From Candidatus Nanopelagicaceae bacterium (GTDB lineage: Bacteria; Actinomycetota; Actinomycetes; Nanopelagicales; Nanopelagicaceae), in contig VEQG01000006.1 of NCBI GenBank assembly GCA_018883345.1, positions 1 to 64,000 on the forward strand: 64,000 nt of DNA. The letters are read 5' to 3'. Positions within the stretch are counted from its first letter, which is position 1, and the number at the start of each line of letters is the position of its first letter. Shown here piece after piece: positions 1 to 64,000 of the stretch. The notes under the pieces were generated by a model, which saw only the letters and a program-made list of their open reading frames with translations, was not told the DNA's origin and made no database searches. Both the position numbers and the translations under genes were made by a program.

Positions 1-104
1 CCGCCGCTTAGAAGAGTTGCACGAACATACGCCTGTGCGCCACAACGGTCGCAGCGATCAACAGCGCGTAACGGTGTTTGTTCAAGTAGAACTTGATCTG
101 TCAT
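1..104 (-). CDS. DUF7455-type small protein, N-terminal part (runs off window edge)
   Basis: Reverse complement reads MTDQVLLEQTPLRAVDRCDRCGAQAYVRATLLSGG, with a GAGGAGAGG Shine-Dalgarno upstream. Confidence 0.75.
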   Translation of the reverse strand, partial: MTDQVLLEQTPLRAVDRCDRCGAQAYVRATLLSG

Positions 105-306
105 GGTCTTTCCTCTCCTCGAAATTCCGACTTGCTAGTTATGGGAACTATGAAAGCATAATTTTTATTCCCATGTACGCCAATTAGCGAAAATTAATCG
201 GAAAGTTATGGGTTAAATCACGATATGCAGTGAATTCTCAGTATTTGAACTGCTGCTCGGCGCGCTTACGCTCACTTTTGCAAATAGTTCGCTATTTTGC
301 GCCTTC

Positions 307-2379
307 GTGGCTGAAAATCAAGAATCCGTAGAGACCTCCTATACCGCTAAAGATTTGGCGGTTCTCGAGGGTCTCGAAGCCGTCCGTAAACGTCCAGGAA
401 TGTATATCGGTTCGACCGATTCGCGCGGGCTCATGCACTGCCTCTGGGAAATTATCGATAACGCAGTTGATGAAGCGTTAGGTGGACATTGCAAAACAAT
501 TGAAATCAATTTAGCAGCAGATGGTTCTATTGAAGTTCATGATGATGGCCGCGGTATTCCAGTAGATAAAGAACCGAAGACTGGTTTAACTGGTGTTGAA
601 GTTGTTATGACCAAACTTCATGCAGGTGGAAAATTTGGCTCTGGTTCTTACGCCGCATCAGGTGGTCTGCATGGCGTTGGTGCATCAGTTGTAAACGCGC
701 TCTCATCTCGTTTAGATGTTGAAGTAGATCGTGGTGGAAAAATTCATTGGATGTCTTTCCAAAGAGGCGTTGCAGGTGTTTTTGACGGTGATGGACCAAA
801 AGCGCCATTCACTGCACAATCAGGCTTACGAGTAATTGGAAAAATTTCCTCAAAAATAACTGGCACTCGCGTTAAGTATTGGCCAGATCGTCAAATCTTC
901 ATGAAAGATGCGGAATTAGATATGGAAGATATCTATGCCCGCGCTCGTCAGACTTCTTATTTAGTTCCTGGACTGACCCTTGTCGTAAATGATAAACGCA
1001 CCAAAGCAGGTAAATCTGAGACTTTCTTCCATAAAGGCGGCATCTCTGAATATTGCAACTTCCTGCAACCAGATGATCCAGTCGGAGATGTAATTCGCCT
1101 TGGTGGCTCTGGCAATTATGAAGAGACGGTGCCGGTTCTTGATGATCAAGGACATATGGTTTCTACTGACGTGCAACGTGAAATGGGCGTTGATATTGCA
1201 CTCAAGTGGGGCAATGGTTACGAAACCACAATGCGCTCATTCGTTAATATCATCGCCACCCCAAAGGGCGGCACGCACGTACAAGGTTTTGAGCGTTCAA
1301 TCACCAAAGTAATCAACGAAGCAGCGCGTAGCGCAGGTATCTTGAAGAAGAACGAAGCAGATGTAATTAAAGATGACGTTCTAGAAGGTTTAACTACAGT
1401 TATTACCGTTCGAATGACCGAGCCACAATTTGAAGGCCAAACCAAGGAAGTGCTCGGCACAAATGCGGCTATCAAAATAGTGGGCAATGTGGTGGCAGAT
1501 AGCTTTAAAGCATTCTTTAACACCACCAAGCGTATCGATAAAGCAAACGGCAAATTAGTACTTGAAAAAATTGTGGCAGCATCGCGCACACGCATTGCAA
1601 CTAGAAGTCACAAGGAATTGCAACGTCGTAAGAATGCCTTGGAATCATCTTCGCTTCCAACTAAATTGGCTGATTGCCGTTCAGAGGATGTTAATCGCAC
1701 CGAATTATTTATCGTAGAAGGTGACTCAGCACTTGGCACTACTAAGGCAGCCCGTAATTCTGAATATCAAGCAATCTTGCCGCTACGTGGAAAAATTCTA
1801 AATGTGCAGAAGGCATCACTTGCTCAAATGTTGGATGACAAAGAATGTGCATCAATCATTCAAGTAATTGGCGCAGGTTCTGGAAAATCTTTTGAGCTAG
1901 ATGAAGCGCGATATGGGCGCATCATTATGATGTCAGATGCAGACGTCGACGGTTCGCACATTCGTTGCTTGCTGTTAACACTGCTATATCGCTACATGCG
2001 ACCATTGATTGATTCTGGTCGCGTATTTGCAGCTATGCCACCACTTCATCGCATCGAAGTTATAGGTGGGGGCGGGAAAAAAGGTGAAGTTCTATATACC
2101 TATAGCGATGATGAAATGAAGAAGGTAACTGCAGATTTAACCAAGCAGGGCAAGCGATGGAAGGAACCAATCCAGCGCTACAAAGGTTTAGGTGAAATGG
2201 ATGCAGATCAGCTTCGTGAGACCACGATGGATCCAGATCATCGCACTTTACGTCGCGTTACCGTTAAGGATGCCCAGGCGGCAGAGCAGATGTTTGAGCT
2301 ATTAATGGGCAACGAAGTCGGACCACGCAAAGACTTTATTTCGACTGCGGATATTGACCGCGATCGAATTGATGCTTAA
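307..2379 (+). CDS. parE: Type IIA DNA topoisomerase subunit B (topoisomerase IV ParE / GyrB-like)
   Basis: GTG start; LEAVRKRPGMYIGS, DDGRGIPVD, EGDSALG, MMSDADVDGSHIRCLLL, QRYKGLGEMDADQL motifs. Confidence 0.9.
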   Translation: MAENQESVETSYTAKDLAVLEGLEAVRKRPGMYIGSTDSRGLMHCLWEIIDNAVDEALGGHCKTIEINLAADGSIEVHDDGRGIPVDKEPKTGLTGVEVVMTKLHAGGKFGSGSYAASGGLHGVGASVVNALSSRLDVEVDRGGKIHWMSFQRGVAGVFDGDGPKAPFTAQSGLRVIGKISSKITGTRVKYWPDRQIFMKDAELDMEDIYARARQTSYLVPGLTLVVNDKRTKAGKSETFFHKGGISEYCNFLQPDDPVGDVIRLGGSGNYEETVPVLDDQGHMVSTDVQREMGVDIALKWGNGYETTMRSFVNIIATPKGGTHVQGFERSITKVINEAARSAGILKKNEADVIKDDVLEGLTTVITVRMTEPQFEGQTKEVLGTNAAIKIVGNVVADSFKAFFNTTKRIDKANGKLVLEKIVAASRTRIATRSHKELQRRKNALESSSLPTKLADCRSEDVNRTELFIVEGDSALGTTKAARNSEYQAILPLRGKILNVQKASLAQMLDDKECASIIQVIGAGSGKSFELDEARYGRIIMMSDADVDGSHIRCLLLTLLYRYMRPLIDSGRVFAAMPPLHRIEVIGGGGKKGEVLYTYSDDEMKKVTADLTKQGKRWKEPIQRYKGLGEMDADQLRETTMDPDHRTLRRVTVKDAQAAEQMFELLMGNEVGPRKDFISTADIDRDRIDA

Positions 2380-2409
2380 CTAGTTTAATTAAGTTTATTT
2401 AAGCAATTC

Positions 2410-3924
2410 TTACGCAATCTTTGATCTACGTGCAGTTCCAAAGTTCTTGCCAACTTCTGAGACTTCTTCAGAGACTTTGGCTTTGATGGAATCTTCACTC
2501 TTAAGCAAAGCAGTCAATTCTGCAATTGTCTTCTTGAGCTCTTTCTGTTCGGTATCTAGCTCAAGTTTGCTCATCTTGGTTAGGCGACGAAGCGGCATAT
2601 CCAAGATGTAAACCGCTTGCTCTTCCTTTAATTTGAAATTCTTAATTAGCGCATCTTTAGCTGCCGATGCATCTTCAGAACCACGAATAATTTTGATTAC
2701 CTTATCAATATCGATAATTGCTTTAAGTAAGCCATCTACTAGCAGTAGGCGAGCTTCCGCTTTAGCTTTGCGAAATTCGGAGCGTCGTTTAACGACTTCA
2801 ATGCGATGGTCAATGAAAACCTGCAGAAGTTGCTTGAGGCCAAGTTGTTGTGGCTTACCACCAACGAGCGCTACTGCATTTATTGAGAATTGTTGCTCCA
2901 TTGGTGTTAATTTGTAGAGCTTCTCAAGGATTTCATCAGGTTCGTAACCGTTCTTGAGTTCGATTACGACGTTAGTGCCGGTTTTGCCATCTGAAAGATC
3001 GACAATATCGCTGATGCCTTGCACTTTTTTATTCTTAACAACTTCAGCAATCTTTTCTACGATCTTTTCAGGACCAACGTTAAATGGAAGCTCTTTAACA
3101 ATGATTCCCTGTTTGCGAGAAGTCACTTTGCCAACTTCTACGGTAGCGCGAATTTTGAAAGCGCCCTTGCCTGATTCATAGGCATCAGTAACGCCTTCCA
3201 TATCAACTAGTTGGCCACCGGTTGGAAAGTCAGGGCCCGGAATAAATTTCATCAACTGCTTGGTGGTAGCTTTTGGATTTTCAATTAAATACTTAGTTGC
3301 AGCGACCACTTCAGTTAAATTATGTGGAGCCATATTGGTAGCCATACCAACTGCAATGCCAGTTGCGCCATTGACTAGTAAATTTGGGAAGGCGGCAGGC
3401 AGTACCAGTGGCTCTGCTAATTGGCCATCATAGTTAGGGCCAAAATCAACGGTGTTCTCATCTGCCTCAGCCACCATCGCCATTGCTGGAGTAGCAAGAC
3501 GAGCTTCTGTGTAACGCATAGCAGCAGGACCGGCATCTAAAGATCCAAAATTTCCGTGGCCATCAATCAAAGGCAAACGCATCGAGAAGTTCTGCGCCAT
3601 GCGAACAAGTGCGTCGTAAATGGCGACATCGCCATGCGGGTGCAATTTACCCATCACTTCACCGACTACACGCGCACTCTTTACATGACCACGTTCTGGG
3701 CGAAGACCCATTTCTGACATCTGATGAAGAATTCTTCGGTGTACCGGTTTTAAACCATCTCTTGCATCTGGAAGTGCACGAGAATAAATAACTGAATATG
3801 CATATTCCAAAAATGATTCGGACATCTCTGATGAAACATCGATATCAACGATTTTGCCTGGGTGTTCTCCCGGCTTAGGACCTGTTGCTTTGCCCTTGGT
3901 TGTCTTAGTTGTTTTGGCAGCCAT
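2410..3924 (-). CDS. parC: Type IIA DNA topoisomerase subunit A (ParC/GyrA-like), breakage-reunion domain only
   Basis: [62 protein letters not shown]; likely start [12 protein letters not shown] at 3924; protein ends [10 protein letters not shown]. Confidence 0.88.
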
Positions 3925-3950
3925 AGGGCGAAATTCTGCCAAAATAATAA

Positions 3951-4832
3951 TTAATTTAAGGGAGGGCGCGCGCCAACCGTCGCAACACATTTTGCAGCTA
4001 GCGCTGCACCAGCATTAAGAGCTTGCTCTAAATCGTTGCTCTCAAGCCATTTTGGAATAAAACCAGCTGCAAAAGAATCACCAGCACCAGTGGTATCAAC
4101 CACATTTGTTGTAACTGCAGGAACTTTTGCGAAGGTATCTTTGTAAACAGCGGTAGCCCCTCTGGAACCTAATTTAATGACAACTAAAGGAGTTCGCTTT
4201 AGCAAGTTCTCTTCGGCACGCTCTAAATCATCAGAATCGCCCAAGTAGCGAGCTTCTTCATTATTTAACAAAATACCATCCATCATGCCAACCCATTCAA
4301 GCACTTCTGATTTAGGGACAGCTTTCATCGCACCGGTTGTGGTTGGATCTAGAAAAACCGGAGTATTTGATTGGCGAATCTTATTTATCATCTTTAAAAC
4401 ATTTTCACGTGATCTAAAATCTAACAGCGCATAACCGGAGACAAAAACTCCATCAAAATCATCAAGCGAAGGTAAATCACTGCTCTCGAGGTCAGCATTT
4501 GCACCATTATCTGGGAACATGGTGCGTTCTCCGTTTGAATCAACCAAAATCACAACTACACCCGATGGTCTTCCAGAGCGCATTAATCCTTGATGCTGCA
4601 CTCCGTATTTATCTAAATCGCTTACTAAGGCAAAACCAACTGGATCGTTGCCAACTCTTGCAACTATATGAGCTTGATTATTTGTTCGTGTAATCCAACA
4701 AGCCACATTTGCAGCCTGTCCTCCTGGGTGGGTAGAAATTCGGCTGGCGGTATCGTTTCCGTAATTAATTTGCTCCTTAAGTTGAGCAATTACATCCAGA
4801 GCAACATCACCGATGCAGAGAATTTTTTTCAT
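3951..4832 (-). CDS. PfkB-family carbohydrate kinase, probable pseudouridine kinase
   Basis: PfkB signature [13 protein letters not shown]; directly downstream of psuG; start [14 protein letters not shown]. Confidence 0.8.
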
Positions 4833-4836
4833 GTTA

Positions 4837-5724
4837 TTACCAAGCTGCTGCAATCTGTGCCGCTAATGCGCTGTTACTCTTGATGATTTCGATATTAACG
4901 CGAAGTGATTCACCTTTTGACTCAGTATGGAAATATTCGAGTAAGAACGGAGTGGTCTCTTTGCCATGAATATCATTTGCCACTGCCGCTTTAAGTCCAT
5001 TTTCAAGTAATCGGTCGTGCAGCGCTTTATCCATTTGATTGACTACCGGATTTGCAACAATCAAAGAGTTTTGTTGAGTTCCCATTTCATAACGAGATTT
5101 CATTATGGCAGCAATCTCTGCTGGGGTATCGACTTGATATTCGAGTTCGAAGCCAGAATCGGTTAGATAAAAGCCAGGGAAGTGTTTGGTTTTGTAACCA
5201 ACCACACCAATTGCATAAGTCTCTAATCTTTCGAGAGTCGCAGCCACATCTAAAATAGATTTCACACCAGCACAAACTATGGTCATATCAAGTTGTGCCA
5301 GCGCGGTTAGGTCTGCGGACTCATCGAATGATTCATTCGCACCACGATGAACTCCGCCTAAACCGCCGGTTGCAAAAACTTTAATTCCGGCCTTTGCAGC
5401 CAAATGAGAAGTAGCCGCAACGGTGGTGGCTGCAGATAATTTTTTAGCTTGTGCAATCGCCAAATCTCTTGTGGATGCTTTGATGACATCATCACGATTA
5501 GCAATTGCTTCTAATTGATCATCAGTTAGACCAATGTGAGGAGTGCCATCCAACAAAGCGATAGTTGCGGGTGTTGCGCCATTTGCTCTGACAATCTCCT
5601 CAACTTCACGCGCCACCTCTAGGTTGGTAGGACGTGGTAAGCCATGGCTAATGATTGTGGATTCCAGCGCGACTATCGGCTTTTTATTATTGAGAGCTTT
5701 TTTCACTTCGGGAGCGAACTTCAT
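4837..5724 (-). CDS. psuG: Pseudouridine-5'-phosphate glycosidase
   Basis: ALESTIISHGLPRPTNLEVAREVEE, FATGGLGGVHRGA, CAGVKSILDVAATLE motifs. Confidence 0.92.
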   Translation of the reverse strand: MKFAPEVKKALNNKKPIVALESTIISHGLPRPTNLEVAREVEEIVRANGATPATIALLDGTPHIGLTDDQLEAIANRDDVIKASTRDLAIAQAKKLSAATTVAATSHLAAKAGIKVFATGGLGGVHRGANESFDESADLTALAQLDMTIVCAGVKSILDVAATLERLETYAIGVVGYKTKHFPGFYLTDSGFELEYQVDTPAEIAAIMKSRYEMGTQQNSLIVANPVVNQMDKALHDRLLENGLKAAVANDIHGKETTPFLLEYFHTESKGESLRVNIEIIKSNSALAAQIAAAW

Positions 5725-5763
5725 ATTGAAAGTTTAGAGCCTTTTTAGTGAAAGAATAAATCC

Positions 5764-6858
5764 ATGAAATTGAGCGAGATTGCCCCAGCAATTTTTGGTA
5801 GTTTCGGGATTTCCGCTCTTTCAAAATACGAATCACGCTTAGGAGTATCACCGACTGGTCGGGAAGTGCTCTTTCTAGTCGATGGTTTCGGCGCACATGC
5901 GATGGATGATTATGCAGATGTCATGCCAAATATTATGGCCGGGAAAAGTTTTGGTGACGTGACCACTTCATTTCCCTCTACAACTTCAACTTCACTTGCC
6001 ACACTACTTACAGGTTCGATGCCAAACGAACATGGAATGTTGGGTTACACAGTTAGAGTTCCAAATTCTGACGGTCGGGTCTTAAATGCTTTAAAGTGGG
6101 ATGAGCGAGTAGATCCTGAAATCTGGCAACCAAAAGAGACCTTCTTCGAAATCGGTGCCCGCAATGGAATCAATGTCAGCCATGTTGCAGCAAAGCGTTA
6201 TGAAGGAACTGGTTTCACTAGAGCTGTTTTTAGAGGCGCGAAATATCGAGGAGCAAATCTCTATCCTGATTTAGTTTCAGAGACCGCTTTAGCGCTAAAT
6301 CAAACCCCATCTTTTGTTTACCTATATGTAAATGACCTAGATGTAGCTGGGCATGTGGCAGGTTATGGTTCAGAAAAATGGTTAGAAGCGCTTCGAATGA
6401 TTGATAACTTAGTAGGACAACTACATAACAAACTTCCTAAAGGGACTCGAATTTGGATTACAGGTGACCATGGCATGTTAAATGTGGGAGAGAAGATTGT
6501 GATTGGTCGTGACAATTTACTTGCCACGGAAGTTTCAACAATAGCTGGCGAACCGCGTGCTCGTCACATCTATTTAGCTCGTCCTGAAATTAATGCAGAA
6601 ATTGCTGATTTATGGCGAAGCGAGATTGGAAGTATTGCTGAGATTTATACTAAAGACGAAGCCATTAATGTTGGGCTATTTGGCAAGCCAATGCCAAATA
6701 ATTTTGCCGAGCGCATTGGAGATTTAATTGCAATTGTTAAAAGCGATGCAATTTTAATTGATCCTGCACGCGAGAAATTAGAAAGTGCGATGATTGGCCA
6801 TCATGGAGGACTCACTCAAGTAGAGACAAACGTCCCTCTGCAACTATTGGTCGTCTGA
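5764..6858 (+). CDS. Alkaline phosphatase family / nucleotide pyrophosphatase-phosphodiesterase
   Basis: FLVDGFGAHAMDDY, TTSFPSTTSTSLATLLTG, ITGDHGM, IGHHGGLT motifs. Confidence 0.85.
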   Translation: MKLSEIAPAIFGSFGISALSKYESRLGVSPTGREVLFLVDGFGAHAMDDYADVMPNIMAGKSFGDVTTSFPSTTSTSLATLLTGSMPNEHGMLGYTVRVPNSDGRVLNALKWDERVDPEIWQPKETFFEIGARNGINVSHVAAKRYEGTGFTRAVFRGAKYRGANLYPDLVSETALALNQTPSFVYLYVNDLDVAGHVAGYGSEKWLEALRMIDNLVGQLHNKLPKGTRIWITGDHGMLNVGEKIVIGRDNLLATEVSTIAGEPRARHIYLARPEINAEIADLWRSEIGSIAEIYTKDEAINVGLFGKPMPNNFAERIGDLIAIVKSDAILIDPAREKLESAMIGHHGGLTQVETNVPLQLLVV

Positions 6859-7629
6859 TTCGTTCTTCTTGGTTCCGAACATAATTTCATCCCAAGATGG
6901 AACTGATGCTCGCTTCTTAACGCCATCTTCAGCGTCTTCGTTCTCTCTGATTACTGATAAACGAGGAGTAGGTGCAGTATTAATCTGTACCGTTGGTGTT
7001 TGATTTGAATAAACCAACCCGTGATTGATTTCAGGTTCGGAAATTCGATTGCTTGTTGTTGTGGAAGTTTCTCCCATGATCCAGGAAGCTCCCTCATCCT
7101 CAGAGATGATTAAGCGTTTGGCAACATCAAAGAACCAAACAGCATCACCACGTCCTTCACGATTTGGGTATGAAAGTCGAATTACCCAACGACCGTCGTC
7201 GCGTCGGTGGGTATTCCAATCAAGTTCATCAGATGAAACACCATTGGCAGATAAACGTTTAATAACTACTTCGTTAAAAGTTTGCGCATCGCGTGAGCCA
7301 GCATTTTTAATTACTATCTCATTTGCTAAAGATAAGATGTAAGAGCGTTCCTGAAGAATAGGTCCAGCGAAACGTTCAACTTTTTCATAAGACCACCCAG
7401 CTTCACGGGCCAAGTCTTCAATAAGTTCGCCAGAGCGCAGTCGCTTCTGTAGATCTTTAATGCTAATTGTTGGTTCAGGTGCATCGGTTGGAACTGAAGC
7501 CAACCTAGGTTGATTGATAGTTGCCTTTAAATTATCGGAGATTCGAAGAGTGAATTCATTATCTTCATGATCTGTCAGCAGAAGATGAGTGCCATCTTCA
7601 CTTCTGCCAGTCACTCGTAGTTCGCTCAT
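6844..7629 (-). CDS. sepH: Septation protein SepH (DUF3071)
   Basis: MSELRVTGRSEDGTHLLLTDHEDNEFTLRISDNLKA and helix-turn-helix-like RSGELIEDLAREAGWSYEKVERFAGPILQER. Confidence 0.82.
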   Translation of the reverse strand: MSELRVTGRSEDGTHLLLTDHEDNEFTLRISDNLKATINQPRLASVPTDAPEPTISIKDLQKRLRSGELIEDLAREAGWSYEKVERFAGPILQERSYILSLANEIVIKNAGSRDAQTFNEVVIKRLSANGVSSDELDWNTHRRDDGRWVIRLSYPNREGRGDAVWFFDVAKRLIISEDEGASWIMGETSTTTSNRISEPEINHGLVYSNQTPTVQINTAPTPRLSVIRENEDAEDGVKKRASVPSWDEIMFGTKKNESDDQ

Positions 7630-8822
7630 GAGCGGGAGCGTAGCCGAACCCATTCACGAAAGTAAGGAAGCAGCGCCAGATTTGCTAAAAATAAAGTCGC
7701 GATTGGAATGGTAAATCCAAGTTTCACTCCAAAATTATCAATTACCTGACCGGCAAGTGCGCTTCCAATTGCACCTCCAGTAGGGGTGCCTGTAGTTACC
7801 CAAGTCATAGCTTCGGTTAATTCTTCTTCAGAAACTTCCTTCTCCATTGTTGCGTATGCATGGACAAGCACTGGCGAAATTCCTAATCCATTTAAGAAAA
7901 GAATAATTGCAAGCAATGGAATTGAATTTGCGATCAAGAAACCTAAAGACATTAAGAACATAAAAAATAAGGAGTAGAGAAAAATCTTTGCGTGTGCAAT
8001 GTGAGTGCCCACGATTCCATTCAGAAGTGCAGCAAATCCACTGCCAAGCGCCCAGATTGCTAGGAGTAAACCAGAGAGTTCTGGTCGGCCAACTTTGTTT
8101 GTAAAGGCCACAACTAAGATTCCTACTGAACCAAAGTAACCACCGACAAAAAAGACCGGCAAGATAATAGCTTGTGCGCTCTTGCGCTTAAGAATATTTG
8201 GTGAACTCTTTTGACCATTATTTCTACTGATGTTTGGTTCGGTATCTTTTAACCTGGCGAGCGCAGGCTGACCAATGACCACAAATATCATTGAAGCAAC
8301 CAACCCAGAGACCGGCGAGATGTAAGTAGATAGCGCGGTGGCAAGCAATGGGCCAAAAACAAAGATGATTTCATCAACCAACGCTTCGAATGAATATGCA
8401 GTTGTCTTTAATTTCGGATCAGGCAATATTTGAATCCAGCGTCTTCTAACTAAACTGCCGGCATTTATTGTGTTGGTCTCGGCAATGATGATTGCCACAA
8501 ACCAAGTCCAGATTGGAAAACTAAATTGCACCAAAGCAATGAAAATAGTAAAAGAGATGAATCGTAGTGCGGTATTAAGGTAAAGAATTTTGCCTTGTCC
8601 ATAAGTGTCTGCAGCTCGCGCCCAATATGGCTGGGCGATTGTGATTACTAATGATGCGGTTGCCACCATTAAACCTGCTAATCCATACGAACCAGTTTCG
8701 TAAACAACGATGAAAAGTAATGCCAAACGGTCCATCGATAAATGCATTCTTGCGACAAAGCCCGCAAGTGAGAATCTAATTGCGCCGGCTATGGCAAAGA
8801 TGCTTTTATAGTTGGCGAACAT
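7626..8822 (-). CDS. MFS transporter
   Basis: About 12 hydrophobic segments, MFS-like architecture. Confidence 0.8.
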   Translation of the reverse strand: MFANYKSIFAIAGAIRFSLAGFVARMHLSMDRLALLFIVVYETGSYGLAGLMVATASLVITIAQPYWARAADTYGQGKILYLNTALRFISFTIFIALVQFSFPIWTWFVAIIIAETNTINAGSLVRRRWIQILPDPKLKTTAYSFEALVDEIIFVFGPLLATALSTYISPVSGLVASMIFVVIGQPALARLKDTEPNISRNNGQKSSPNILKRKSAQAIILPVFFVGGYFGSVGILVVAFTNKVGRPELSGLLLAIWALGSGFAALLNGIVGTHIAHAKIFLYSLFFMFLMSLGFLIANSIPLLAIILFLNGLGISPVLVHAYATMEKEVSEEELTEAMTWVTTGTPTGGAIGSALAGQVIDNFGVKLGFTIPIATLFLANLALLPYFREWVRLRSRS

Positions 8823-8849
8823 GGTTGGAAGCCTAGTAGCATCAAGCGC

Positions 8850-9593
8850 ATGGATGAGCTCTTAGAGTTAGCAATTTCTATTGCAAAGCGAGCAGGTGCG
8901 TTGTTACAAGAACGCCCTTCACAACTTTCAATAGATACAAAGAGTTCAGATATAGATATCGTCACTCAAATGGATCGCGCATCCGAAAAGTTGATTGTTG
9001 AAGAGATTCTCTCGGCTCGACCTGATGATGGAATTATTGGCGAAGAAGGTGCTGACCGGCCAAGTAAATCTGGCTACACCTGGGTGATTGATCCGATAGA
9101 TGGCACTGTGAATTATTTTTACAATATGCCTGGCTGGTCTGTCAGCATCGCAGTTAAAGACCAGAGCGGGACGGTAGTCGGAGTGGTTTACGCGCCGACT
9201 ATTAATTCGCTATTTACTGCAATCCGTGGCGGTGGAGCTTTCGAAAATGGAGAGCCTTTAAAGTGCAATAATCCAATAGAGCTCAATCGTGCGTTGATTG
9301 CGACCGGATTTCACTATGTAGAGAGTATCCGCAGCCAACAAATTGCCCAGTTCAACAAATTAATTTTGAATATTAGAGATTATCGTCGAAATGGGTCTGC
9401 GGCAGTTGATATCTGCCATGTGGCCGCTGGTGTAGTTGATGGCTATTACGAGATGGGACTTAAGGAGTGGGATTTGGCAGCGGCCGAGTTAATTGCCAAG
9501 GAGGCAGGGGCGATCGTGAGTATTCATGGTGAGCTCACTATCGCCGCAGGAGCACATTTACACGGGATATTGAGCGGCCAGCTGCTGGACTAA
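8850..9593 (+). CDS. Inositol monophosphatase family protein
   Basis: GIIGEEGA, WVIDPIDGTVNYFYNMPGWSVSIAV, EWDLAAAELIAKEAGA motifs. Confidence 0.9.
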   Translation: MDELLELAISIAKRAGALLQERPSQLSIDTKSSDIDIVTQMDRASEKLIVEEILSARPDDGIIGEEGADRPSKSGYTWVIDPIDGTVNYFYNMPGWSVSIAVKDQSGTVVGVVYAPTINSLFTAIRGGGAFENGEPLKCNNPIELNRALIATGFHYVESIRSQQIAQFNKLILNIRDYRRNGSAAVDICHVAAGVVDGYYEMGLKEWDLAAAELIAKEAGAIVSIHGELTIAAGAHLHGILSGQLLD

Positions 9594-9690
9594 CTCCCGA
9601 TTTGGGCGTAATTAACGCTTATGGCAGGATTAACCCCTGCGCTCGCGGGCGGATTTTTCGATTCGGGGCCAATTAATAGGAGTAATAAGA

Positions 9691-10230
9691 ATGAACGTAT
9701 TAGATGCAGTTGACGCAGCGAGCCTTCGCAAAGATATCCCACAGTTTCGTGCTGGCGATGAATTAAAGATTCACGTACGCGTTATCGAAGGCAACAAGTC
9801 ACGTCTTCAGGTTTTCCAGGGCATCGTTATCCGTCGCCAAGGCGATGGCGTTCGTGAAACCTTCACCATCCGTAAAGTTTCATACGGCGTTGGCGTAGAA
9901 CGTACTTTCCCGGTACACACTCCTGTTATTGAAAAAATTGAACTTCTTAAGAAGGGCGATGTACGTCGCGCCAAGCTTTACTACCTACGCGATCTACGCG
10001 GTAAGGCAGCAAAGATTAAAGAAAAGCGTGATGGCGTTGAAGGTTACGGAGATGGAATCACTTCTACTCCTGATCTAGCACCTGAAGTTGTTGCTGAAGT
10101 TGCTGCAGTCGAAGTGACCGAAGCAAACGAAAACATTGCTGTGGCAGAGGTTCCAGCTGAAGTTGCGACTTCAGAAGTTGTGGATACAGCTGCTGAAACT
10201 GCAGAAGAAACAGCAGAAGAAGCTAAGTAA
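9691..10230 (+). CDS. rplS: Ribosomal protein L19 with a long acidic C-terminal tail
   Basis: [60 protein letters not shown], then about 60 aa of A/E/V-rich tail; GGAG upstream. Confidence 0.95.
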
Positions 10231-10884
10231 TTGTTTCGCAAGGGGTCTTTCCTTCGCGAAATCCCTGCGCTACTTGTAGTCGCAGTAATCGTCTCTTTAG
10301 TTATCAAGACATTTATCGTTCAATTTTTCTATATCCCTTCGGGTTCAATGGAAAATACATTGCAGATCAAGGACCGAGTTGCGGTAAATAAAGTTCCATT
10401 CTTGAGTCGTGAAATTCATCGCGGAGATGTCGTGGTCTTTAAAGATCCTGCGAATTGGTTACCAACTTGGGATAACCAAGTTGGTAATAAATATGTATTG
10501 ATGGCAAAAGATGCTTTAGTGGCAGTCGGAATTCTTCCTAACCCAGCAAAACAATTCTTGGTAAAACGAGTAATCGGAATTGGTGGCGACAACATTCAAT
10601 GCTGTTCTAAAGATGGAAAAATCATCGTAAATGGCCAACCAACTAATGAAAAATATATCTTTGCCGGCAATGTTCCTAGCGACATGAAATTTAATGTAAC
10701 GGTCCCTGAGAAGAAACTTTGGGTGATGGGTGACCATCGCGGCGCTTCAGCAGATTCTCGTTATCACCAAGATGATGTCAATAATGGCTTTGTTCCTGAA
10801 GCTGATGTCGTCGGTAGAGTTGTGGCGGTAATTTGGCCATTTAAGAACGCGAAGTTAATCGAGCGCGTTAATGCACTTAATTGA
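10231..10884 (+). CDS. lepB: Signal peptidase I
   Basis: [46 protein letters not shown] motifs; TTG start. Confidence 0.92.
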
Positions 10885-11488
10885 ACAATCTTTAATTGAT
10901 GCAGGTCTATCTCCGATTGCAGGGGTGGATGAAGCTGGGCGTGGAGCTTGCGCCGGTCCACTAGTAATTGCCAGTGTGATTCTAAGAGATATTAATTCTC
11001 CAAAACTATTAACTTTAAGAGACTCTAAAGAATTGACCGAAAATGAACGTGAAGTGCTATTTCCAATTATTCATGAGGAAGCAATATCGATATCGATTAT
11101 TCAAGTATCACCAGAAGAAATTGATTTTCGTGGTGTGCATGCGGCTAATTTGGATGGCATGAGGCGCGCAGTTCAGAAATTAGAAATCGCTCCCAATTAT
11201 GTTTTAACAGATGGTTATGCAATTGAAGGAATGATTACGCCTAGCTTGGCTATTTGGAAAGGTGACCAGGTGGCGCCATCAATAAGTGCCGCTTCAGTGA
11301 TAGCTAAAGTTACACGTGATCGAATAATGAATGAGTTGGATGTGCAATATCCGGGTTATGGCTTGGCAAAACATAAGGGGTACATAACTGCTGCTCATAC
11401 TCAAGCTATTGCTAAATTGGGAGTCATGGATATCCACAGGAAGTCTTACGCAAATATTGCAAGAGCGCTTGCTAAGGATGTGGATTAA
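10871..11488 (+). CDS. rnhB: Ribonuclease HII
   Basis: [49 protein letters not shown] motifs. Confidence 0.93.
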
Positions 11489-11526
11489 AAAAACGCTCCA
11501 CAAAGGCATGAAATTAACTTTCATGC

Positions 11527-11886
11527 ATGAATCAAAAACAGACAATTGGCAAAATAGGCGAAATTGCTACTGCTGAATATCTAATCAAACTTGGCTTTAC
11601 AATCTTAGGTCGCAATTGGAGAACTAAAGGGGGAGAGCTAGATTTAATTGCTAAAAGCCCTGCTGGAAAAGTCCATTTTATTGAGGTAAAAACCAGAAGT
11701 TCCTTGGCTTTCGGACATCCGCTTGAAGCAATTGATAGAAATAAAGCTCATCGTTTACAAAAATTATCTCTGGCATGGTTAGTAACAAATAATTACTTTG
11801 GAGCCGATTATCAAGTTGATGTCGCTGCAGTTACTTTAAGTAGAACCCTTCGACCAACAATCGATTATCGAGCGGGAGTTCTATGA
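11527..11886 (+). CDS. YraN/UPF0102 family endonuclease-like protein
   Basis: GEIATAEYLIKLGFTILGRNWRTKGGELDLIAK..HFIEVKTRSS motif. Confidence 0.9.
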   Translation: MNQKQTIGKIGEIATAEYLIKLGFTILGRNWRTKGGELDLIAKSPAGKVHFIEVKTRSSLAFGHPLEAIDRNKAHRLQKLSLAWLVTNNYFGADYQVDVAAVTLSRTLRPTIDYRAGVL

Positions 11887-13385
11887 GTCTAGCGACAACT
11901 AAAGCTATCGCGCTCTCAGGTTTAAGCGGCGAAGTCATCACTGTAGAGGTAGATATTGCAGATGGATTGCCGGGATTTACATTATTGGGACTTCCTGATG
12001 CAGCCCTAAATGAATCTAGAGATCGAGTAAGAGCCGCGCTTGCAAATTCAAATTTACCGTGGCCAAATAAGAAATTAACTATTGCACTCTTGCCAGCATG
12101 GTTGCCAAAAACTGGTAGCAGTTTTGATTTGCCAATCGCAATGGGAATTCTTGGAGCGCAAGCAATAGTTCACAATATTGAAGAGCTGCTATTTGTTGGC
12201 GAGTTATCTTTAGATGGAAAGTTACGTGAAACTAGGGGAATTTTACCTTCATTAATTTGTGCATATCGAAATGGCATTCGTAAAGCGGTAATTCCATTGG
12301 CAAATATCGTTGAGGCCAAATTACTTCCAGAGATGCAAATTTATGCTTTCGAAAGAATTGGTGAGATCGTTCATTGGTTGCAATCTGGTGAATTTTCCGA
12401 GCAGAGATATTTTGATTTAGAGATCGAAAGCTCTGAGATATTCCCAGATTTTGCGGATGTTGCAGGGCAATTGCCTGCCAGAAGAGCAGCAGAGATATCC
12501 GCTGCCGGTGGGCATAACTTTCTAATGATTGGTCCTCCCGGAGTTGGCAAAACCATGATTGCCGAGAGATTACCTAGTATTTTGCCGCCACTTACTCAAG
12601 ATGAAACTTTAGAAGTTAGCGCAATCCATTCCATAACAAATAGCAATCGCGAACCACTTTCAACTATTGCACCATTTATCTCACCGCATCACAGCACAAC
12701 CAGAATTGCAATGGTCGGAGGCGGCGCACATGTAATAAAGCCAGGGGTATGTTCTTTAGCCCATCGCGGAGTCTTGTTTATAGATGAAGCGCCAGAATGT
12801 GGTACCGGAGTATTGGATTCGTTGCGACAGCCTTTGGAGTCAGGTGCAATCACAATTTCGCGAGCTAACGGCAACCTAACTTTTCCAGCCAAATTTATCT
12901 TGGTATTAGCTGCCAACCCATGTCCTTGTGGAAGATTTACTGGCAAAGGTTATGGCTGCAGTTGCACCTCAGTTCAAGTGCGCCGATATTTGCAGAAACT
13001 CTCTGGACCGCTTTTAGATCGGATTGATTTAAGGGTTTCTGTTGAAAATATTGGTCGGGCGGAGTTATTGGAAAAAGAGAATGAATCTAGCCATCAGATT
13101 CGTGATCGAGTGATTGCAGCTAGAGCCAAGGCTGCAAATCGATTTAAGAATGAGCAATGGCGTCTGAATTCAGAGATTCCGCCAAAAGCGCTTCGACAAC
13201 AATATCAACCCATCAAAGCTGCCATGAATTTCTTGCATGATGAGTTAGATAAGGAGCGAATCACCGCGAGAGGTTTACACAAAATTATTAGAACTAGTTG
13301 GACTATCGCCGATCTTAAAGGTATCGAAAGGCCAACTTTAAGTGAAGTTACAGAAAGTTACAGATTGCGAGAAGGCATTGAATAA
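11883..13385 (+). CDS. comM: YifB/ComM family Mg-chelatase-like AAA ATPase
   Basis: GLPGFTLLGLPDAALNESRDRVRAAL, GPPGVGKTMIAERLPSILPPL, FIDEAPECGTGVLDSLRQPLE. Confidence 0.92.
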   Translation: MSLATTKAIALSGLSGEVITVEVDIADGLPGFTLLGLPDAALNESRDRVRAALANSNLPWPNKKLTIALLPAWLPKTGSSFDLPIAMGILGAQAIVHNIEELLFVGELSLDGKLRETRGILPSLICAYRNGIRKAVIPLANIVEAKLLPEMQIYAFERIGEIVHWLQSGEFSEQRYFDLEIESSEIFPDFADVAGQLPARRAAEISAAGGHNFLMIGPPGVGKTMIAERLPSILPPLTQDETLEVSAIHSITNSNREPLSTIAPFISPHHSTTRIAMVGGGAHVIKPGVCSLAHRGVLFIDEAPECGTGVLDSLRQPLESGAITISRANGNLTFPAKFILVLAANPCPCGRFTGKGYGCSCTSVQVRRYLQKLSGPLLDRIDLRVSVENIGRAELLEKENESSHQIRDRVIAARAKAANRFKNEQWRLNSEIPPKALRQQYQPIKAAMNFLHDELDKERITARGLHKIIRTSWTIADLKGIERPTLSEVTESYRLREGIE

Positions 13386-14214
13386 CTTTTCAAGTGAAGA
13401 GATTGTGGCAAGAGCGCAACTTTTTGCGGGGGTAGAAGCAGGTACAACTTTTTGGTCAAGAGAAGTCTTTGAAAAAGGCGCCGTAAAGGTGTTAGAGCTT
13501 TGCAAGGCAGGGGAATATAGAGAAGATGTTAAATCAATTCTAAAGAGCAATGGACATCAAGTTTTAGAAAAATTAGCTGAGTTTAAGATTAATTTTCTGA
13601 TACCTGGCAATCAATTTGATGAATTACCAGCTCCGCCAATTGGTTTGACATATAGAGGCGATATTCAATTGCTCGAAAGAAGAATCGTTGCAATTGTTGG
13701 TACGCGCAATCCAACTCCATATGGTTCAAAAGTAGCTGCAGAATTCGCGGCAAATTTTGCAGATCGTGAATGGGTTGTAGCAAGTGGCGGCGCTTATGGC
13801 ATAGATTCCGCGGCGCACAAAGGAGCTCTGATTTCCGAAGGTGAAACAATTGCGGTAATGGCTTCAGGGTTAGATGTGCTCTATCCAGCCGGAAATTCCC
13901 GACTATTTTCTGCAATTGAAGAGAATGGATTATTGATCTCTGAATATATGCCAGGGACGCCCGCCTTGCCATTTAGATTTTTAAATCGAAATCGAATTAT
14001 CGCGGCTATCTCAGAAGGCACTATCGTGGTCGAAGCAGCTTTTCGATCCGGATCACTACGAACTGCCAGAGATGCAGAATCTATTAGAAGAAAAGTATTG
14101 GCCATTCCCGGACCAATTAATTCTCCGCTGTCAGAAGGATGCCATCGTTTAATTGGAGAAGGGGCGGCAGTGATTTGCACTGGAGTAAATGATGCATTGG
14201 AATTAATGCGATAA
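13378..14214 (+). CDS. dprA: DNA-processing protein DprA
   Basis: VAIVGTRNPTPYGSKVAAEFA, VASGGAYGIDSAAHKGAL, AVMASGLDVLYPAGN; probable TTG start overlapping the comM stop. Confidence 0.9.
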   Translation: MNNFSSEEIVARAQLFAGVEAGTTFWSREVFEKGAVKVLELCKAGEYREDVKSILKSNGHQVLEKLAEFKINFLIPGNQFDELPAPPIGLTYRGDIQLLERRIVAIVGTRNPTPYGSKVAAEFAANFADREWVVASGGAYGIDSAAHKGALISEGETIAVMASGLDVLYPAGNSRLFSAIEENGLLISEYMPGTPALPFRFLNRNRIIAAISEGTIVVEAAFRSGSLRTARDAESIRRKVLAIPGPINSPLSEGCHRLIGEGAAVICTGVNDALELMR

Positions 14215-14222
14215 TTAAGCCA

Positions 14223-15107
14223 ATGAAATCTGGATTTGTAGCCATTGTTGGCAGGCCAAATACCGGTAAGTCGACCCTGATTAATGCACTGGTTGGACAA
14301 AAAGTTGCAATTACATCTCATCATCCGAATACCACTCGCCATGCAATCCGTGGCATTGTAAATGGCTCAGATTTTCAAGCAGTCTTAGTCGATACGCCTG
14401 GCATGCACAAACCTCGCACCTTACTTGGTCGCCGTTTGAACGAAGTAGTAACTGAATCCCTTGAAGATGTCGATATTGTAATTATGACTTTCCCAGCTAA
14501 TGAAAAGAGCGGGGTAGGCGACGAACATATTTTAAATATCGTGAAATCCTCGCGTGCAAAGAAAATTGCAGTAATCACCAAAGTGGATACAGCAGCAAAA
14601 GAAACACTTCCCGTTAGATTAATGGAAGTTGGTCAACTTGCTGATTGGACCGAAATTATCCCGGTATCTGCAGTCAAGTCTATGCAAATAGATCTACTTA
14701 CAGATTTACTTTCAAAGCATTTACCTGAAGGTCCAAAGCTTTATCCTGAAGATCAAAAGAGCGATCAAAGTATTGAAAAACTTATCTGCGAACATATCAG
14801 AGAAGCTGCAATCAAAGGCGTCAGAGAAGAGTTACCACACTCAATAACGGTGACTATTGATGAAATGGTTAAACGCGAAAATAAAGATTTTTATGATATT
14901 CATGCCACGATTCATATTGAACGTGATTCGCAGCGCGGTATTTTGCTTGGCCATAAGGGCGAAACCCTTAAAAATATCGGAATGGTTGCCCGAAAAGATA
15001 TTGAAAGTTTGATTGGTACAAAATGCTTCTTGGGTTTACATATCAAAGTAAGCAAAGAATGGCAGAAGGACCCAAAAATGCTGGAGCGCTTAGGATTTAT
15101 GGAGTAA
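14223..15107 (+). CDS. era: GTPase Era
   Basis: GRPNTGKSTLINALVGQKVAITSHHPNTTRHAIRGI, DTPGMHKPR, KH-domain GHKGETLKNIGMVARKDIESLIG. Confidence 0.93.
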   Translation: MKSGFVAIVGRPNTGKSTLINALVGQKVAITSHHPNTTRHAIRGIVNGSDFQAVLVDTPGMHKPRTLLGRRLNEVVTESLEDVDIVIMTFPANEKSGVGDEHILNIVKSSRAKKIAVITKVDTAAKETLPVRLMEVGQLADWTEIIPVSAVKSMQIDLLTDLLSKHLPEGPKLYPEDQKSDQSIEKLICEHIREAAIKGVREELPHSITVTIDEMVKRENKDFYDIHATIHIERDSQRGILLGHKGETLKNIGMVARKDIESLIGTKCFLGLHIKVSKEWQKDPKMLERLGFME

Positions 15108-15963
15108 CTGGTTTCCTTGATGCAAAATAAGAACCAATTAATACCAATGGCAGGCCAGCAATAATTCCAAAAGTTAATGGTTCGCCCAGGATGATTACGC
15201 CTAAAACCACTGCAAATGCAGTATTTAAATAGGTAACCATCGAACCACGTGCTTGGCCAATCTCTTTTATTAACGTGAAGTAGACCATGAACGCGATTCC
15301 GGTACTTAAGACACCTAGCCCAATCAATGATGCGGTTGCATTAAATGATGGCATTTCAGTCGGCAAGTTGCTTAGCGCTGATGGTGCAAAGATAATTGCG
15401 GTAATGGTCATTGCGACTGCATTAATTGCAACTCCATCCCCATTCGGCATTCCTTTTAAGATTATTGCCATGGCGGTGGAGTAGAGAATTGCGGCAAGAA
15501 CAGTTTGGAAAACTGAGAAAGTATCTGCAGTTCCTGAAATGGTTTCAATTCCAACAATTAATATCAGCCCAAAGAATCCAATTACAATTCCCATTAATCT
15601 CTTTGCATGCCAGACTGTTTTATCTCCAGCCATAGATGAGTAAATTGTTGACCAAATTGGAACAGTGGCGACCAATAATCCAGCTAAACCAGAGTTAATT
15701 TTGGTTTCGGCGTGAGTAATTAAGTACCAAGGTCCACACATTTCAAATATCGCATAAACCAATATCCATTTAAATCCTCTAAGCGTTTGCTTCATAACAC
15801 CACGGCTAATTGCAATCGGGAAGAGAATTGCGGCGCCAATTACTACGCGCCCAAAGACCACCACTGATGGATCGAATTCGCGGACCGCTACTCGCATAAA
15901 TAGGTATGGAATTCCCCATAGAAATCCAACCAAAATAAATTTGGCGAGGCTTTTGCGAGTCAT
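15097..15963 (-). CDS. EamA/DMT family transporter
   Basis: About 10 TM helices, duplicated EamA architecture, GEPLTFGIIAGLPLVLIGSY. Confidence 0.82.
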   Translation of the reverse strand: MTRKSLAKFILVGFLWGIPYLFMRVAVREFDPSVVVFGRVVIGAAILFPIAISRGVMKQTLRGFKWILVYAIFEMCGPWYLITHAETKINSGLAGLLVATVPIWSTIYSSMAGDKTVWHAKRLMGIVIGFFGLILIVGIETISGTADTFSVFQTVLAAILYSTAMAIILKGMPNGDGVAINAVAMTITAIIFAPSALSNLPTEMPSFNATASLIGLGVLSTGIAFMVYFTLIKEIGQARGSMVTYLNTAFAVVLGVIILGEPLTFGIIAGLPLVLIGSYFASRKPVTP

Positions 15964-15984
15964 AAGGTGGGGAAGTCTAGCTGA

Positions 15985-17172
15985 TTACTTATTTAAGACA
16001 CTCTCATAAAGTTCGATGGTTTGCTTGGCAACTTCATCCCACCCAAAGTGTTTCTCAGCACGGACACGACCAGCTTTGCCCATCTCGCTTAATAATTTTG
16101 GGTTGGACATTAAATCTTCAATTTGTGTAGTGAAGTCTGATTCAAACTTCTCGACGTTTTTTGCATCATATTCAACTAATCGACCGGTTTCATTATGCGC
16201 AACAACTTCTGGAATGCCGCCGACACGAGAACCAAGTACTGCGGTTTCGCATCCCATGGCTTCAAGATTCACAATACCTAGTGGTTCATAAATCGAAGGA
16301 CATAAGAATAAATCGGCATTAGTTAGTAGCGCAGTTAATTCATCATGTGGCGCCATCTCTTTAATCCACCAGATGTTCTTGCGGGTTGCTTGAAGTTCTG
16401 CAATTAGATCTGAGACTTCTTTGCCAATACCTGGCTCATCTGGAGAGCCTGCTGCTAGAACTAAGCCGTATTCTGGAGAGACTTTTTTCCACGCGCGTAA
16501 GAGATGCGCTAAACCTTTTTGACGAGTAATGCGACCCACGAAGATTGCATAACGTCCTTCGATGCCATGTTTTTTTAAGACTTGAGTATCACTATTTGGC
16601 GCGAAGCTACTCACATCAACACCATTTCTGATGGTCACAACTTTTGCAGGGTCAATATTTGGATAAGCATTTAAAACATCGGCACGCATACCATCCGAAA
16701 CCGCGATAATTGCTTGAGCCGCCTCATACGCACTTTGCTCTGCCCACGACGAAATTCGATAACCGCCACCTAACTGTTCGGCCTTCCAAGGGCGTAGCGG
16801 TTCGAGCGAGTGCGCACTCACAATATGTGGAATTCCATGAATTAAATTTGCAGTAAAACCTGCAAAATTGGCATACCAAGTATGTGAATGGATCACATCT
16901 ACCGCACCCAATTGATCGGCAATTACCAAATCTGTTGCGAGAGCTTGAAGAGCGGCATTAGATTTTTCAAAAGCGGCAGGTGTTTCATAACCGAATGCAT
17001 CAGAACGTTCGCCCCCAAAGCAGTGGACATCGACCTCGATATTCGGTTGCTTGCGAAGTGCTTGCGATAATTGGACGACATGAACCCCAGCTCCACCATA
17101 AACTTGTGGTGGCCACTCTTTTGTAACAAGGCCAACCCTAAGTTTCCCTGAATTTTTCAAGTCGGAGTTCAT
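15985..17172 (-). CDS. glgA: Actinobacterial-type glycogen synthase / GT4 glucosyltransferase
   Basis: VTKEWPPQVYGGAGVHVVQLSQALRK, FVGRITRQKGLAHLLRAW, PSIYEPLGIVNLEAMGCETAVLGSRVGGIPEVV. Confidence 0.9.
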   Translation of the reverse strand: MNSDLKNSGKLRVGLVTKEWPPQVYGGAGVHVVQLSQALRKQPNIEVDVHCFGGERSDAFGYETPAAFEKSNAALQALATDLVIADQLGAVDVIHSHTWYANFAGFTANLIHGIPHIVSAHSLEPLRPWKAEQLGGGYRISSWAEQSAYEAAQAIIAVSDGMRADVLNAYPNIDPAKVVTIRNGVDVSSFAPNSDTQVLKKHGIEGRYAIFVGRITRQKGLAHLLRAWKKVSPEYGLVLAAGSPDEPGIGKEVSDLIAELQATRKNIWWIKEMAPHDELTALLTNADLFLCPSIYEPLGIVNLEAMGCETAVLGSRVGGIPEVVAHNETGRLVEYDAKNVEKFESDFTTQIEDLMSNPKLLSEMGKAGRVRAEKHFGWDEVAKQTIELYESVLNK

Positions 17173-17177
17173 GACTT

Positions 17178-17227
17178 AACTTTAATAGACTTCAATGGAC
17201 TTCAATGGACTTTAATGGACTTTAGTA
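17178..17227. repeat. Five tandem 10-bp units (consensus ACTTYAATGG) in the glgA/glgC divergent promoter region
   Basis: ACTTYA hexamers start at 17179, 17189, 17199, 17209 and 17219 (aactttaataGACTTCAATGGACTTCAATGGACTTTAATGGACTTTAGTAG). Confidence 0.9.
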
Positions 17228-17270
17228 GAAAGGCACTATCCCGCTAGCGCGTAACAAGTTAGAATTAGGC

Positions 17271-18494
17271 ATGGCGTTGCGCGATGTTCCACTAGGAATT
17301 GTGTTAGCAGGTGGCGAAGGCAAACGTTTAATGCCTCTAACTGCCGATCGCGCCAAGCCTGCAGTGCCTTTTGCAGGTTCCTACAGATTAATCGATTTTG
17401 TTCTTTCAAATCTGGTGAACGCTGATCTTCGAAGAATCGCGGTACTAACTCAGTACAAATCGCATTCACTTGATCGCCACATCACTACAACTTGGCGAAT
17501 GTCCACACTCCTTGGTAATTATGTAACGCCGGTCCCTGCTCAACAACGTTTGGGACCACGTTGGTATACGGGAAGTGCTGATGCGATCTTGCAAAACTTC
17601 AATCTTATTCATGATGAGAATCCAAAAGATGTTTTAGTTTTCGGTGCTGACCACGTCTATCGAATGGATCCGATGCAAATGTTTGAACAGCATCGTGAAA
17701 CAAATGCTGGGATCACTATTGCAGCAATTAGAGTGCCGCGTGCTGAGGCTACAGAATTCGGCTGCATCGAACTCGCCGATGATGGAATCACAATTAAAGC
17801 ATTCCACGAGAAACCAGCTAATCCACCCGCAATGCCAGGTCATCCAGATTTAACTTTGGTCTCAATGGGAAATTACATTTTCCGAAGAGATGTAATGGAA
17901 GAGGCGCTAATTTTAGATTCTGAAAATTTAGAATCACGTCACGATATTGGTGGAAACATTATTCCAATGCTTACCGCGCAAGGCCAAGCAAAAGTTTATG
18001 ATTTTGCAAATAATGTAGTACCAGGAGAGACTCCACGAGATAAAGGTTATTGGAGGGATGTTGGTTCTATTGATGCATATTTTGATGCGCACATGGATTT
18101 AGTATCCGTCCATCCTATTTTTAATCTTTATAACCGTGATTGGCCATTGCTTACCAATCCGCCATCACTGCCTCCTGCAAAATTCTCAGAAGGTGGCTTA
18201 GCTCAGGATTCCATTGTGGCTGCAGGTTCAATTATTGCTGGTGGACATCTAGGCCACACAGTTACTGGATACGATGTCGTAGTCGGTAGCGGTGCATTCG
18301 TAGATCATGCAGTTTTGATGCCAAATGTCCGAGTAGGAGATCGGGCAGTAATTCGTAGAGCAATAATTGATAAGGGTGTAGTCGTTGAAAACGGTGCACA
18401 AATTGGGGTTGATTTGGAACGAGACCGTCAGAGATTTACAGTCACCGATAGCGGAATTGTGGTTGTGGGCAAGGGCGTACGCGTAACCGCTTAG
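17271..18494 (+). CDS. glgC: Glucose-1-phosphate adenylyltransferase
   Basis: [58 protein letters not shown]. Confidence 0.95.
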
Positions 18495-18630
18495 CTAGAT
18501 TAACCGGCGGTTAGTGGTCTTACCAGCCAGTTCGGGCTAGACTTTCTGATAAGTCAACGTCGACCTTGAGTTTATTAGGGCTTTTTAGCCAAATCTAATT
18601 CTTAATTTAGAAATTTAAATGGAGTAATTC

Positions 18631-19656
18631 ATGCGTATTGGTGTGCTTACTGGCGGCGGCGACTGCCCAGGATTAAATGCAGTTATCCGTGCAGTAGTTC
18701 GTAAAGGCGTTAAAGAGTACGGTCACGAGTTTGTTGGTTTCCGTGATGGATGGCGTGGCCCGCTCGAAGGTTTGACGATGGAACTAAACATTCAAACTAC
18801 TCGTGGAATTTTGCCACGCGGTGGAACAATTCTTGGGTCATCACGTACCAATCCATTCAAAATTGAAAATGGCGTTGAGAGAATTAAAGAGAATTTAGAG
18901 AAGATGGGCATCGATGCACTTATTGCAATCGGTGGCGAAGATACTTTGGGTGTTGCAACAAAATTAGATGCGCTTGGAGTAAAAGTAATCGGAGTGCCAA
19001 AGACAATTGATAACGACTTAAACAATACCGATTACACATTCGGTTTTGATACCTCAGTCAATATCGCCGTTGAAGCAATTGATCGCTTACATACAACTGC
19101 GGAGTCACATCACCGAGCATTAATTGTTGAAGTTATGGGTCGCCATGCAGGTTGGATTGCACTTCATTCAGGAATTGCAGGTGGCGCTGCATGTATCTTG
19201 ATTCCAGAAGTTAAGTTCTCGGTAGATAAAGTTTGTGAATGGGTCGAATCACGTTTCAAGCAATCTTATGCACCAATCATCGTGATTGCTGAAGGCGCGA
19301 TTCCACAAGATGGCGATATGGTCACCAAAGATCAGACCCTTGATGCCTTCGGTCACGTAAAACTTTCGGGAATTGGCGATTGGCTAGCAAAACAGATTGA
19401 AGCAAAGACTGGCAAAGAGGCGCGCACCTCGGTACTAGGGCATATTCAGCGTGGTGGCTCACCAACTGCATTTGACCGCGTCCTAGCGACCCGATTTGGG
19501 CTTCAGGCAATCACAGCTGCTTCAGAAGGAGACTGGGGCAAGATGGTTGCGCTACATGGAACAAATATCGTTCGAGTTCCGCTGGCTTCGGCAACTGAGA
19601 AGTTGAAGACCGTTCCAGTTGAACTTTATAAGGAAGCGGAGATCTTCTTCGGTTAG
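18631..19656 (+). CDS. pfkA: 6-phosphofructokinase (group III); residues suggest PPi dependence
   Basis: MRIGVLTGGGDCPGLNAVIRAVV, IGGEDTLGVA, VPKTIDNDLNNTDYTFGFDT, EVMGRHAGWIA. Confidence 0.93.
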   Translation: MRIGVLTGGGDCPGLNAVIRAVVRKGVKEYGHEFVGFRDGWRGPLEGLTMELNIQTTRGILPRGGTILGSSRTNPFKIENGVERIKENLEKMGIDALIAIGGEDTLGVATKLDALGVKVIGVPKTIDNDLNNTDYTFGFDTSVNIAVEAIDRLHTTAESHHRALIVEVMGRHAGWIALHSGIAGGAACILIPEVKFSVDKVCEWVESRFKQSYAPIIVIAEGAIPQDGDMVTKDQTLDAFGHVKLSGIGDWLAKQIEAKTGKEARTSVLGHIQRGGSPTAFDRVLATRFGLQAITAASEGDWGKMVALHGTNIVRVPLASATEKLKTVPVELYKEAEIFFG

Positions 19657-19669
19657 TTAGACTTTCCTA

Positions 19670-21013
19670 ATGTCTATTAATCAACTGAACGTGGATAGTC
19701 TCTTTGATTCAAGCCTTGTGGCTGCGCAGCAACCACAGTGGCCAGCCGATGAATTAGCTTCAGCGGTAAAGGAATTAAAGAGCTATCCACCTTTGGTTTT
19801 TGCAGGTGAATGCGACGACTTACGCTCTCATATTGCGCAAGCTGCAGAGGGCAAAGCATTTTGGTTGCAAGGTGGAGATTGTGCTGAGACTTTTGCATCT
19901 GCTACTGCCGATTCAATTCGCGATCGAATTAAAACTATTTTGCAGATGGCTGCAATTTTGCAGTACTACTCATCAATGCCGGTTATTAAAGTTGGTCGCA
20001 TGGCGGGGCAATTTGCTAAGCCACGTTCCTCTGATTCTGAAACTCGCGGTGAGGTAACTCTTCCGGCTTACCGCGGAGATGCAGTTAATGATTTAGCTTT
20101 CACTCCTGAAGCCAGACGTCCAGATCCACAACGTTTAGTTCGCGTGTACAACACATCTGCTGCTACTTTAAATTTAGTCCGCGCATTCACACAAGGTGGC
20201 TTTGCAGATTTACGTAAAGTTCATGATTGGAACAAGGGCTTTGTAAAAGATAACCCTTATGCAGCTCGTTATGAAGCTATGGCAACCGAAATTGGTCGCG
20301 CTTTAGATTTCATGAAATCGGCTGGCGTAGATCCGGATGCCTTCAAAACAGTTGAGTTTTTCTCAAGCCATGAAGCTTTAATTCTTGAGTATGAAAAAGC
20401 GTTAACTCGCATTGACTCTCGCACTGGAAATCCATACGACGTTTCTGGACATTTCATTTGGATCGGCGAACGCACTCGCCAACTCGATGGAGCACATGTT
20501 GAATTTGCATCGAAGGTCCGAAATCCAATTGGCGTAAAGCTTGGGCCAAAATCAACTGTCGATGATGCGCTTCGCTTGATTGATAAATTAGATCCAAATC
20601 GCGAGCCTGGCCGTTTAACTTTTATTACTCGAATGGGCGCCGGCAAGATTCGCGAAGCCTTACCTAGACTAATTGACGGCGTTACAAAATCTGGCGCAAA
20701 GGTGCTTTGGGTATGCGATCCAATGCATGGCAATACTTTTGAGTCATCTACCGGATATAAAACACGCCAATTTGAAGATGTCATGGATGAAGTCAAAGGC
20801 TTCTTTGAAGTCCACAAAGCACTAGGAACACATCCAGGCGGAGTACACATCGAACTCACGGGTGATGATGTAACTGAATGCTTAGGTGGCGGCGCAAAAA
20901 TCTCGGCTGAAGATTTAGCATCTCGCTATGAAACAGCTTGTGATCCACGCCTAAACCATACGCAATCATTGGAATTGGCATTCTTGGTTGCAGAGATGTT
21001 GCGTGACCGCTAA
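19670..21013 (+). CDS. Class II 3-deoxy-7-phosphoheptulonate synthase
   Basis: FWLQGGDCAETFA, GRMAGQFAKPRSS, LPAYRGDAVN, GVHIELTGDDVTECLGG. Confidence 0.94.
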   Translation: MSINQLNVDSLFDSSLVAAQQPQWPADELASAVKELKSYPPLVFAGECDDLRSHIAQAAEGKAFWLQGGDCAETFASATADSIRDRIKTILQMAAILQYYSSMPVIKVGRMAGQFAKPRSSDSETRGEVTLPAYRGDAVNDLAFTPEARRPDPQRLVRVYNTSAATLNLVRAFTQGGFADLRKVHDWNKGFVKDNPYAARYEAMATEIGRALDFMKSAGVDPDAFKTVEFFSSHEALILEYEKALTRIDSRTGNPYDVSGHFIWIGERTRQLDGAHVEFASKVRNPIGVKLGPKSTVDDALRLIDKLDPNREPGRLTFITRMGAGKIREALPRLIDGVTKSGAKVLWVCDPMHGNTFESSTGYKTRQFEDVMDEVKGFFEVHKALGTHPGGVHIELTGDDVTECLGGGAKISAEDLASRYETACDPRLNHTQSLELAFLVAEMLRDR

Positions 21014-21022
21014 TTTTTGCAA

Positions 21023-21511
21023 GTGCCGTTACTGACTTCCACCTTCGAATCTCCAATTGGCGGGATTAATTTAATTGCGGATGGATCGATTCTTCTTGCA
21101 GCTAACTTGAGCACCTTGAAAGCGGCTAAAGATTCTTTGCATTCAGATTATGATGATTTTAAATTTGAATCCGTTAAAAAGATTCCAGTGATTACTGATT
21201 TACTTAAAGATTACTTCGATGGCGACATCTCAGCCATTAATGGAATTAAAGTTTCACAGCCAGGTGCAGCTTTTTCCCAAGCAGCCTGGAAAGCGATGCG
21301 AAAAGTCAGAGGCGTGATTTCTTACTCCGAGTTAGCGGATCGAGCAGGTTCTCCAGCTGCAGTACGTGCCGCCGGAAGCGCATGTGCCAAGAATGCAATT
21401 GTTTTGGTGGTCCCTTGCCACAGAATTGTTAAGACCGGCGGCAACTTAGGAAATTATGCTTATGGTTTAAATAAGAAAGAGTGGCTACTTCGTCACGAGG
21501 GTGCGTTTTAA
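21023..21511 (+). CDS. ogt: Methylated-DNA--protein-cysteine methyltransferase
   Basis: Active-site motif VVPCHRIVKTGGNLGNYAYGLNKKEWLLRHE; GTG start preferred because TAATTT lies 6 nt upstream (ORF track starts at 21017). Confidence 0.9.
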   Translation: MPLLTSTFESPIGGINLIADGSILLAANLSTLKAAKDSLHSDYDDFKFESVKKIPVITDLLKDYFDGDISAINGIKVSQPGAAFSQAAWKAMRKVRGVISYSELADRAGSPAAVRAAGSACAKNAIVLVVPCHRIVKTGGNLGNYAYGLNKKEWLLRHEGAF

Positions 21512-22495
21512 TACTTCACAAGTTTGTTCGATGTCCGAATCGGTCAAATCTTTATGAGTTACTAATCTAACGAAATTCTTTCCAAGCGCCCCGGCAAGAA
21601 TCCCATTCTCTTTCAAAATTCCAGCAAATTGCACTGCATCAAACGGATATTCTGAAACATCCAAAGCCACAATATTGGTATCTGGTTTAGAAAGTCCACA
21701 TGCACTTGCTATAACTGCGGCACGATTGTGGTCTTCTTTTAATCTTTCAATATTATGATCAAGAGCGTAATTAATTGCACCAGCCAAAAGACCGATTTGG
21801 CGCATTCCGGCGCCGTATCTCTTTCGCCAAATACGCGCTTCGGCAATTTTCTCTTTTGTAGAGAGCATCATCGAACCAATTGGTGCGCCTAGCCCTTTGG
21901 AGAAGCAGACGCTCATAGTTTCAAAATATTTTCCGTATTCAGAGAACTTTATTCCTGAAGCTACATGTGCATTCCAGATTCTGGCGCCATCTAAATGCAG
22001 AGGCAATTTCATCTCTTGCGCACCCTTATAAAGTTTCTGAATTTCATCTAGAGATTGAACTGTTCCGCCACCAAAATTGTGTGTGTCTTCAACCGCAATT
22101 GCTTTAGTTGATACTAAGTAAGGTCCAGCATCTGGATGCGCTAATGCAAGTGCGGTATCCGCATTTAATCTGCCATTAATTGAAGGAAAAGTTCGAGTAG
22201 TAATTCCACTAAAGGCTGCCGCGGCGCCTAATTCCGCGCGTGCAATATGCGCGGTTTGGTCGAGAATTAACTCTTCACCTGGCTTCACAAGTAAACGGAT
22301 GCTTAATTGGTTGGAGAGCGAACCGGTTGGCGTGAATAAGCCAGCCTCTTTGCCAAACATCGAAGCTACACGCGCTTCTAGCGCATTGATTGAAGGGTCA
22401 TCGCCATAAACATCATCACCGACAGGTGAAGCAACCATTGCTTCAAGCATCTCTTTAGTTGGCTTGGTAACGGTATCCGAACGTAAATCAATCAA
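21485..22495 (-). CDS. Low-specificity threonine aldolase family
   Basis: MIDLRSDTVTKPTKEMLEAMVASPVGDDVYGDDPS, LHLDGARIWNA, FSKGLGAPIGS. Confidence 0.92.
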   Translation of the reverse strand: MIDLRSDTVTKPTKEMLEAMVASPVGDDVYGDDPSINALEARVASMFGKEAGLFTPTGSLSNQLSIRLLVKPGEELILDQTAHIARAELGAAAAFSGITTRTFPSINGRLNADTALALAHPDAGPYLVSTKAIAVEDTHNFGGGTVQSLDEIQKLYKGAQEMKLPLHLDGARIWNAHVASGIKFSEYGKYFETMSVCFSKGLGAPIGSMMLSTKEKIAEARIWRKRYGAGMRQIGLLAGAINYALDHNIERLKEDHNRAAVIASACGLSKPDTNIVALDVSEYPFDAVQFAGILKENGILAGALGKNFVRLVTHKDLTDSDIEQTCEVLKRTLVTK

Positions 22496-23343
22496 CTTTT
22501 GGCACCTTCATGAAAAACAATTGTATACATGGAGATTACAACTAAAAGTCCACCAATTAAAGTGCGAGTAGAAAGTATTTCGCCACCTAAAGTGATAGCA
22601 AATAGGGCGGAGAAAACCACCTCCATCGTCATAATGACTGCTGCTTTTGTCGATTCTAGAATTGCCTGTGACCAAGTTTGAATAATGAATGCAGTAACTG
22701 TGCAAACAATTGCCGTGAATATGATTACGCCCCAAACACCGCTATCTGGGGGAGTTTGGAATCCTTCGATAAGCGCAGCAATTCCGGTAACAATCGCCAC
22801 AACCAGAATCTGCATGAAAGTCATGGCCCACACATCACGACCCTGACTCCATTTGCTAAGGGCAATGATTTGGCCGGTGTAACAAAGCGCGCTGATCAAA
22901 ACTAATAATTCACCAATTCCAACGGAAAACCCCTTTAGAGAGAGCAAGCCGAGTCCAGTGGTGGCTATACCGATTGAAACCCAGACAGTTCTGCCAAGTT
23001 TCCTGCCACCAAAAAATTGCTCGAATAGAGGAGTGGCAACTACGTAAAGGCCAGTGATAAATCCAGTAACAGCCGCACCGGTCATGTCTAAGCCATATGT
23101 TTGAAAAATAAATCCTGCTGCGAGAAATAAGCCAGTTATTCCGCCACGTTTAACAATATCTTTATTTATATTCTTAATTATTTGAGGACGAATAATAATT
23201 AGCGCAATTGCAGCAAGTGCAAATCGGTAAAAAAGGAAGCTATTTACAGATTGCCGGCCAAGTGCATCTTTCATGGTCACGAATGCCAAGCCCCACGACA
23301 TCGCCACTCCAAGAAGCAGCCATGAAGCTAATTTATGTTTCAT
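22492..23343 (-). CDS. EamA/DMT family transporter
   Basis: About 10 TM helices, EamA repeats; overlaps threonine aldolase by 4 nt. Confidence 0.8.
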   Translation of the reverse strand: MKHKLASWLLLGVAMSWGLAFVTMKDALGRQSVNSFLFYRFALAAIALIIIRPQIIKNINKDIVKRGGITGLFLAAGFIFQTYGLDMTGAAVTGFITGLYVVATPLFEQFFGGRKLGRTVWVSIGIATTGLGLLSLKGFSVGIGELLVLISALCYTGQIIALSKWSQGRDVWAMTFMQILVVAIVTGIAALIEGFQTPPDSGVWGVIIFTAIVCTVTAFIIQTWSQAILESTKAAVIMTMEVVFSALFAITLGGEILSTRTLIGGLLVVISMYTIVFHEGAKS

Positions 23344-24206
23344 CCGCGTAACTTCTTTAACAGAGCAACCTCTTTGCCATGTTCGGGTTCCTCCCCAGGC
23401 GTTTCGAGGATCAACGGTGCATTGGCAATTGCAGGGTGTTGGAGCATCTCTTTAAATGCATCTAATCCGATATATCCATCGCCAAGATTTTGATGGCGAT
23501 CCTTCAAAGCGCCGCAGACATCCATAGAGTCATTTGCGTGCACCAGTTGGAATCGCTCAGCTCCAGCAATTTGCACTAGCAAGTCAAGCGTTTCAGTCAT
23601 GCCACCCTTTTTGGCGATGTCATGACCTGCAGCAAAGACATGGCAAGTATCCAAACAAATTCCTACTTTAGGGTGATACTCAAGCGCCTTTAAATAGTTT
23701 TCTAAATCATCTAATTTTTTTACCAAAGATTGACCTTGGCCAGCAGTTGGTTCGAGCAATAGCGAAGGACCATCTTCGGGCAGAGCGTTTAGTATCGGCA
23801 TCATTCCTTCATGAATTTGTTTCCAGGCATTCGCAACATGGCCTTCATCGACCGCTGAACCTGTATGTATGACTACTCCTAACGCACCAATTTCTTTACC
23901 GCGCTTTAGTGAATAGGCAGTTGAAGCTAGAGAATTCTTATACGTTCCTTCAGTTGGTGAACCTAAATTAATTAGAAAAGGTGCGTGCACATAAGTGGTG
24001 ACATCCATGGCTGCTGCTTTAATTTTAAAATCTTCATCTGCTGCAGGATTTGGTTCGGGCATTGCCCAACCACGTGGATTAGATGCAAAAACTTGAATCA
24101 CTTCAGCTTTAATTGTCTCTGCATAACCAAGAGAACGCTTAGCCATTCCACCAGAAGTAGGAGTATGAGCTCCGATGCGGGGAAGAGATTTGGTTGGCTT
24201 AGGCAT
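23340..24206 (-). CDS. nfo: Endonuclease IV (deoxyribonuclease IV)
   Basis: AP endonuclease 2 TIM barrel: VYAPFLINL-like THVHAPFLINLGSP, VIHTGSAV, LLEPTAGQGQSL, CLDTCHVFAAGHD. Confidence 0.88.
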   Translation of the reverse strand: MPKPTKSLPRIGAHTPTSGGMAKRSLGYAETIKAEVIQVFASNPRGWAMPEPNPAADEDFKIKAAAMDVTTYVHAPFLINLGSPTEGTYKNSLASTAYSLKRGKEIGALGVVIHTGSAVDEGHVANAWKQIHEGMMPILNALPEDGPSLLLEPTAGQGQSLVKKLDDLENYLKALEYHPKVGICLDTCHVFAAGHDIAKKGGMTETLDLLVQIAGAERFQLVHANDSMDVCGALKDRHQNLGDGYIGLDAFKEMLQHPAIANAPLILETPGEEPEHGKEVALLKKLRG

Positions 24207-24210
24207 TTGC

Positions 24211-26109
24211 CTACCCTACAGTGATAGTTACCTTACTTCCACGAAGGACTTTACTTCCCACCTTAGGTGAAATTGCAGTTACCTGCTTGATGGCCTTGGT
24301 GCCCATTCGCTTAATTGTCACCTGTAAATCAAGCGCCGTTAAAACTGACTTTGCTTTGGTTTCAGATAGTGAGTACACATTTGGGATAAAGACATAAGCG
24401 GATCCTTTAGAGATGATTAGAGAGAGCGCAGAACCCTTTGGATAGCTTTTAACTTCGGATGGGTTTTGAGAGATTACCGCACCGGCAGGGACGGTTTCGC
24501 TGAATTCATATTTTGGAGTAACTTTAAAACCTGCGGTTGTTAGAGTATTTAAAGCTTCTTCACCTGATTTATTAACGAAATTTACTAAAGGTATTTGTTC
24601 GATACCCTTACTTACAACCAATTTAATTCCGGCGCCACGTTTGACTTTTGTACCCATAACTGGGTCTGAGCTAATTACATAGCCTTTAGGAATTTTCTCA
24701 TTGAAAATCTGCTGCACAACTGGTTCGGCAATCGGAATAGAAGAGAGCACTTTGATAGCTGCTTCAACTGTTAATTGGGCAACCATAGGAATTGAATATC
24801 TTTCAGGTCCTTTTGAGAGGGTAATCGAAACTACCGCGCCCTCTTTAACTTTATCTCCACCTGCGGGACTAGTGGAGATGATGATGCCCTTTTGAAGATC
24901 TTCACTAAATTCCTCTTTTGAAATTTCGCTAGTTAATCCAATCGGATTTAGTAAATTTTCGGCATCAGTCATGGTTCCGCCAACAAGTGATGGCACTGTG
25001 ACTCGCGCACCTGGGCCAATCAAGCTCCACCAACCACCAATACCAACTGCAACTGCAAGGATTAGGGCAACTTTCCTAAACTTACGTTTAGGTTTCTCAA
25101 TTTTCTCTTTCTTTACCGGTTTAGAAATTTCACGAGTTATTTCTCGGGTAACTTCTTCTTCCACGATTTCCTTGCGCCTAGCTGGTTTAGCAGGTTTAGC
25201 TGGTTTAGGTAGCTCTTGGCGAACCGGCAAATCTAGTTCGAGGCTCATTTGTTTCTTGGCGGGATCGGCTTTAATTTGAATATTACGCAGTAGTGCGGCA
25301 AAAGTTGCACCATCTTTCGGGCGATCATCAGGATTTCTGCTGGTCGCCGCATAAATCAATTCATCTAAGTCTTTTGGAATTTTTATGCCTTTAGAACTCA
25401 CTTTAGGGATATCTTCATTGACATGCAGGTAGGCGATTTGAAGCGGAGAGTCACTGACATGGGGACGCTTGCCAGTCAGCATTTCGAATGCCATGACGCC
25501 AATCGAATAGATATCACTTCGAGCATCAGAGATGCCACGTTGTACTTGTTCAGGTGAAAGGTAGGAAACGCTTCCAAGAATTACGCTGGCTTCAGCAGTC
25601 ATAGTTTGACCAAGATTTGTTCCGCGCGCTAAACCAAAATCGGCAATTTTAATTCTGCCATCATGCGAAATCAGAATGTTTTCAGGCTTTATATCGCGGT
25701 GAACGATTCCAATTTGATGTGCCGCTGCAAGCGCAGAAATTACAGGGGATAAGTAGTTGATAGTTTCGTTTACTGAGAAGGTCTCTTTACTTGCAATCAA
25801 TTCACGAAGCGTCTGTCCTTCAACTAATTCCATCACCAAGAAGACTGCTGGAATGCCTGATTGATTCCAACCTTGATCCATCACATTTACGATATTTGGG
25901 TGCGATAAAGATGCCGCAGCTTTTGCTTCTCGGATAAAGCGGGTAATGAATTCTTCATCTTGAGCTAGGTGGGGATGCATTATTTTTACTGCAACTTTTC
26001 TATCTAATCGAGTATCTAGACCTTCGTAGATAGTTCCCATTCCGCCATTAGCAAGAATTCGGAGTAGCTCGTAGCGGTTATCTATTAATTGGCCGCTCAA
26101 ATCACTCAC
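24211..26109 (-). CDS. PknB-type Ser/Thr protein kinase with four PASTA repeats
   Basis: Kinase motifs HRDIKPENIL, DFGLAR; TM segment; PASTA-like repeats (VPSLVGG.., IPMVAQ.., IPLVNFV.., IPNVYS..); GTG start. Confidence 0.92.
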   Translation of the reverse strand: MSDLSGQLIDNRYELLRILANGGMGTIYEGLDTRLDRKVAVKIMHPHLAQDEEFITRFIREAKAAASLSHPNIVNVMDQGWNQSGIPAVFLVMELVEGQTLRELIASKETFSVNETINYLSPVISALAAAHQIGIVHRDIKPENILISHDGRIKIADFGLARGTNLGQTMTAEASVILGSVSYLSPEQVQRGISDARSDIYSIGVMAFEMLTGKRPHVSDSPLQIAYLHVNEDIPKVSSKGIKIPKDLDELIYAATSRNPDDRPKDGATFAALLRNIQIKADPAKKQMSLELDLPVRQELPKPAKPAKPARRKEIVEEEVTREITREISKPVKKEKIEKPKRKFRKVALILAVAVGIGGWWSLIGPGARVTVPSLVGGTMTDAENLLNPIGLTSEISKEEFSEDLQKGIIISTSPAGGDKVKEGAVVSITLSKGPERYSIPMVAQLTVEAAIKVLSSIPIAEPVVQQIFNEKIPKGYVISSDPVMGTKVKRGAGIKLVVSKGIEQIPLVNFVNKSGEEALNTLTTAGFKVTPKYEFSETVPAGAVISQNPSEVKSYPKGSALSLIISKGSAYVFIPNVYSLSETKAKSVLTALDLQVTIKRMGTKAIKQVTAISPKVGSKVLRGSKVTITVG

Positions 26110-26118
26110 GGGTGGATT

Positions 26119-26613
26119 TTAGGTGGTGGTTATTATGAAATCGGCGAATTCGCGGGTGCGTTCATCGATAAAGTGTTTAGCTTCACGAATTTGCCACTCT
26201 CTAATTCTATTTTCGTAGTCGAGACCATCTCTATCGAGCACCCGGTTGAAGGCAATTTCGGGCTCGGCCTCAACCCAATACAAAGTACTGGCGTATTTGC
26301 GAGCAAGACTTTGACCCGCGCCAACCCCTTCGATAATTAAAGCCTCAGCAGGCTGAATCTCTCTATACCCTTCGAAGCGATATTTGTGCCAATCAAACGT
26401 TTGCACTTGGCAAGCTTTACCTTCCGAAAAATTATTCAAGATAGTGAGTAATGTGTTTGATAAGCCCTGTTCAAGTGCTTCATCCCAACCATTGTAGTGA
26501 TCATCCAAATGAATAACTTCGCACTGCAACTCATCTTGCAATTTCAAAGAGAGCGTAGTTTTGCCAGATCCTGCCGGTCCATCTATGAGTATGATTTTTG
26601 GATTTTTAGCCAT
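26119..26613 (-). CDS. Uridine-kinase-like P-loop kinase; candidate thiamine (or ribonucleoside) kinase by operon context
   Basis: Walker A GPAGSGKTT, LIIEGVGAG; start codon lies inside the 3' end of the PnuC-family gene. Confidence 0.75.
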   Translation of the reverse strand: MAKNPKIILIDGPAGSGKTTLSLKLQDELQCEVIHLDDHYNGWDEALEQGLSNTLLTILNNFSEGKACQVQTFDWHKYRFEGYREIQPAEALIIEGVGAGQSLARKYASTLYWVEAEPEIAFNRVLDRDGLDYENRIREWQIREAKHFIDERTREFADFIITTT

Positions 26614-27161
26614 CTAACCCATCCAACTATTGCAATTATGGTGAATGCAAAATAAAGCACCGCTGTAAACCAGTATTTAAGTAATCCATATTGAATTGTC
26701 GCTAAAGTATCTACAGCAAACCAGACTGGCCAAGATTCATATTTTTCATAAACCATTAAGACTTGGGCAAGGAAAGAACCAAGAAAAATAAGGGCATCGG
26801 TTCGGTAAGCCGCTGCGCCAATGCTTTGCAACCATGGCGTAAAAATCAACCAAGCAACTATTAGTCCTGCGATGCATAGTGCGCGATCACGTTGCGTTAA
26901 TTTTCCAGGTTTCGCACCCTTTGGACCCCAGCCAAACCAACCCCAGATTCCTGCCAATATAAAAACAATTTGAAGAAGCGCCGAAGCAATTAATTCCACG
27001 CTCCAAAAGAAAAATCCATACAGCGCGCTAGAGATAATCCACCATGGCCAAGTAATTCTCTTAGTGGTGGTTCCGTACCAAACTCCAATAAAGCTTGTAA
27101 GTGCTGCAAAGAATTCAAGGAAAGATACTTGATAACCCCATGCTGTGAAAAAGGTAGACAT
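26583..27161 (-). CDS. PnuC-family transporter, probable PnuT-type thiamine transporter
   Basis: PnuC-like membrane protein (FLEFFAALTSFIGVWYGTTTKRITWPWWIISSALYGFFFW); preceded by a TPP riboswitch. Confidence 0.85.
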   Translation of the reverse strand: MSTFFTAWGYQVSFLEFFAALTSFIGVWYGTTTKRITWPWWIISSALYGFFFWSVELIASALLQIVFILAGIWGWFGWGPKGAKPGKLTQRDRALCIAGLIVAWLIFTPWLQSIGAAAYRTDALIFLGSFLAQVLMVYEKYESWPVWFAVDTLATIQYGLLKYWFTAVLYFAFTIIAIVGWVRWLKIQKSYS

Positions 27162-27162
27162 A

Positions 27163-27262
27163 AATTCCTCCCTGGCTCGCATTATCGAACCGGTTAGGCG
27201 GTCGACCCTTGGTTATTTACCTTTGGGTCCTCTCAGCCAACTTTTGGCTCCCGCGTTGAACT
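27163..27262 (-). promoter_or_regulatory. TPP (THI-box) riboswitch
   Basis: Minus-strand RNA AGUUCAACGCGGGAGCCAAAAGUUGGCUGAGAGGACCC...GGGUCGACCGCCUAACCGGUUCGAUAAUGCGAGCCAGGGAGGAAUU matches the THI-box core (GGGAGCC / GGCUGAGAGG / AACCGG..GAUAAUGC.AGC.AGGGA). Confidence 0.9.
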
Positions 27263-27266
27263 AACT

Positions 27267-28253
27267 TTACCGCGCTCTCTTGGTAACTAACGAAACCATC
27301 TCGGTCAGCATTTCACGTGCCTGCTCAGAAAGTTCTTCGCGATTGATGGCATCGAGCGCCTCTTCAGAAAGCTTCTCGATTAGCTCTTCAACATGGGTAG
27401 GCGCACCGCTTTCTAGAATTGCCTCTGCTAAACCATCAACCTCTTGCGTACCAAGTTTCAGTTGAATTAATTTCTTTATTTGATCATTTCCGCGATCATG
27501 TGCAAATGCAATTAATGCAGTTCGCTTTCCTTCACGCAAATCATCGCCGGCAGGCTTTCCAGTCTCGGAAGGATCACCAAAGACACCAAGCAGGTCGTCT
27601 CTTAATTGAAATGCTTCGCCAAGAGGCAATCCATATTCAGAATAGATTGTTAAGTATTCATCGAAATTTTTCGGTTGTGCAAGCGCGGCACCAAAATGAA
27701 GTGGACGCTCAATGCTGTACTTACCAGATTTATAACGTGCAATTTTGAGAGAGCGTTCGACGCTAAAGCTACTTTGCGTTTGTTCGTAAACATCTAAGAA
27801 TTGTCCAGCCATTAATTCGGTTCGCATTATGTCGTGAATGCTATTTAAATTTGAATTTTCAATTCTTGTATCATGCAAAGATTTTTCATTCCAAACTAAT
27901 GCTAGATCACCAATCAAGATGGCAGCAGCTTCTCCAAATTGTTTATGCATGGCAGGTTTGCCGCGTCTAGTATCTGATTTATCCATTAAATCATCATGAA
28001 TTAATGCACTTGCTTGTAGGAATTCGAGCGAGGCACAAGCTTCATAGATACTGGAATTAAGTTCGCCGTTGGCGCCTAAGAAGCCAATTAATGAAAATAG
28101 TGACCTAAAACGTTTACCTTCTGAAAGATATTCTTTGAGCGAATCTGCAATTGGCTTTAATTGCTCATCTATTTCTGTAATTAGCGCACAATTGGTGGCA
28201 ATTTGCTTATCAAGAGCGCTGTTTACGCCGATTCGTAATTCATTAATGTTCAT
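27267..28253 (-). CDS. Polyprenyl synthetase (GGPP synthase-like)
   Basis: Aspartate-rich motifs LIHDDLMDKSDTRRGKPAMH and FQLRDDLLGVFGDPSETGKPAGDDLREGK. Confidence 0.9.
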   Translation of the reverse strand: MNINELRIGVNSALDKQIATNCALITEIDEQLKPIADSLKEYLSEGKRFRSLFSLIGFLGANGELNSSIYEACASLEFLQASALIHDDLMDKSDTRRGKPAMHKQFGEAAAILIGDLALVWNEKSLHDTRIENSNLNSIHDIMRTELMAGQFLDVYEQTQSSFSVERSLKIARYKSGKYSIERPLHFGAALAQPKNFDEYLTIYSEYGLPLGEAFQLRDDLLGVFGDPSETGKPAGDDLREGKRTALIAFAHDRGNDQIKKLIQLKLGTQEVDGLAEAILESGAPTHVEELIEKLSEEALDAINREELSEQAREMLTEMVSLVTKRAR

Positions 28254-29331
28254 GACTTGGTCGATTCTTTATCCCTCGGACCGCATTTGCAAGTAATTCT
28301 CCTGCGATTCCAGCATGGGCTAGGGAATCTAAATGCTTTACTCTAAATATTCGCTTGTTGGCAGTGCGTATTTTGGTGACTACCTGATTGTCGCTGTTAC
28401 CTGCTGCGCCATGGCGAATCTGGTCCACATCCGAGTAACTATCGAAATATGAAATATCTAGCTTTCCCGTTAGGACTAATGCGTACTTGCCTGACCCGAG
28501 CTGCGAAGCGTAGATATCAGTGCTTAGCCCATCATCATGAAAAATTACTCTTCGGATCGGAAGTGGTTCTGGATATCCACTAATTCCGATAAGCCTTTGG
28601 GTTGGCATTTCATGAATTTGATTGGCATCAATTAGATAATCGTAATTTTCCATAACTGTAAAAGTTGCACCTAGTTCTAAGGCGCGACTCTTTAGCGCAT
28701 CCGTAAGGGCGCCCAAACCACCGTTAATCTGCCAGATACCAAAAGATTCCTCTACAAATGCAGCAATATGTGACCACTTGTATATACCGGCAGGGTATCC
28801 AAGATAAGTAGCGTAATGAGCCATAATTTTTCTCAGCACTGGATGTTTAATTATCGGAGCTCTCATACGAAGGTAGGTGCTTAAATCGAATTTTGAAAGA
28901 GAAAATTCCCATTCGACGTAATTTTCTCGAATCCGATCCCATAAATATTCACCTTGCTTTAGAGCCAGTTCCCATTCGGCAGCAGCTGCAGCGCCAAGTT
29001 TATTTTCGATCTCGGTTAAACGTGCATTCCTAGAAAGGTTAGCGAAATCAATTGTTAAATCTTTAAATTGAAATATAAACGCCGGTTCGGCTGGATTGAC
29101 ATTCAATACTTGGCCAAAATGTTTACCAGTTTTTTGAAAGAAATCTCGATATACCGCGGGGAGAGTAAATAGGGGAGCTGAGTCGAAGGAATAATCTTTG
29201 ATTATTGTGTTCTGATATATCTGGCCATTAATCGCCACTTCATACTTAAATTTTGCAAGCCTGGCTGCCGCAGTTAAGGCTGCAATACTTGCACCTTCAA
29301 ATTGAACTTTTTTACCATCAGTCTTTTTCAA
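28243..29331 (-). CDS. Degenerate CrtI/phytoene-desaturase-like FAD/NAD(P)-fold protein
   Basis: EGASIAALTAAARLAKFKYEVAI, YSFDSAPLFTLPAVYRDFFQKTGK, INGGLGALTDALKSRALELGATF; canonical GxGxxG altered. Confidence 0.65.
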   Translation of the reverse strand: MKKTDGKKVQFEGASIAALTAAARLAKFKYEVAINGQIYQNTIIKDYSFDSAPLFTLPAVYRDFFQKTGKHFGQVLNVNPAEPAFIFQFKDLTIDFANLSRNARLTEIENKLGAAAAAEWELALKQGEYLWDRIRENYVEWEFSLSKFDLSTYLRMRAPIIKHPVLRKIMAHYATYLGYPAGIYKWSHIAAFVEESFGIWQINGGLGALTDALKSRALELGATFTVMENYDYLIDANQIHEMPTQRLIGISGYPEPLPIRRVIFHDDGLSTDIYASQLGSGKYALVLTGKLDISYFDSYSDVDQIRHGAAGNSDNQVVTKIRTANKRIFRVKHLDSLAHAGIAGELLANAVRGIKNRPSHEH

Positions 29332-30122
29332 TTAGGGCTACCTAAATACCTTTTTGATAGATACCAACCCAAAATAGCGCCAAAGGCCAAGCCGCCAATT
29401 AGCGCAGTTCCTTGCTTGCCGAAGAAGAATAAGTTGGCAATAAAGTTGTAGATCCATGTCCAAACCAGAAATAAATCGACAGAATTCATAGATGCGCTAA
29501 TTTTTCTACGCACTTTTGGCAGTATTAAATTTGCTAACCCAAAGACCACTACGCCAACAAATAACCATCCAATCACATTATCCAAAGGGATATGGGTTTG
29601 GAATGGAATGTGGGCGCCGCTGAATTCCCAAGTCTTGTAATCATTGGCTACCAGAATTTGATCAAAAAATAAGGCGTAGGCAGTAAGTGCAGCGCCACCA
29701 GAAATCATTACCCAGTTTGGTGCAATCTTTCTGGCCATAATCATTAAAGGGTGAACCGAACCAAGCCAAAAGATCAGCACTAGAATTGGAACTCCAAATA
29801 AAGTGGTGCCTAAGTTCTGATATTTAACATTCCCAAAGGGCCAACCCGTGTTTATGGAAATTAATTCGATTAAGAAGCCGGTAAGTAGTACAAAAATCAG
29901 GTAGCTCCAGAAATAGCGTTTAGCAAAAGCCAATTGTGCGTGAGCCAAGGAGAATACCGAGGCAAATGTGGCAGAGGCTAAAATAAAATTAGCATTTTGA
30001 TTAAATAAGAAAACGATTTGAGATGCAATGCTTAAAAGTAGTGAGACATAGAGAAAACGTTCAGCAGCTATGGAAACTCGCCCTCTGCGATTTCTTCCTG
30101 GGTTGTAGTGTCTAATTGACAT
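29328..30122 (-). CDS. Carotenoid biosynthesis protein, CruF-like (DUF422)
   Basis: Multi-TM with ELISINTGWPFGNVKYQ and LFFDQILVANDYKTWEF. Confidence 0.75.
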   Translation of the reverse strand: MSIRHYNPGRNRRGRVSIAAERFLYVSLLLSIASQIVFLFNQNANFILASATFASVFSLAHAQLAFAKRYFWSYLIFVLLTGFLIELISINTGWPFGNVKYQNLGTTLFGVPILVLIFWLGSVHPLMIMARKIAPNWVMISGGAALTAYALFFDQILVANDYKTWEFSGAHIPFQTHIPLDNVIGWLFVGVVVFGLANLILPKVRRKISASMNSVDLFLVWTWIYNFIANLFFFGKQGTALIGGLAFGAILGWYLSKRYLGSPN

Positions 30123-30607
30123 TACTCGCCAACAATCATTGGAATTGCACTTGTAACTTTTTTAAGTTCGGCGAAAGTTGTTGGAAAAACTGCATGAGGG
30201 TGGCCAGCAGCAGCCCAGATTGCATCATAATCATTGAGTGCTTCATCAATGTAGACATGATTTATGGTCGTAATCCAGCCAAGCGGGCTGACTCCGCCTA
30301 CTGAAAAACCACTTAACTCTTTAACGTAATTTGCATCGGCTCTATTTAAATGAGGAACACCTAAAGTTCTTGCAACTAAATCCGTATCTACTCTATGGCG
30401 ACCACTTGTGATTATTAAGATCGGAGCACCTTCTGGCAGCCTGAAAATTAATGATGAAGCGATTTGGCCGACTTCAATATTTAAAGCGGTGGCCGCATCC
30501 TGAGCCGTTCGCGCAGAATCTTCTAATACGTGAACTTTGCCCATGTTATTTGATTGGAGCGCATCGATAACTCGCTTGACTGGGCCACGCTCTAAAACTC
30601 CATCCAC
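30122..30607 (-). CDS. YbaK/EbsC-type aminoacyl-tRNA deacylase
   Basis: GQIASSLIFRLPEGAPILIITSGRHRVD, SVGGVSPLGW motifs; GTG start. Confidence 0.88.
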   Translation of the reverse strand: MDGVLERGPVKRVIDALQSNNMGKVHVLEDSARTAQDAATALNIEVGQIASSLIFRLPEGAPILIITSGRHRVDTDLVARTLGVPHLNRADANYVKELSGFSVGGVSPLGWITTINHVYIDEALNDYDAIWAAAGHPHAVFPTTFAELKKVTSAIPMIVGE

Positions 30608-30624
30608 GATATAAGTATATTAAG

Positions 30625-31842
30625 GTGAAACCTGTGGATCAGACCTTAAGAATTTCACTTAGAGCGCGAAACTTCTTATGGGCAACTTTCTTCGTGATGG
30701 GCATTAGTTCGATGGCCTGGGTACCAAGAATTCCCGAAATTAAAGAGCAACTCGGTTTAAGTGATGGCCAATTCGGCTTAGTTTTTCTAGCTGGTGCGTT
30801 TGGCTCTATTTGCGGGACGCAAGTTTCTGGCCGCGCAATTCATCTTATTGCAAGTAGAAATTTTGCACGGATTTGTGCGCTATTAATGCCAATGGGCATC
30901 TACACAATGGGAAGTGCAAATTCCGTTTTGATTCTGGTTTGTGGATTATTTCTTACTGGCTTTTCATTTGCCGCGTTAGATGTTGCCGCCAATGTGCAAG
31001 CCATGGCAATCGAAAAGCTCACAAAGTCTAGGTACATGTCCTCATTCCATGCGCTATGGAGCGTGGGTGCATTTGTTGTGACCATGTTTGGCGGGGCCGT
31101 AGCCACCTTAATTACTCCGCAAGCACACTTGAAAGCATTAGCTCTTATTTCAGCTTTGCTCTATCAAATAACTATCAGTGGTTTATTGAATTATGAATTG
31201 GATGGACATAAAGGTGAAGTGCATGAAAGCACTGAAGCAAAAATTCCACTCTTTTCAAAAGATACCTTGGTGCTTTGGGCGCTAGGTATCGGATTACTCG
31301 CGTCGTTTGTACCTGAAGGTGGTATTTACGATTGGAGTGGAATTTTGCTTAAAGATCATATGGAAGTAGGAAAGGGAGTTACGGCAGTAGCTGCGACTTT
31401 TTATTCACTTGGAATGATAATTAGCAGATTCCTTGGAGATAGTTGGTTTGAAAAATGGGGCCATCAAAAAACTGTTAAATATGGTGGATATATTGGCGGT
31501 ATCTCTTTGGGGGTTGGCTTATTAATCGGAATTCCATTGTCGGCCATTAATCAATTTCTAGGCGTTGGCTTACTTTGTATTGCATTTGCAATTGTTGGAC
31601 TATGCATGGGTCCATTCTTTCCGGCATTTAATTTGGCAGCAATGAGCGTGCCCGGTATCGCGCCGTCAGTTGGCATGGCTCGAGTTGCTTTAATTTCTCT
31701 AGCTGGAAATTTCTTCGGTCCAGCTCTAATTGGTGGAATCTCAGAACTAACCTCGCTACCAATCTCATTTGGTTTAATTGTGCTTTTGCTTTTATTGGTT
31801 GGACGACAGTCCAGATATATATCTGTAAAAGCTATTAAATAA
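30625..31842 (+). CDS. MFS transporter
   Basis: 12-TM MFS-like protein, GTG start. Confidence 0.82.
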   Translation: MKPVDQTLRISLRARNFLWATFFVMGISSMAWVPRIPEIKEQLGLSDGQFGLVFLAGAFGSICGTQVSGRAIHLIASRNFARICALLMPMGIYTMGSANSVLILVCGLFLTGFSFAALDVAANVQAMAIEKLTKSRYMSSFHALWSVGAFVVTMFGGAVATLITPQAHLKALALISALLYQITISGLLNYELDGHKGEVHESTEAKIPLFSKDTLVLWALGIGLLASFVPEGGIYDWSGILLKDHMEVGKGVTAVAATFYSLGMIISRFLGDSWFEKWGHQKTVKYGGYIGGISLGVGLLIGIPLSAINQFLGVGLLCIAFAIVGLCMGPFFPAFNLAAMSVPGIAPSVGMARVALISLAGNFFGPALIGGISELTSLPISFGLIVLLLLLVGRQSRYISVKAIK

Positions 31843-32578
31843 ACCAGGTCTGTAAGATAGTAAATCCAGCTATTGCAAAGAGCAGATAAGCAAAGCTTTT
31901 CCTGAGCAAGGCTGGCTTGGTTCTTGCCGACACTTTACCGGCCAAATTTCCAATTAAAACCGCGCTAAGCCCCATGAACATTGGAATTCTCCAATTAATT
32001 TCGCTCCACATCGGAAAATGCGCAATCAATGCAATCACGCTATTTAGAATAATAATTAGCAGGGAAGTGCCAGCTGCTTTATTTTGGGGCGTATTAAAGG
32101 CAAGAACTAATACCGGAATTGCCAGGAAGCCACCACCAATTCCAAAAAATCCTGTTAACGATCCAATTATTAATGACATTAAAATTAAAATTGGTAGCGG
32201 GATTGGCTTTTCAGGCGCATCAATAGGTTTCGCAAGCATGGTGATACCAGCGAAAATAATTACTACACTAAAGCCAGTGATGAGCAATTCATCGCTTATG
32301 TTGTCAACCATTTGAGCGGCGCCAACATTTGCAAAAATTCCAAGGAAGCTGATTACCAGCGCCTCTTTAATTAAAATCTCGCCACTTTTAAATCGAGGAT
32401 AGATTCCAGAGAGCGCAGCCACGATCACTACTGCGATTGCGGCAACTGATGCTTGATGAGGCGCAAAGCCAAACCCGTAAACTAGAATCGGTACCGTCAA
32501 CATCGCGCCACCTGCGCCGACAAATCCAAGCACCGAACCAATTGCTACCCCAGCGATTAGCGCTCCTAGGATTTCCAC
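31835..32578 (-). CDS. TSUP/TauE-SafE family sulfite exporter-like permease
   Basis: SVLGFVGAGGAMLTVPILVYGFGFAPHQA and GSLTGFFGIGGGFLAIPVLVLAFNTPQNKAAGTSLLII. Confidence 0.9.
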   Translation of the reverse strand: MEILGALIAGVAIGSVLGFVGAGGAMLTVPILVYGFGFAPHQASVAAIAVVIVAALSGIYPRFKSGEILIKEALVISFLGIFANVGAAQMVDNISDELLITGFSVVIIFAGITMLAKPIDAPEKPIPLPILILMSLIIGSLTGFFGIGGGFLAIPVLVLAFNTPQNKAAGTSLLIIILNSVIALIAHFPMWSEINWRIPMFMGLSAVLIGNLAGKVSARTKPALLRKSFAYLLFAIAGFTILQTWFI

Positions 32579-32604
32579 TTGGTTAGTTTGTCATCACTTT
32601 AAAT

Positions 32605-32645
32605 AAAAAACACCCTCAGCAATATTTGCCGAGGGTGTTTTACTT
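32605..32645 (-). terminator. Rho-independent terminator hairpin downstream of DoxX gene
   Basis: AAAACACCCTC GGCAAATATTGCT GAGGGTGTTTTTT on the minus strand. Confidence 0.85.
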
Positions 32646-32662
32646 TTATTATTTATTAGAGG

Positions 32663-33070
32663 TTAAAAGAAGGAACCGGTGATATTGATTCCAAGTTCTG
32701 CGCCACCTGCAACAAGTGCGTAGATGATTAGCGCAGCGCCTGCAAGTGATAGATCCTTGAAGAACCCGATGGTCTCATTCATCTTTGCAGTTGGATCTGT
32801 TTCCTTCCAGAAGTTATGCATCATGAATGCAGCCGGGATTAGGAATAGCGCGATTAGTAGCGCGCCTAGATCTGCATAGATACCTAGAGCTACAAAGATG
32901 CCGCCCACTAGGATCATTAGACCTGAAAGAATCACTGAAAGCTTGGCCGCAGGTACCTTTTTGTACTGCGCGTAACCTGTCATTGCATCAAGCTTGGTTA
33001 GGTGGCTGATTCCTGAATTGATAAAGATTAGGGCAAATAGAATTTGTCCGATTGCTAGAACGATGTTCAA
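32663..33070 (-). CDS. DoxX family membrane protein
   Basis: INSGISHLTKL, four TM helices; TTG start with AAGGAGAG upstream. Confidence 0.85.
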   Translation of the reverse strand: MNIVLAIGQILFALIFINSGISHLTKLDAMTGYAQYKKVPAAKLSVILSGLMILVGGIFVALGIYADLGALLIALFLIPAAFMMHNFWKETDPTAKMNETIGFFKDLSLAGAALIIYALVAGGAELGINITGSFF

Positions 33071-33190
33071 ATTACTCTCCTTGAAGTTTTTTTAAACCTA
33101 CCGCAGTAGGGTAGCAAATAGTTGAAGTTTCAACTATTTTATCGTTGGGTATGGGCGTGTCTTGCTAAGTGTCGCACCCACCCACTATCT

Positions 33191-33208
33191 TTCGAACAAA
33201 TGTTCGAA
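33191..33208. promoter_or_regulatory. LexA-type SOS box
   Basis: TTCGAACAAATGTTCGAA: perfect 7+7 palindrome with 4-nt centre, matching actinobacterial TCGAAC(N4)GTTCGA. Confidence 0.9.
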
Positions 33209-33478
33209 TACTCACCTCACTCAGATTTACCGGTAACTACCGACGGGAGCGCCCCGATCGAGTTCACCTACCGTGGAAAACGCTTTCGTATTCATAATGT
33301 ACTTACTCGTTGGTGCGAATCAGGTGGCTGGTGGAATCGAATCAGTGATGGCGTTTACCGACCAGATGATAACTCTCGCGCAATCTGGAGAGTTGAAGCT
33401 GCACCGATTGGCGCAGTTACCACCTTCGAACTCGAACGCGACGAAGCGACAGGCAAGTGGTTGATTCGAATTGTTTAG
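33200..33478 (+). CDS. DUF6504-type small protein associated with DnaE2
   Basis: IEFTYRGKRFRIHNVLTRWCESGGWWNR...YRPDDNSRAIWRVEA; start uncertain because ATG 33200 lies within the SOS box. Confidence 0.7.
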   Translation: MFEYSPHSDLPVTTDGSAPIEFTYRGKRFRIHNVLTRWCESGGWWNRISDGVYRPDDNSRAIWRVEAAPIGAVTTFELERDEATGKWLIRIV

Positions 33479-36400
33479 CTTTATTCACTTAAGTAGCGCC
33501 ACTTCATTCTCATTTAAATATGGCACCACGCAACCCCAAGATTTAATTGCAAGAGCTGCAGAATTTGGTTCGCCTGCCCTTGCAATTACCGATCGCGATT
33601 CATTAGCTGGCGTGATTCGCTTTGTGCAAGCTGCTAAAGATTTTGGAATCGCGCCGATTGTCGGAGTCAATCTACAACTTGATGGCGCTCGCGTAACTTT
33701 ACTTGCGCAATCCGGAACCGGAACCGAGAGCGGGTGGCGCTCGTTATGTAGATTGATGTCTGCGCTACGGCCTGATCGCAATCCACCAACTCTGCATATT
33801 GAAAAGATAAAGACGCTTACCGAATACACCAGTAATTTAATTCTCTTGCATGGACCAGAATCAGAGATTTCAAATTTACTTACTAAACATCGACCAGATC
33901 AAGCATTGCAAGTGTTTAATAAATATAGAGGTTATTTTGCAGATTCAGTAATTGAATGCGTATCTCATTTAGCGCCAGGGGATGGTTCACGCTCAACAAC
34001 CCATGCAGGGCGAATGTTGGGTTTTGCGCGTGACCATGATTTGCCAGCAATAATTACCAATAGTTCACGAATGCTAAATGCCGAAGATGGACCAATCGCA
34101 GATATCTTGGATGCCGCGCGCAAATTAGTGCCTTTACATATTCGCCATGTTGAAAGATTTAACAGTGAGGCATATTTAAAGAGCCCAGAACAGATGCGCG
34201 ATTTGGCTGATGAAATTTCACGTGCCGCCGGAGAACGAAATGGCAGAGCGCTACTTCGAACCACGCAGAGAATTGCAGAACGGTGCATCTTGTCACCACA
34301 AGAGTTTGGTCTTGGCGGCATTGAACTTCCAGAAGCGCAAGTGGTGGGTGTCCAGACTTACAAAGAGATGCGGGCGCTACTTCGAAATCGCTGCGAATCA
34401 GGGCTAAATTGGCGTTATTCCAATAGCTCCAATAGCGATGATTTAGCTAAAGCTCGAGCACGTCTTGATGATGAATTAGCGACGGTAGCAACTCTCGGAT
34501 ACGAAAGTTATTTTTTAACGGTTGCAGATGTTGCAGATATGGCACGTAGCGCAGGAATCCGGGTAGCAGCTCGAGGTAGCGGTGCCGGTTCTTTGATCTG
34601 CCACCTACTTGGCATCTCTGGAGTTGATCCAATTCGTTATGGGTTATTAATGGAACGCTTCTGTTCGCCGCTTCGCAGAGCGCTGCCTGATATTGATATT
34701 GATGTTGAATCAGCAAGGCGGTTAGAAATTTATGATTTAGTTTTTAAGAAGTATCAACACCGAACTGCGACTGTAGCAATGCTCGAAACTTATAGAGCCC
34801 GCCATGCAATTCGTGATACCGGGGCCGCACTTGGGATGTCCCAGAGCGAGATTGATTTAATTGCAAAGAGCTTGCCACATATTCGCGCCCGCAATATCTC
34901 AAAAGCTTTAGAAAGCCTCCCAGAACTTAGAAATTTAAATATCAATACACCGCTTGCTGCAATGGCCATCAAACTAGCAGAACGTCTAGATGGGCTGCCA
35001 CGAAATTTAGCGATGCATCCATGTGCAGTTGTGCTTAGCAACAATACTCTGCCAGATCGCGCACCGATGTTAATTAATGCAAGTGGTTATTCGATGGTCG
35101 AATTCGACAAAGATGATGTAGAGGCAATCGGTTTACTGAAGCTAGATATTCTAGGAGTTCGGATGCAATCTGCAATTGCGCATGCAATCAATGAAGTTGA
35201 ACGGACCGAAGGTCGCGCGCTTGATATCGAATCTGTTCCATTAGACGATCCAGATACCTTTAAATTAATTCAATCAACGCGCACGATTGGGCTCTTTCAA
35301 ATTGAATCTCCAGGGCAACGTGAATTAGTCGGCAAATTACAGCCGGAGTGCTTCGAAGATTTAATTGTTGATATCTCACTCTTTAGACCTGGTCCAGTAA
35401 AAAGTGACATGATCACTCCATTCTTAAATGCCCGCCATGGTTTTAAGTCGGCGCAGTTAATTCACCCTGATTTACATGGGGTTTTGGCACAGACCCAAGG
35501 GGTAGTGGTCTTTCACGAACAGGTCATTCAGATCATTTCGATAATGACTGGTATTTCATATGCAGAGGCTGACGAAAAACGGCGCGCACTGGGAGATTTC
35601 TCAAACCAACAAGAGATATGTGATTGGTTTTATCAGCGCACCGCTGAGAAGGGTTACCAAAAGTCAGTAGTCGATGAAATCTGGCAGGTACTGCGCGCCT
35701 TTGCCTCTTTCGGTTTCTGTAAAGCACATGCCGCGGCCTTTGCGCTACCGACTTATCAATCAGCTTGGCTCAAAACCCACCATCCAGCAGCATTTATCGC
35801 AGGGTTATTAACGCATGATCCTGGCATGTATCCAAAGCGTTTAATTCTCGATGAAGCTCGTCAGATGAAAATCGCAGCGCTACCAGTTGATGTAAACAAA
35901 TCTGATATTACATATAGGGTGGAAAGCTTTAAGGAAACTAGCGCGATTCGTATGGCGCTTAGTGATCTCTCTGGAATCTCTGATGCAGAGGCCATCAACA
36001 TTGTTCGTGCTCAACCCTATTTAGATTTAACAGATTTCGTTCGTAGAGCTGGCGCATCGCTACCAACGACCGAAAAATTAATTATGGTCGGTGCATTTGA
36101 TTCGCTGCACAATGTTGGCCAAAAAATTACCAGAAGAGATCTACTCCTGCATTTGGCAGATATCAGCCGTTCGCCTGCAGCAGCTTTGCCAGGTGCGCAA
36201 ATGACCTTTGGTTTTAAAGCGCCTGATTTAAAGCCAAGCGGATTACCGGATTTAAGTTTGACCGAAAAGGTCCAGACTGAAATTGAGACCCTAGGTATGG
36301 AAGTTAGTTCGCACTTACTGCAGTTCTATGGACATTTCCTTAATTCAATCGGAGCTGTTAAATCTTCAGATCTTCTTAAACAACGCTCCGGCTCTAGCAT

Positions 36401-36695
36401 CTTGGTCGCTGGAGTAAAAGTTGCGCTACAACAGCCACCGGTTAGATCTGGCAAGCGAGTCATCTTCTTATCAATCGATGATGGCTTTGGTTGCAGTGAT
36501 GCCACCTTCTTTGAAGATATTTTGAGAGAGCAAGCAGAGTTTGCGCAGACTTTATTCTCTTCAAAGCTGCTCCTAGTGCGCGGAGTAGTACGCCGGACTG
36601 GCCCCAAGGGGGTATCAATTCGTGCAACTGGCGCCTGGGATTTAGGCGCTGCCTATGAAAGTTTTACCAGTAAGAAAAGTAATCTAATTTCATGA
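33471..36695 (+). CDS. dnaE2: Error-prone DNA polymerase III alpha subunit DnaE2
   Basis: RGSGAGSLICHLLGISGVDPIRYGLLMERFCSPLRRALPDIDIDVESARR, FVSFGFCKAHAAAFA-like FASFGFCKAHAAAFALPTYQSAWLK. Confidence 0.92.
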   Translation: MFSFIHLSSATSFSFKYGTTQPQDLIARAAEFGSPALAITDRDSLAGVIRFVQAAKDFGIAPIVGVNLQLDGARVTLLAQSGTGTESGWRSLCRLMSALRPDRNPPTLHIEKIKTLTEYTSNLILLHGPESEISNLLTKHRPDQALQVFNKYRGYFADSVIECVSHLAPGDGSRSTTHAGRMLGFARDHDLPAIITNSSRMLNAEDGPIADILDAARKLVPLHIRHVERFNSEAYLKSPEQMRDLADEISRAAGERNGRALLRTTQRIAERCILSPQEFGLGGIELPEAQVVGVQTYKEMRALLRNRCESGLNWRYSNSSNSDDLAKARARLDDELATVATLGYESYFLTVADVADMARSAGIRVAARGSGAGSLICHLLGISGVDPIRYGLLMERFCSPLRRALPDIDIDVESARRLEIYDLVFKKYQHRTATVAMLETYRARHAIRDTGAALGMSQSEIDLIAKSLPHIRARNISKALESLPELRNLNINTPLAAMAIKLAERLDGLPRNLAMHPCAVVLSNNTLPDRAPMLINASGYSMVEFDKDDVEAIGLLKLDILGVRMQSAIAHAINEVERTEGRALDIESVPLDDPDTFKLIQSTRTIGLFQIESPGQRELVGKLQPECFEDLIVDISLFRPGPVKSDMITPFLNARHGFKSAQLIHPDLHGVLAQTQGVVVFHEQVIQIISIMTGISYAEADEKRRALGDFSNQQEICDWFYQRTAEKGYQKSVVDEIWQVLRAFASFGFCKAHAAAFALPTYQSAWLKTHHPAAFIAGLLTHDPGMYPKRLILDEARQMKIAALPVDVNKSDITYRVESFKETSAIRMALSDLSGISDAEAINIVRAQPYLDLTDFVRRAGASLPTTEKLIMVGAFDSLHNVGQKITRRDLLLHLADISRSPAAALPGAQMTFGFKAPDLKPSGLPDLSLTEKVQTEIETLGMEVSSHLLQFYGHFLNSIGAVKSSDLLKQRSGSSILVAGVKVALQQPPVRSGKRVIFLSIDDGFGCSDATFFEDILREQAEFAQTLFSSKLLLVRGVVRRTGPKGVSIRATGAWDLGAAYESFTSKKSNLIS

Positions 36696-37855
36696 CCACC
36701 ATAATTCATTGCGATATGGATGCTTTCTATGCATCTGTCGCCGAATTGGATGATCCATCGCTACGTGGCAAACCAGTAGTGGTAGGTGCCGGAATTCGTG
36801 GCGTAGTTTTAAGTGCAAATTATGCAGCTAGAAAATTTGGCATAAGAGCCGCGATGCCGGTTGGTCGAGCGAAACGAATGGCGCCAAATGCAATCTTTGT
36901 ATCACCTGATCATCATCGTTACTCTGAAATCTCTGCAAGGGTAATGGAGATATTCCAATCCTTTACACCATATGTCGAACCGCTCTCGCTTGATGAAGCA
37001 TTTATGGATATAACCGGAGCACAGAAATTACTCGGAACCCCACGCGAAATTGGACAAGCAATAAGAAAGCGAGTCCATGATGAATGTGGCATCACCTGTT
37101 CTGTAGGAATTGCCTCAAATAAATTTATTGCCAAACTCGCTTCAGGCCATTGCAAACCCAACGGTTTACTAGAAATTCCAGATGAACGCGTAATTAGCTT
37201 CTTGCATCCACTTCCAGTTAGTGATTTATGGGGAGTAGGGCCAAAGACTGCCGAACAATTAGAGCGACTTGGATTACGCCAAATTAGCGATATCGCAAAT
37301 ACTCCACTTGAGACATTAAAACGTGCGCTAGGAGATGCCACCGGAGAGCATCTTTATCAACTTTCCTGGGGACGTGATTACCGAGAGGTAGTTGTCGATG
37401 ACCCAGAACAATCTATCGGCGCAAATGAAACTTTTTCGTATGACATGGATGACCCAGAAACTATTTTGAGTGAATATTTAAAGTTAACCGAACGAGCAAG
37501 TACCAGATTACGTAGCCGTAGCCTCTTTGCAAAAACCATCACCATCACAGTTCGATTTGCAGATTTCAAAACAATTACTCGTTCAAAGACTTTGCCACTT
37601 CCCATAAGTTCTACCCATGAGATTTACCAAGTTGTAAAAGATCTATACCTGGCTTTAAAGCTTGATCGAGCGAGATTGAGGTTAGTGGGCGTCTCGCTTT
37701 CAAATCTGCATGATGATGCCCCCGAACAGTTGATGCTCGGCCAACGTGAAAAGGGGTGGCGAGAGGCTGAGAACGCAGTAGATCAGGCGGCTGCACGCTT
37801 TGGAGAGAGATCTGTGCGCCCAGCGCGTTTGTATAGAAACAAAGATAAAGAGTAA
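36692..37855 (+). CDS. dinB: Y-family DNA polymerase IV
   Basis: HCDMDAFYASVAELDDPSLRGKPVVVG, SLDEAFMDITGA, CSVGIASNKFIAKLAS; catalytic residues intact; C-terminal QLMLG clamp-like motif. Confidence 0.94.
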   Translation: MTTIIHCDMDAFYASVAELDDPSLRGKPVVVGAGIRGVVLSANYAARKFGIRAAMPVGRAKRMAPNAIFVSPDHHRYSEISARVMEIFQSFTPYVEPLSLDEAFMDITGAQKLLGTPREIGQAIRKRVHDECGITCSVGIASNKFIAKLASGHCKPNGLLEIPDERVISFLHPLPVSDLWGVGPKTAEQLERLGLRQISDIANTPLETLKRALGDATGEHLYQLSWGRDYREVVVDDPEQSIGANETFSYDMDDPETILSEYLKLTERASTRLRSRSLFAKTITITVRFADFKTITRSKTLPLPISSTHEIYQVVKDLYLALKLDRARLRLVGVSLSNLHDDAPEQLMLGQREKGWREAENAVDQAAARFGERSVRPARLYRNKDKE

Positions 37856-37864
37856 ATTAGGGCT

Positions 37865-38179
37865 ATGGGACTAACTGATCGCGAAAAGAAGATCATCGAT
37901 GAGATGGAGCGCGCGCTTGCATCTGAAGACCCACGTCTGGCAGCTGCCTTAGAGCGTAATGTCCGCCCGCGCCTGCTATTAAATATTGCGGCGATTCTCT
38001 CCGGTATCGCTCTGATTTTGGCGGGAGTAATCGCCAATTTCGCACCTCTCGGGGTATTGGGCTTTTTAATTGCGCTGGTTGGCGCGGTAACTGTCCGCCT
38101 AGGAAAGGTCGAATTGAAGGCTAAGGCGCCTAAAGGCGCTCGCATGCAAGATCGCTGGGATCGTCGAAACCAGCAGTAA
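37865..38179 (+). CDS. DUF3040 family membrane protein
   Basis: LTDREKKIIDEMERALASEDPRLAAALE plus two TM helices. Confidence 0.88.
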   Translation: MGLTDREKKIIDEMERALASEDPRLAAALERNVRPRLLLNIAAILSGIALILAGVIANFAPLGVLGFLIALVGAVTVRLGKVELKAKAPKGARMQDRWDRRNQQ

Positions 38180-38220
38180 TAACCACAGTAATAACTGCAG
38201 TATTAAGAAGTTTCATTTTT

Positions 38221-38244
38221 AAGCGCCCTCCGGGGCGCTTTTTT
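38221..38244 (+). terminator. Rho-independent terminator
   Basis: AAGCGCCC TCCG GGGCGCTT TTTT. Confidence 0.9.
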
Positions 38245-38273
38245 CTTGCGCCCAAGGGCAGAAAATCCCTTTC

Positions 38274-38318
38274 AATCAAGGGGAAATCCAAGGGGAAATC
38301 AAGGGGAAATCCAAGGGA
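38274..38318. repeat. Four tandem AATC(C)AAGGG(G)A units upstream of mraZ
   Basis: AATCAAGGGGA / AATCCAAGGGGA / AATCAAGGGGA / AATCCAAGGGA, 11-12 bp each. Confidence 0.85.
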
Positions 38319-38320
38319 AG

Positions 38321-38390
38321 AAGTGGGGGGCTTTGGGAAAAAAGTGGCGAAAGGTGGTTGAAAAAGGAGAAAAGTGGAGTAAAGTGGGGA
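38321..38390. promoter_or_regulatory. Putative MraZ operator array
   Basis: AAAGTGGCGA AAGGTGGTTG AAAAAGGAGA AAAGTGGAGT AAAGTGGGGA at 10-bp phase (38341-38390), plus an outlying AAGTGGGGGG at 38321. Confidence 0.8.
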
Positions 38391-38449
38391 ATTGTAGGGC
38401 GTAGAGCCCTAGGAACCAATGTTTATCTCGGGGGAGGTGGTTCTTAGCA

Positions 38450-38881
38450 ATGTTCTTGGGAACCCACGAACCAAAGCTTGATGAGAAGGGTCGATTAATC
38501 CTTCCTGCAAAGTTCCGAGAAGAACTCTCTTCAGGACTTGTTATCACCAAAGGTCAAGAGCGTTGTTTATACGTATTTCCACAAAATGAATTTTTAACCA
38601 TTACCGAAACCCTTCGCCAAGCACCGGTTACACAGAAAGCTGCACGTGATTATTCACGTGTCATGTTTGCTGGCGCACATGATGAAATTCCAGATCGCCA
38701 AGGCCGCGTAACAATTCCACAGAGCCTTCGCGAATATGCAAATTTAGAAAAAGCATGCATCGTAATTGGTGCAAATACTCGCGTAGAAATTTGGGATGCG
38801 AAGGCATGGACTGAATATCTAGCAGATCGTGAAAAGAATTTCGCTGACGTCTCCGAGGAGGTTTTCCCGGGACTCTTCTAA
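38450..38881 (+). CDS. mraZ: Transcriptional regulator MraZ
   Basis: [52 protein letters not shown] upstream. Confidence 0.95.
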
Positions 38882-38896
38882 GAATTTAAATCTTGT

Positions 38897-38966
38897 GGCC
38901 ACTGCCTTCCTCGTTCTGACTTCACTTCCCCGAAGCCAGAGCCTGATCCGTAGGACGGCAGTGACC
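38897..38966 (+). ncRNA. mraW-type cis RNA hairpin upstream of rsmH
   Basis: Outer stem GGCCACTGCC...GGCAGTGACC (one mismatch) enclosing CTTCCCCGAAG; resembles the actinobacterial mraW RNA motif from memory. Confidence 0.65.
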
Positions 38967-39049
38967 AGAGGGTTTAAAAGCGAAATGTAATTACAGCAAG
39001 AAATTAAGAAATCAAGAAAGTAAGTAGCAAGAAAAGAAAGGGGAAGCGG

Positions 39050-39985
39050 ATGCACATATCTGTAGCACTTGATAGATGCATAGATTTACTAACACCAGCA
39101 ATCAATAATTCTACTTCTCCTGTTTTTGTAGATGCCACTCTTGGTTTAGGTGGACACTCTTTTGAAATGTTAAATCGTTTCCCAAATTTAACTTTAATTG
39201 GAATCGATCGCGATACTCAAGCAATTGCAAAAGCTAGCACCAGACTTTCACAATTTGGCAATCGAGTACATATTGCTCATTCAGTCTTTGATCATTTCAA
39301 TGAGGTAGTCAAATCTTTTGGCTTTGAAAAAATTGATGCAGCGCTATTTGATTTAGGCGTCTCATCAATGCAGCTTGATGAAGCAGAACGCGGCTTTTCC
39401 TATTCCCAAGATGCGCCACTTGATATGCGCATGGATCAATCACAAGGAATTACGGCTGAAGAGATTGTAAATACCTGGTCTCACGGGGACTTAGCTCGAA
39501 TTTTACGAGTTTACGGAGAAGAGAAGTTTGCCCCAAGAATTGCGGATTTCATTATCCGTGAGCGTGAAATTTCGCCAATTACAACAACTGCTACTTTGTC
39601 AGCTTTAGTAAAGAGCGCCATACCGGCTGCTGCTAGACGTACGGGTGGCAATCCTTCAAAGCGCACTTTCCAAGCGCTACGTATCGCGGTTAATAACGAA
39701 TTGGAAGTTATTGAGAGCGCACTTCCGCAAGCACTTGATTTATTGAATGTAGGTGGGCGTTTAGTAGTTCTTTCATTCCAATCTCTTGAAGATCGAATTG
39801 TAAAAGAAGCTTTTTCCCAGGTTACGCAATCAACATCCCCACGTGATCTTCCATTTGAATTACCTGGGCACGAAGCTAAATTCAAATTAATTGCTAAAGG
39901 TGAACCTGCTAGTGATGCCGAGATTGCCTTAAACAATCGCGCACAGTCAGTACGAATCCGTGCAGTGGAAAGAGTGGCAGCATAA
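39050..39985 (+). CDS. rsmH: 16S rRNA (cytosine1402-N4)-methyltransferase
   Basis: FVDATLGLGGHSFEML, FDLGVSSMQLDEAERGFSYSQDAPLDMRMD. Confidence 0.95.
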   Translation: MHISVALDRCIDLLTPAINNSTSPVFVDATLGLGGHSFEMLNRFPNLTLIGIDRDTQAIAKASTRLSQFGNRVHIAHSVFDHFNEVVKSFGFEKIDAALFDLGVSSMQLDEAERGFSYSQDAPLDMRMDQSQGITAEEIVNTWSHGDLARILRVYGEEKFAPRIADFIIREREISPITTTATLSALVKSAIPAAARRTGGNPSKRTFQALRIAVNNELEVIESALPQALDLLNVGGRLVVLSFQSLEDRIVKEAFSQVTQSTSPRDLPFELPGHEAKFKLIAKGEPASDAEIALNNRAQSVRIRAVERVAA

Positions 39986-40372
39986 ATGGCTCTACCAAGT
40001 TTCGCTCCGGCGATAAGTAAAACTAGAGAAGTAATTGCAACTTCGTCGCAGCGTGCAATTCTAAAATTGGTTCCTGAATTAGAAACTGGCAGCAAAATCT
40101 CAAGCAAGTCAATGGCGGTACTTGGCACTTTTATTGCAATGCTTATGCTTTTGATGATGTTCACAATCACTTCCATGTCAACGAAAGATGCTTTCATTTT
40201 GGCGCAATTACAAAGAGAGGCACAGACCCTTAGTGATCAGCGAGATGCAATCAACAGTCAGATTGCTCATCGCAGTTCGCCTATGGCACTTGCATCTCAG
40301 GCTAGAAAGCTGGGCATGGAACCAAATAGCCAACCTAGATTTATCGATATCAACTCCCCAAAAATAGGTTGA
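39986..40372 (+). CDS. FtsL-like small division protein
   Basis: Single TM followed by coiled-coil-like region; located between rsmH and ftsI. Confidence 0.65.
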   Translation: MALPSFAPAISKTREVIATSSQRAILKLVPELETGSKISSKSMAVLGTFIAMLMLLMMFTITSMSTKDAFILAQLQREAQTLSDQRDAINSQIAHRSSPMALASQARKLGMEPNSQPRFIDINSPKIG

Positions 40373-40375
40373 TTT

Positions 40376-42181
40376 ATGCCAAAGAACGAATTCCAAAGAC
40401 GAATCACCAGATTGATGGTCTTTTTTCTCGTGGCATTAACTGGACTAGTAATTCGCCTATTTGATGTACAGGCAGTAAACGCGGGCGACTACAAATCCCT
40501 TACTGAGAATGAGCTCTATCGAGTCAGTAATTTATTGGCTCCGCGAGGCGAAATTACCGACATAAAAGGCATCCCATTTGCAAGAAGCGTAAGCGCCATT
40601 AATGTGGTTGTAGATCAGCAAATGATCGTTAATCCAGAGAAAACGGCAGAAATTGCTGCTCCTATCTTAAAGATGAGCACAAAAGATGTACTTTCAAGAA
40701 TTGTTGGAGATAAGCGTTGGTATTTAGTCGCTCGAAATGCGACTCCTGCCCAATGGAATGCACTTAAAGATGCATTTGCAAATTACAACGATAATTTGAG
40801 TAGAGCAGAATATGGGAAGCGAATCGTAGGCTTTTTCCCAGAAAGAAATTACACTCGAGAATATCCGGCAGGTTCGATTGTGGCTTCACTAATCGGATTT
40901 GTTAATCAGGCCGGAGATGGCGCAGCAGGAATTGAATCTGGCATGAATTCAATTCTCAAAGGCCAAGATGGACGTTATGTTTATGCAAATGGTATTTATG
41001 CCGAAATTCCTGGATCTCAACAAGAAATGGTTCAGCCGAAGCCAGGTAATTCAATTCGATTAACTATTGATCGCGATATCCAATTTATCGCAGAGAATGC
41101 AATTGCTAAAGCGGTTCGTAATTCAAATGCTGCTAGCGGCACGGTGATTGTTATGGATCCAAAGACGGGCGCAATTTTGGCCCATGCAACTGCGCCTACT
41201 TTTGATCCTAATAAGCCAGTTAAATTAAGCGATGTTCATAACGCTTCTGTTCAAGATGTTTACGAACCTGGCTCTACAGGAAAAGTAATGACGCTGGCAG
41301 CGGCAATTGAAGAAAAGTTAGTTACACCAACTACGGTGTTTTCAGTTCCATATAAACTGAAAACCAAATACAAAACTTTTAAAGATCACGATTACCATCC
41401 AGTGCAGCAACTAACAACTGCTGGAATTTTGGCTGTTTCAAGTAACACCGGAACTATAAAAATCGGCGATAAATTAAGTGATCAAAAGCTCTATGATTAT
41501 TTGAGGGCTTTCGGAGTTGGCTCTTCAACTAATTCAGGATTGCCTGGCGAATCAGCAGGTCTGATAAATCAGCCAAAAGATTGGTCTGGTACTACAAAAC
41601 CAACCATGTCGTTCGGTCAGGGTTATTCGGTTACCGCAATGCAGGCAACTTCAATCTTTGCAACAATCGCAAACGATGGCGTAAGAGTTGAGCCAACCGT
41701 GATTGCAGGTACTTCAGATGCGCAAGGCCATTACACGCCTGCAAAAACGCGAAATAGCTCCCGAGTTATTAGTGCGGAAACTGCACAAAAAATGCGCGCA
41801 ATGATGGAGAGCGTTGTTAGTGCAAGCGGAACAGCGCCAAGTGCCGCAATCCCTGGCTATCGAATTGCTGGTAAAACCGGTACCGCAGAACGTGTTGACC
41901 CTAGAACCGGTCGATACAGTGGATACACCGCTTCATTCATCGGAATGGCACCAGCTGATAAACCAAAATACGTTATTAACGTAACTATTCAAGCGCCACA
42001 AGGAATGCACTGGGGCGGTGTTTTAGGTGGACCCGTATTCAAAGAAGTGATGAGCTATGTTTTGGAAGCGAAACATATTCCGCCTACAAAGTCAAAAGTT
42101 AATCCAGTTCCTTTGAATGCCGCAGAATTGGCTAAACTAGAAAAAGCAGCTAACGCTAAAAAGCAGGCGAACAAACAATGA
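40376..42181 (+). CDS. ftsI: Division-specific penicillin-binding protein (FtsI/PBP3)
   Basis: YEPGSTGKVMT (SxxK), SSN, AGKTGTAERVD (KTG) motifs. Confidence 0.93.
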   Translation: MPKNEFQRRITRLMVFFLVALTGLVIRLFDVQAVNAGDYKSLTENELYRVSNLLAPRGEITDIKGIPFARSVSAINVVVDQQMIVNPEKTAEIAAPILKMSTKDVLSRIVGDKRWYLVARNATPAQWNALKDAFANYNDNLSRAEYGKRIVGFFPERNYTREYPAGSIVASLIGFVNQAGDGAAGIESGMNSILKGQDGRYVYANGIYAEIPGSQQEMVQPKPGNSIRLTIDRDIQFIAENAIAKAVRNSNAASGTVIVMDPKTGAILAHATAPTFDPNKPVKLSDVHNASVQDVYEPGSTGKVMTLAAAIEEKLVTPTTVFSVPYKLKTKYKTFKDHDYHPVQQLTTAGILAVSSNTGTIKIGDKLSDQKLYDYLRAFGVGSSTNSGLPGESAGLINQPKDWSGTTKPTMSFGQGYSVTAMQATSIFATIANDGVRVEPTVIAGTSDAQGHYTPAKTRNSSRVISAETAQKMRAMMESVVSASGTAPSAAIPGYRIAGKTGTAERVDPRTGRYSGYTASFIGMAPADKPKYVINVTIQAPQGMHWGGVLGGPVFKEVMSYVLEAKHIPPTKSKVNPVPLNAAELAKLEKAANAKKQANKQ

Positions 42182-43638
42182 TTCGCCCAATTATTAGTCC
42201 ATCTGCAAGTCTTTCAAAAATCGCAAATTTAATTGGTGCCGAATTTGATCAAGAATTAGAAATATCTGGTATTTCTCAAAATGCAGATGATTGCTTGCCG
42301 GGTGATCTATTTGTGGCAATCAAAGGAAATAAATTCCACGGCATAGCATTCTTGGATCAAGCAATTAAGAATGGGGCTGTTGCTGTATTGACAGATAAAG
42401 AGGGCGCGAATTCATCTTTACCTACCTTGATTGTTGAAAATCCACGCCTGGTAGTCGGAGAGATTGCTTCTTATATATTTGGCGAGCCCAGCGCCAATTT
42501 ATTCTCGGTAGGAATAACTGGCACAAATGGTAAGACCACGGTTACGACTTTATTGCATCAAATTTGGCAAAAAGCTAATTGGGATAGCGGATTAATCGGG
42601 ACCGTAAATACCCAAATAAATAGTGAAGTTCTCCCATCTATCCACACAACTCCAGAAGCGTCAGCTTTGCAGGGAATCTTGGCAGCTATGCGAGAGCGGC
42701 ACTGCCGCGCGGTGGCGATGGAAGTCTCAAGCCATGCTTTGGTGCAAAATCGCGTAAATGGTACCCATTTCAACATCGCTGGATTTACAAACCTAACTCA
42801 AGATCATCTTGATTTTCATGGAGATATGGAAAGTTACTTTAAAGCCAAAGCCAAATTATTTACTTTTGGCCGAAGCGATTTAGCCGTTATAAATATTGAC
42901 GACCAGTATGGTGCTAAATTGGCTCAAGCTATCGATATCCCAGTTTTGAAAATTTCTCGCACCGGTAAAGCAGATTGGCGATATGAAGAGATTATCAATT
43001 TCGGTTCTTCTACTCAGGTAAAAATACGTGGTCGAGACGGAGTTTTGATTGAAGGTCAAACAAGACTTCTAGGTGATTTCAATCTAGACAATTTGTTAAT
43101 GGCAGTCGCAATTGCAGTAATGAGTGGCGTAGATCCAATTGAGATATCAGCAAATTTAGTTTCCTACACCGGCGCACCTGGTCGCTTAGAACAAATCAAT
43201 GTAGGACAAAAATTCTTAGCATTTGTTGATTATGCACACACTCCGGATGCAGTAGACAATGTTTTAAGAAGTGCACGTGCAATGACTAAAGGAAATGTAA
43301 TTGCGGTCTTAGGTTGCGGCGGAGATCGAGATAAAACTAAGCGACCATTAATGGGTAAGGCTTTGACGGCGGCTGATTTACCAATTTTTACAAGCGATAA
43401 TCCAAGAAGTGAAGACCCAGAAGTCATCCTTCAGGAAATGGTCGGCAATTTAAGTCATTCTGGCCATGTAATTGTTGATCGCAAAGCCGCCATTGAAATG
43501 GCAATCTCAATAGCAAAGCCAGGAGATGTCGTAGCAGTCTTAGGTAAAGGTCATGAAACCGGACAAGAGATTGTTGGAATCAAGCATCCATTTGACGATC
43601 GAAAAGTATTGGCAGAGGCAATAGCGGGGGCCAAATGA
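42178..43638 (+). CDS. murE: UDP-MurNAc-tripeptide synthetase MurE
   Basis: GITGTNGKTTVTTLLHQI, TTPEASALQGILAAM, SDNPRSEDPEVI. Confidence 0.94.
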   Translation: MIRPIISPSASLSKIANLIGAEFDQELEISGISQNADDCLPGDLFVAIKGNKFHGIAFLDQAIKNGAVAVLTDKEGANSSLPTLIVENPRLVVGEIASYIFGEPSANLFSVGITGTNGKTTVTTLLHQIWQKANWDSGLIGTVNTQINSEVLPSIHTTPEASALQGILAAMRERHCRAVAMEVSSHALVQNRVNGTHFNIAGFTNLTQDHLDFHGDMESYFKAKAKLFTFGRSDLAVINIDDQYGAKLAQAIDIPVLKISRTGKADWRYEEIINFGSSTQVKIRGRDGVLIEGQTRLLGDFNLDNLLMAVAIAVMSGVDPIEISANLVSYTGAPGRLEQINVGQKFLAFVDYAHTPDAVDNVLRSARAMTKGNVIAVLGCGGDRDKTKRPLMGKALTAADLPIFTSDNPRSEDPEVILQEMVGNLSHSGHVIVDRKAAIEMAISIAKPGDVVAVLGKGHETGQEIVGIKHPFDDRKVLAEAIAGAK

Positions 43639-44975
43639 TCAAACTGAAAATTTCGCAAATTGCAGATATCGTAAATGGCAAGCTAAATGCAGATGGTGCT
43701 AAAGAAGTGTGGAGCGCACCGGTATTTGATTCACGTAAAGCCACCGAAGGCTCTTTCTTTCTGGCGCTTCAAGGCGAGAATGCGGATGGCCATGACTTTA
43801 TTGAAAGCGCGATCAACAACGGAGCGGTCTTCGCCTTAGTCTCAAGAGAGGTTCCCTATCCAAGTATTCAGGTCGACAACGTCTTGGAGGCTCTTGCAAC
43901 CCTTGCGGCTTATGTCAGATTGCAACTACCCAATTTAACCGTTATCGGAATCACCGGTTCGCAAGGAAAAACTACAACTAAAGATTTACTTCAGCATATG
44001 CTTGAAAGTATTGGACCGACAATTTCTCCAGAAAATTCATTCAATAACGAATTAGGTGCTCCTTTAAATCTATTACATTGCGATGAAAATACTAAATTCT
44101 GTATTGCAGAATTAGGGGCTAGGCATCTTGGAGATATCCGACGACTTTCATCGGTGGTCAAACCGGATGTTGGAGTAGTGCTTCGAGTAGGCAGTGCCCA
44201 TCTTTCAGAATTTGGAAGTGTTGAAAACATCGCTAAAACTAAACGAGAGTTGATTGAGTCTCTTCCTACAGATGGAATTGCAGTTCTAGGAACTTATGAT
44301 GAATATACACCGCGGATGTCTGAAGTATTTTCAGGAAGAATTATTACTTTTGGTGAAATTGCGACCGCTGACGTGCGCGCAACTGACATCGAGATAAGGG
44401 AAGGTTCGCCTCACTTTGACATTGTTAATGCCGAAGGAAGAGTTTCAGTTGGAATGAGATTGATTGGCGCACACCAGATTCCAAATGCCTTAGCAGCTGC
44501 AGCAGTTGGGGTTGCGCTTGGAATCAGCAATGACCACATTGCGACCGCGCTTTCAACTGCCGTCAACAAGAGTAAATGGCGAATGCAACTTCATGAATTG
44601 CCGGGATTGCTTGTAATTAACGATGCATACAATGCAAACCCAGATTCAATGGAAGGCGCATTGTTTTCCTTGCGGTTATTTGCACAAGAACGAGGTGGCT
44701 CGGCTTGGGCTTTTCTTGGAAAGATGCACGAACTCGGCGCGTCTTCTGGCCAAGCACACGAAAAAATTGGCACCCTTGCCCGAGATTTAGGCGTAGATCA
44801 TTTGGTTGCAATAAACGCACCTGAATACGGGGCTTCTTTGAATTTCAAAAATTGGGAAGCAGCTTTGGAATTAGCCAAAGAGATTTCGCCTGGAGATGTA
44901 GTTTTGGTGAAGGCATCACGTGCTGAAGGATTAGAGAAATTAGCTGAAGCTTTGATTGCAGGTTGGGGGAGTTAA
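43635..44975 (+). CDS. murF: UDP-MurNAc-pentapeptide synthetase MurF
   Basis: GITGSQGKTTTKDLLQHML, NSFNNELGAPLNLL, INDAYNANPDSMEGAL. Confidence 0.94.
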   Translation: MIKLKISQIADIVNGKLNADGAKEVWSAPVFDSRKATEGSFFLALQGENADGHDFIESAINNGAVFALVSREVPYPSIQVDNVLEALATLAAYVRLQLPNLTVIGITGSQGKTTTKDLLQHMLESIGPTISPENSFNNELGAPLNLLHCDENTKFCIAELGARHLGDIRRLSSVVKPDVGVVLRVGSAHLSEFGSVENIAKTKRELIESLPTDGIAVLGTYDEYTPRMSEVFSGRIITFGEIATADVRATDIEIREGSPHFDIVNAEGRVSVGMRLIGAHQIPNALAAAAVGVALGISNDHIATALSTAVNKSKWRMQLHELPGLLVINDAYNANPDSMEGALFSLRLFAQERGGSAWAFLGKMHELGASSGQAHEKIGTLARDLGVDHLVAINAPEYGASLNFKNWEAALELAKEISPGDVVLVKASRAEGLEKLAEALIAGWGS

Positions 44976-46034
44976 ATGAAAGAAATTCTGCTCGCTGGAG
45001 TTTTCGCTTTAATTTTCAGTTTATTTGGCACACCTGCGCTAATTAAATTATTAGCAAAGCATGGATATGGTCAGATGATTAGAGATGATGGACCACAAAG
45101 TCATCATTCAAAACGTGGCACACCAACCATGGGCGGCATTGCAATCATTCTCTCAGCAATCGCTGGATATGCGTTGGCGCATTTAGTGTTGGGAATTGCT
45201 TTTAGCGCATCCGCACTTTTGGTGATTTCGCTGTTTTCAGCTTTAGGACTTGTGGGCTTCATCGATGATTATTTAAAAGTGGTCAAGCAGCGATCACTTG
45301 GTTTAAATAGTAAGCAGAAAATTTTTGGACAGATCTTGGTAGCTGGACTTTTTGGCTATTTCGGCACTAAATTCCCAGATAACAACGGCTTGACTCCAAT
45401 TTCCTTAAACCTTTCATTTCTGCGTGATACCTCAATCAAATTGGGGTTGGTAGGAATGATTATTTGGGTAATTTTTATGGTCACCGCAACGAGCAATGGC
45501 GTCAACTTAACTGACGGGCTTGATGGTTTAGCTACCGGCGCCTCTGTGATGTCATTCTTGGCTTTTGTTTTGATTGGCGTTTGGCAATTTGGTCAATCAT
45601 GTAGCGAGGTTGCAGTTCCAAATTGTTATGAAGTTAGAGATCCGATGGATTTAGCAGTATTGGCAGCCGCACTTGCCGCAGCCTGTACCGGATTCTTATG
45701 GTGGAACACTTCACCGGCAAAAATATTCATGGGCGATACCGGTTCGCTCGCGCTAGGTGGTGCTTTAGCTGGCCTTGCTATATCTATGCGAACCGAATTA
45801 TTACTGATTGCAATTGGTGGATTATTTGTCCTAATCACTTTATCCGTGATTATCCAAGTCGGCTTCTTTAAATTAAGTGGCGGCAAGAGAATTTTTAGAA
45901 TGGCGCCACTTCAGCATCACTTTGAATTAAAAGGCTGGGGCGAAGTGACAATCGTGGTGCGCTTCTGGATCTTGGCTGGATTATCAGTTGCAGCAGGGTT
46001 GGGTCTGTTCTACGCGCAATGGGTTGCGGCATAA
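44976..46034 (+). CDS. mraY: Phospho-MurNAc-pentapeptide transferase MraY
   Basis: [39 protein letters not shown]. Confidence 0.95.
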
Positions 46035-46038
46035 AGAG

Positions 46039-47382
46039 ATGGAATTTGCTGGCAAGAGAGTATTAATTCTCGGTGGCGGGGTCACTGGAAGTGCAGTTGC
46101 CAAAATCGCTGAAGAATTAGGCGCAAAGATTTTTGTTGCTGATGAAAAGCCAGTAGCCGATTTTGCGAATCACCCAATTTCTGACTTGGAAAACTTAAAT
46201 TATGATTTTGTAATTGTCTCGCCAGGCTGGAAACCATCGCACCCTTTAATAAAGGCACTTCAAAAAGCAAATATTTCCATTACAAATGAAATTGATATTG
46301 CTTGGCATTTCAAGAAGTTACATCGCCCCAACCAACGTTGGGTCGCCATCACCGGAACAAATGGCAAAACTTCAACGACTGAGCTTGCCGCTTTGATGAT
46401 TAATTCTTCTGGAATTTCAGCTGCCGCCTGTGGAAATGTTGGCACCACGGTAATTGAAACTGTTTGGAGCGAAAAAGAATATGAAGTCTTAGTCATAGAA
46501 CTTTCAAGCTTCCAAATACATTGGATGAATGATGCTGAATTCACTGCAGTTTCAATCCTAAATATTGCAGACGATCATACCGATTGGCATGGATCTTTTG
46601 AAGAATACACAACGGCAAAAATTAAATTACTCGAACATACTGATATCGGTATTATCAATGGGCAGGATCAGCACCTGGTTCAAGCGATTAGTAAAACAAT
46701 TAAATGGTCTGGCAGAAAAATATATTTTGGCTTAGATACTCCTGCTCATGGCCAATTAGGGTTAGTTGAAGAATTATTAGTAGATAGAGCATTTAGCGAT
46801 GACCCAAATACGGCGGGCGCAATCTGTGAATTAAATGATGTTCAACCAACCGTGCCACATGCAGTGGCTAATACTCTGGCTGCAGCTGGCATAGCTAGAG
46901 CGGTGGGTGCAGATTTAGATTCAATTCGCAGTGCAGTAAGGGATTACAAACCAGGGCGACATCGAATCGAACTTGCGCTCGATAAAAATGGAATTAAATG
47001 GATTAATGATTCCAAGGCGACTAATCCACACGCTGCCCAAGCATCTCTTTTTGCTACAACTAGTGCCATCTGGGTAGCGGGCGGCTTGGCAAAAGGAGCT
47101 CATTTTGATGATTTAGTTGCCAAATGCAAATCCAGAATCAAAGTAGCGCTATTAATCGGAACTGATCGAGAATTGATTGCTACCGAACTTGAAAAACATA
47201 ATATTGATTTTTATCGAATAGACGGCGCAAATATCATGGAAGAGGTCGTGTTGAAAGCCCGCCAACTTGCCGAACCTGGTGATACCGTATTGATGGCGCC
47301 AGCTTGCGCATCTATGGATCAATTTAAGAATTACTCTGACCGGGGCGATCAATTTATCGCAGCAGTGAAGAAGCATATTTAA
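46039..47382 (+). CDS. murD: UDP-MurNAc-L-alanine--D-glutamate ligase MurD
   Basis: VAITGTNGKTSTTELAALM, INDSKATNPHAAQASL; start MEFAGKRVLILGGG. Confidence 0.93.
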   Translation: MEFAGKRVLILGGGVTGSAVAKIAEELGAKIFVADEKPVADFANHPISDLENLNYDFVIVSPGWKPSHPLIKALQKANISITNEIDIAWHFKKLHRPNQRWVAITGTNGKTSTTELAALMINSSGISAAACGNVGTTVIETVWSEKEYEVLVIELSSFQIHWMNDAEFTAVSILNIADDHTDWHGSFEEYTTAKIKLLEHTDIGIINGQDQHLVQAISKTIKWSGRKIYFGLDTPAHGQLGLVEELLVDRAFSDDPNTAGAICELNDVQPTVPHAVANTLAAAGIARAVGADLDSIRSAVRDYKPGRHRIELALDKNGIKWINDSKATNPHAAQASLFATTSAIWVAGGLAKGAHFDDLVAKCKSRIKVALLIGTDRELIATELEKHNIDFYRIDGANIMEEVVLKARQLAEPGDTVLMAPACASMDQFKNYSDRGDQFIAAVKKHI

Positions 47383-48516
47383 ATGTTTAATAGCCCAGCC
47401 AGTACCTTCCGTACATTTCTTGCGGTCTCGTTAGGAATAATTTTCTTTGGCGCAATAATGGTTTTTTCCGCTGCACAAGTCACCGGTCTATCAATCGGCG
47501 GAAGCTCATTTTCAATCAGTGGCAAGCAGATCTTCCTCTCAATACTTTCTTTGCCTGTAGCATGGGTAATTGCGCAATTGCCTCTAGCAAGTCTTAAGAA
47601 AATTGCCCACAGAAGTCTAGGTTTAGCGATAATCATTATGTTATTGCTCATACCTTTCGGACGAGAAGTAAATGGAAATACCAACTGGATTGCATTTGGA
47701 CCGATAGATTTTCAACCTTCTGAGGTCGCAAAAATATTATTGATTTTATGGTCCGCTTATGTAATCGATAAGAATTTCGGCGATGCCAAAAAAATCTTCT
47801 TCCAGCTTACTTTTGGATTTTTGATTATTTTGGCAGTGGTGTTAAAAGGTGGAGATTTGGGTTCGGCGGTAGTAGTTGGATTGATTTTGGCGACATTGGT
47901 CTATCTAGCTGGTGCCGAAAGTAAATATATTGCTGGCATTTTGGCAGGTGGAATCTTTGGCGTTGCTGCACTAATTGCGATGCAGCCATATCGCATTGCA
48001 CGTTTGACGGCATTTATTGATCCGTTTGCCGAGGGCGTTTACAAGAATGCTGGCTGGCAACCTGCACATAGTGTGATGGCGCTGGCTAGCGGTGGATTTT
48101 TCGGCTCCGGAATCGGCGAAAGTAAACAGAAGTGGGGCAATTTAGCGGAAGCTCATACCGATTTTATTTTTGGAGTAATTGGCGAAGAGTTTGGTCTATT
48201 TGGCACGCTCGCTACCTTGGCCGCAATATCGATTTTAGTTATCTGCATTATCAAAATTGCATTAACTGCGAAAGATACCTTTAGTAGATACCTTGGGTTG
48301 GGAATTGCTTTTTGGATTGGCTTCCAATCATTAATTAATTTAGCCTCTGCGACCAGTTTGATTCCGGTAGTAGGAGTTACTTTGCCATTTATCTCTTATG
48401 GCGGATCTTCTCTACTTGCCTTAGTTGGCGCGCTAGGGTTTGTTGCAGGAATCGCGCTTCGAAACCCAGAAGTAGCGAAGCAACTAAATGTTCGTTGGCC
48501 GAGAGGAGCTAAATAA
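47383..48516 (+). CDS. ftsW: Peptidoglycan glycosyltransferase FtsW
   Basis: SEDS features: GPIDFQPSEVAKILLILW, LPFISYGGSSLLAL, EEFGLFG. Confidence 0.94.
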   Translation: MFNSPASTFRTFLAVSLGIIFFGAIMVFSAAQVTGLSIGGSSFSISGKQIFLSILSLPVAWVIAQLPLASLKKIAHRSLGLAIIIMLLLIPFGREVNGNTNWIAFGPIDFQPSEVAKILLILWSAYVIDKNFGDAKKIFFQLTFGFLIILAVVLKGGDLGSAVVVGLILATLVYLAGAESKYIAGILAGGIFGVAALIAMQPYRIARLTAFIDPFAEGVYKNAGWQPAHSVMALASGGFFGSGIGESKQKWGNLAEAHTDFIFGVIGEEFGLFGTLATLAAISILVICIIKIALTAKDTFSRYLGLGIAFWIGFQSLINLASATSLIPVVGVTLPFISYGGSSLLALVGALGFVAGIALRNPEVAKQLNVRWPRGAK

Positions 48517-48517
48517 A

Positions 48518-49552
48518 ATGGCTCGAATTCTCTTTGCAGGCGGTGGAACTGCTGGACATATCGAACCAGCGTGGGCGGTAAGCCAAGTTTGGCAGCAACG
48601 TTTCCCAAATGATGAAATTGCATTTCTTGGTACCAGAAGTGGACTGGAAGTCACACTAATTCCAGAGCGAAATGGCACATTGTTTCTTATACCAAAAGTG
48701 GTGGCGCCAAGAATCTTAAATATTGCAGCTTTGTTATTCCCGTTTCGAATTATTAACTCTGTTATTAAATCTATTTCGATAGTGAAGCGCTTTGATGTAG
48801 TCGTTGGTTTTGGGGGATACGTCGCGGGATCTGCTTATATTGCGGCGGCGTTACTTCGCAAGCCAATTGTGGTGCATGATCAAAATGCCAAAATTGGTCT
48901 AGCCAATAAGTTTGGCGCAATTTTCACCAAGGAGATTGCGGTCGCCTATTCAGATTCCGGAATTCCCGGCGCGCAAATAGTTGGCAATCCACTTAAAACT
49001 GAGATTGTTAAATCTTCTGTTCAAAACGATTGGGAGAGTGCTCGTCAGAAGGCAAAGCAAGCGCTAGGCGTAGTGGGAAATTTAATTTTAGTGATCGGTG
49101 GCTCTTCAGGCTCTCGCGCCATAAATGAAGTTATTGCGAAGACCAACTTCGCAGGAAATTTTGTAATACATTCTCTTGGCAAGGACAATCCACTGCCAAT
49201 GCAGACAGATAATTACCGACCACTTAGCTATATTGATGATATGGCTACTGCGCTATTGGCGGCAGATTTAGTGATTTCAAGAAGTGGTGCAATTGCCTGC
49301 TCGGAATTTGCAGCACTTGGTAAATATGCATTATTCATACCATTGCCAATCGGAAATGGAGAGCAAGCATTTAATGCTAGAGAATTGGTGGCGGCCAAGA
49401 AAGCTGAAATTATTCAGCAGGGTGACTTTTCCAATACTTGGTTAGAAGAAAATTTAGCTCGACTATTAAAACAAGGCAGCACCCAACCTCTCGGAACTTC
49501 TTTAAACGCTGCAGAAAAGATCGCAGATTGCATCGAACGAGTATTGCAATGA
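48518..49552 (+). CDS. murG: UDP-GlcNAc:lipid-I GlcNAc transferase MurG
   Basis: FAGGGTAGHIEPAWAV, VVHDQNAKIGLANK, SRSGAIACSEFAALGKYALFIPLP. Confidence 0.93.
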   Translation: MARILFAGGGTAGHIEPAWAVSQVWQQRFPNDEIAFLGTRSGLEVTLIPERNGTLFLIPKVVAPRILNIAALLFPFRIINSVIKSISIVKRFDVVVGFGGYVAGSAYIAAALLRKPIVVHDQNAKIGLANKFGAIFTKEIAVAYSDSGIPGAQIVGNPLKTEIVKSSVQNDWESARQKAKQALGVVGNLILVIGGSSGSRAINEVIAKTNFAGNFVIHSLGKDNPLPMQTDNYRPLSYIDDMATALLAADLVISRSGAIACSEFAALGKYALFIPLPIGNGEQAFNARELVAAKKAEIIQQGDFSNTWLEENLARLLKQGSTQPLGTSLNAAEKIADCIERVLQ

Positions 49553-50940
49553 GCGCTAAATTAAATTTGGCAGATTTAGTTGGCAAACGGGTTCATTTTG
49601 TAGGTATTGGCGGTTCTGGCATGAGCGGGCTTGCTCGAATCGCAATTTCACATGGAATTAAAGTCTCAGGATCCGATGCATCTGAAACCTCCGTGATTAG
49701 CGCATTAAAGGCATTGGGAGCTGAGATTTCAATTGGCCATCATCAAGATAATATAAAGGGAGCAGATTTGATTGTATTTTCAAATGCGATTAAGTCAGAT
49801 AATCCCGAAAGAGCGGCCGGATCTAAATCAGGAATTCCAGAAATTACTCGTGCCGCCGCATTGGCTTTGTTAATGTCAGAATCAGTATCAATTGCAATTG
49901 CTGGCACTCATGGTAAAACCACAACCTCTTCAATGGCTACCATCGCTTTGCAGAGCGCGGGTACAGATCCATCATTTGCAATTGGTGGAATTTTAAAAAG
50001 CTCTGGTTCAAATGCGCATCGGGGTAGCGGTAAATATTTTGTAGCGGAAGCAGATGAATCTGATGGTTCATTTGTCGCATACCATCCACATGCAGCCGTA
50101 ATTACAAATGTTGAATGGGACCACGTTGACCATTTTTCATCCGAGCACGAGGTGTTTAAAGCCTTTGATGACTTTGTTAAAACTATTGGCGGTTTTTTAG
50201 TCTTCTGCGCGGATGACAAGGGAGCAAAAGAAGTTGCAGCAAAAGCGACTGTAAAAACCATTGGATATGGCAAAAGTACTGATGCTGCGCTTCGAGTTGA
50301 TCAAATATTTCTAAGTGCTGCTGGTTCAACTGCTCGAGTGCTTTGGAATGGGGCCAAAATAGGCACTTTGGAATTATCGGTTCCAGGCGAACATAATGTA
50401 TTAAATGCCGCGGCCGTGATGGCAGTCGGGCTCGAGCTTGGCCTACCTGCAGCTTCACTTCTGGATGGATTAGTTAAGTTCCATGGCGCAGGTAGAAGAT
50501 TTGAATTAAAAGGCACGGTTAATGGCGTGAGAGTTATTGATGATTATGGACATCATCCAACGGAAATCAAAGTCACCCTAGAAGCCGCCAAGAGATATGC
50601 AGGTGGCGGACGAGTGCTAGTTATTTTTCAGCCGCATCGATATTCAAGAACTAAGGCATTTATTAATCAATTTGCGGAAGCTTTGTCACTGGCAGATAAA
50701 TCTTGGTTACTAGAAGTCTATGCAGCAAGCGAACAGCCAATCAGTGGAGTTTCAAGTGCAAACATCGCCAAACTTCTTGGTAGCTCAAAGTTTGAACCTA
50801 ATTTCATATCGGTAACTGAAGCAGTAGCAGCTGAGGCAAAGCCTGGTGATGTCATCATCACCTTAGGCGCAGGAGATGTCAGTTCACTTGGACCGCTCAT
50901 AATTGAGGAATTGCAAAAGCAAAATGAATCTGCGTCGTAG
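49549..50940 (+). CDS. murC: UDP-MurNAc--L-alanine ligase MurC
   Basis: HFVGIGGSGMSGLARIA, AGTHGKTTTSSM, DDYGHHPTEI, FQPHRYSRTKAF; ATGA overlap with murG. Confidence 0.95.
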   Translation: MSAKLNLADLVGKRVHFVGIGGSGMSGLARIAISHGIKVSGSDASETSVISALKALGAEISIGHHQDNIKGADLIVFSNAIKSDNPERAAGSKSGIPEITRAAALALLMSESVSIAIAGTHGKTTTSSMATIALQSAGTDPSFAIGGILKSSGSNAHRGSGKYFVAEADESDGSFVAYHPHAAVITNVEWDHVDHFSSEHEVFKAFDDFVKTIGGFLVFCADDKGAKEVAAKATVKTIGYGKSTDAALRVDQIFLSAAGSTARVLWNGAKIGTLELSVPGEHNVLNAAAVMAVGLELGLPAASLLDGLVKFHGAGRRFELKGTVNGVRVIDDYGHHPTEIKVTLEAAKRYAGGGRVLVIFQPHRYSRTKAFINQFAEALSLADKSWLLEVYAASEQPISGVSSANIAKLLGSSKFEPNFISVTEAVAAEAKPGDVIITLGAGDVSSLGPLIIEELQKQNESAS

Positions 50941-51592
50941 AAGAGAATTAATTCTCGGAATACTTTTATTAATTGTGGCTTCTTTGGCATTCCTATTTGG
51001 CTGGACCAATTTATTCACAGTAAAAAACGTAACAGTGGAGGGTTCGCCAAATTCGCAAATTACAAAACAAGTCTTGCAGATTGCTGATATTCAAAAAGGA
51101 GAGAAGTTAGCAAGAATCGAACCAAGAAATATTTCAACCAAATTAGCGCTGGCTGGCATAGATTGGGTTGAAGAGGTTAAGGTCTCTAGAAATTGGATCA
51201 CCAGAGCGGTTTCTATAAATTTATCGGCGCGCATGGCAGTGGCAATATCTGGAGCACGTTTTATTGACTCTGGCGGAGTGCTCTTCACCTCTCCTATAAA
51301 AGTTTCAAAGAAGCTGCCATCAATCTCAGCCTTTGACGATAGCTCACGAGCCGCCGCCGTTTCATTGTATTTAGGCCTACCAGCAGATTTTCGCGCTCTG
51401 GTTACTTCCGTAAATGCCTCATCTGCTAAGAACTTTCAAATTAGAGTAAAAGATAAATTGCGGATTAATTGGGGCGACGATTCAAATATGGCGCTAAAAG
51501 TAAAGATTTATAAGGCTTTATCCGAATTGCCAGAAAATGAAAAAATTAAACAGATGGATGTAAGCGATCCAACAAAACCGACAGTTAAATAA
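50924..51592 (+). CDS. ftsQ: Cell division protein FtsQ (POTRA domain)
   Basis: N-terminal TM, FTVKNVTVEGSPNSQITKQVLQIADIQKGEKLARIEP. Confidence 0.88.
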   Translation: MNLRRRRELILGILLLIVASLAFLFGWTNLFTVKNVTVEGSPNSQITKQVLQIADIQKGEKLARIEPRNISTKLALAGIDWVEEVKVSRNWITRAVSINLSARMAVAISGARFIDSGGVLFTSPIKVSKKLPSISAFDDSSRAAAVSLYLGLPADFRALVTSVNASSAKNFQIRVKDKLRINWGDDSNMALKVKIYKALSELPENEKIKQMDVSDPTKPTVK

Positions 51593-51726
51593 ATTTAATT
51601 AACCGTGTCGGTTATTGAATAGTCACCCTTAACGCTCTAATTTTCCGCCACCATTTAGGTGGAAGTTGTAACCCTTTACCTGAGGTTAAGGTAATGGGCA
51701 GAGCGAGATTAACTACGAGGGAGATC

Positions 51727-52857
51727 ATGGCGGCACCGCAGAATTATTTAGCAGTCATCAAAGTTGTTGGTATTGGTGGCGGCGGCGTTAATGCAATCAA
51801 TCGAATGATTGAGGCAGGTCTCAAAGGCGTTGAATTCATCGCAGTTAATACCGACTCACAACAATTATTAATGAGTGATGCTGATGTCAAACTAGATATT
51901 GGCAGAAAAATTACTCGCGGACTTGGTGCAGGTGCAGCTCCAGAAGTTGGGCGCGAAGCAGCGCTAGATAACGTTGATGAAATTGAAGAGGCGCTTCGTG
52001 GCGCCGACATGGTTTTTATTACCGCTGGCGAAGGTGGCGGAACAGGTACAGGTGGTGCACCTGTTGTTGCAAAAATTGCACGCGAATTAGGTGCGTTAAC
52101 TGTTGGTGTAGTTACAAAGCCATTTTCGTTTGAAGGAAAACTCCGTACCACATCTGCAGAAGCAGGTATTGAAGCCCTTCGCGCAGAGGTTGATACCTTA
52201 ATTGTCATTCCAAATGATCGCTTACTTGCAATATCTGATCGTGCAATCACCGCAATCGATGCATTCAAGAGCGCTGATCAAGTTTTACTTTCTGGCGTAC
52301 AAGGAATCACTGAATTAATTACCCAACCGGGATTAATTAATTTGGACTTTGCAGATGTCAAAGCCGTGATGACTGGTGCTGGCGCGGCGCTCATGGGTAT
52401 TGGTTCTGCCCGTGGCGAAAATCGTGCGCTACGTGCCGCGGAACTTGCAATCTCATCACCACTTCTAGAAGCGTCAATCGATGGCGCAATGGGAATTTTG
52501 CTATCTGTAGCTGGCGGAAGCGACTTAGGATTATTTGAAATTAATGAAGCGTGTCAATTAGTTCAGGATGCAGCTCACCCTGATTCCAAGTTCATCTTCG
52601 GAACCGTAATTGATGATGCGCTTGGCGACGAAGTAAGAATTACAGTAATTGCAGCTGGTTTCGATGGTGGAGAACCAAAGAAAATTGAACGACCAGTAAT
52701 TACTACAAATGAAATTTCAGGAAACGCTGATCCGGTTACCGAAAATGATCCTTTGCAAGTTGCAATGGAAGTAACTGGAGAAACACCTCGTCGTCGCATC
52801 TCATTTGAAGAGTTAGTGGCCGAAGATGAAATCGACGTCCCTGACTTTATGAAGTAA
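51727..52857 (+). CDS. ftsZ: Cell division protein FtsZ
   Basis: [53 protein letters not shown]; start with GAGGGAG upstream. Confidence 0.97.
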
Positions 52858-53513
52858 TGCCATTTATCTTCACCAACAGATTAGGTGGAGTTAGTAAGGA
52901 CCCATTTACCTCCGCCAACTTGGGCGATCATGTTGGCGACGAAGCAGCTTCAGTGCTTGAAAATCGCGCTCAACTCGAATCTCAAATAGGTATGCCGATT
53001 GTTTTTATGAATCAAGTGCACGGAGATACCGTTGTGTTAGTTGAGGAAAAAACTAATACTCCAACTTGCGATGCGCTAATTACTACCGAGCGAAAGTTAG
53101 CAGTTGCAGTGATGGTGGCAGATTGCATTCCATTGCTTTTGAAATCTGATGTAGCTGTTGCGGCAGTTCATGTTGGAAGAAAAGGTTTAATGAACGGCGT
53201 AGCCAGAAAAACTATTGATGCCATGCGAGATCTTGGCGCCGAAGTGATTCACTCCTATATCGGTCCGAATATTTGTGGCAGCTGCTACGAAGTGGGAGCG
53301 GATATTTTTAGTGAGGTAGTCTCCAAATATCCAAGTTCAGATTCTTCGAGCAGAACTGGCAAAGCAACTCTCGATTTAGTTTCAGGACTAAAGACCGATT
53401 TAAAAGACACTGTGCTCTTGGATTTATCGAGCTGTGTTCTAGAAGATAAAAATTCTTTCTCATATCGAAGAGATGGAATTACTGGTCGCCAAGCAGGTGT
53501 AATTTGGCTATAG
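52857..53513 (+). CDS. pgeF: Peptidoglycan editing factor PgeF (laccase-domain)
   Basis: FMNQVHGDTVVLV, CDALITTERKLAVAVMVADCIPLLL, AAVHVGRKGLMNGV. Confidence 0.9.
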   Translation: MPFIFTNRLGGVSKDPFTSANLGDHVGDEAASVLENRAQLESQIGMPIVFMNQVHGDTVVLVEEKTNTPTCDALITTERKLAVAVMVADCIPLLLKSDVAVAAVHVGRKGLMNGVARKTIDAMRDLGAEVIHSYIGPNICGSCYEVGADIFSEVVSKYPSSDSSSRTGKATLDLVSGLKTDLKDTVLLDLSSCVLEDKNSFSYRRDGITGRQAGVIWL

Positions 53514-54145
53514 ATCGTAAAGCTCAGCTGGCCGAAAATTTGGCTGCGGTTAAAGCTTCAATACCTAATGATGTTCATTTAATTGTAGTGACCAAGACTT
53601 TTCCCTTAAGCGATGCGCAATTGCTTCATGAATTGGGTGTTTCAGAGTTCGGCGAAAACCGAGATCAAGAGGGTAAAGCGAAGGCCCCATTCGTTCCCGG
53701 AAAATGGCATTTCCAAGGCCAACTTCAAAGCAACAAACTTAAATCAATTGCCAATTGGGCAGATGTTATTCAGACAATAGATTCATTGAGATATGTGGAG
53801 TTGTTGTCCAAAGCAAGTGAGAAAAATCTAGAAGTTTTCATTCAAGTTTCATTGGATGGTGAAGAGCACAGAGGTGGTGCGCTGCCAGATCAGCTAAATC
53901 AGATCGCTGATTCCATATTGGCCTCTTCCAATCTAAAACTTCAAGGTTTGATGGCGGTTGCACCGCTTGGAGAGCAGCCAGATAGCGCATTTGAGCGGCT
54001 GGCAAAAATTCATCAAAACTTCGTTACCGCCTACCCAAACGCCCCGTTTCTATCTTCAGGAATGAGCAGTGATTACCTTTCAGCTATAGCTCATGGCGCG
54101 ACACATATCCGCGTAGGCTCTTCAATACTCGGTTCGAGAAGCTGA
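53504..54145 (+). CDS. YggS family PLP homeostasis protein
   Basis: LIVVTKTFP, EFGENRDQE, WHFQGQLQSNKLKSI, SSGMSSDYLSAIAHGATHIRVGSSILGSR. Confidence 0.92.
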   Translation: MAIDRKAQLAENLAAVKASIPNDVHLIVVTKTFPLSDAQLLHELGVSEFGENRDQEGKAKAPFVPGKWHFQGQLQSNKLKSIANWADVIQTIDSLRYVELLSKASEKNLEVFIQVSLDGEEHRGGALPDQLNQIADSILASSNLKLQGLMAVAPLGEQPDSAFERLAKIHQNFVTAYPNAPFLSSGMSSDYLSAIAHGATHIRVGSSILGSRS

Positions 54146-54164
54146 TTTACTTAAAATTATCCTT

Positions 54165-54614
54165 ATGTCCAGTCTTAAGAAATTAGGAAATTTTCTCGGT
54201 CTTACAGATGACCTTGAGAGCGAAGAAGTCTCACAGGAAGTAGAACGTCCACGAATTCGAGTTCGTGAATCACGTTCCTTTACTGCTGTTCAAGCAACTC
54301 CAGTTGCGCCAGTGTCAGAAGTTGCCGCTCCTGCGAGTAATCAAATTTTCACAGTTAATCCTCGTTCATACAACGAAGCTCGAGTAATCGGCGAACGTTA
54401 TCGCGAAGGCAACACTGTGCTCATGAACCTAACCGACATGGGCGATGAAGAACGTAAGCGTCTAGTTGATTTTGCAAGTGGTTTAGTTTTTGGTCACCAC
54501 GGCACAATCGAGCGCGTTACTTCAAAAGTTTTCTTGCTATCACCTGCAAATGTAATGGTTTCCTCAGAAGTCAAGACCGCTGCAGCTGAAGCAAGCTTCT
54601 TCAATCAGAGCTGA
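54165..54614 (+). CDS. sepF: Cell division protein SepF
   Basis: VNPRSYNEARVIGERYREGNTVLMNLTDMGDEERKRLVDFASGLVFGHHGTIERVTSKVFLLSPANV. Confidence 0.94.
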   Translation: MSSLKKLGNFLGLTDDLESEEVSQEVERPRIRVRESRSFTAVQATPVAPVSEVAAPASNQIFTVNPRSYNEARVIGERYREGNTVLMNLTDMGDEERKRLVDFASGLVFGHHGTIERVTSKVFLLSPANVMVSSEVKTAAAEASFFNQS

Positions 54615-54617
54615 TAA

Positions 54618-54899
54618 ATGCTCGGTATTTGGGTAGCGCGTTTTCTTCAAGTATTTATCTTCGCCCTATTTGCGCGATTAATTCTTGATTACGTCAGAAT
54701 GTTCAAGCCAAGTTGGACACCGCGTGGCCTAATGCTTTGGTTTGCTGAAAGTGTATACACCTTTACGGATCCACCACTTAATTTTTTCCGAAAGTTTATT
54801 CCGCCGTTACGTCTTGGAGGAGTAGCGCTGGATCTCTCGTTTATAGTGCTTTTCTTTGCAGTGCAGATATTGCAAGGTTTAGCACTCGCTTACCTTTAA
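54618..54899 (+). CDS. YggT family membrane protein
   Basis: FARLILDYVRMF...DPPLNFFRKFIPPLRLGGVALDLSFIVLFF. Confidence 0.9.
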   Translation: MLGIWVARFLQVFIFALFARLILDYVRMFKPSWTPRGLMLWFAESVYTFTDPPLNFFRKFIPPLRLGGVALDLSFIVLFFAVQILQGLALAYL

Positions 54900-54901
54900 A
54901 T

Positions 54902-57900
54902 TTAAGCTTTAAGTAAGTTAAAGGTAAAACCTAGTTCGGTATCACAGAGCAGTGAGCTATCAATCTTCATCTCCACTGCCAAAACTTCACGTTTAATGTG
55001 ATCAAGTGATTCTGTAACAGCCAAGGCAATCTCAGAAGTTGCATTCCAAGAGACGATAATTCGATCAGAAATATCAAATCCGGCAATCTTGCGACCCTCT
55101 TGAAGAGCGCGAATTACTTCTCTTACATTGCCGGCATTTATTAATGCTTGAGTGAGAGTTAAATCCAGCGCTACCGACTCGCCATTATTCGAAGCAACTG
55201 ACCAGCCACTCTTTGGTTGCTCGGTAATAACTAGATCTTCAGGAGTAATTTCAAAGTCGCCTAACTTTGCATTGCCTTTAACGCGCACCTCTGCCACCAA
55301 GGCAGCAGCATCTGCTGCGACAATTAACTTTGCTACATCTTGAACTGCGCCACCATATTTTGCGCCCAATGCACGGAAATTGGCCTTGATGCTTACGCTG
55401 ACTAAATCTCCAGATGCGTTTGCGATATCTTCCAATTCAAGAACATTTAATTCATCCGCAATTTGATCACGCATATCAGCAGGAAGATTTGCCCAGCCAC
55501 TTGCTGCAATAAGCGCCCGTCCTAGTGGCTGCCTAATTTTCACCGAAGATTCTGCTCTTGCAGCACGACCTAATTCGACAATGCGACGGGTAAGTGCAAC
55601 TTGATCACGAAGATTTTCATCAATTAAAGCGGAATTAATTGCTGGCCAACTTGTTAAATGAATAGATGCGGCAGCATCGGACTCAACAGGCTTGATTAGT
55701 TCTTGCCAGACATGCTCCGTAATAAATGGAACCATAGGTGACATCAATTGAGTTAATACCTTGATGCATTCATGCAAAGTCGCAAGCGCAGCAGGATCGC
55801 CATCCCAGAAACGTCTACGGCTTCTGCGAACGTACCAATTTGATAAATCATCAATAAATGTGGCAAGCAATCGGCCAGCAGTTTGCGAATCAAAATCGGC
55901 ATAAGCGGCATCTACATCTTTAATGAGAAGCTGCAGCTCAGACAAGATCCAACGATCCATGATTGGTCGGCCAATTTGTGCAGGCGATTGGGACAAATCA
56001 AAATTAGATGCGCGAGCATAAAGTGACATAAACGAAATCGTGTTCCAATATGTCAGAAGGGTCTTGCGGATTACCTCTTGAATTGCATCATGACCAACTC
56101 TTCGAGCAGCCCACGGAGAGCCAGCTGCCAACATAAACCAGCGAACTGCATCGGCGCCATGCTGATCCATTAAAGCCATTGGTTCTAGAACATTTCCAAG
56201 ATGTTTTGACATCTTGCGACCATCTTTATCCAAAATATGCCCCAAGCAGAGCACGGTTTTGTAGGAGGATTGATCGAATACCAAGGTGCCTATGGTCATC
56301 AAGGTATAAAACCAGCCACGAGTTTGGTCAATTGCTTCGCAGATAAAGTCAGCTGGATAAGAGTTCTTAAATTTCTCTTCAGAGCCAGGCTTATGTGGGT
56401 AGCCCCACTGAGCAAACGGCATCGCACCTGAGTCATACCAACAGTCAATAACTTCAGGAACTCGAACCATCTCATTCTTTCCGTCTGCGCATTGCAGACA
56501 AGGAAACTTAATGTCATCCACAAAAGGGCGGTGCGGGTCTAAATTCGATAACTCTTGTCCTGCCAGTTGACCAAGTTCTTTTAATGAACCAATTGCAATT
56601 TCGTGACTCTTATCTGCACTTGAGCAGCGCCAAATTGGAAGCGGCGTACCCCAATATCTATTGCGAGAGAGAGCCCAATCAATATTGTTATTTAACCAAT
56701 CTCCGTATCTGCCAGTTTTGATGGTTTCAGGGTGCCAGTCGGTTTTCTGATTTTCGCGAATTAATGCTTCTTTAATTGAAGTTGTCCGGATGTACCAAGA
56801 TGGTTGGGCGTAATAAATAAGTGCGGTGTGACAGCGCCAGCAATGTGGATATTGATGCTCATATGGTTGATGCTTATATAGCAATCCACGCTGCTTCAAA
56901 TCTTTAACTATTGGTTTATCGGCATCCTTAAAGAAAAGATCTCCAACTAATTGGATACCTGTTTCAAAATGTCCATCAGGTCGAACCGGATTTACGGTAG
57001 GCAAGTTATACGCACGGCAAGTCTTTAAATCATCAGCACCAAAAGCTGGCGCTTGATGCACTAATCCGGAACCATCTTCCGTTGTCACATAATCGGCAAG
57101 AACTACAAAGTGCGCATCTGGAATTTCTACAACATCGAACGGGCGGCTATATGAAATGCGCTCCAGATCCTTACCTTTGTAACGTTTTAAAATTTCAGTT
57201 TCGCCATCGACTTTAGAAAGCAGTGCTTCTGCTAGCACCAGGATTTCTGAATTTTCATCTTTTGTTACTTTAACTGCAACATAATCAACATCGGAATTTG
57301 CAGCTACAGCGGTATTAGAAATTAAAGTCCAAGGAGTTGTGGTCCAAACCAAGAAACTTGCTTTCAAATCTTTTAGCTCTCCACTGGTAATAGGGAAGCG
57401 AACATAAACTGAAGGGTCAGTTACAGTTTCATATCCTTGAGATAATTCATGATCTGATAGCCCGGTACCGCAGCGTGGGCAATAAGGTGCAACTCGGTGG
57501 TCTTGAACTAGGAGACCTTTCTTCCAGATCTCTTTTAGTGACCACCATACTGATTCAACATATTCCGGAGACATCGTCCAATAAGCTTCATCAAAATCAA
57601 CCCAGAAGCCCATGCGATTTGTCATAGTGGTAAATGCATCAACGTGGCGTTGCACCGATTCTTTGCACTTGGCATTAAATTGAGCAATACCGAATTTCTC
57701 GATATCACCTTTACCTGAAAATCCGAGTTCTTTCTCAACTGCAATCTCAACTGGAAGGCCGTGACAATCCCAACCCGCTTTGCGAACGACTTGGTGACCT
57801 TTCATTGTCTGATATCGCGGGAAGACATCCTTGAAAACGCGCGCTTCAATATGGTGAGTGCCGGGCATGCCATTTGCGGTAGGTGGGCCTTCAAAGAAAG

Positions 57901-58030
57901 TCCAAGAACTTTGACCTTCATGAGCCTTCACGCTCTGATGGAATATCGCATTACTCTCCCAAAATGAGAGAACCTCGTGCTCCATCTTTGGGAGGTCGAT
58001 CGAGGCCGGAATTGCGCGGTAGCCGGTCAT
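54902..58030 (-). CDS. ileS: Isoleucyl-tRNA synthetase
   Basis: FFEGPPTANGMPGTHHIEARVFKDVFPRYQTMKGHQVVRKAGWDCHGLPVE, DKDGRKMSKHLGNVLEP. Confidence 0.96.
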   Translation of the reverse strand: MTGYRAIPASIDLPKMEHEVLSFWESNAIFHQSVKAHEGQSSWTFFEGPPTANGMPGTHHIEARVFKDVFPRYQTMKGHQVVRKAGWDCHGLPVEIAVEKELGFSGKGDIEKFGIAQFNAKCKESVQRHVDAFTTMTNRMGFWVDFDEAYWTMSPEYVESVWWSLKEIWKKGLLVQDHRVAPYCPRCGTGLSDHELSQGYETVTDPSVYVRFPITSGELKDLKASFLVWTTTPWTLISNTAVAANSDVDYVAVKVTKDENSEILVLAEALLSKVDGETEILKRYKGKDLERISYSRPFDVVEIPDAHFVVLADYVTTEDGSGLVHQAPAFGADDLKTCRAYNLPTVNPVRPDGHFETGIQLVGDLFFKDADKPIVKDLKQRGLLYKHQPYEHQYPHCWRCHTALIYYAQPSWYIRTTSIKEALIRENQKTDWHPETIKTGRYGDWLNNNIDWALSRNRYWGTPLPIWRCSSADKSHEIAIGSLKELGQLAGQELSNLDPHRPFVDDIKFPCLQCADGKNEMVRVPEVIDCWYDSGAMPFAQWGYPHKPGSEEKFKNSYPADFICEAIDQTRGWFYTLMTIGTLVFDQSSYKTVLCLGHILDKDGRKMSKHLGNVLEPMALMDQHGADAVRWFMLAAGSPWAARRVGHDAIQEVIRKTLLTYWNTISFMSLYARASNFDLSQSPAQIGRPIMDRWILSELQLLIKDVDAAYADFDSQTAGRLLATFIDDLSNWYVRRSRRRFWDGDPAALATLHECIKVLTQLMSPMVPFITEHVWQELIKPVESDAAASIHLTSWPAINSALIDENLRDQVALTRRIVELGRAARAESSVKIRQPLGRALIAASGWANLPADMRDQIADELNVLELEDIANASGDLVSVSIKANFRALGAKYGGAVQDVAKLIVAADAAALVAEVRVKGNAKLGDFEITPEDLVITEQPKSGWSVASNNGESVALDLTLTQALINAGNVREVIRALQEGRKIAGFDISDRIIVSWNATSEIALAVTESLDHIKREVLAVEMKIDSSLLCDTELGFTFNLLKA

Positions 58031-58107
58031 TTGCGAATTCTAATTGACCGCCTAATCGCGCGCCTAATTGGCGCAGTGAGCTAATACAAATTAAAGTTTC
58101 GCCCCTC

Positions 58108-58974
58108 ATGGCTCTTAAAAACATCGCTAAGAAATTAGCAAAAAAAGCGGCAAAAAAGGTGGCACCTGCAAAGTCGGCTAAAGCTGTAGCTAAACCCACT
58201 GCAAAAAAGGTGGCGAAGAAAGCTCCAGCAAAAGCGGTAAAGCCGGCCAAGAAGGCAGCGCCAGCGAAGAAAGCTGCAACTAAACCGGTTGCAAAAAAGG
58301 CGGCAAAGAAAGCGCCCGCAAAACCGGCAAAGCCAATTAAAAAAGCAGCACCAGTAAAGAAAGCTGCGGTAAAGAAGCCAGATGATTCAATTAAGACATC
58401 TGCAATTGCCGGCTCAAAGGCAACACTCAAAGTAGATACCAAGAATCAGACTGTGCAAGTTGCGATGGCTTCATCACAGGTAGCTGAAGTAGTTGTTGAA
58501 GAAAAACGTTTAATGATGCCACCTCCGCCGCCACCAAAGAAGAGCGGTAAGCAGACTCATTTAAAACCACTTAAGGCAGCACCGGCACCTTTAGTAATTG
58601 CAGATCAAGAAAGTTGGAGCGCAGCAGAATTGAAGGCAATGCGCGCTAATTTATCCAAGGAACTCGATCGCTTAAGAATTGATTTAGCAAATGTTGAATC
58701 TGAAATGGATTCGCTAATCAAAGATGGTGGCGAAGGCGCTGGAGACGATCAAGCTGATGCGGGCAATAAGACTTTCGAACGCGAACATGAAATGTCCCTA
58801 CTGATTAACGCGCGAGATATGGTCATCCAAACTGAACGAGCTATCGATCGTATTGATAATAAGAGTTATGGCGTTTGCGAAGTTTGCGGAAGCCAAATTG
58901 GTAAAGCCCGTTTAGAAGTATTCCCACGCGCGACACTTTGCATGTCTTGCAAGCAAAAGGAAGAGCGTCGTTAA
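58108..58974 (+). CDS. TraR/DksA-type C4 zinc finger protein with Lys/Ala-rich histone-H1-like N-terminal tail
   Basis: N-terminal AKKAA/APAKPAK repeats; C-terminal YGVCEVCGSQIGKARLEVFPRATLCMSCKQKEE. Confidence 0.9.
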   Translation: MALKNIAKKLAKKAAKKVAPAKSAKAVAKPTAKKVAKKAPAKAVKPAKKAAPAKKAATKPVAKKAAKKAPAKPAKPIKKAAPVKKAAVKKPDDSIKTSAIAGSKATLKVDTKNQTVQVAMASSQVAEVVVEEKRLMMPPPPPPKKSGKQTHLKPLKAAPAPLVIADQESWSAAELKAMRANLSKELDRLRIDLANVESEMDSLIKDGGEGAGDDQADAGNKTFEREHEMSLLINARDMVIQTERAIDRIDNKSYGVCEVCGSQIGKARLEVFPRATLCMSCKQKEERR

Positions 58975-58993
58975 CTCAGCAAAACATCTAAAG

Positions 58994-59455
58994 CTGACCT
59001 ATTCCGTAGCGGTTTTAATTTGGTTCGCCGATTATCTGACTAAGCAATGGGCTTTAAATGAATTGCCTGGCAAAACTCTAAAATTCCTATTTTTGAAATT
59101 TGAATTATCTTTCAACACTGGAGCGGCTTTTGGCCTCGGGGCAAATGGCGGTGGGATATTTCTAGGGCTATTTGCGATAACTGCTTCGGCCTTTGCCTTC
59201 TACTACGCGCCAAAAGTGACTAATAAATACTGGGCCATAGTTTTAGCACTGGTTTTAAGTGGTGCACTCGGAAATTTAACCGATCGTGCATTTAATTCAC
59301 CAGGTTTCTTACGTGGCAGCGTAACCGATTGGATCGTACTTCCTAATTGGCCAAATTTTAATTTGGCAGATACTGCAATTGTTTGCGGGGCAATTTTGGC
59401 ATTTTTGCTCTCTTTAAAGAATATTGCCCCGATTGAAAGAGCCAAAGATGCGTGA
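58994..59455 (+). CDS. lspA: Lipoprotein signal peptidase (SPase II); start codon uncertain (non-canonical CTG proposed)
   Basis: LTYSVAVLIWFADYLTKQWAL (D..TK motif), ELSFNTGAAFGLG, GNLTDRAFN, FNLADTAIVCGAIL; the ORF-track TTG at 59063 would drop TM1. Confidence 0.85.
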   Translation: MTYSVAVLIWFADYLTKQWALNELPGKTLKFLFLKFELSFNTGAAFGLGANGGGIFLGLFAITASAFAFYYAPKVTNKYWAIVLALVLSGALGNLTDRAFNSPGFLRGSVTDWIVLPNWPNFNLADTAIVCGAILAFLLSLKNIAPIERAKDA

Positions 59456-60383
59456 AACAAGGAGTATTGAAGTCCCCGAAGGGCTTGATAACGAACGAAT
59501 CGATAGCGCTTTAGCTCGAGTATTAGGATTATCTAGAAGCGTAATTGTTAAATTGCTTGAATCAAATGAAGTTTCTTTGGGTCACAGAATTTTAAGCAAG
59601 TCAGATAAAGTTCAAAGTGGACAAATCATCACGGTGCTTCTTCCAGAACCTCCAAGTGATATTGCGATACCGCCAACACCACTAGATGATCTTGAAATTG
59701 TTTATCAAGATACGGATTTAGTAATTGTGAATAAACCAGTTGGATGCGCCGCACATCCAAGTCCCGGATGGACTGGTCCAACTGTAGTCGGAGCATTAGT
59801 GGCGGCAGGGATTCCACTTACATCAAGTGGGCCAGCTGAGCGACAGGGTATTGTTCAAAGATTAGATGTTGGCACTAGCGGATTAATGATGGTCGCAAAA
59901 ACCGATGCTGCGTATTTAAAATTGAAAGATATGTTTCGAAATCGCGAAATTAAAAAAATTTATCACGCATTAGCGCAAGGCCACATCGAACCTGCCGTCG
60001 GAACCATTGATGCACCGATTGATCGTCACCCAAAAGAAGATTACAAAATGGCGGTAGTAACTGATGGAAAACCAAGCGTTACTCATTACGAAGTTATTGA
60101 GTATTACCGATCAGTCTCTTTACTAAAAGTCGAACTTGAAACTGGTCGTACACATCAGATTAGAGTGCACATGTCTGCAATTCGCCACCCTTTAGTCGGA
60201 GACTTAACTTACGGTGCAGATCCGAATTTGGCGCAGGAGATAGGCGTAACTAGGCCATGGCTTCATGCTCAGGCCCTTGAATTTAACCATCCGATTTCCG
60301 GGCTTCCAGTATCGGTTACCGCCACTTACCCTCGTGATTTAACTGACTCACTATCGCGCCTAAGCGACGCGGTCTTGCCATAA
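59448..60383 (+). CDS. rluD: Pseudouridine synthase RluD family
   Basis: S4 domain and GIVQRLDVGTSGLMMVAKT, LETGRTHQIRVHM. Confidence 0.92.
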   Translation: MRETRSIEVPEGLDNERIDSALARVLGLSRSVIVKLLESNEVSLGHRILSKSDKVQSGQIITVLLPEPPSDIAIPPTPLDDLEIVYQDTDLVIVNKPVGCAAHPSPGWTGPTVVGALVAAGIPLTSSGPAERQGIVQRLDVGTSGLMMVAKTDAAYLKLKDMFRNREIKKIYHALAQGHIEPAVGTIDAPIDRHPKEDYKMAVVTDGKPSVTHYEVIEYYRSVSLLKVELETGRTHQIRVHMSAIRHPLVGDLTYGADPNLAQEIGVTRPWLHAQALEFNHPISGLPVSVTATYPRDLTDSLSRLSDAVLP

Positions 60384-60400
60384 GACTAACCTTGCCGCCC

Positions 60401-63400
60401 GTGAGCACAAATAAGGGAAAAGCCTCCGATAGTTTTGCTCATTTGCATGTCCATACAGAGTATTCAATGCTCGATGGTGCGGCGCGAGTAAGTGATTTAG
60501 TTAAAGAGGTCGCAGCGCAAGGTATGCCTGCCATCGCAATGACAGATCACGGAAATCTATTTGGCGCCTTTGATTTCTATAAACAGGCAAAGAAAGCTGG
60601 CGTTAAACCGATTATTGGTTTAGAAGCATATGTTGCGCCAGAGACTAGATTTGATAAACGTCGCGTTCAGTGGGCCGAAGGCGGAGAAGATGACGTCTCA
60701 GGTGGCGGCGCCTATACCCACATGACGCTCTTAGCTGAAAATCAAGAAGGCTTAGCAAATCTATATCGATTGGCTTCGCTATCTTCTTTAGAAGGTTTCT
60801 ATTACAAGCCCAGAATCGATAGAGAACTTTTAAGTAAATATGCAAAAGGAATTATTGGCACTACAGGTTGTGTTGGTGGAGAAGTAGCCACGCGTTTGCG
60901 TATCGGAAACTACAAAGAAGCGCTTAAGGCCGCCTCGGACTTTAGAGATATTTTTGGTAAAGATAATTTCTTTGTAGAGATAATGCATCATGATATCGAT
61001 GTTGAAAATAGAGTAAAAGGTGATCTTCTAAAATTAGCTAAAGAATTAGATATTCCACTACTTGCCACAAACGATTTACATTACACATACAAAGAAGATG
61101 CGCAAGCTCACGAAGTTCTACTTTGCGTTCAATCTGGTTCTACCCTGGCTGACCCTAAGAGATTTAAATTTGATGGCGACCAGTTCTATTTAAAGAGTGC
61201 TGCAGAGATGCGCCATCTCTTTAAAGATCACCCTGAATCATGCGATAACACCTTGCTTATTGCCGAAAGAGCAAATGTGACGCTTCGCGAAGGGGAGAAT
61301 CTGCTTCCGCAATTTCCAGTGCCAGCTGGCGAAAGTGAAGATTCCTGGTTGGTAAAAGAATCCGAAGCAGGTCTTGCGAAAATATTTAATGGCAACGTGC
61401 CTGATGAATATAAAGAACGTCTTCGCTTTGAATTAGATGTCATGAAGAAAATGGGTTTCCCTGGTTACTTCTTGGTGGTGGCGGACTTGGTTAGCCATGC
61501 AAAGAAATCAGGAATCAGAGTTGGACCAGGGCGCGGCTCCGCTGCCGGATCTCTAGTTGCATATGCACTTGGAATCACTGGGCTAGATCCGATCGAACAT
61601 GGATTGCTTTTTGAGCGTTTCTTAAATCCAGAACGTATTTCAATGCCCGACATTGATTTAGATTTTGATGAACGCCGCCGCAGTGAAATGATCAAATATG
61701 CAACAGAAAAATATGGCGAAGACCGTGTAGCACAAATCATCACTTACGGAACTATCAAATCAAAGCAATCAATTAAGGATTCCACTCGAGTTCTAGGCTA
61801 TCCATATGCGATAGGTGAGAAGCTAACTAAAGCGCTGCCGCCTGCAATCATGGGCAAAGACATTTCATTAGCGGGTGTATTTGATCCAAAGGATCCCCGA
61901 TATGGCGAAGCTTCAGAATTTCGATCTCTTTATGAATCAGACCCAGATTCGAAAAGAGTCGTAGATACTGCACGTGGCCTGGAAGGCTTAAAGCGTCAGT
62001 GGGGAGTGCACGCTGCAGGTGTGATTCTTTCGCGAGAACCACTACTTGATGTAATTCCAATTCATCGTCGAGAGAATGATGGCGCAATCATCACTCAATT
62101 CGACATGGGAGCTTGCGAATCTACTGGTCTACTTAAAATGGATTTTTTGGGCCTGAGAAATCTTTCGGTATTAGATGATGCCTTGTTGAATATTAAAGCC
62201 AACAAAGGTGTAGATGTAGTCCTAGAGGAACTTGCCCTTGATGATAAGAAAACTTATGAATTGCTATCTAGAGGAGAAACTTTAGGCGTCTTCCAGCTCG
62301 ACGGTGGCCCTATGCGATCTCTACTTAAGTCATTAGCACCTGATCACTTCGGAGATATCTCTGCAGTTATTGCGCTTTATCGACCAGGCCCTATGGGTGA
62401 AAATGCACATAACAACTACGCAGATAGAAAAAATAAACGTAAGCCAGTCGAACCAATTCATCCAGATTTGGCAGAACCTCTTTCTGAAATTTTAGATGAC
62501 ACATTTGGTCTAATTGTTTATCAAGAGCAAGTTATGGCAATCGCGCAGAAAGTTGCTGGCTTCTCACTTGGTCGTGCGGATTTGTTGCGTAAAGCAATGG
62601 GCAAGAAGAATAAAGAGATTCTTGATAAGGAATACATTCCCTTCTCTGAGGGCATGAAAGCTAATGGCTTCAAAGAGGCGGCTATCAAAAGACTTTGGGA
62701 AACACTGATTCCATTCTCTGATTATGCTTTCAATAGAGCACATTCAGCTGGTTACGGATTGGTTTCATATTGGACTGCTTATTTGAAAGCTAATTATCCA
62801 ACCGAATATATGGCAGCACTTTTAACTTCTGTCCGAGATGATAAGGACAAATCAGCGCTTTACCTTTCAGAATGTCGTCGAATGGGTATAAAAGTCTTGC
62901 CACCAGATGTCAACGAATCTAATGTCGAGTACACACCGCGCGGTGAAGATATCAGGTTCGGACTGGCTGCAATTCGCAATGTTGGTGAAGGCGTCGTAAA
63001 CCTTATAAAGCAAGCGCGCGAAGCAAAAGGTCGGTTCGAATCTTTTGGAGATTTCTTGGCGAAGGTGGATGGATCTGTTTGCAACAAGAAGACCATCGAG
63101 TCACTTATCAAAGGCGGTGCTTTCGATTCATTAGGTGCAACTCGAAAAGGACTAATGGCGGTGCACTTAATGGCGATCGATTCGGTTTCTGAATCAAAAC
63201 GTGCAGAGGCAATTGGCCAATTTGACCTCTTCGGCAGCGCAACTGAATCTGGAATTATCGCGGTGGAATTAGATATTCCAACCGAGGAATGGGACAAGGC
63301 GACGTTATTAAATTACGAACGTGAGATGTTGGGCCTTTATGTATCTGATCATCCATTACTTGGTGTAGAGGGATTATTGAGATCAAATTCGGATATCTCA

Positions 63401-63916
63401 ATTTCGGAGTTAGCTGATGAAGAAAATGGCACTGATCGCATGGTTACCATTGCAGGCTTAATCACTGGAGTGCAACGGAAAGTATCGCGCCAAGGTGCAT
63501 CTTGGGCAATTGTTACTATTGAAGATCTCGAAGGTTCAATTGATGCGATGTTCTTCTCTAATACTTACAATCAATATGCGATGGGTTTAATCGAGGACCG
63601 AGTAGTAAAGATTCGCGGCAGAGTTGATTGGCGTGACGACCAGCTTCGATTTACCGCGATGGAAATGACTGCAATCGATTTATCAACTGGGCCGGTAGGA
63701 CCATTTACGGTAAGCGCAAATTCCAATCAGTTAACTCAACCAGTTATTGAAAGAATCAAAGAAACGCTTCGAATGCACCCTGGTAAACGTGAGGTGCAAC
63801 TCGTAGTTACAGATCAAGGAAAGACCACTACACATAAATTAAGTTTTCAAGTGACTTCATCTCCAAGTCTCAACGCTGATTTAAAGGCGATTCTTGGTGC
63901 AGACTGCGTAAAATAG
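60401..63916 (+). CDS. dnaE: DNA polymerase III alpha subunit DnaE1
   Basis: FAHLHVHTEYSMLDGAARV, GPGRGSAAGSLVAYALGITGLDPIEHGLLFERFLNPERISMPDIDLDFDE; GTG start. Confidence 0.96.
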   Translation: MSTNKGKASDSFAHLHVHTEYSMLDGAARVSDLVKEVAAQGMPAIAMTDHGNLFGAFDFYKQAKKAGVKPIIGLEAYVAPETRFDKRRVQWAEGGEDDVSGGGAYTHMTLLAENQEGLANLYRLASLSSLEGFYYKPRIDRELLSKYAKGIIGTTGCVGGEVATRLRIGNYKEALKAASDFRDIFGKDNFFVEIMHHDIDVENRVKGDLLKLAKELDIPLLATNDLHYTYKEDAQAHEVLLCVQSGSTLADPKRFKFDGDQFYLKSAAEMRHLFKDHPESCDNTLLIAERANVTLREGENLLPQFPVPAGESEDSWLVKESEAGLAKIFNGNVPDEYKERLRFELDVMKKMGFPGYFLVVADLVSHAKKSGIRVGPGRGSAAGSLVAYALGITGLDPIEHGLLFERFLNPERISMPDIDLDFDERRRSEMIKYATEKYGEDRVAQIITYGTIKSKQSIKDSTRVLGYPYAIGEKLTKALPPAIMGKDISLAGVFDPKDPRYGEASEFRSLYESDPDSKRVVDTARGLEGLKRQWGVHAAGVILSREPLLDVIPIHRRENDGAIITQFDMGACESTGLLKMDFLGLRNLSVLDDALLNIKANKGVDVVLEELALDDKKTYELLSRGETLGVFQLDGGPMRSLLKSLAPDHFGDISAVIALYRPGPMGENAHNNYADRKNKRKPVEPIHPDLAEPLSEILDDTFGLIVYQEQVMAIAQKVAGFSLGRADLLRKAMGKKNKEILDKEYIPFSEGMKANGFKEAAIKRLWETLIPFSDYAFNRAHSAGYGLVSYWTAYLKANYPTEYMAALLTSVRDDKDKSALYLSECRRMGIKVLPPDVNESNVEYTPRGEDIRFGLAAIRNVGEGVVNLIKQAREAKGRFESFGDFLAKVDGSVCNKKTIESLIKGGAFDSLGATRKGLMAVHLMAIDSVSESKRAEAIGQFDLFGSATESGIIAVELDIPTEEWDKATLLNYEREMLGLYVSDHPLLGVEGLLRSNSDISISELADEENGTDRMVTIAGLITGVQRKVSRQGASWAIVTIEDLEGSIDAMFFSNTYNQYAMGLIEDRVVKIRGRVDWRDDQLRFTAMEMTAIDLSTGPVGPFTVSANSNQLTQPVIERIKETLRMHPGKREVQLVVTDQGKTTTHKLSFQVTSSPSLNADLKAILGADCVK

Positions 63917-63936
63917 TTTTAAAGTAGAATATCGGC

Positions 63937-64000
63937 ATGATTCGCCGAATAGACCTTCGAGGGCGGCGCCTTACTAAGGCGCAAATTAATACGGTGATTC
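63937..64000 (+). CDS. hisD: Histidinol dehydrogenase, N-terminal fragment (runs off window edge)
   Basis: MIRRIDLRGRRLTKAQINTVI downstream of dnaE1, TAGAAT 6 nt before ATG. Confidence 0.65.
   Translation, partial: MIRRIDLRGRRLTKAQINTVI

Follow-up and report, generated by a model that had tools for sequence, protein, structure and literature searches.

The window analysed here is a 64,000-nucleotide stretch of a contig from a Candidatus Nanopelagicaceae bacterium, and its minus strand carries a compact locus in which a structured leader RNA (27152–27266) precedes a gene for a PnuC-family transporter of 192 amino acids (26583–27161) and a gene for a P-loop kinase of 164 amino acids (26119–26613). 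The leader, which resembles a THI box, starts directly 3′ of the stop codon of a polyprenyl-synthase-like gene (27267–28253; named from sequence motifs), and its end reaches into the start of pnuC. About 10 bp beyond the kinase gene lies a gene for a PknB-like Ser/Thr kinase (24211–26109; recognized by eye from sequence similarity), the syntenic anchor of the locus. All four genes lie on the minus strand. The original prediction placed a THI-box-like RNA directly before the PnuC-family start codon and the start of the kinase inside the 3′ end of the transporter gene. Both placements are borne out: the RNA covaries and is kept across the order, and the two genes overlap by 31 bp that include the pnuC stop codon. 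At 85% completeness and 6% contamination of the assembly, absences in this genome alone carry little weight, and we used instead a sample of 121 related genomes from 14 genera of the order.

The TPP riboswitch model RF00059, which had been proposed as a check, matches the leader over its full length (1–105, at 27152–27266 of the minus strand), and this is the sole match in the 1.40-Mb genome. The E value is 1e-4 locally and 5.6e-5 genome-wide, but the score of 33.3 bits is below the Rfam gathering score of 54.3 bits, so a default Rfam scan of the window lists nothing. In the order sample, matches with an E value of 1e-3 or better occur in 94 of the 121 genomes, 83 of them directly upstream of a pnuC homologue. 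The fast search filters missed some pnuC leaders that a motif scan recovered, and with that scan the core was readable in 107 of 108 extracted pnuC leaders, the remaining one being cut by a contig end. The consensus structure has 97.4% of cells paired (88.9% in shuffles) and 64 doubly changed cells (18.3 in shuffles). As a single sequence the window copy folds only weakly better than its shuffles (z = −1.83), so the structural argument rests on covariation. Given its order-wide position before pnuC, its readable core and its covariation, the match is not a chance one.

The leader shares with TPP riboswitches the P2 and P3 helices, two characteristic loops and a position ahead of a thiamine gene. 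The 5′ strand of P2 (GCGG, 27251–27254) pairs with CCGC at 27198–27201 in the cmscan alignment, the minimum free energy fold and the alignment fold. The J3-2 loop CUGAGA (27231–27236; U39–A43), the T-loop that binds the pyrimidine in TPP riboswitches (PMC3764141), is intact in the window and invariant in the 33 aligned leaders of alignment A1, as is the UAAU of L5. An order-specific model (R1) scores the window leader at 78.3 bits. A Shine–Dalgarno sequence, GGAGG (27167–27171), adjoins the 3′ end of the aptamer five bases before the ATG, an arrangement that suggests translational repression on ligand binding.

The pyrophosphate sensor sets the leader apart from RF00059. In E. coli numbering, the canonical arm reads C57 C58 U59 G60 A61 U62, P5, L5, P5 and C77 G78 U79 A80 G81 G82; U59, G60, C77, G78 and A80 are reported to be highly conserved, G60, C77 and G78 bind the metal that coordinates the pyrophosphate, and G78 touches the pyrophosphate directly (PMC3764141). 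The P4/P5 arm of the window (27171–27193) consists of CCGGUUCG (27193–27186), the loop AUAAUG (27185–27180) and CGAGCC(A)GG (27179–27171), and is helical throughout apart from one bulge, in place of the J4-5 pyrophosphate-binding loop of canonical TPP aptamers. The five sensor residues are not kept in the pnuC leaders: four residues per side are contracted to two, with a one-base bulge in addition in many, and the two sides pair. Among 46 distinct arms, position −5/+5 is paired in 44 (GU, AU or GC in most) and position −6/+6 in 39 (mostly AU, CG or GC), whereas the best of 2,000 shuffles reached 43 and 33 paired arms, respectively. RNAalifold recovers the arm helix unaided, and the helix also forms when the window copy is folded by itself; in a count of its pairs, 98% of cells are paired and four of the six pairs show double changes. 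Of the TPP core originally quoted for this RNA, the pyrimidine sensor is canonical and the pyrophosphate-sensor arm is not.

Other TPP elements of the same order, located before thiC, thiB, thiO and a cytosine/purine/thiamine-type permease gene, retain the CCUG and CG..AGGGA signature in essence. Scored with a model derived from the variants, the variants tested reach 78–97 bits and these canonical elements 32–53 bits. A matching shortening of P3 was dropped as a feature of the variant, as canonical elements overlap in P3 length. Beyond the order, in a sample taken from the top of the match list of the variant model (biased, and not representative), the contracted arm is found in pnuC leaders of families f104 and f100, and before genes for CytX-like permeases (f88), a YkoE gene and thiO (f6); nearly all thiC-linked elements examined there have the canonical arm.

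The transporter matches PF04973 (1.4e-35) and is a relative of the protein in PDB 4qtn (1.2e-6); it also scores 62.2 bits, over the cut-off, with TIGR01528, a model of nicotinamide riboside (NR) transporters. A published rule holds that the specificity of a Pnu transporter can be predicted from its riboswitch class (PMC7749635), and here pnuC stands under a THI-type riboswitch, in variant form. The protein is probably a PnuT, that is, a thiamine importer. A WxxWxxxD motif in the transporter was tried as a PnuT signature and dropped: a second, more distant PnuC also has the D, and the PnuC proteins under TPP elements in families f100 and f101 have N.

The kinase matches AAA_18 (4.5e-9) and, over nearly its whole length, NF005115/PRK06547 (111.2 bits), an actinobacterial family of hypothetical P-loop kinases that has the same motifs and is its closest named relative. 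However, the equivalog cut-off of 173 is not reached, and in a tree the kinases of the window's order and of family f104 form a branch separate from the named family. Uridine kinase models give 37–40 bits (TIGR00235, 36.6 against an equivalog cut-off of 220.3), and the ThiK model TIGR02721 is not among the best 25 of the 54 NCBIfam matches. The conserved residues are GPAGSGKT (GxAGxGK), D37, Y40-G-W43, W75, E95-G-V-G98, W113 and R124..R128-D129, and the Walker A motif, the catalytic Asp after strand 2, the EG-x-G motif and the R..RD lid are shared by virtually all 116 extracted full-length sequences. Judged from these motifs, the layout is that of a small-molecule kinase of the PRK/uridine-kinase type, in which three nearly invariant tryptophans could stack on an aromatic substrate. 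An AlphaFold model made from the one sequence was unusable (mean pLDDT, 31.3). The family need not be specific for thiamine, because in one genome (G128; L130 3551–5659) a PRK06547 kinase domain is fused to aminodeoxychorismate synthase component I (PabB). Around PRK06547 homologues elsewhere in the phylum we saw no thiamine genes by eye, in GC-rich DNA with poor calling of open reading frames, and a contig search for related loci returned two short P-loop matches only, both in CPR bacteria.

Across the order, transporter and kinase travel together. The kinase is found in 118 of the 121 genomes and a close pnuC homologue in 110; in 108 of these 110 the kinase gene directly follows pnuC on the same strand (gap of −28 to 106 nt; median, 46), and the other two cannot be judged, with a piece of pnuC at a contig end in one and a piece of the kinase gene in the other. 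Nine genomes lack a close pnuC or have a fragment of it (G007, G044, G059, G076, G081, G089, G108, G111 and G115), and in all nine the kinase gene stays just upstream of pknB. Most of them have a stronger TPP element elsewhere, before genes for a thiamine-binding protein and permease pair (ThiB/ThiP), identified in G111 by a match to the thiamine ABC binding protein model TIGR01254 (1.3e-61) next to a ThiP-like permease and in the other genomes by sequence similarity. With the kinase at its place and ThiB/ThiP under a TPP element elsewhere, the transporter has therefore been swapped and the kinase kept.

Only genus g9 (three genomes) has no kinase, and this genus has ThiE. In G035, the g9 genome in which the locus was read (L120), the slot upstream of pknB is occupied by thiE, a TPP element, a gene for ThiO (TIGR02352, 328 bits) and a ThiG-like gene. 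All three kinase-less genomes are among the five of the sample that have ThiE, for which the naive chance is 3.5e-5, although this coincidence may be a single event because the three belong to one genus.

Three groups of relatives outside the order bear on the role of the kinase. The sister family f104 has the same RNA variant, pnuC and kinase in five genomes. In the unrelated family f103 (G711; L310 632–2208), a canonical TPP element precedes the gene for an NMT1/THI5-like binding protein (PF09084, 2.4e-56), the end of which overlaps the start of a gene for a PRK06547-type kinase (123 bits). This kinase lies at a different locus and on another branch of the tree than that of the window, and the operon is an independent link of the kinase family to thiamine. 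In families f100 and f101 (L260, L276; L269 941–1483), a pnuC gene under a TPP element is followed by a gene for a NadR-type P-loop kinase (PF13521, 3e-23 in f101), which in f101 (L269) occupies the same locus, upstream of pknB. TPP-controlled pnuC genes are thus followed by P-loop kinases of more than one kind, of the NadR type in f100/f101 and PRK06547-like in the window's order, and the protein resembling the ribosylnicotinamide kinase of NadR is a candidate for another non-orthologous thiamine kinase.

The rest of the thiamine pathway has a gap that such an enzyme could fill. ThiL, which converts thiamine monophosphate (TMP) to TPP, is encoded in 120 of the 121 genomes (over the cut-off in 112) and in the window's own genome (217.7 bits), where its absence had originally been proposed as a check. 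TMP usually comes from ThiE, which passes the cut-off in only five genomes. Searches for thiamine pyrophosphokinase (TIGR01378/PF04263) found none in the window's own genome and none in the 121, with control genomes positive, and no protein in the order sample reaches the ThiK cut-off. TMP therefore needs a source, and a genome with ThiL but no ThiE is understandable only if thiamine is turned into TMP or TMP itself is taken up. A distant ThiK/GntI-like APH kinase (55–78 bits) that could act on thiamine is present in about half of the genomes. We set it aside as the thiamine kinase: the copies inspected adjoin a dimethylglycine-dehydrogenase-like gene, GntI is the higher-scoring model for the copy in the window's own genome, and many complete genomes gave no match. 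On contig C11 of the window's genome (L223; 22273–23268 and 25898–26566), such an APH kinase lies next to a dimethylglycine-dehydrogenase-like gene, and a second, distant PnuC homologue lies at the contig end.

From the operon structure, the RNA homology and its covariation, the linkage of the kinase to transport genes, the presence of ThiL and the absence of known alternatives, we infer a thiamine salvage operon, with a probability of roughly 0.78. PnuT would admit thiamine by facilitated diffusion, the P-loop kinase, translated together with PnuT, would trap it by converting it to TMP, and ThiL, encoded elsewhere in the genome, would turn TMP into the cofactor TPP. The leader RNA is predicted to occlude the Shine–Dalgarno sequence beside the aptamer and to repress translation when the supply of thiamine suffices. 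Comparative genomics (108 pnuC–kinase pairs and the transporter swaps) strengthens the uptake-and-trapping module and the thiamine link that were originally proposed. It also upholds a non-orthologous thiamine kinase; the pyrophosphokinase named as its alternative is less likely, because ThiL in this genome and in 120 of the 121 makes TMP the more probable product.

A THI-like leader does stand before pnuC, as the original label of TPP riboswitch implied, but that name is not secure because the pyrophosphate-sensor loop is gone. TPP is the default candidate. The leader may still sense it by way of a rearranged arm, in which case loss of the internal loop would be a tolerated structural change; we give this slightly better than even odds. 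Contracted arms also occur before thiO operons (f6) and permease genes (f88), which are normally TPP-controlled, and their recurrence before thiO calls for caution about a changed ligand; end-product regulation by TPP would also fit the pathway. Against this, the residues lost from the leader are those reported as highly conserved and lie at the metal and pyrophosphate site (PMC3764141), and the pyrophosphate group is reported to be mandatory for the E. coli thiM switch, which bound thiamine at 50 μM compared with 50 nM for TPP (PMC4112796). The ligand may thus be other than TPP, and an aptamer without the pocket may sense thiamine or TMP. The most far-reaching proposal joins both parts: a variant aptamer that arose from the TPP riboswitch when its pyrophosphate sensor was deleted, and that responds to unphosphorylated thiamine (or TMP), would control a transporter paired with a hitherto unrecognized family of P-loop thiamine kinases, and this family would supply the first step of salvage that is missing across a streamlined actinobacterial order. 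We hold this proposal tentatively and, as a whole, consider it rather doubtful.

It is unlikely that the kinase acts on something unrelated and stands beside pnuC only through the conserved gene order from polyprenyl synthase to pknB. The persistence of the kinase at the locus where pnuC is not linked to it (nine genomes read) would agree with such a role, as would the fusion to PabB in another lineage, but genus g9 misses exactly the kinase and has thiamine biosynthesis genes in its place, the f101 slot holds a different P-loop kinase, and in f103 the kinase family is linked to a TPP element at an unrelated locus. We find it quite improbable that the kinase is a new thiamine pyrophosphokinase, forming TPP in one step by pyrophosphate transfer: P-loop kinases of the uridine-kinase type transfer one phosphate, and ThiL, kept in all but one genome though ThiE is found in five, would have no substrate. 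The lack of a known thiamine pyrophosphokinase throughout the sample speaks for direct synthesis, as does the pairing of PnuT with Tnr3 in Bacteroides (PMC5613172). Least probable of all is an NR module in which PnuC imports NR, the kinase is an NR kinase and the THI-like leader is incidental, for although PnuC passes the NR transporter model and NR kinases belong to the same PRK/uridine-kinase superfamily, the leader is THI-like in 107 of 108 cases, the kinase remains where ThiB/ThiP under a TPP element replaces pnuC, a relative of it shares a TPP-element operon with an NMT1/THI5-like protein, and riboswitch class predicts transporter specificity (PMC7749635).

Parts of the thiamine salvage operon have precedents. 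In the part of Kang et al. (2017; PMC5301498) drawn on here, a THI element with a putative PnuT is proposed in four acI genomes, acI strains are called thiamine auxotrophs that lack nearly all de novo and salvage enzymes, and acI is said to outnumber every other group in most freshwater lakes. This is the same RNA–transporter pair as in the window, and that part of the paper names neither an adjacent kinase nor an altered aptamer arm. The original expectation that generic annotation would miss the thiamine link therefore applies to the kinase, the THI element and PnuT having already been published. From their gene content and their match to that description, the sampled genomes seem to be acI-like (Nanopelagicales).

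In the pnuT–tnr3 operons of Bacteroides, in which PnuT is coupled to the thiamine-phosphorylating enzyme Tnr3 (PMC5613172), and with the PnuT of Shewanella woodyi, a PnuC-family transporter under a THI element is likewise followed by a thiamine-phosphorylating enzyme. The second enzyme in Bacteroides is Tnr3/TPK, whereas the window has a P-loop kinase unrelated to it, in a genome that has kept ThiL. ThiK of E. coli (TIGR02721) carries out the reaction proposed here, thiamine to TMP ahead of ThiL, but has the APH/choline-kinase fold. In the open-access literature we found no report of this P-loop kinase as a thiamine kinase, nor of the aptamer variant; the kinase assignment and the variant both appear to be new.

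With a candidate named for the first step of salvage, along with its transporter and switch, the vitamin B1 economy of acI becomes testable, and the objects to be tested are small: one soluble protein and one RNA of 110 nt. If confirmed, a second thiamine kinase fold would alter how the pathway is annotated in Actinobacteria with ThiL but without ThiK or TPK. An RNA with the pyrimidine pocket and without the pyrophosphate site would be a natural test of the phosphate specificity of TPP riboswitches. TPP-like elements with a contracted arm were also seen in other actinobacterial families (L258, L262, L264, L267, L268, L271 and L275).
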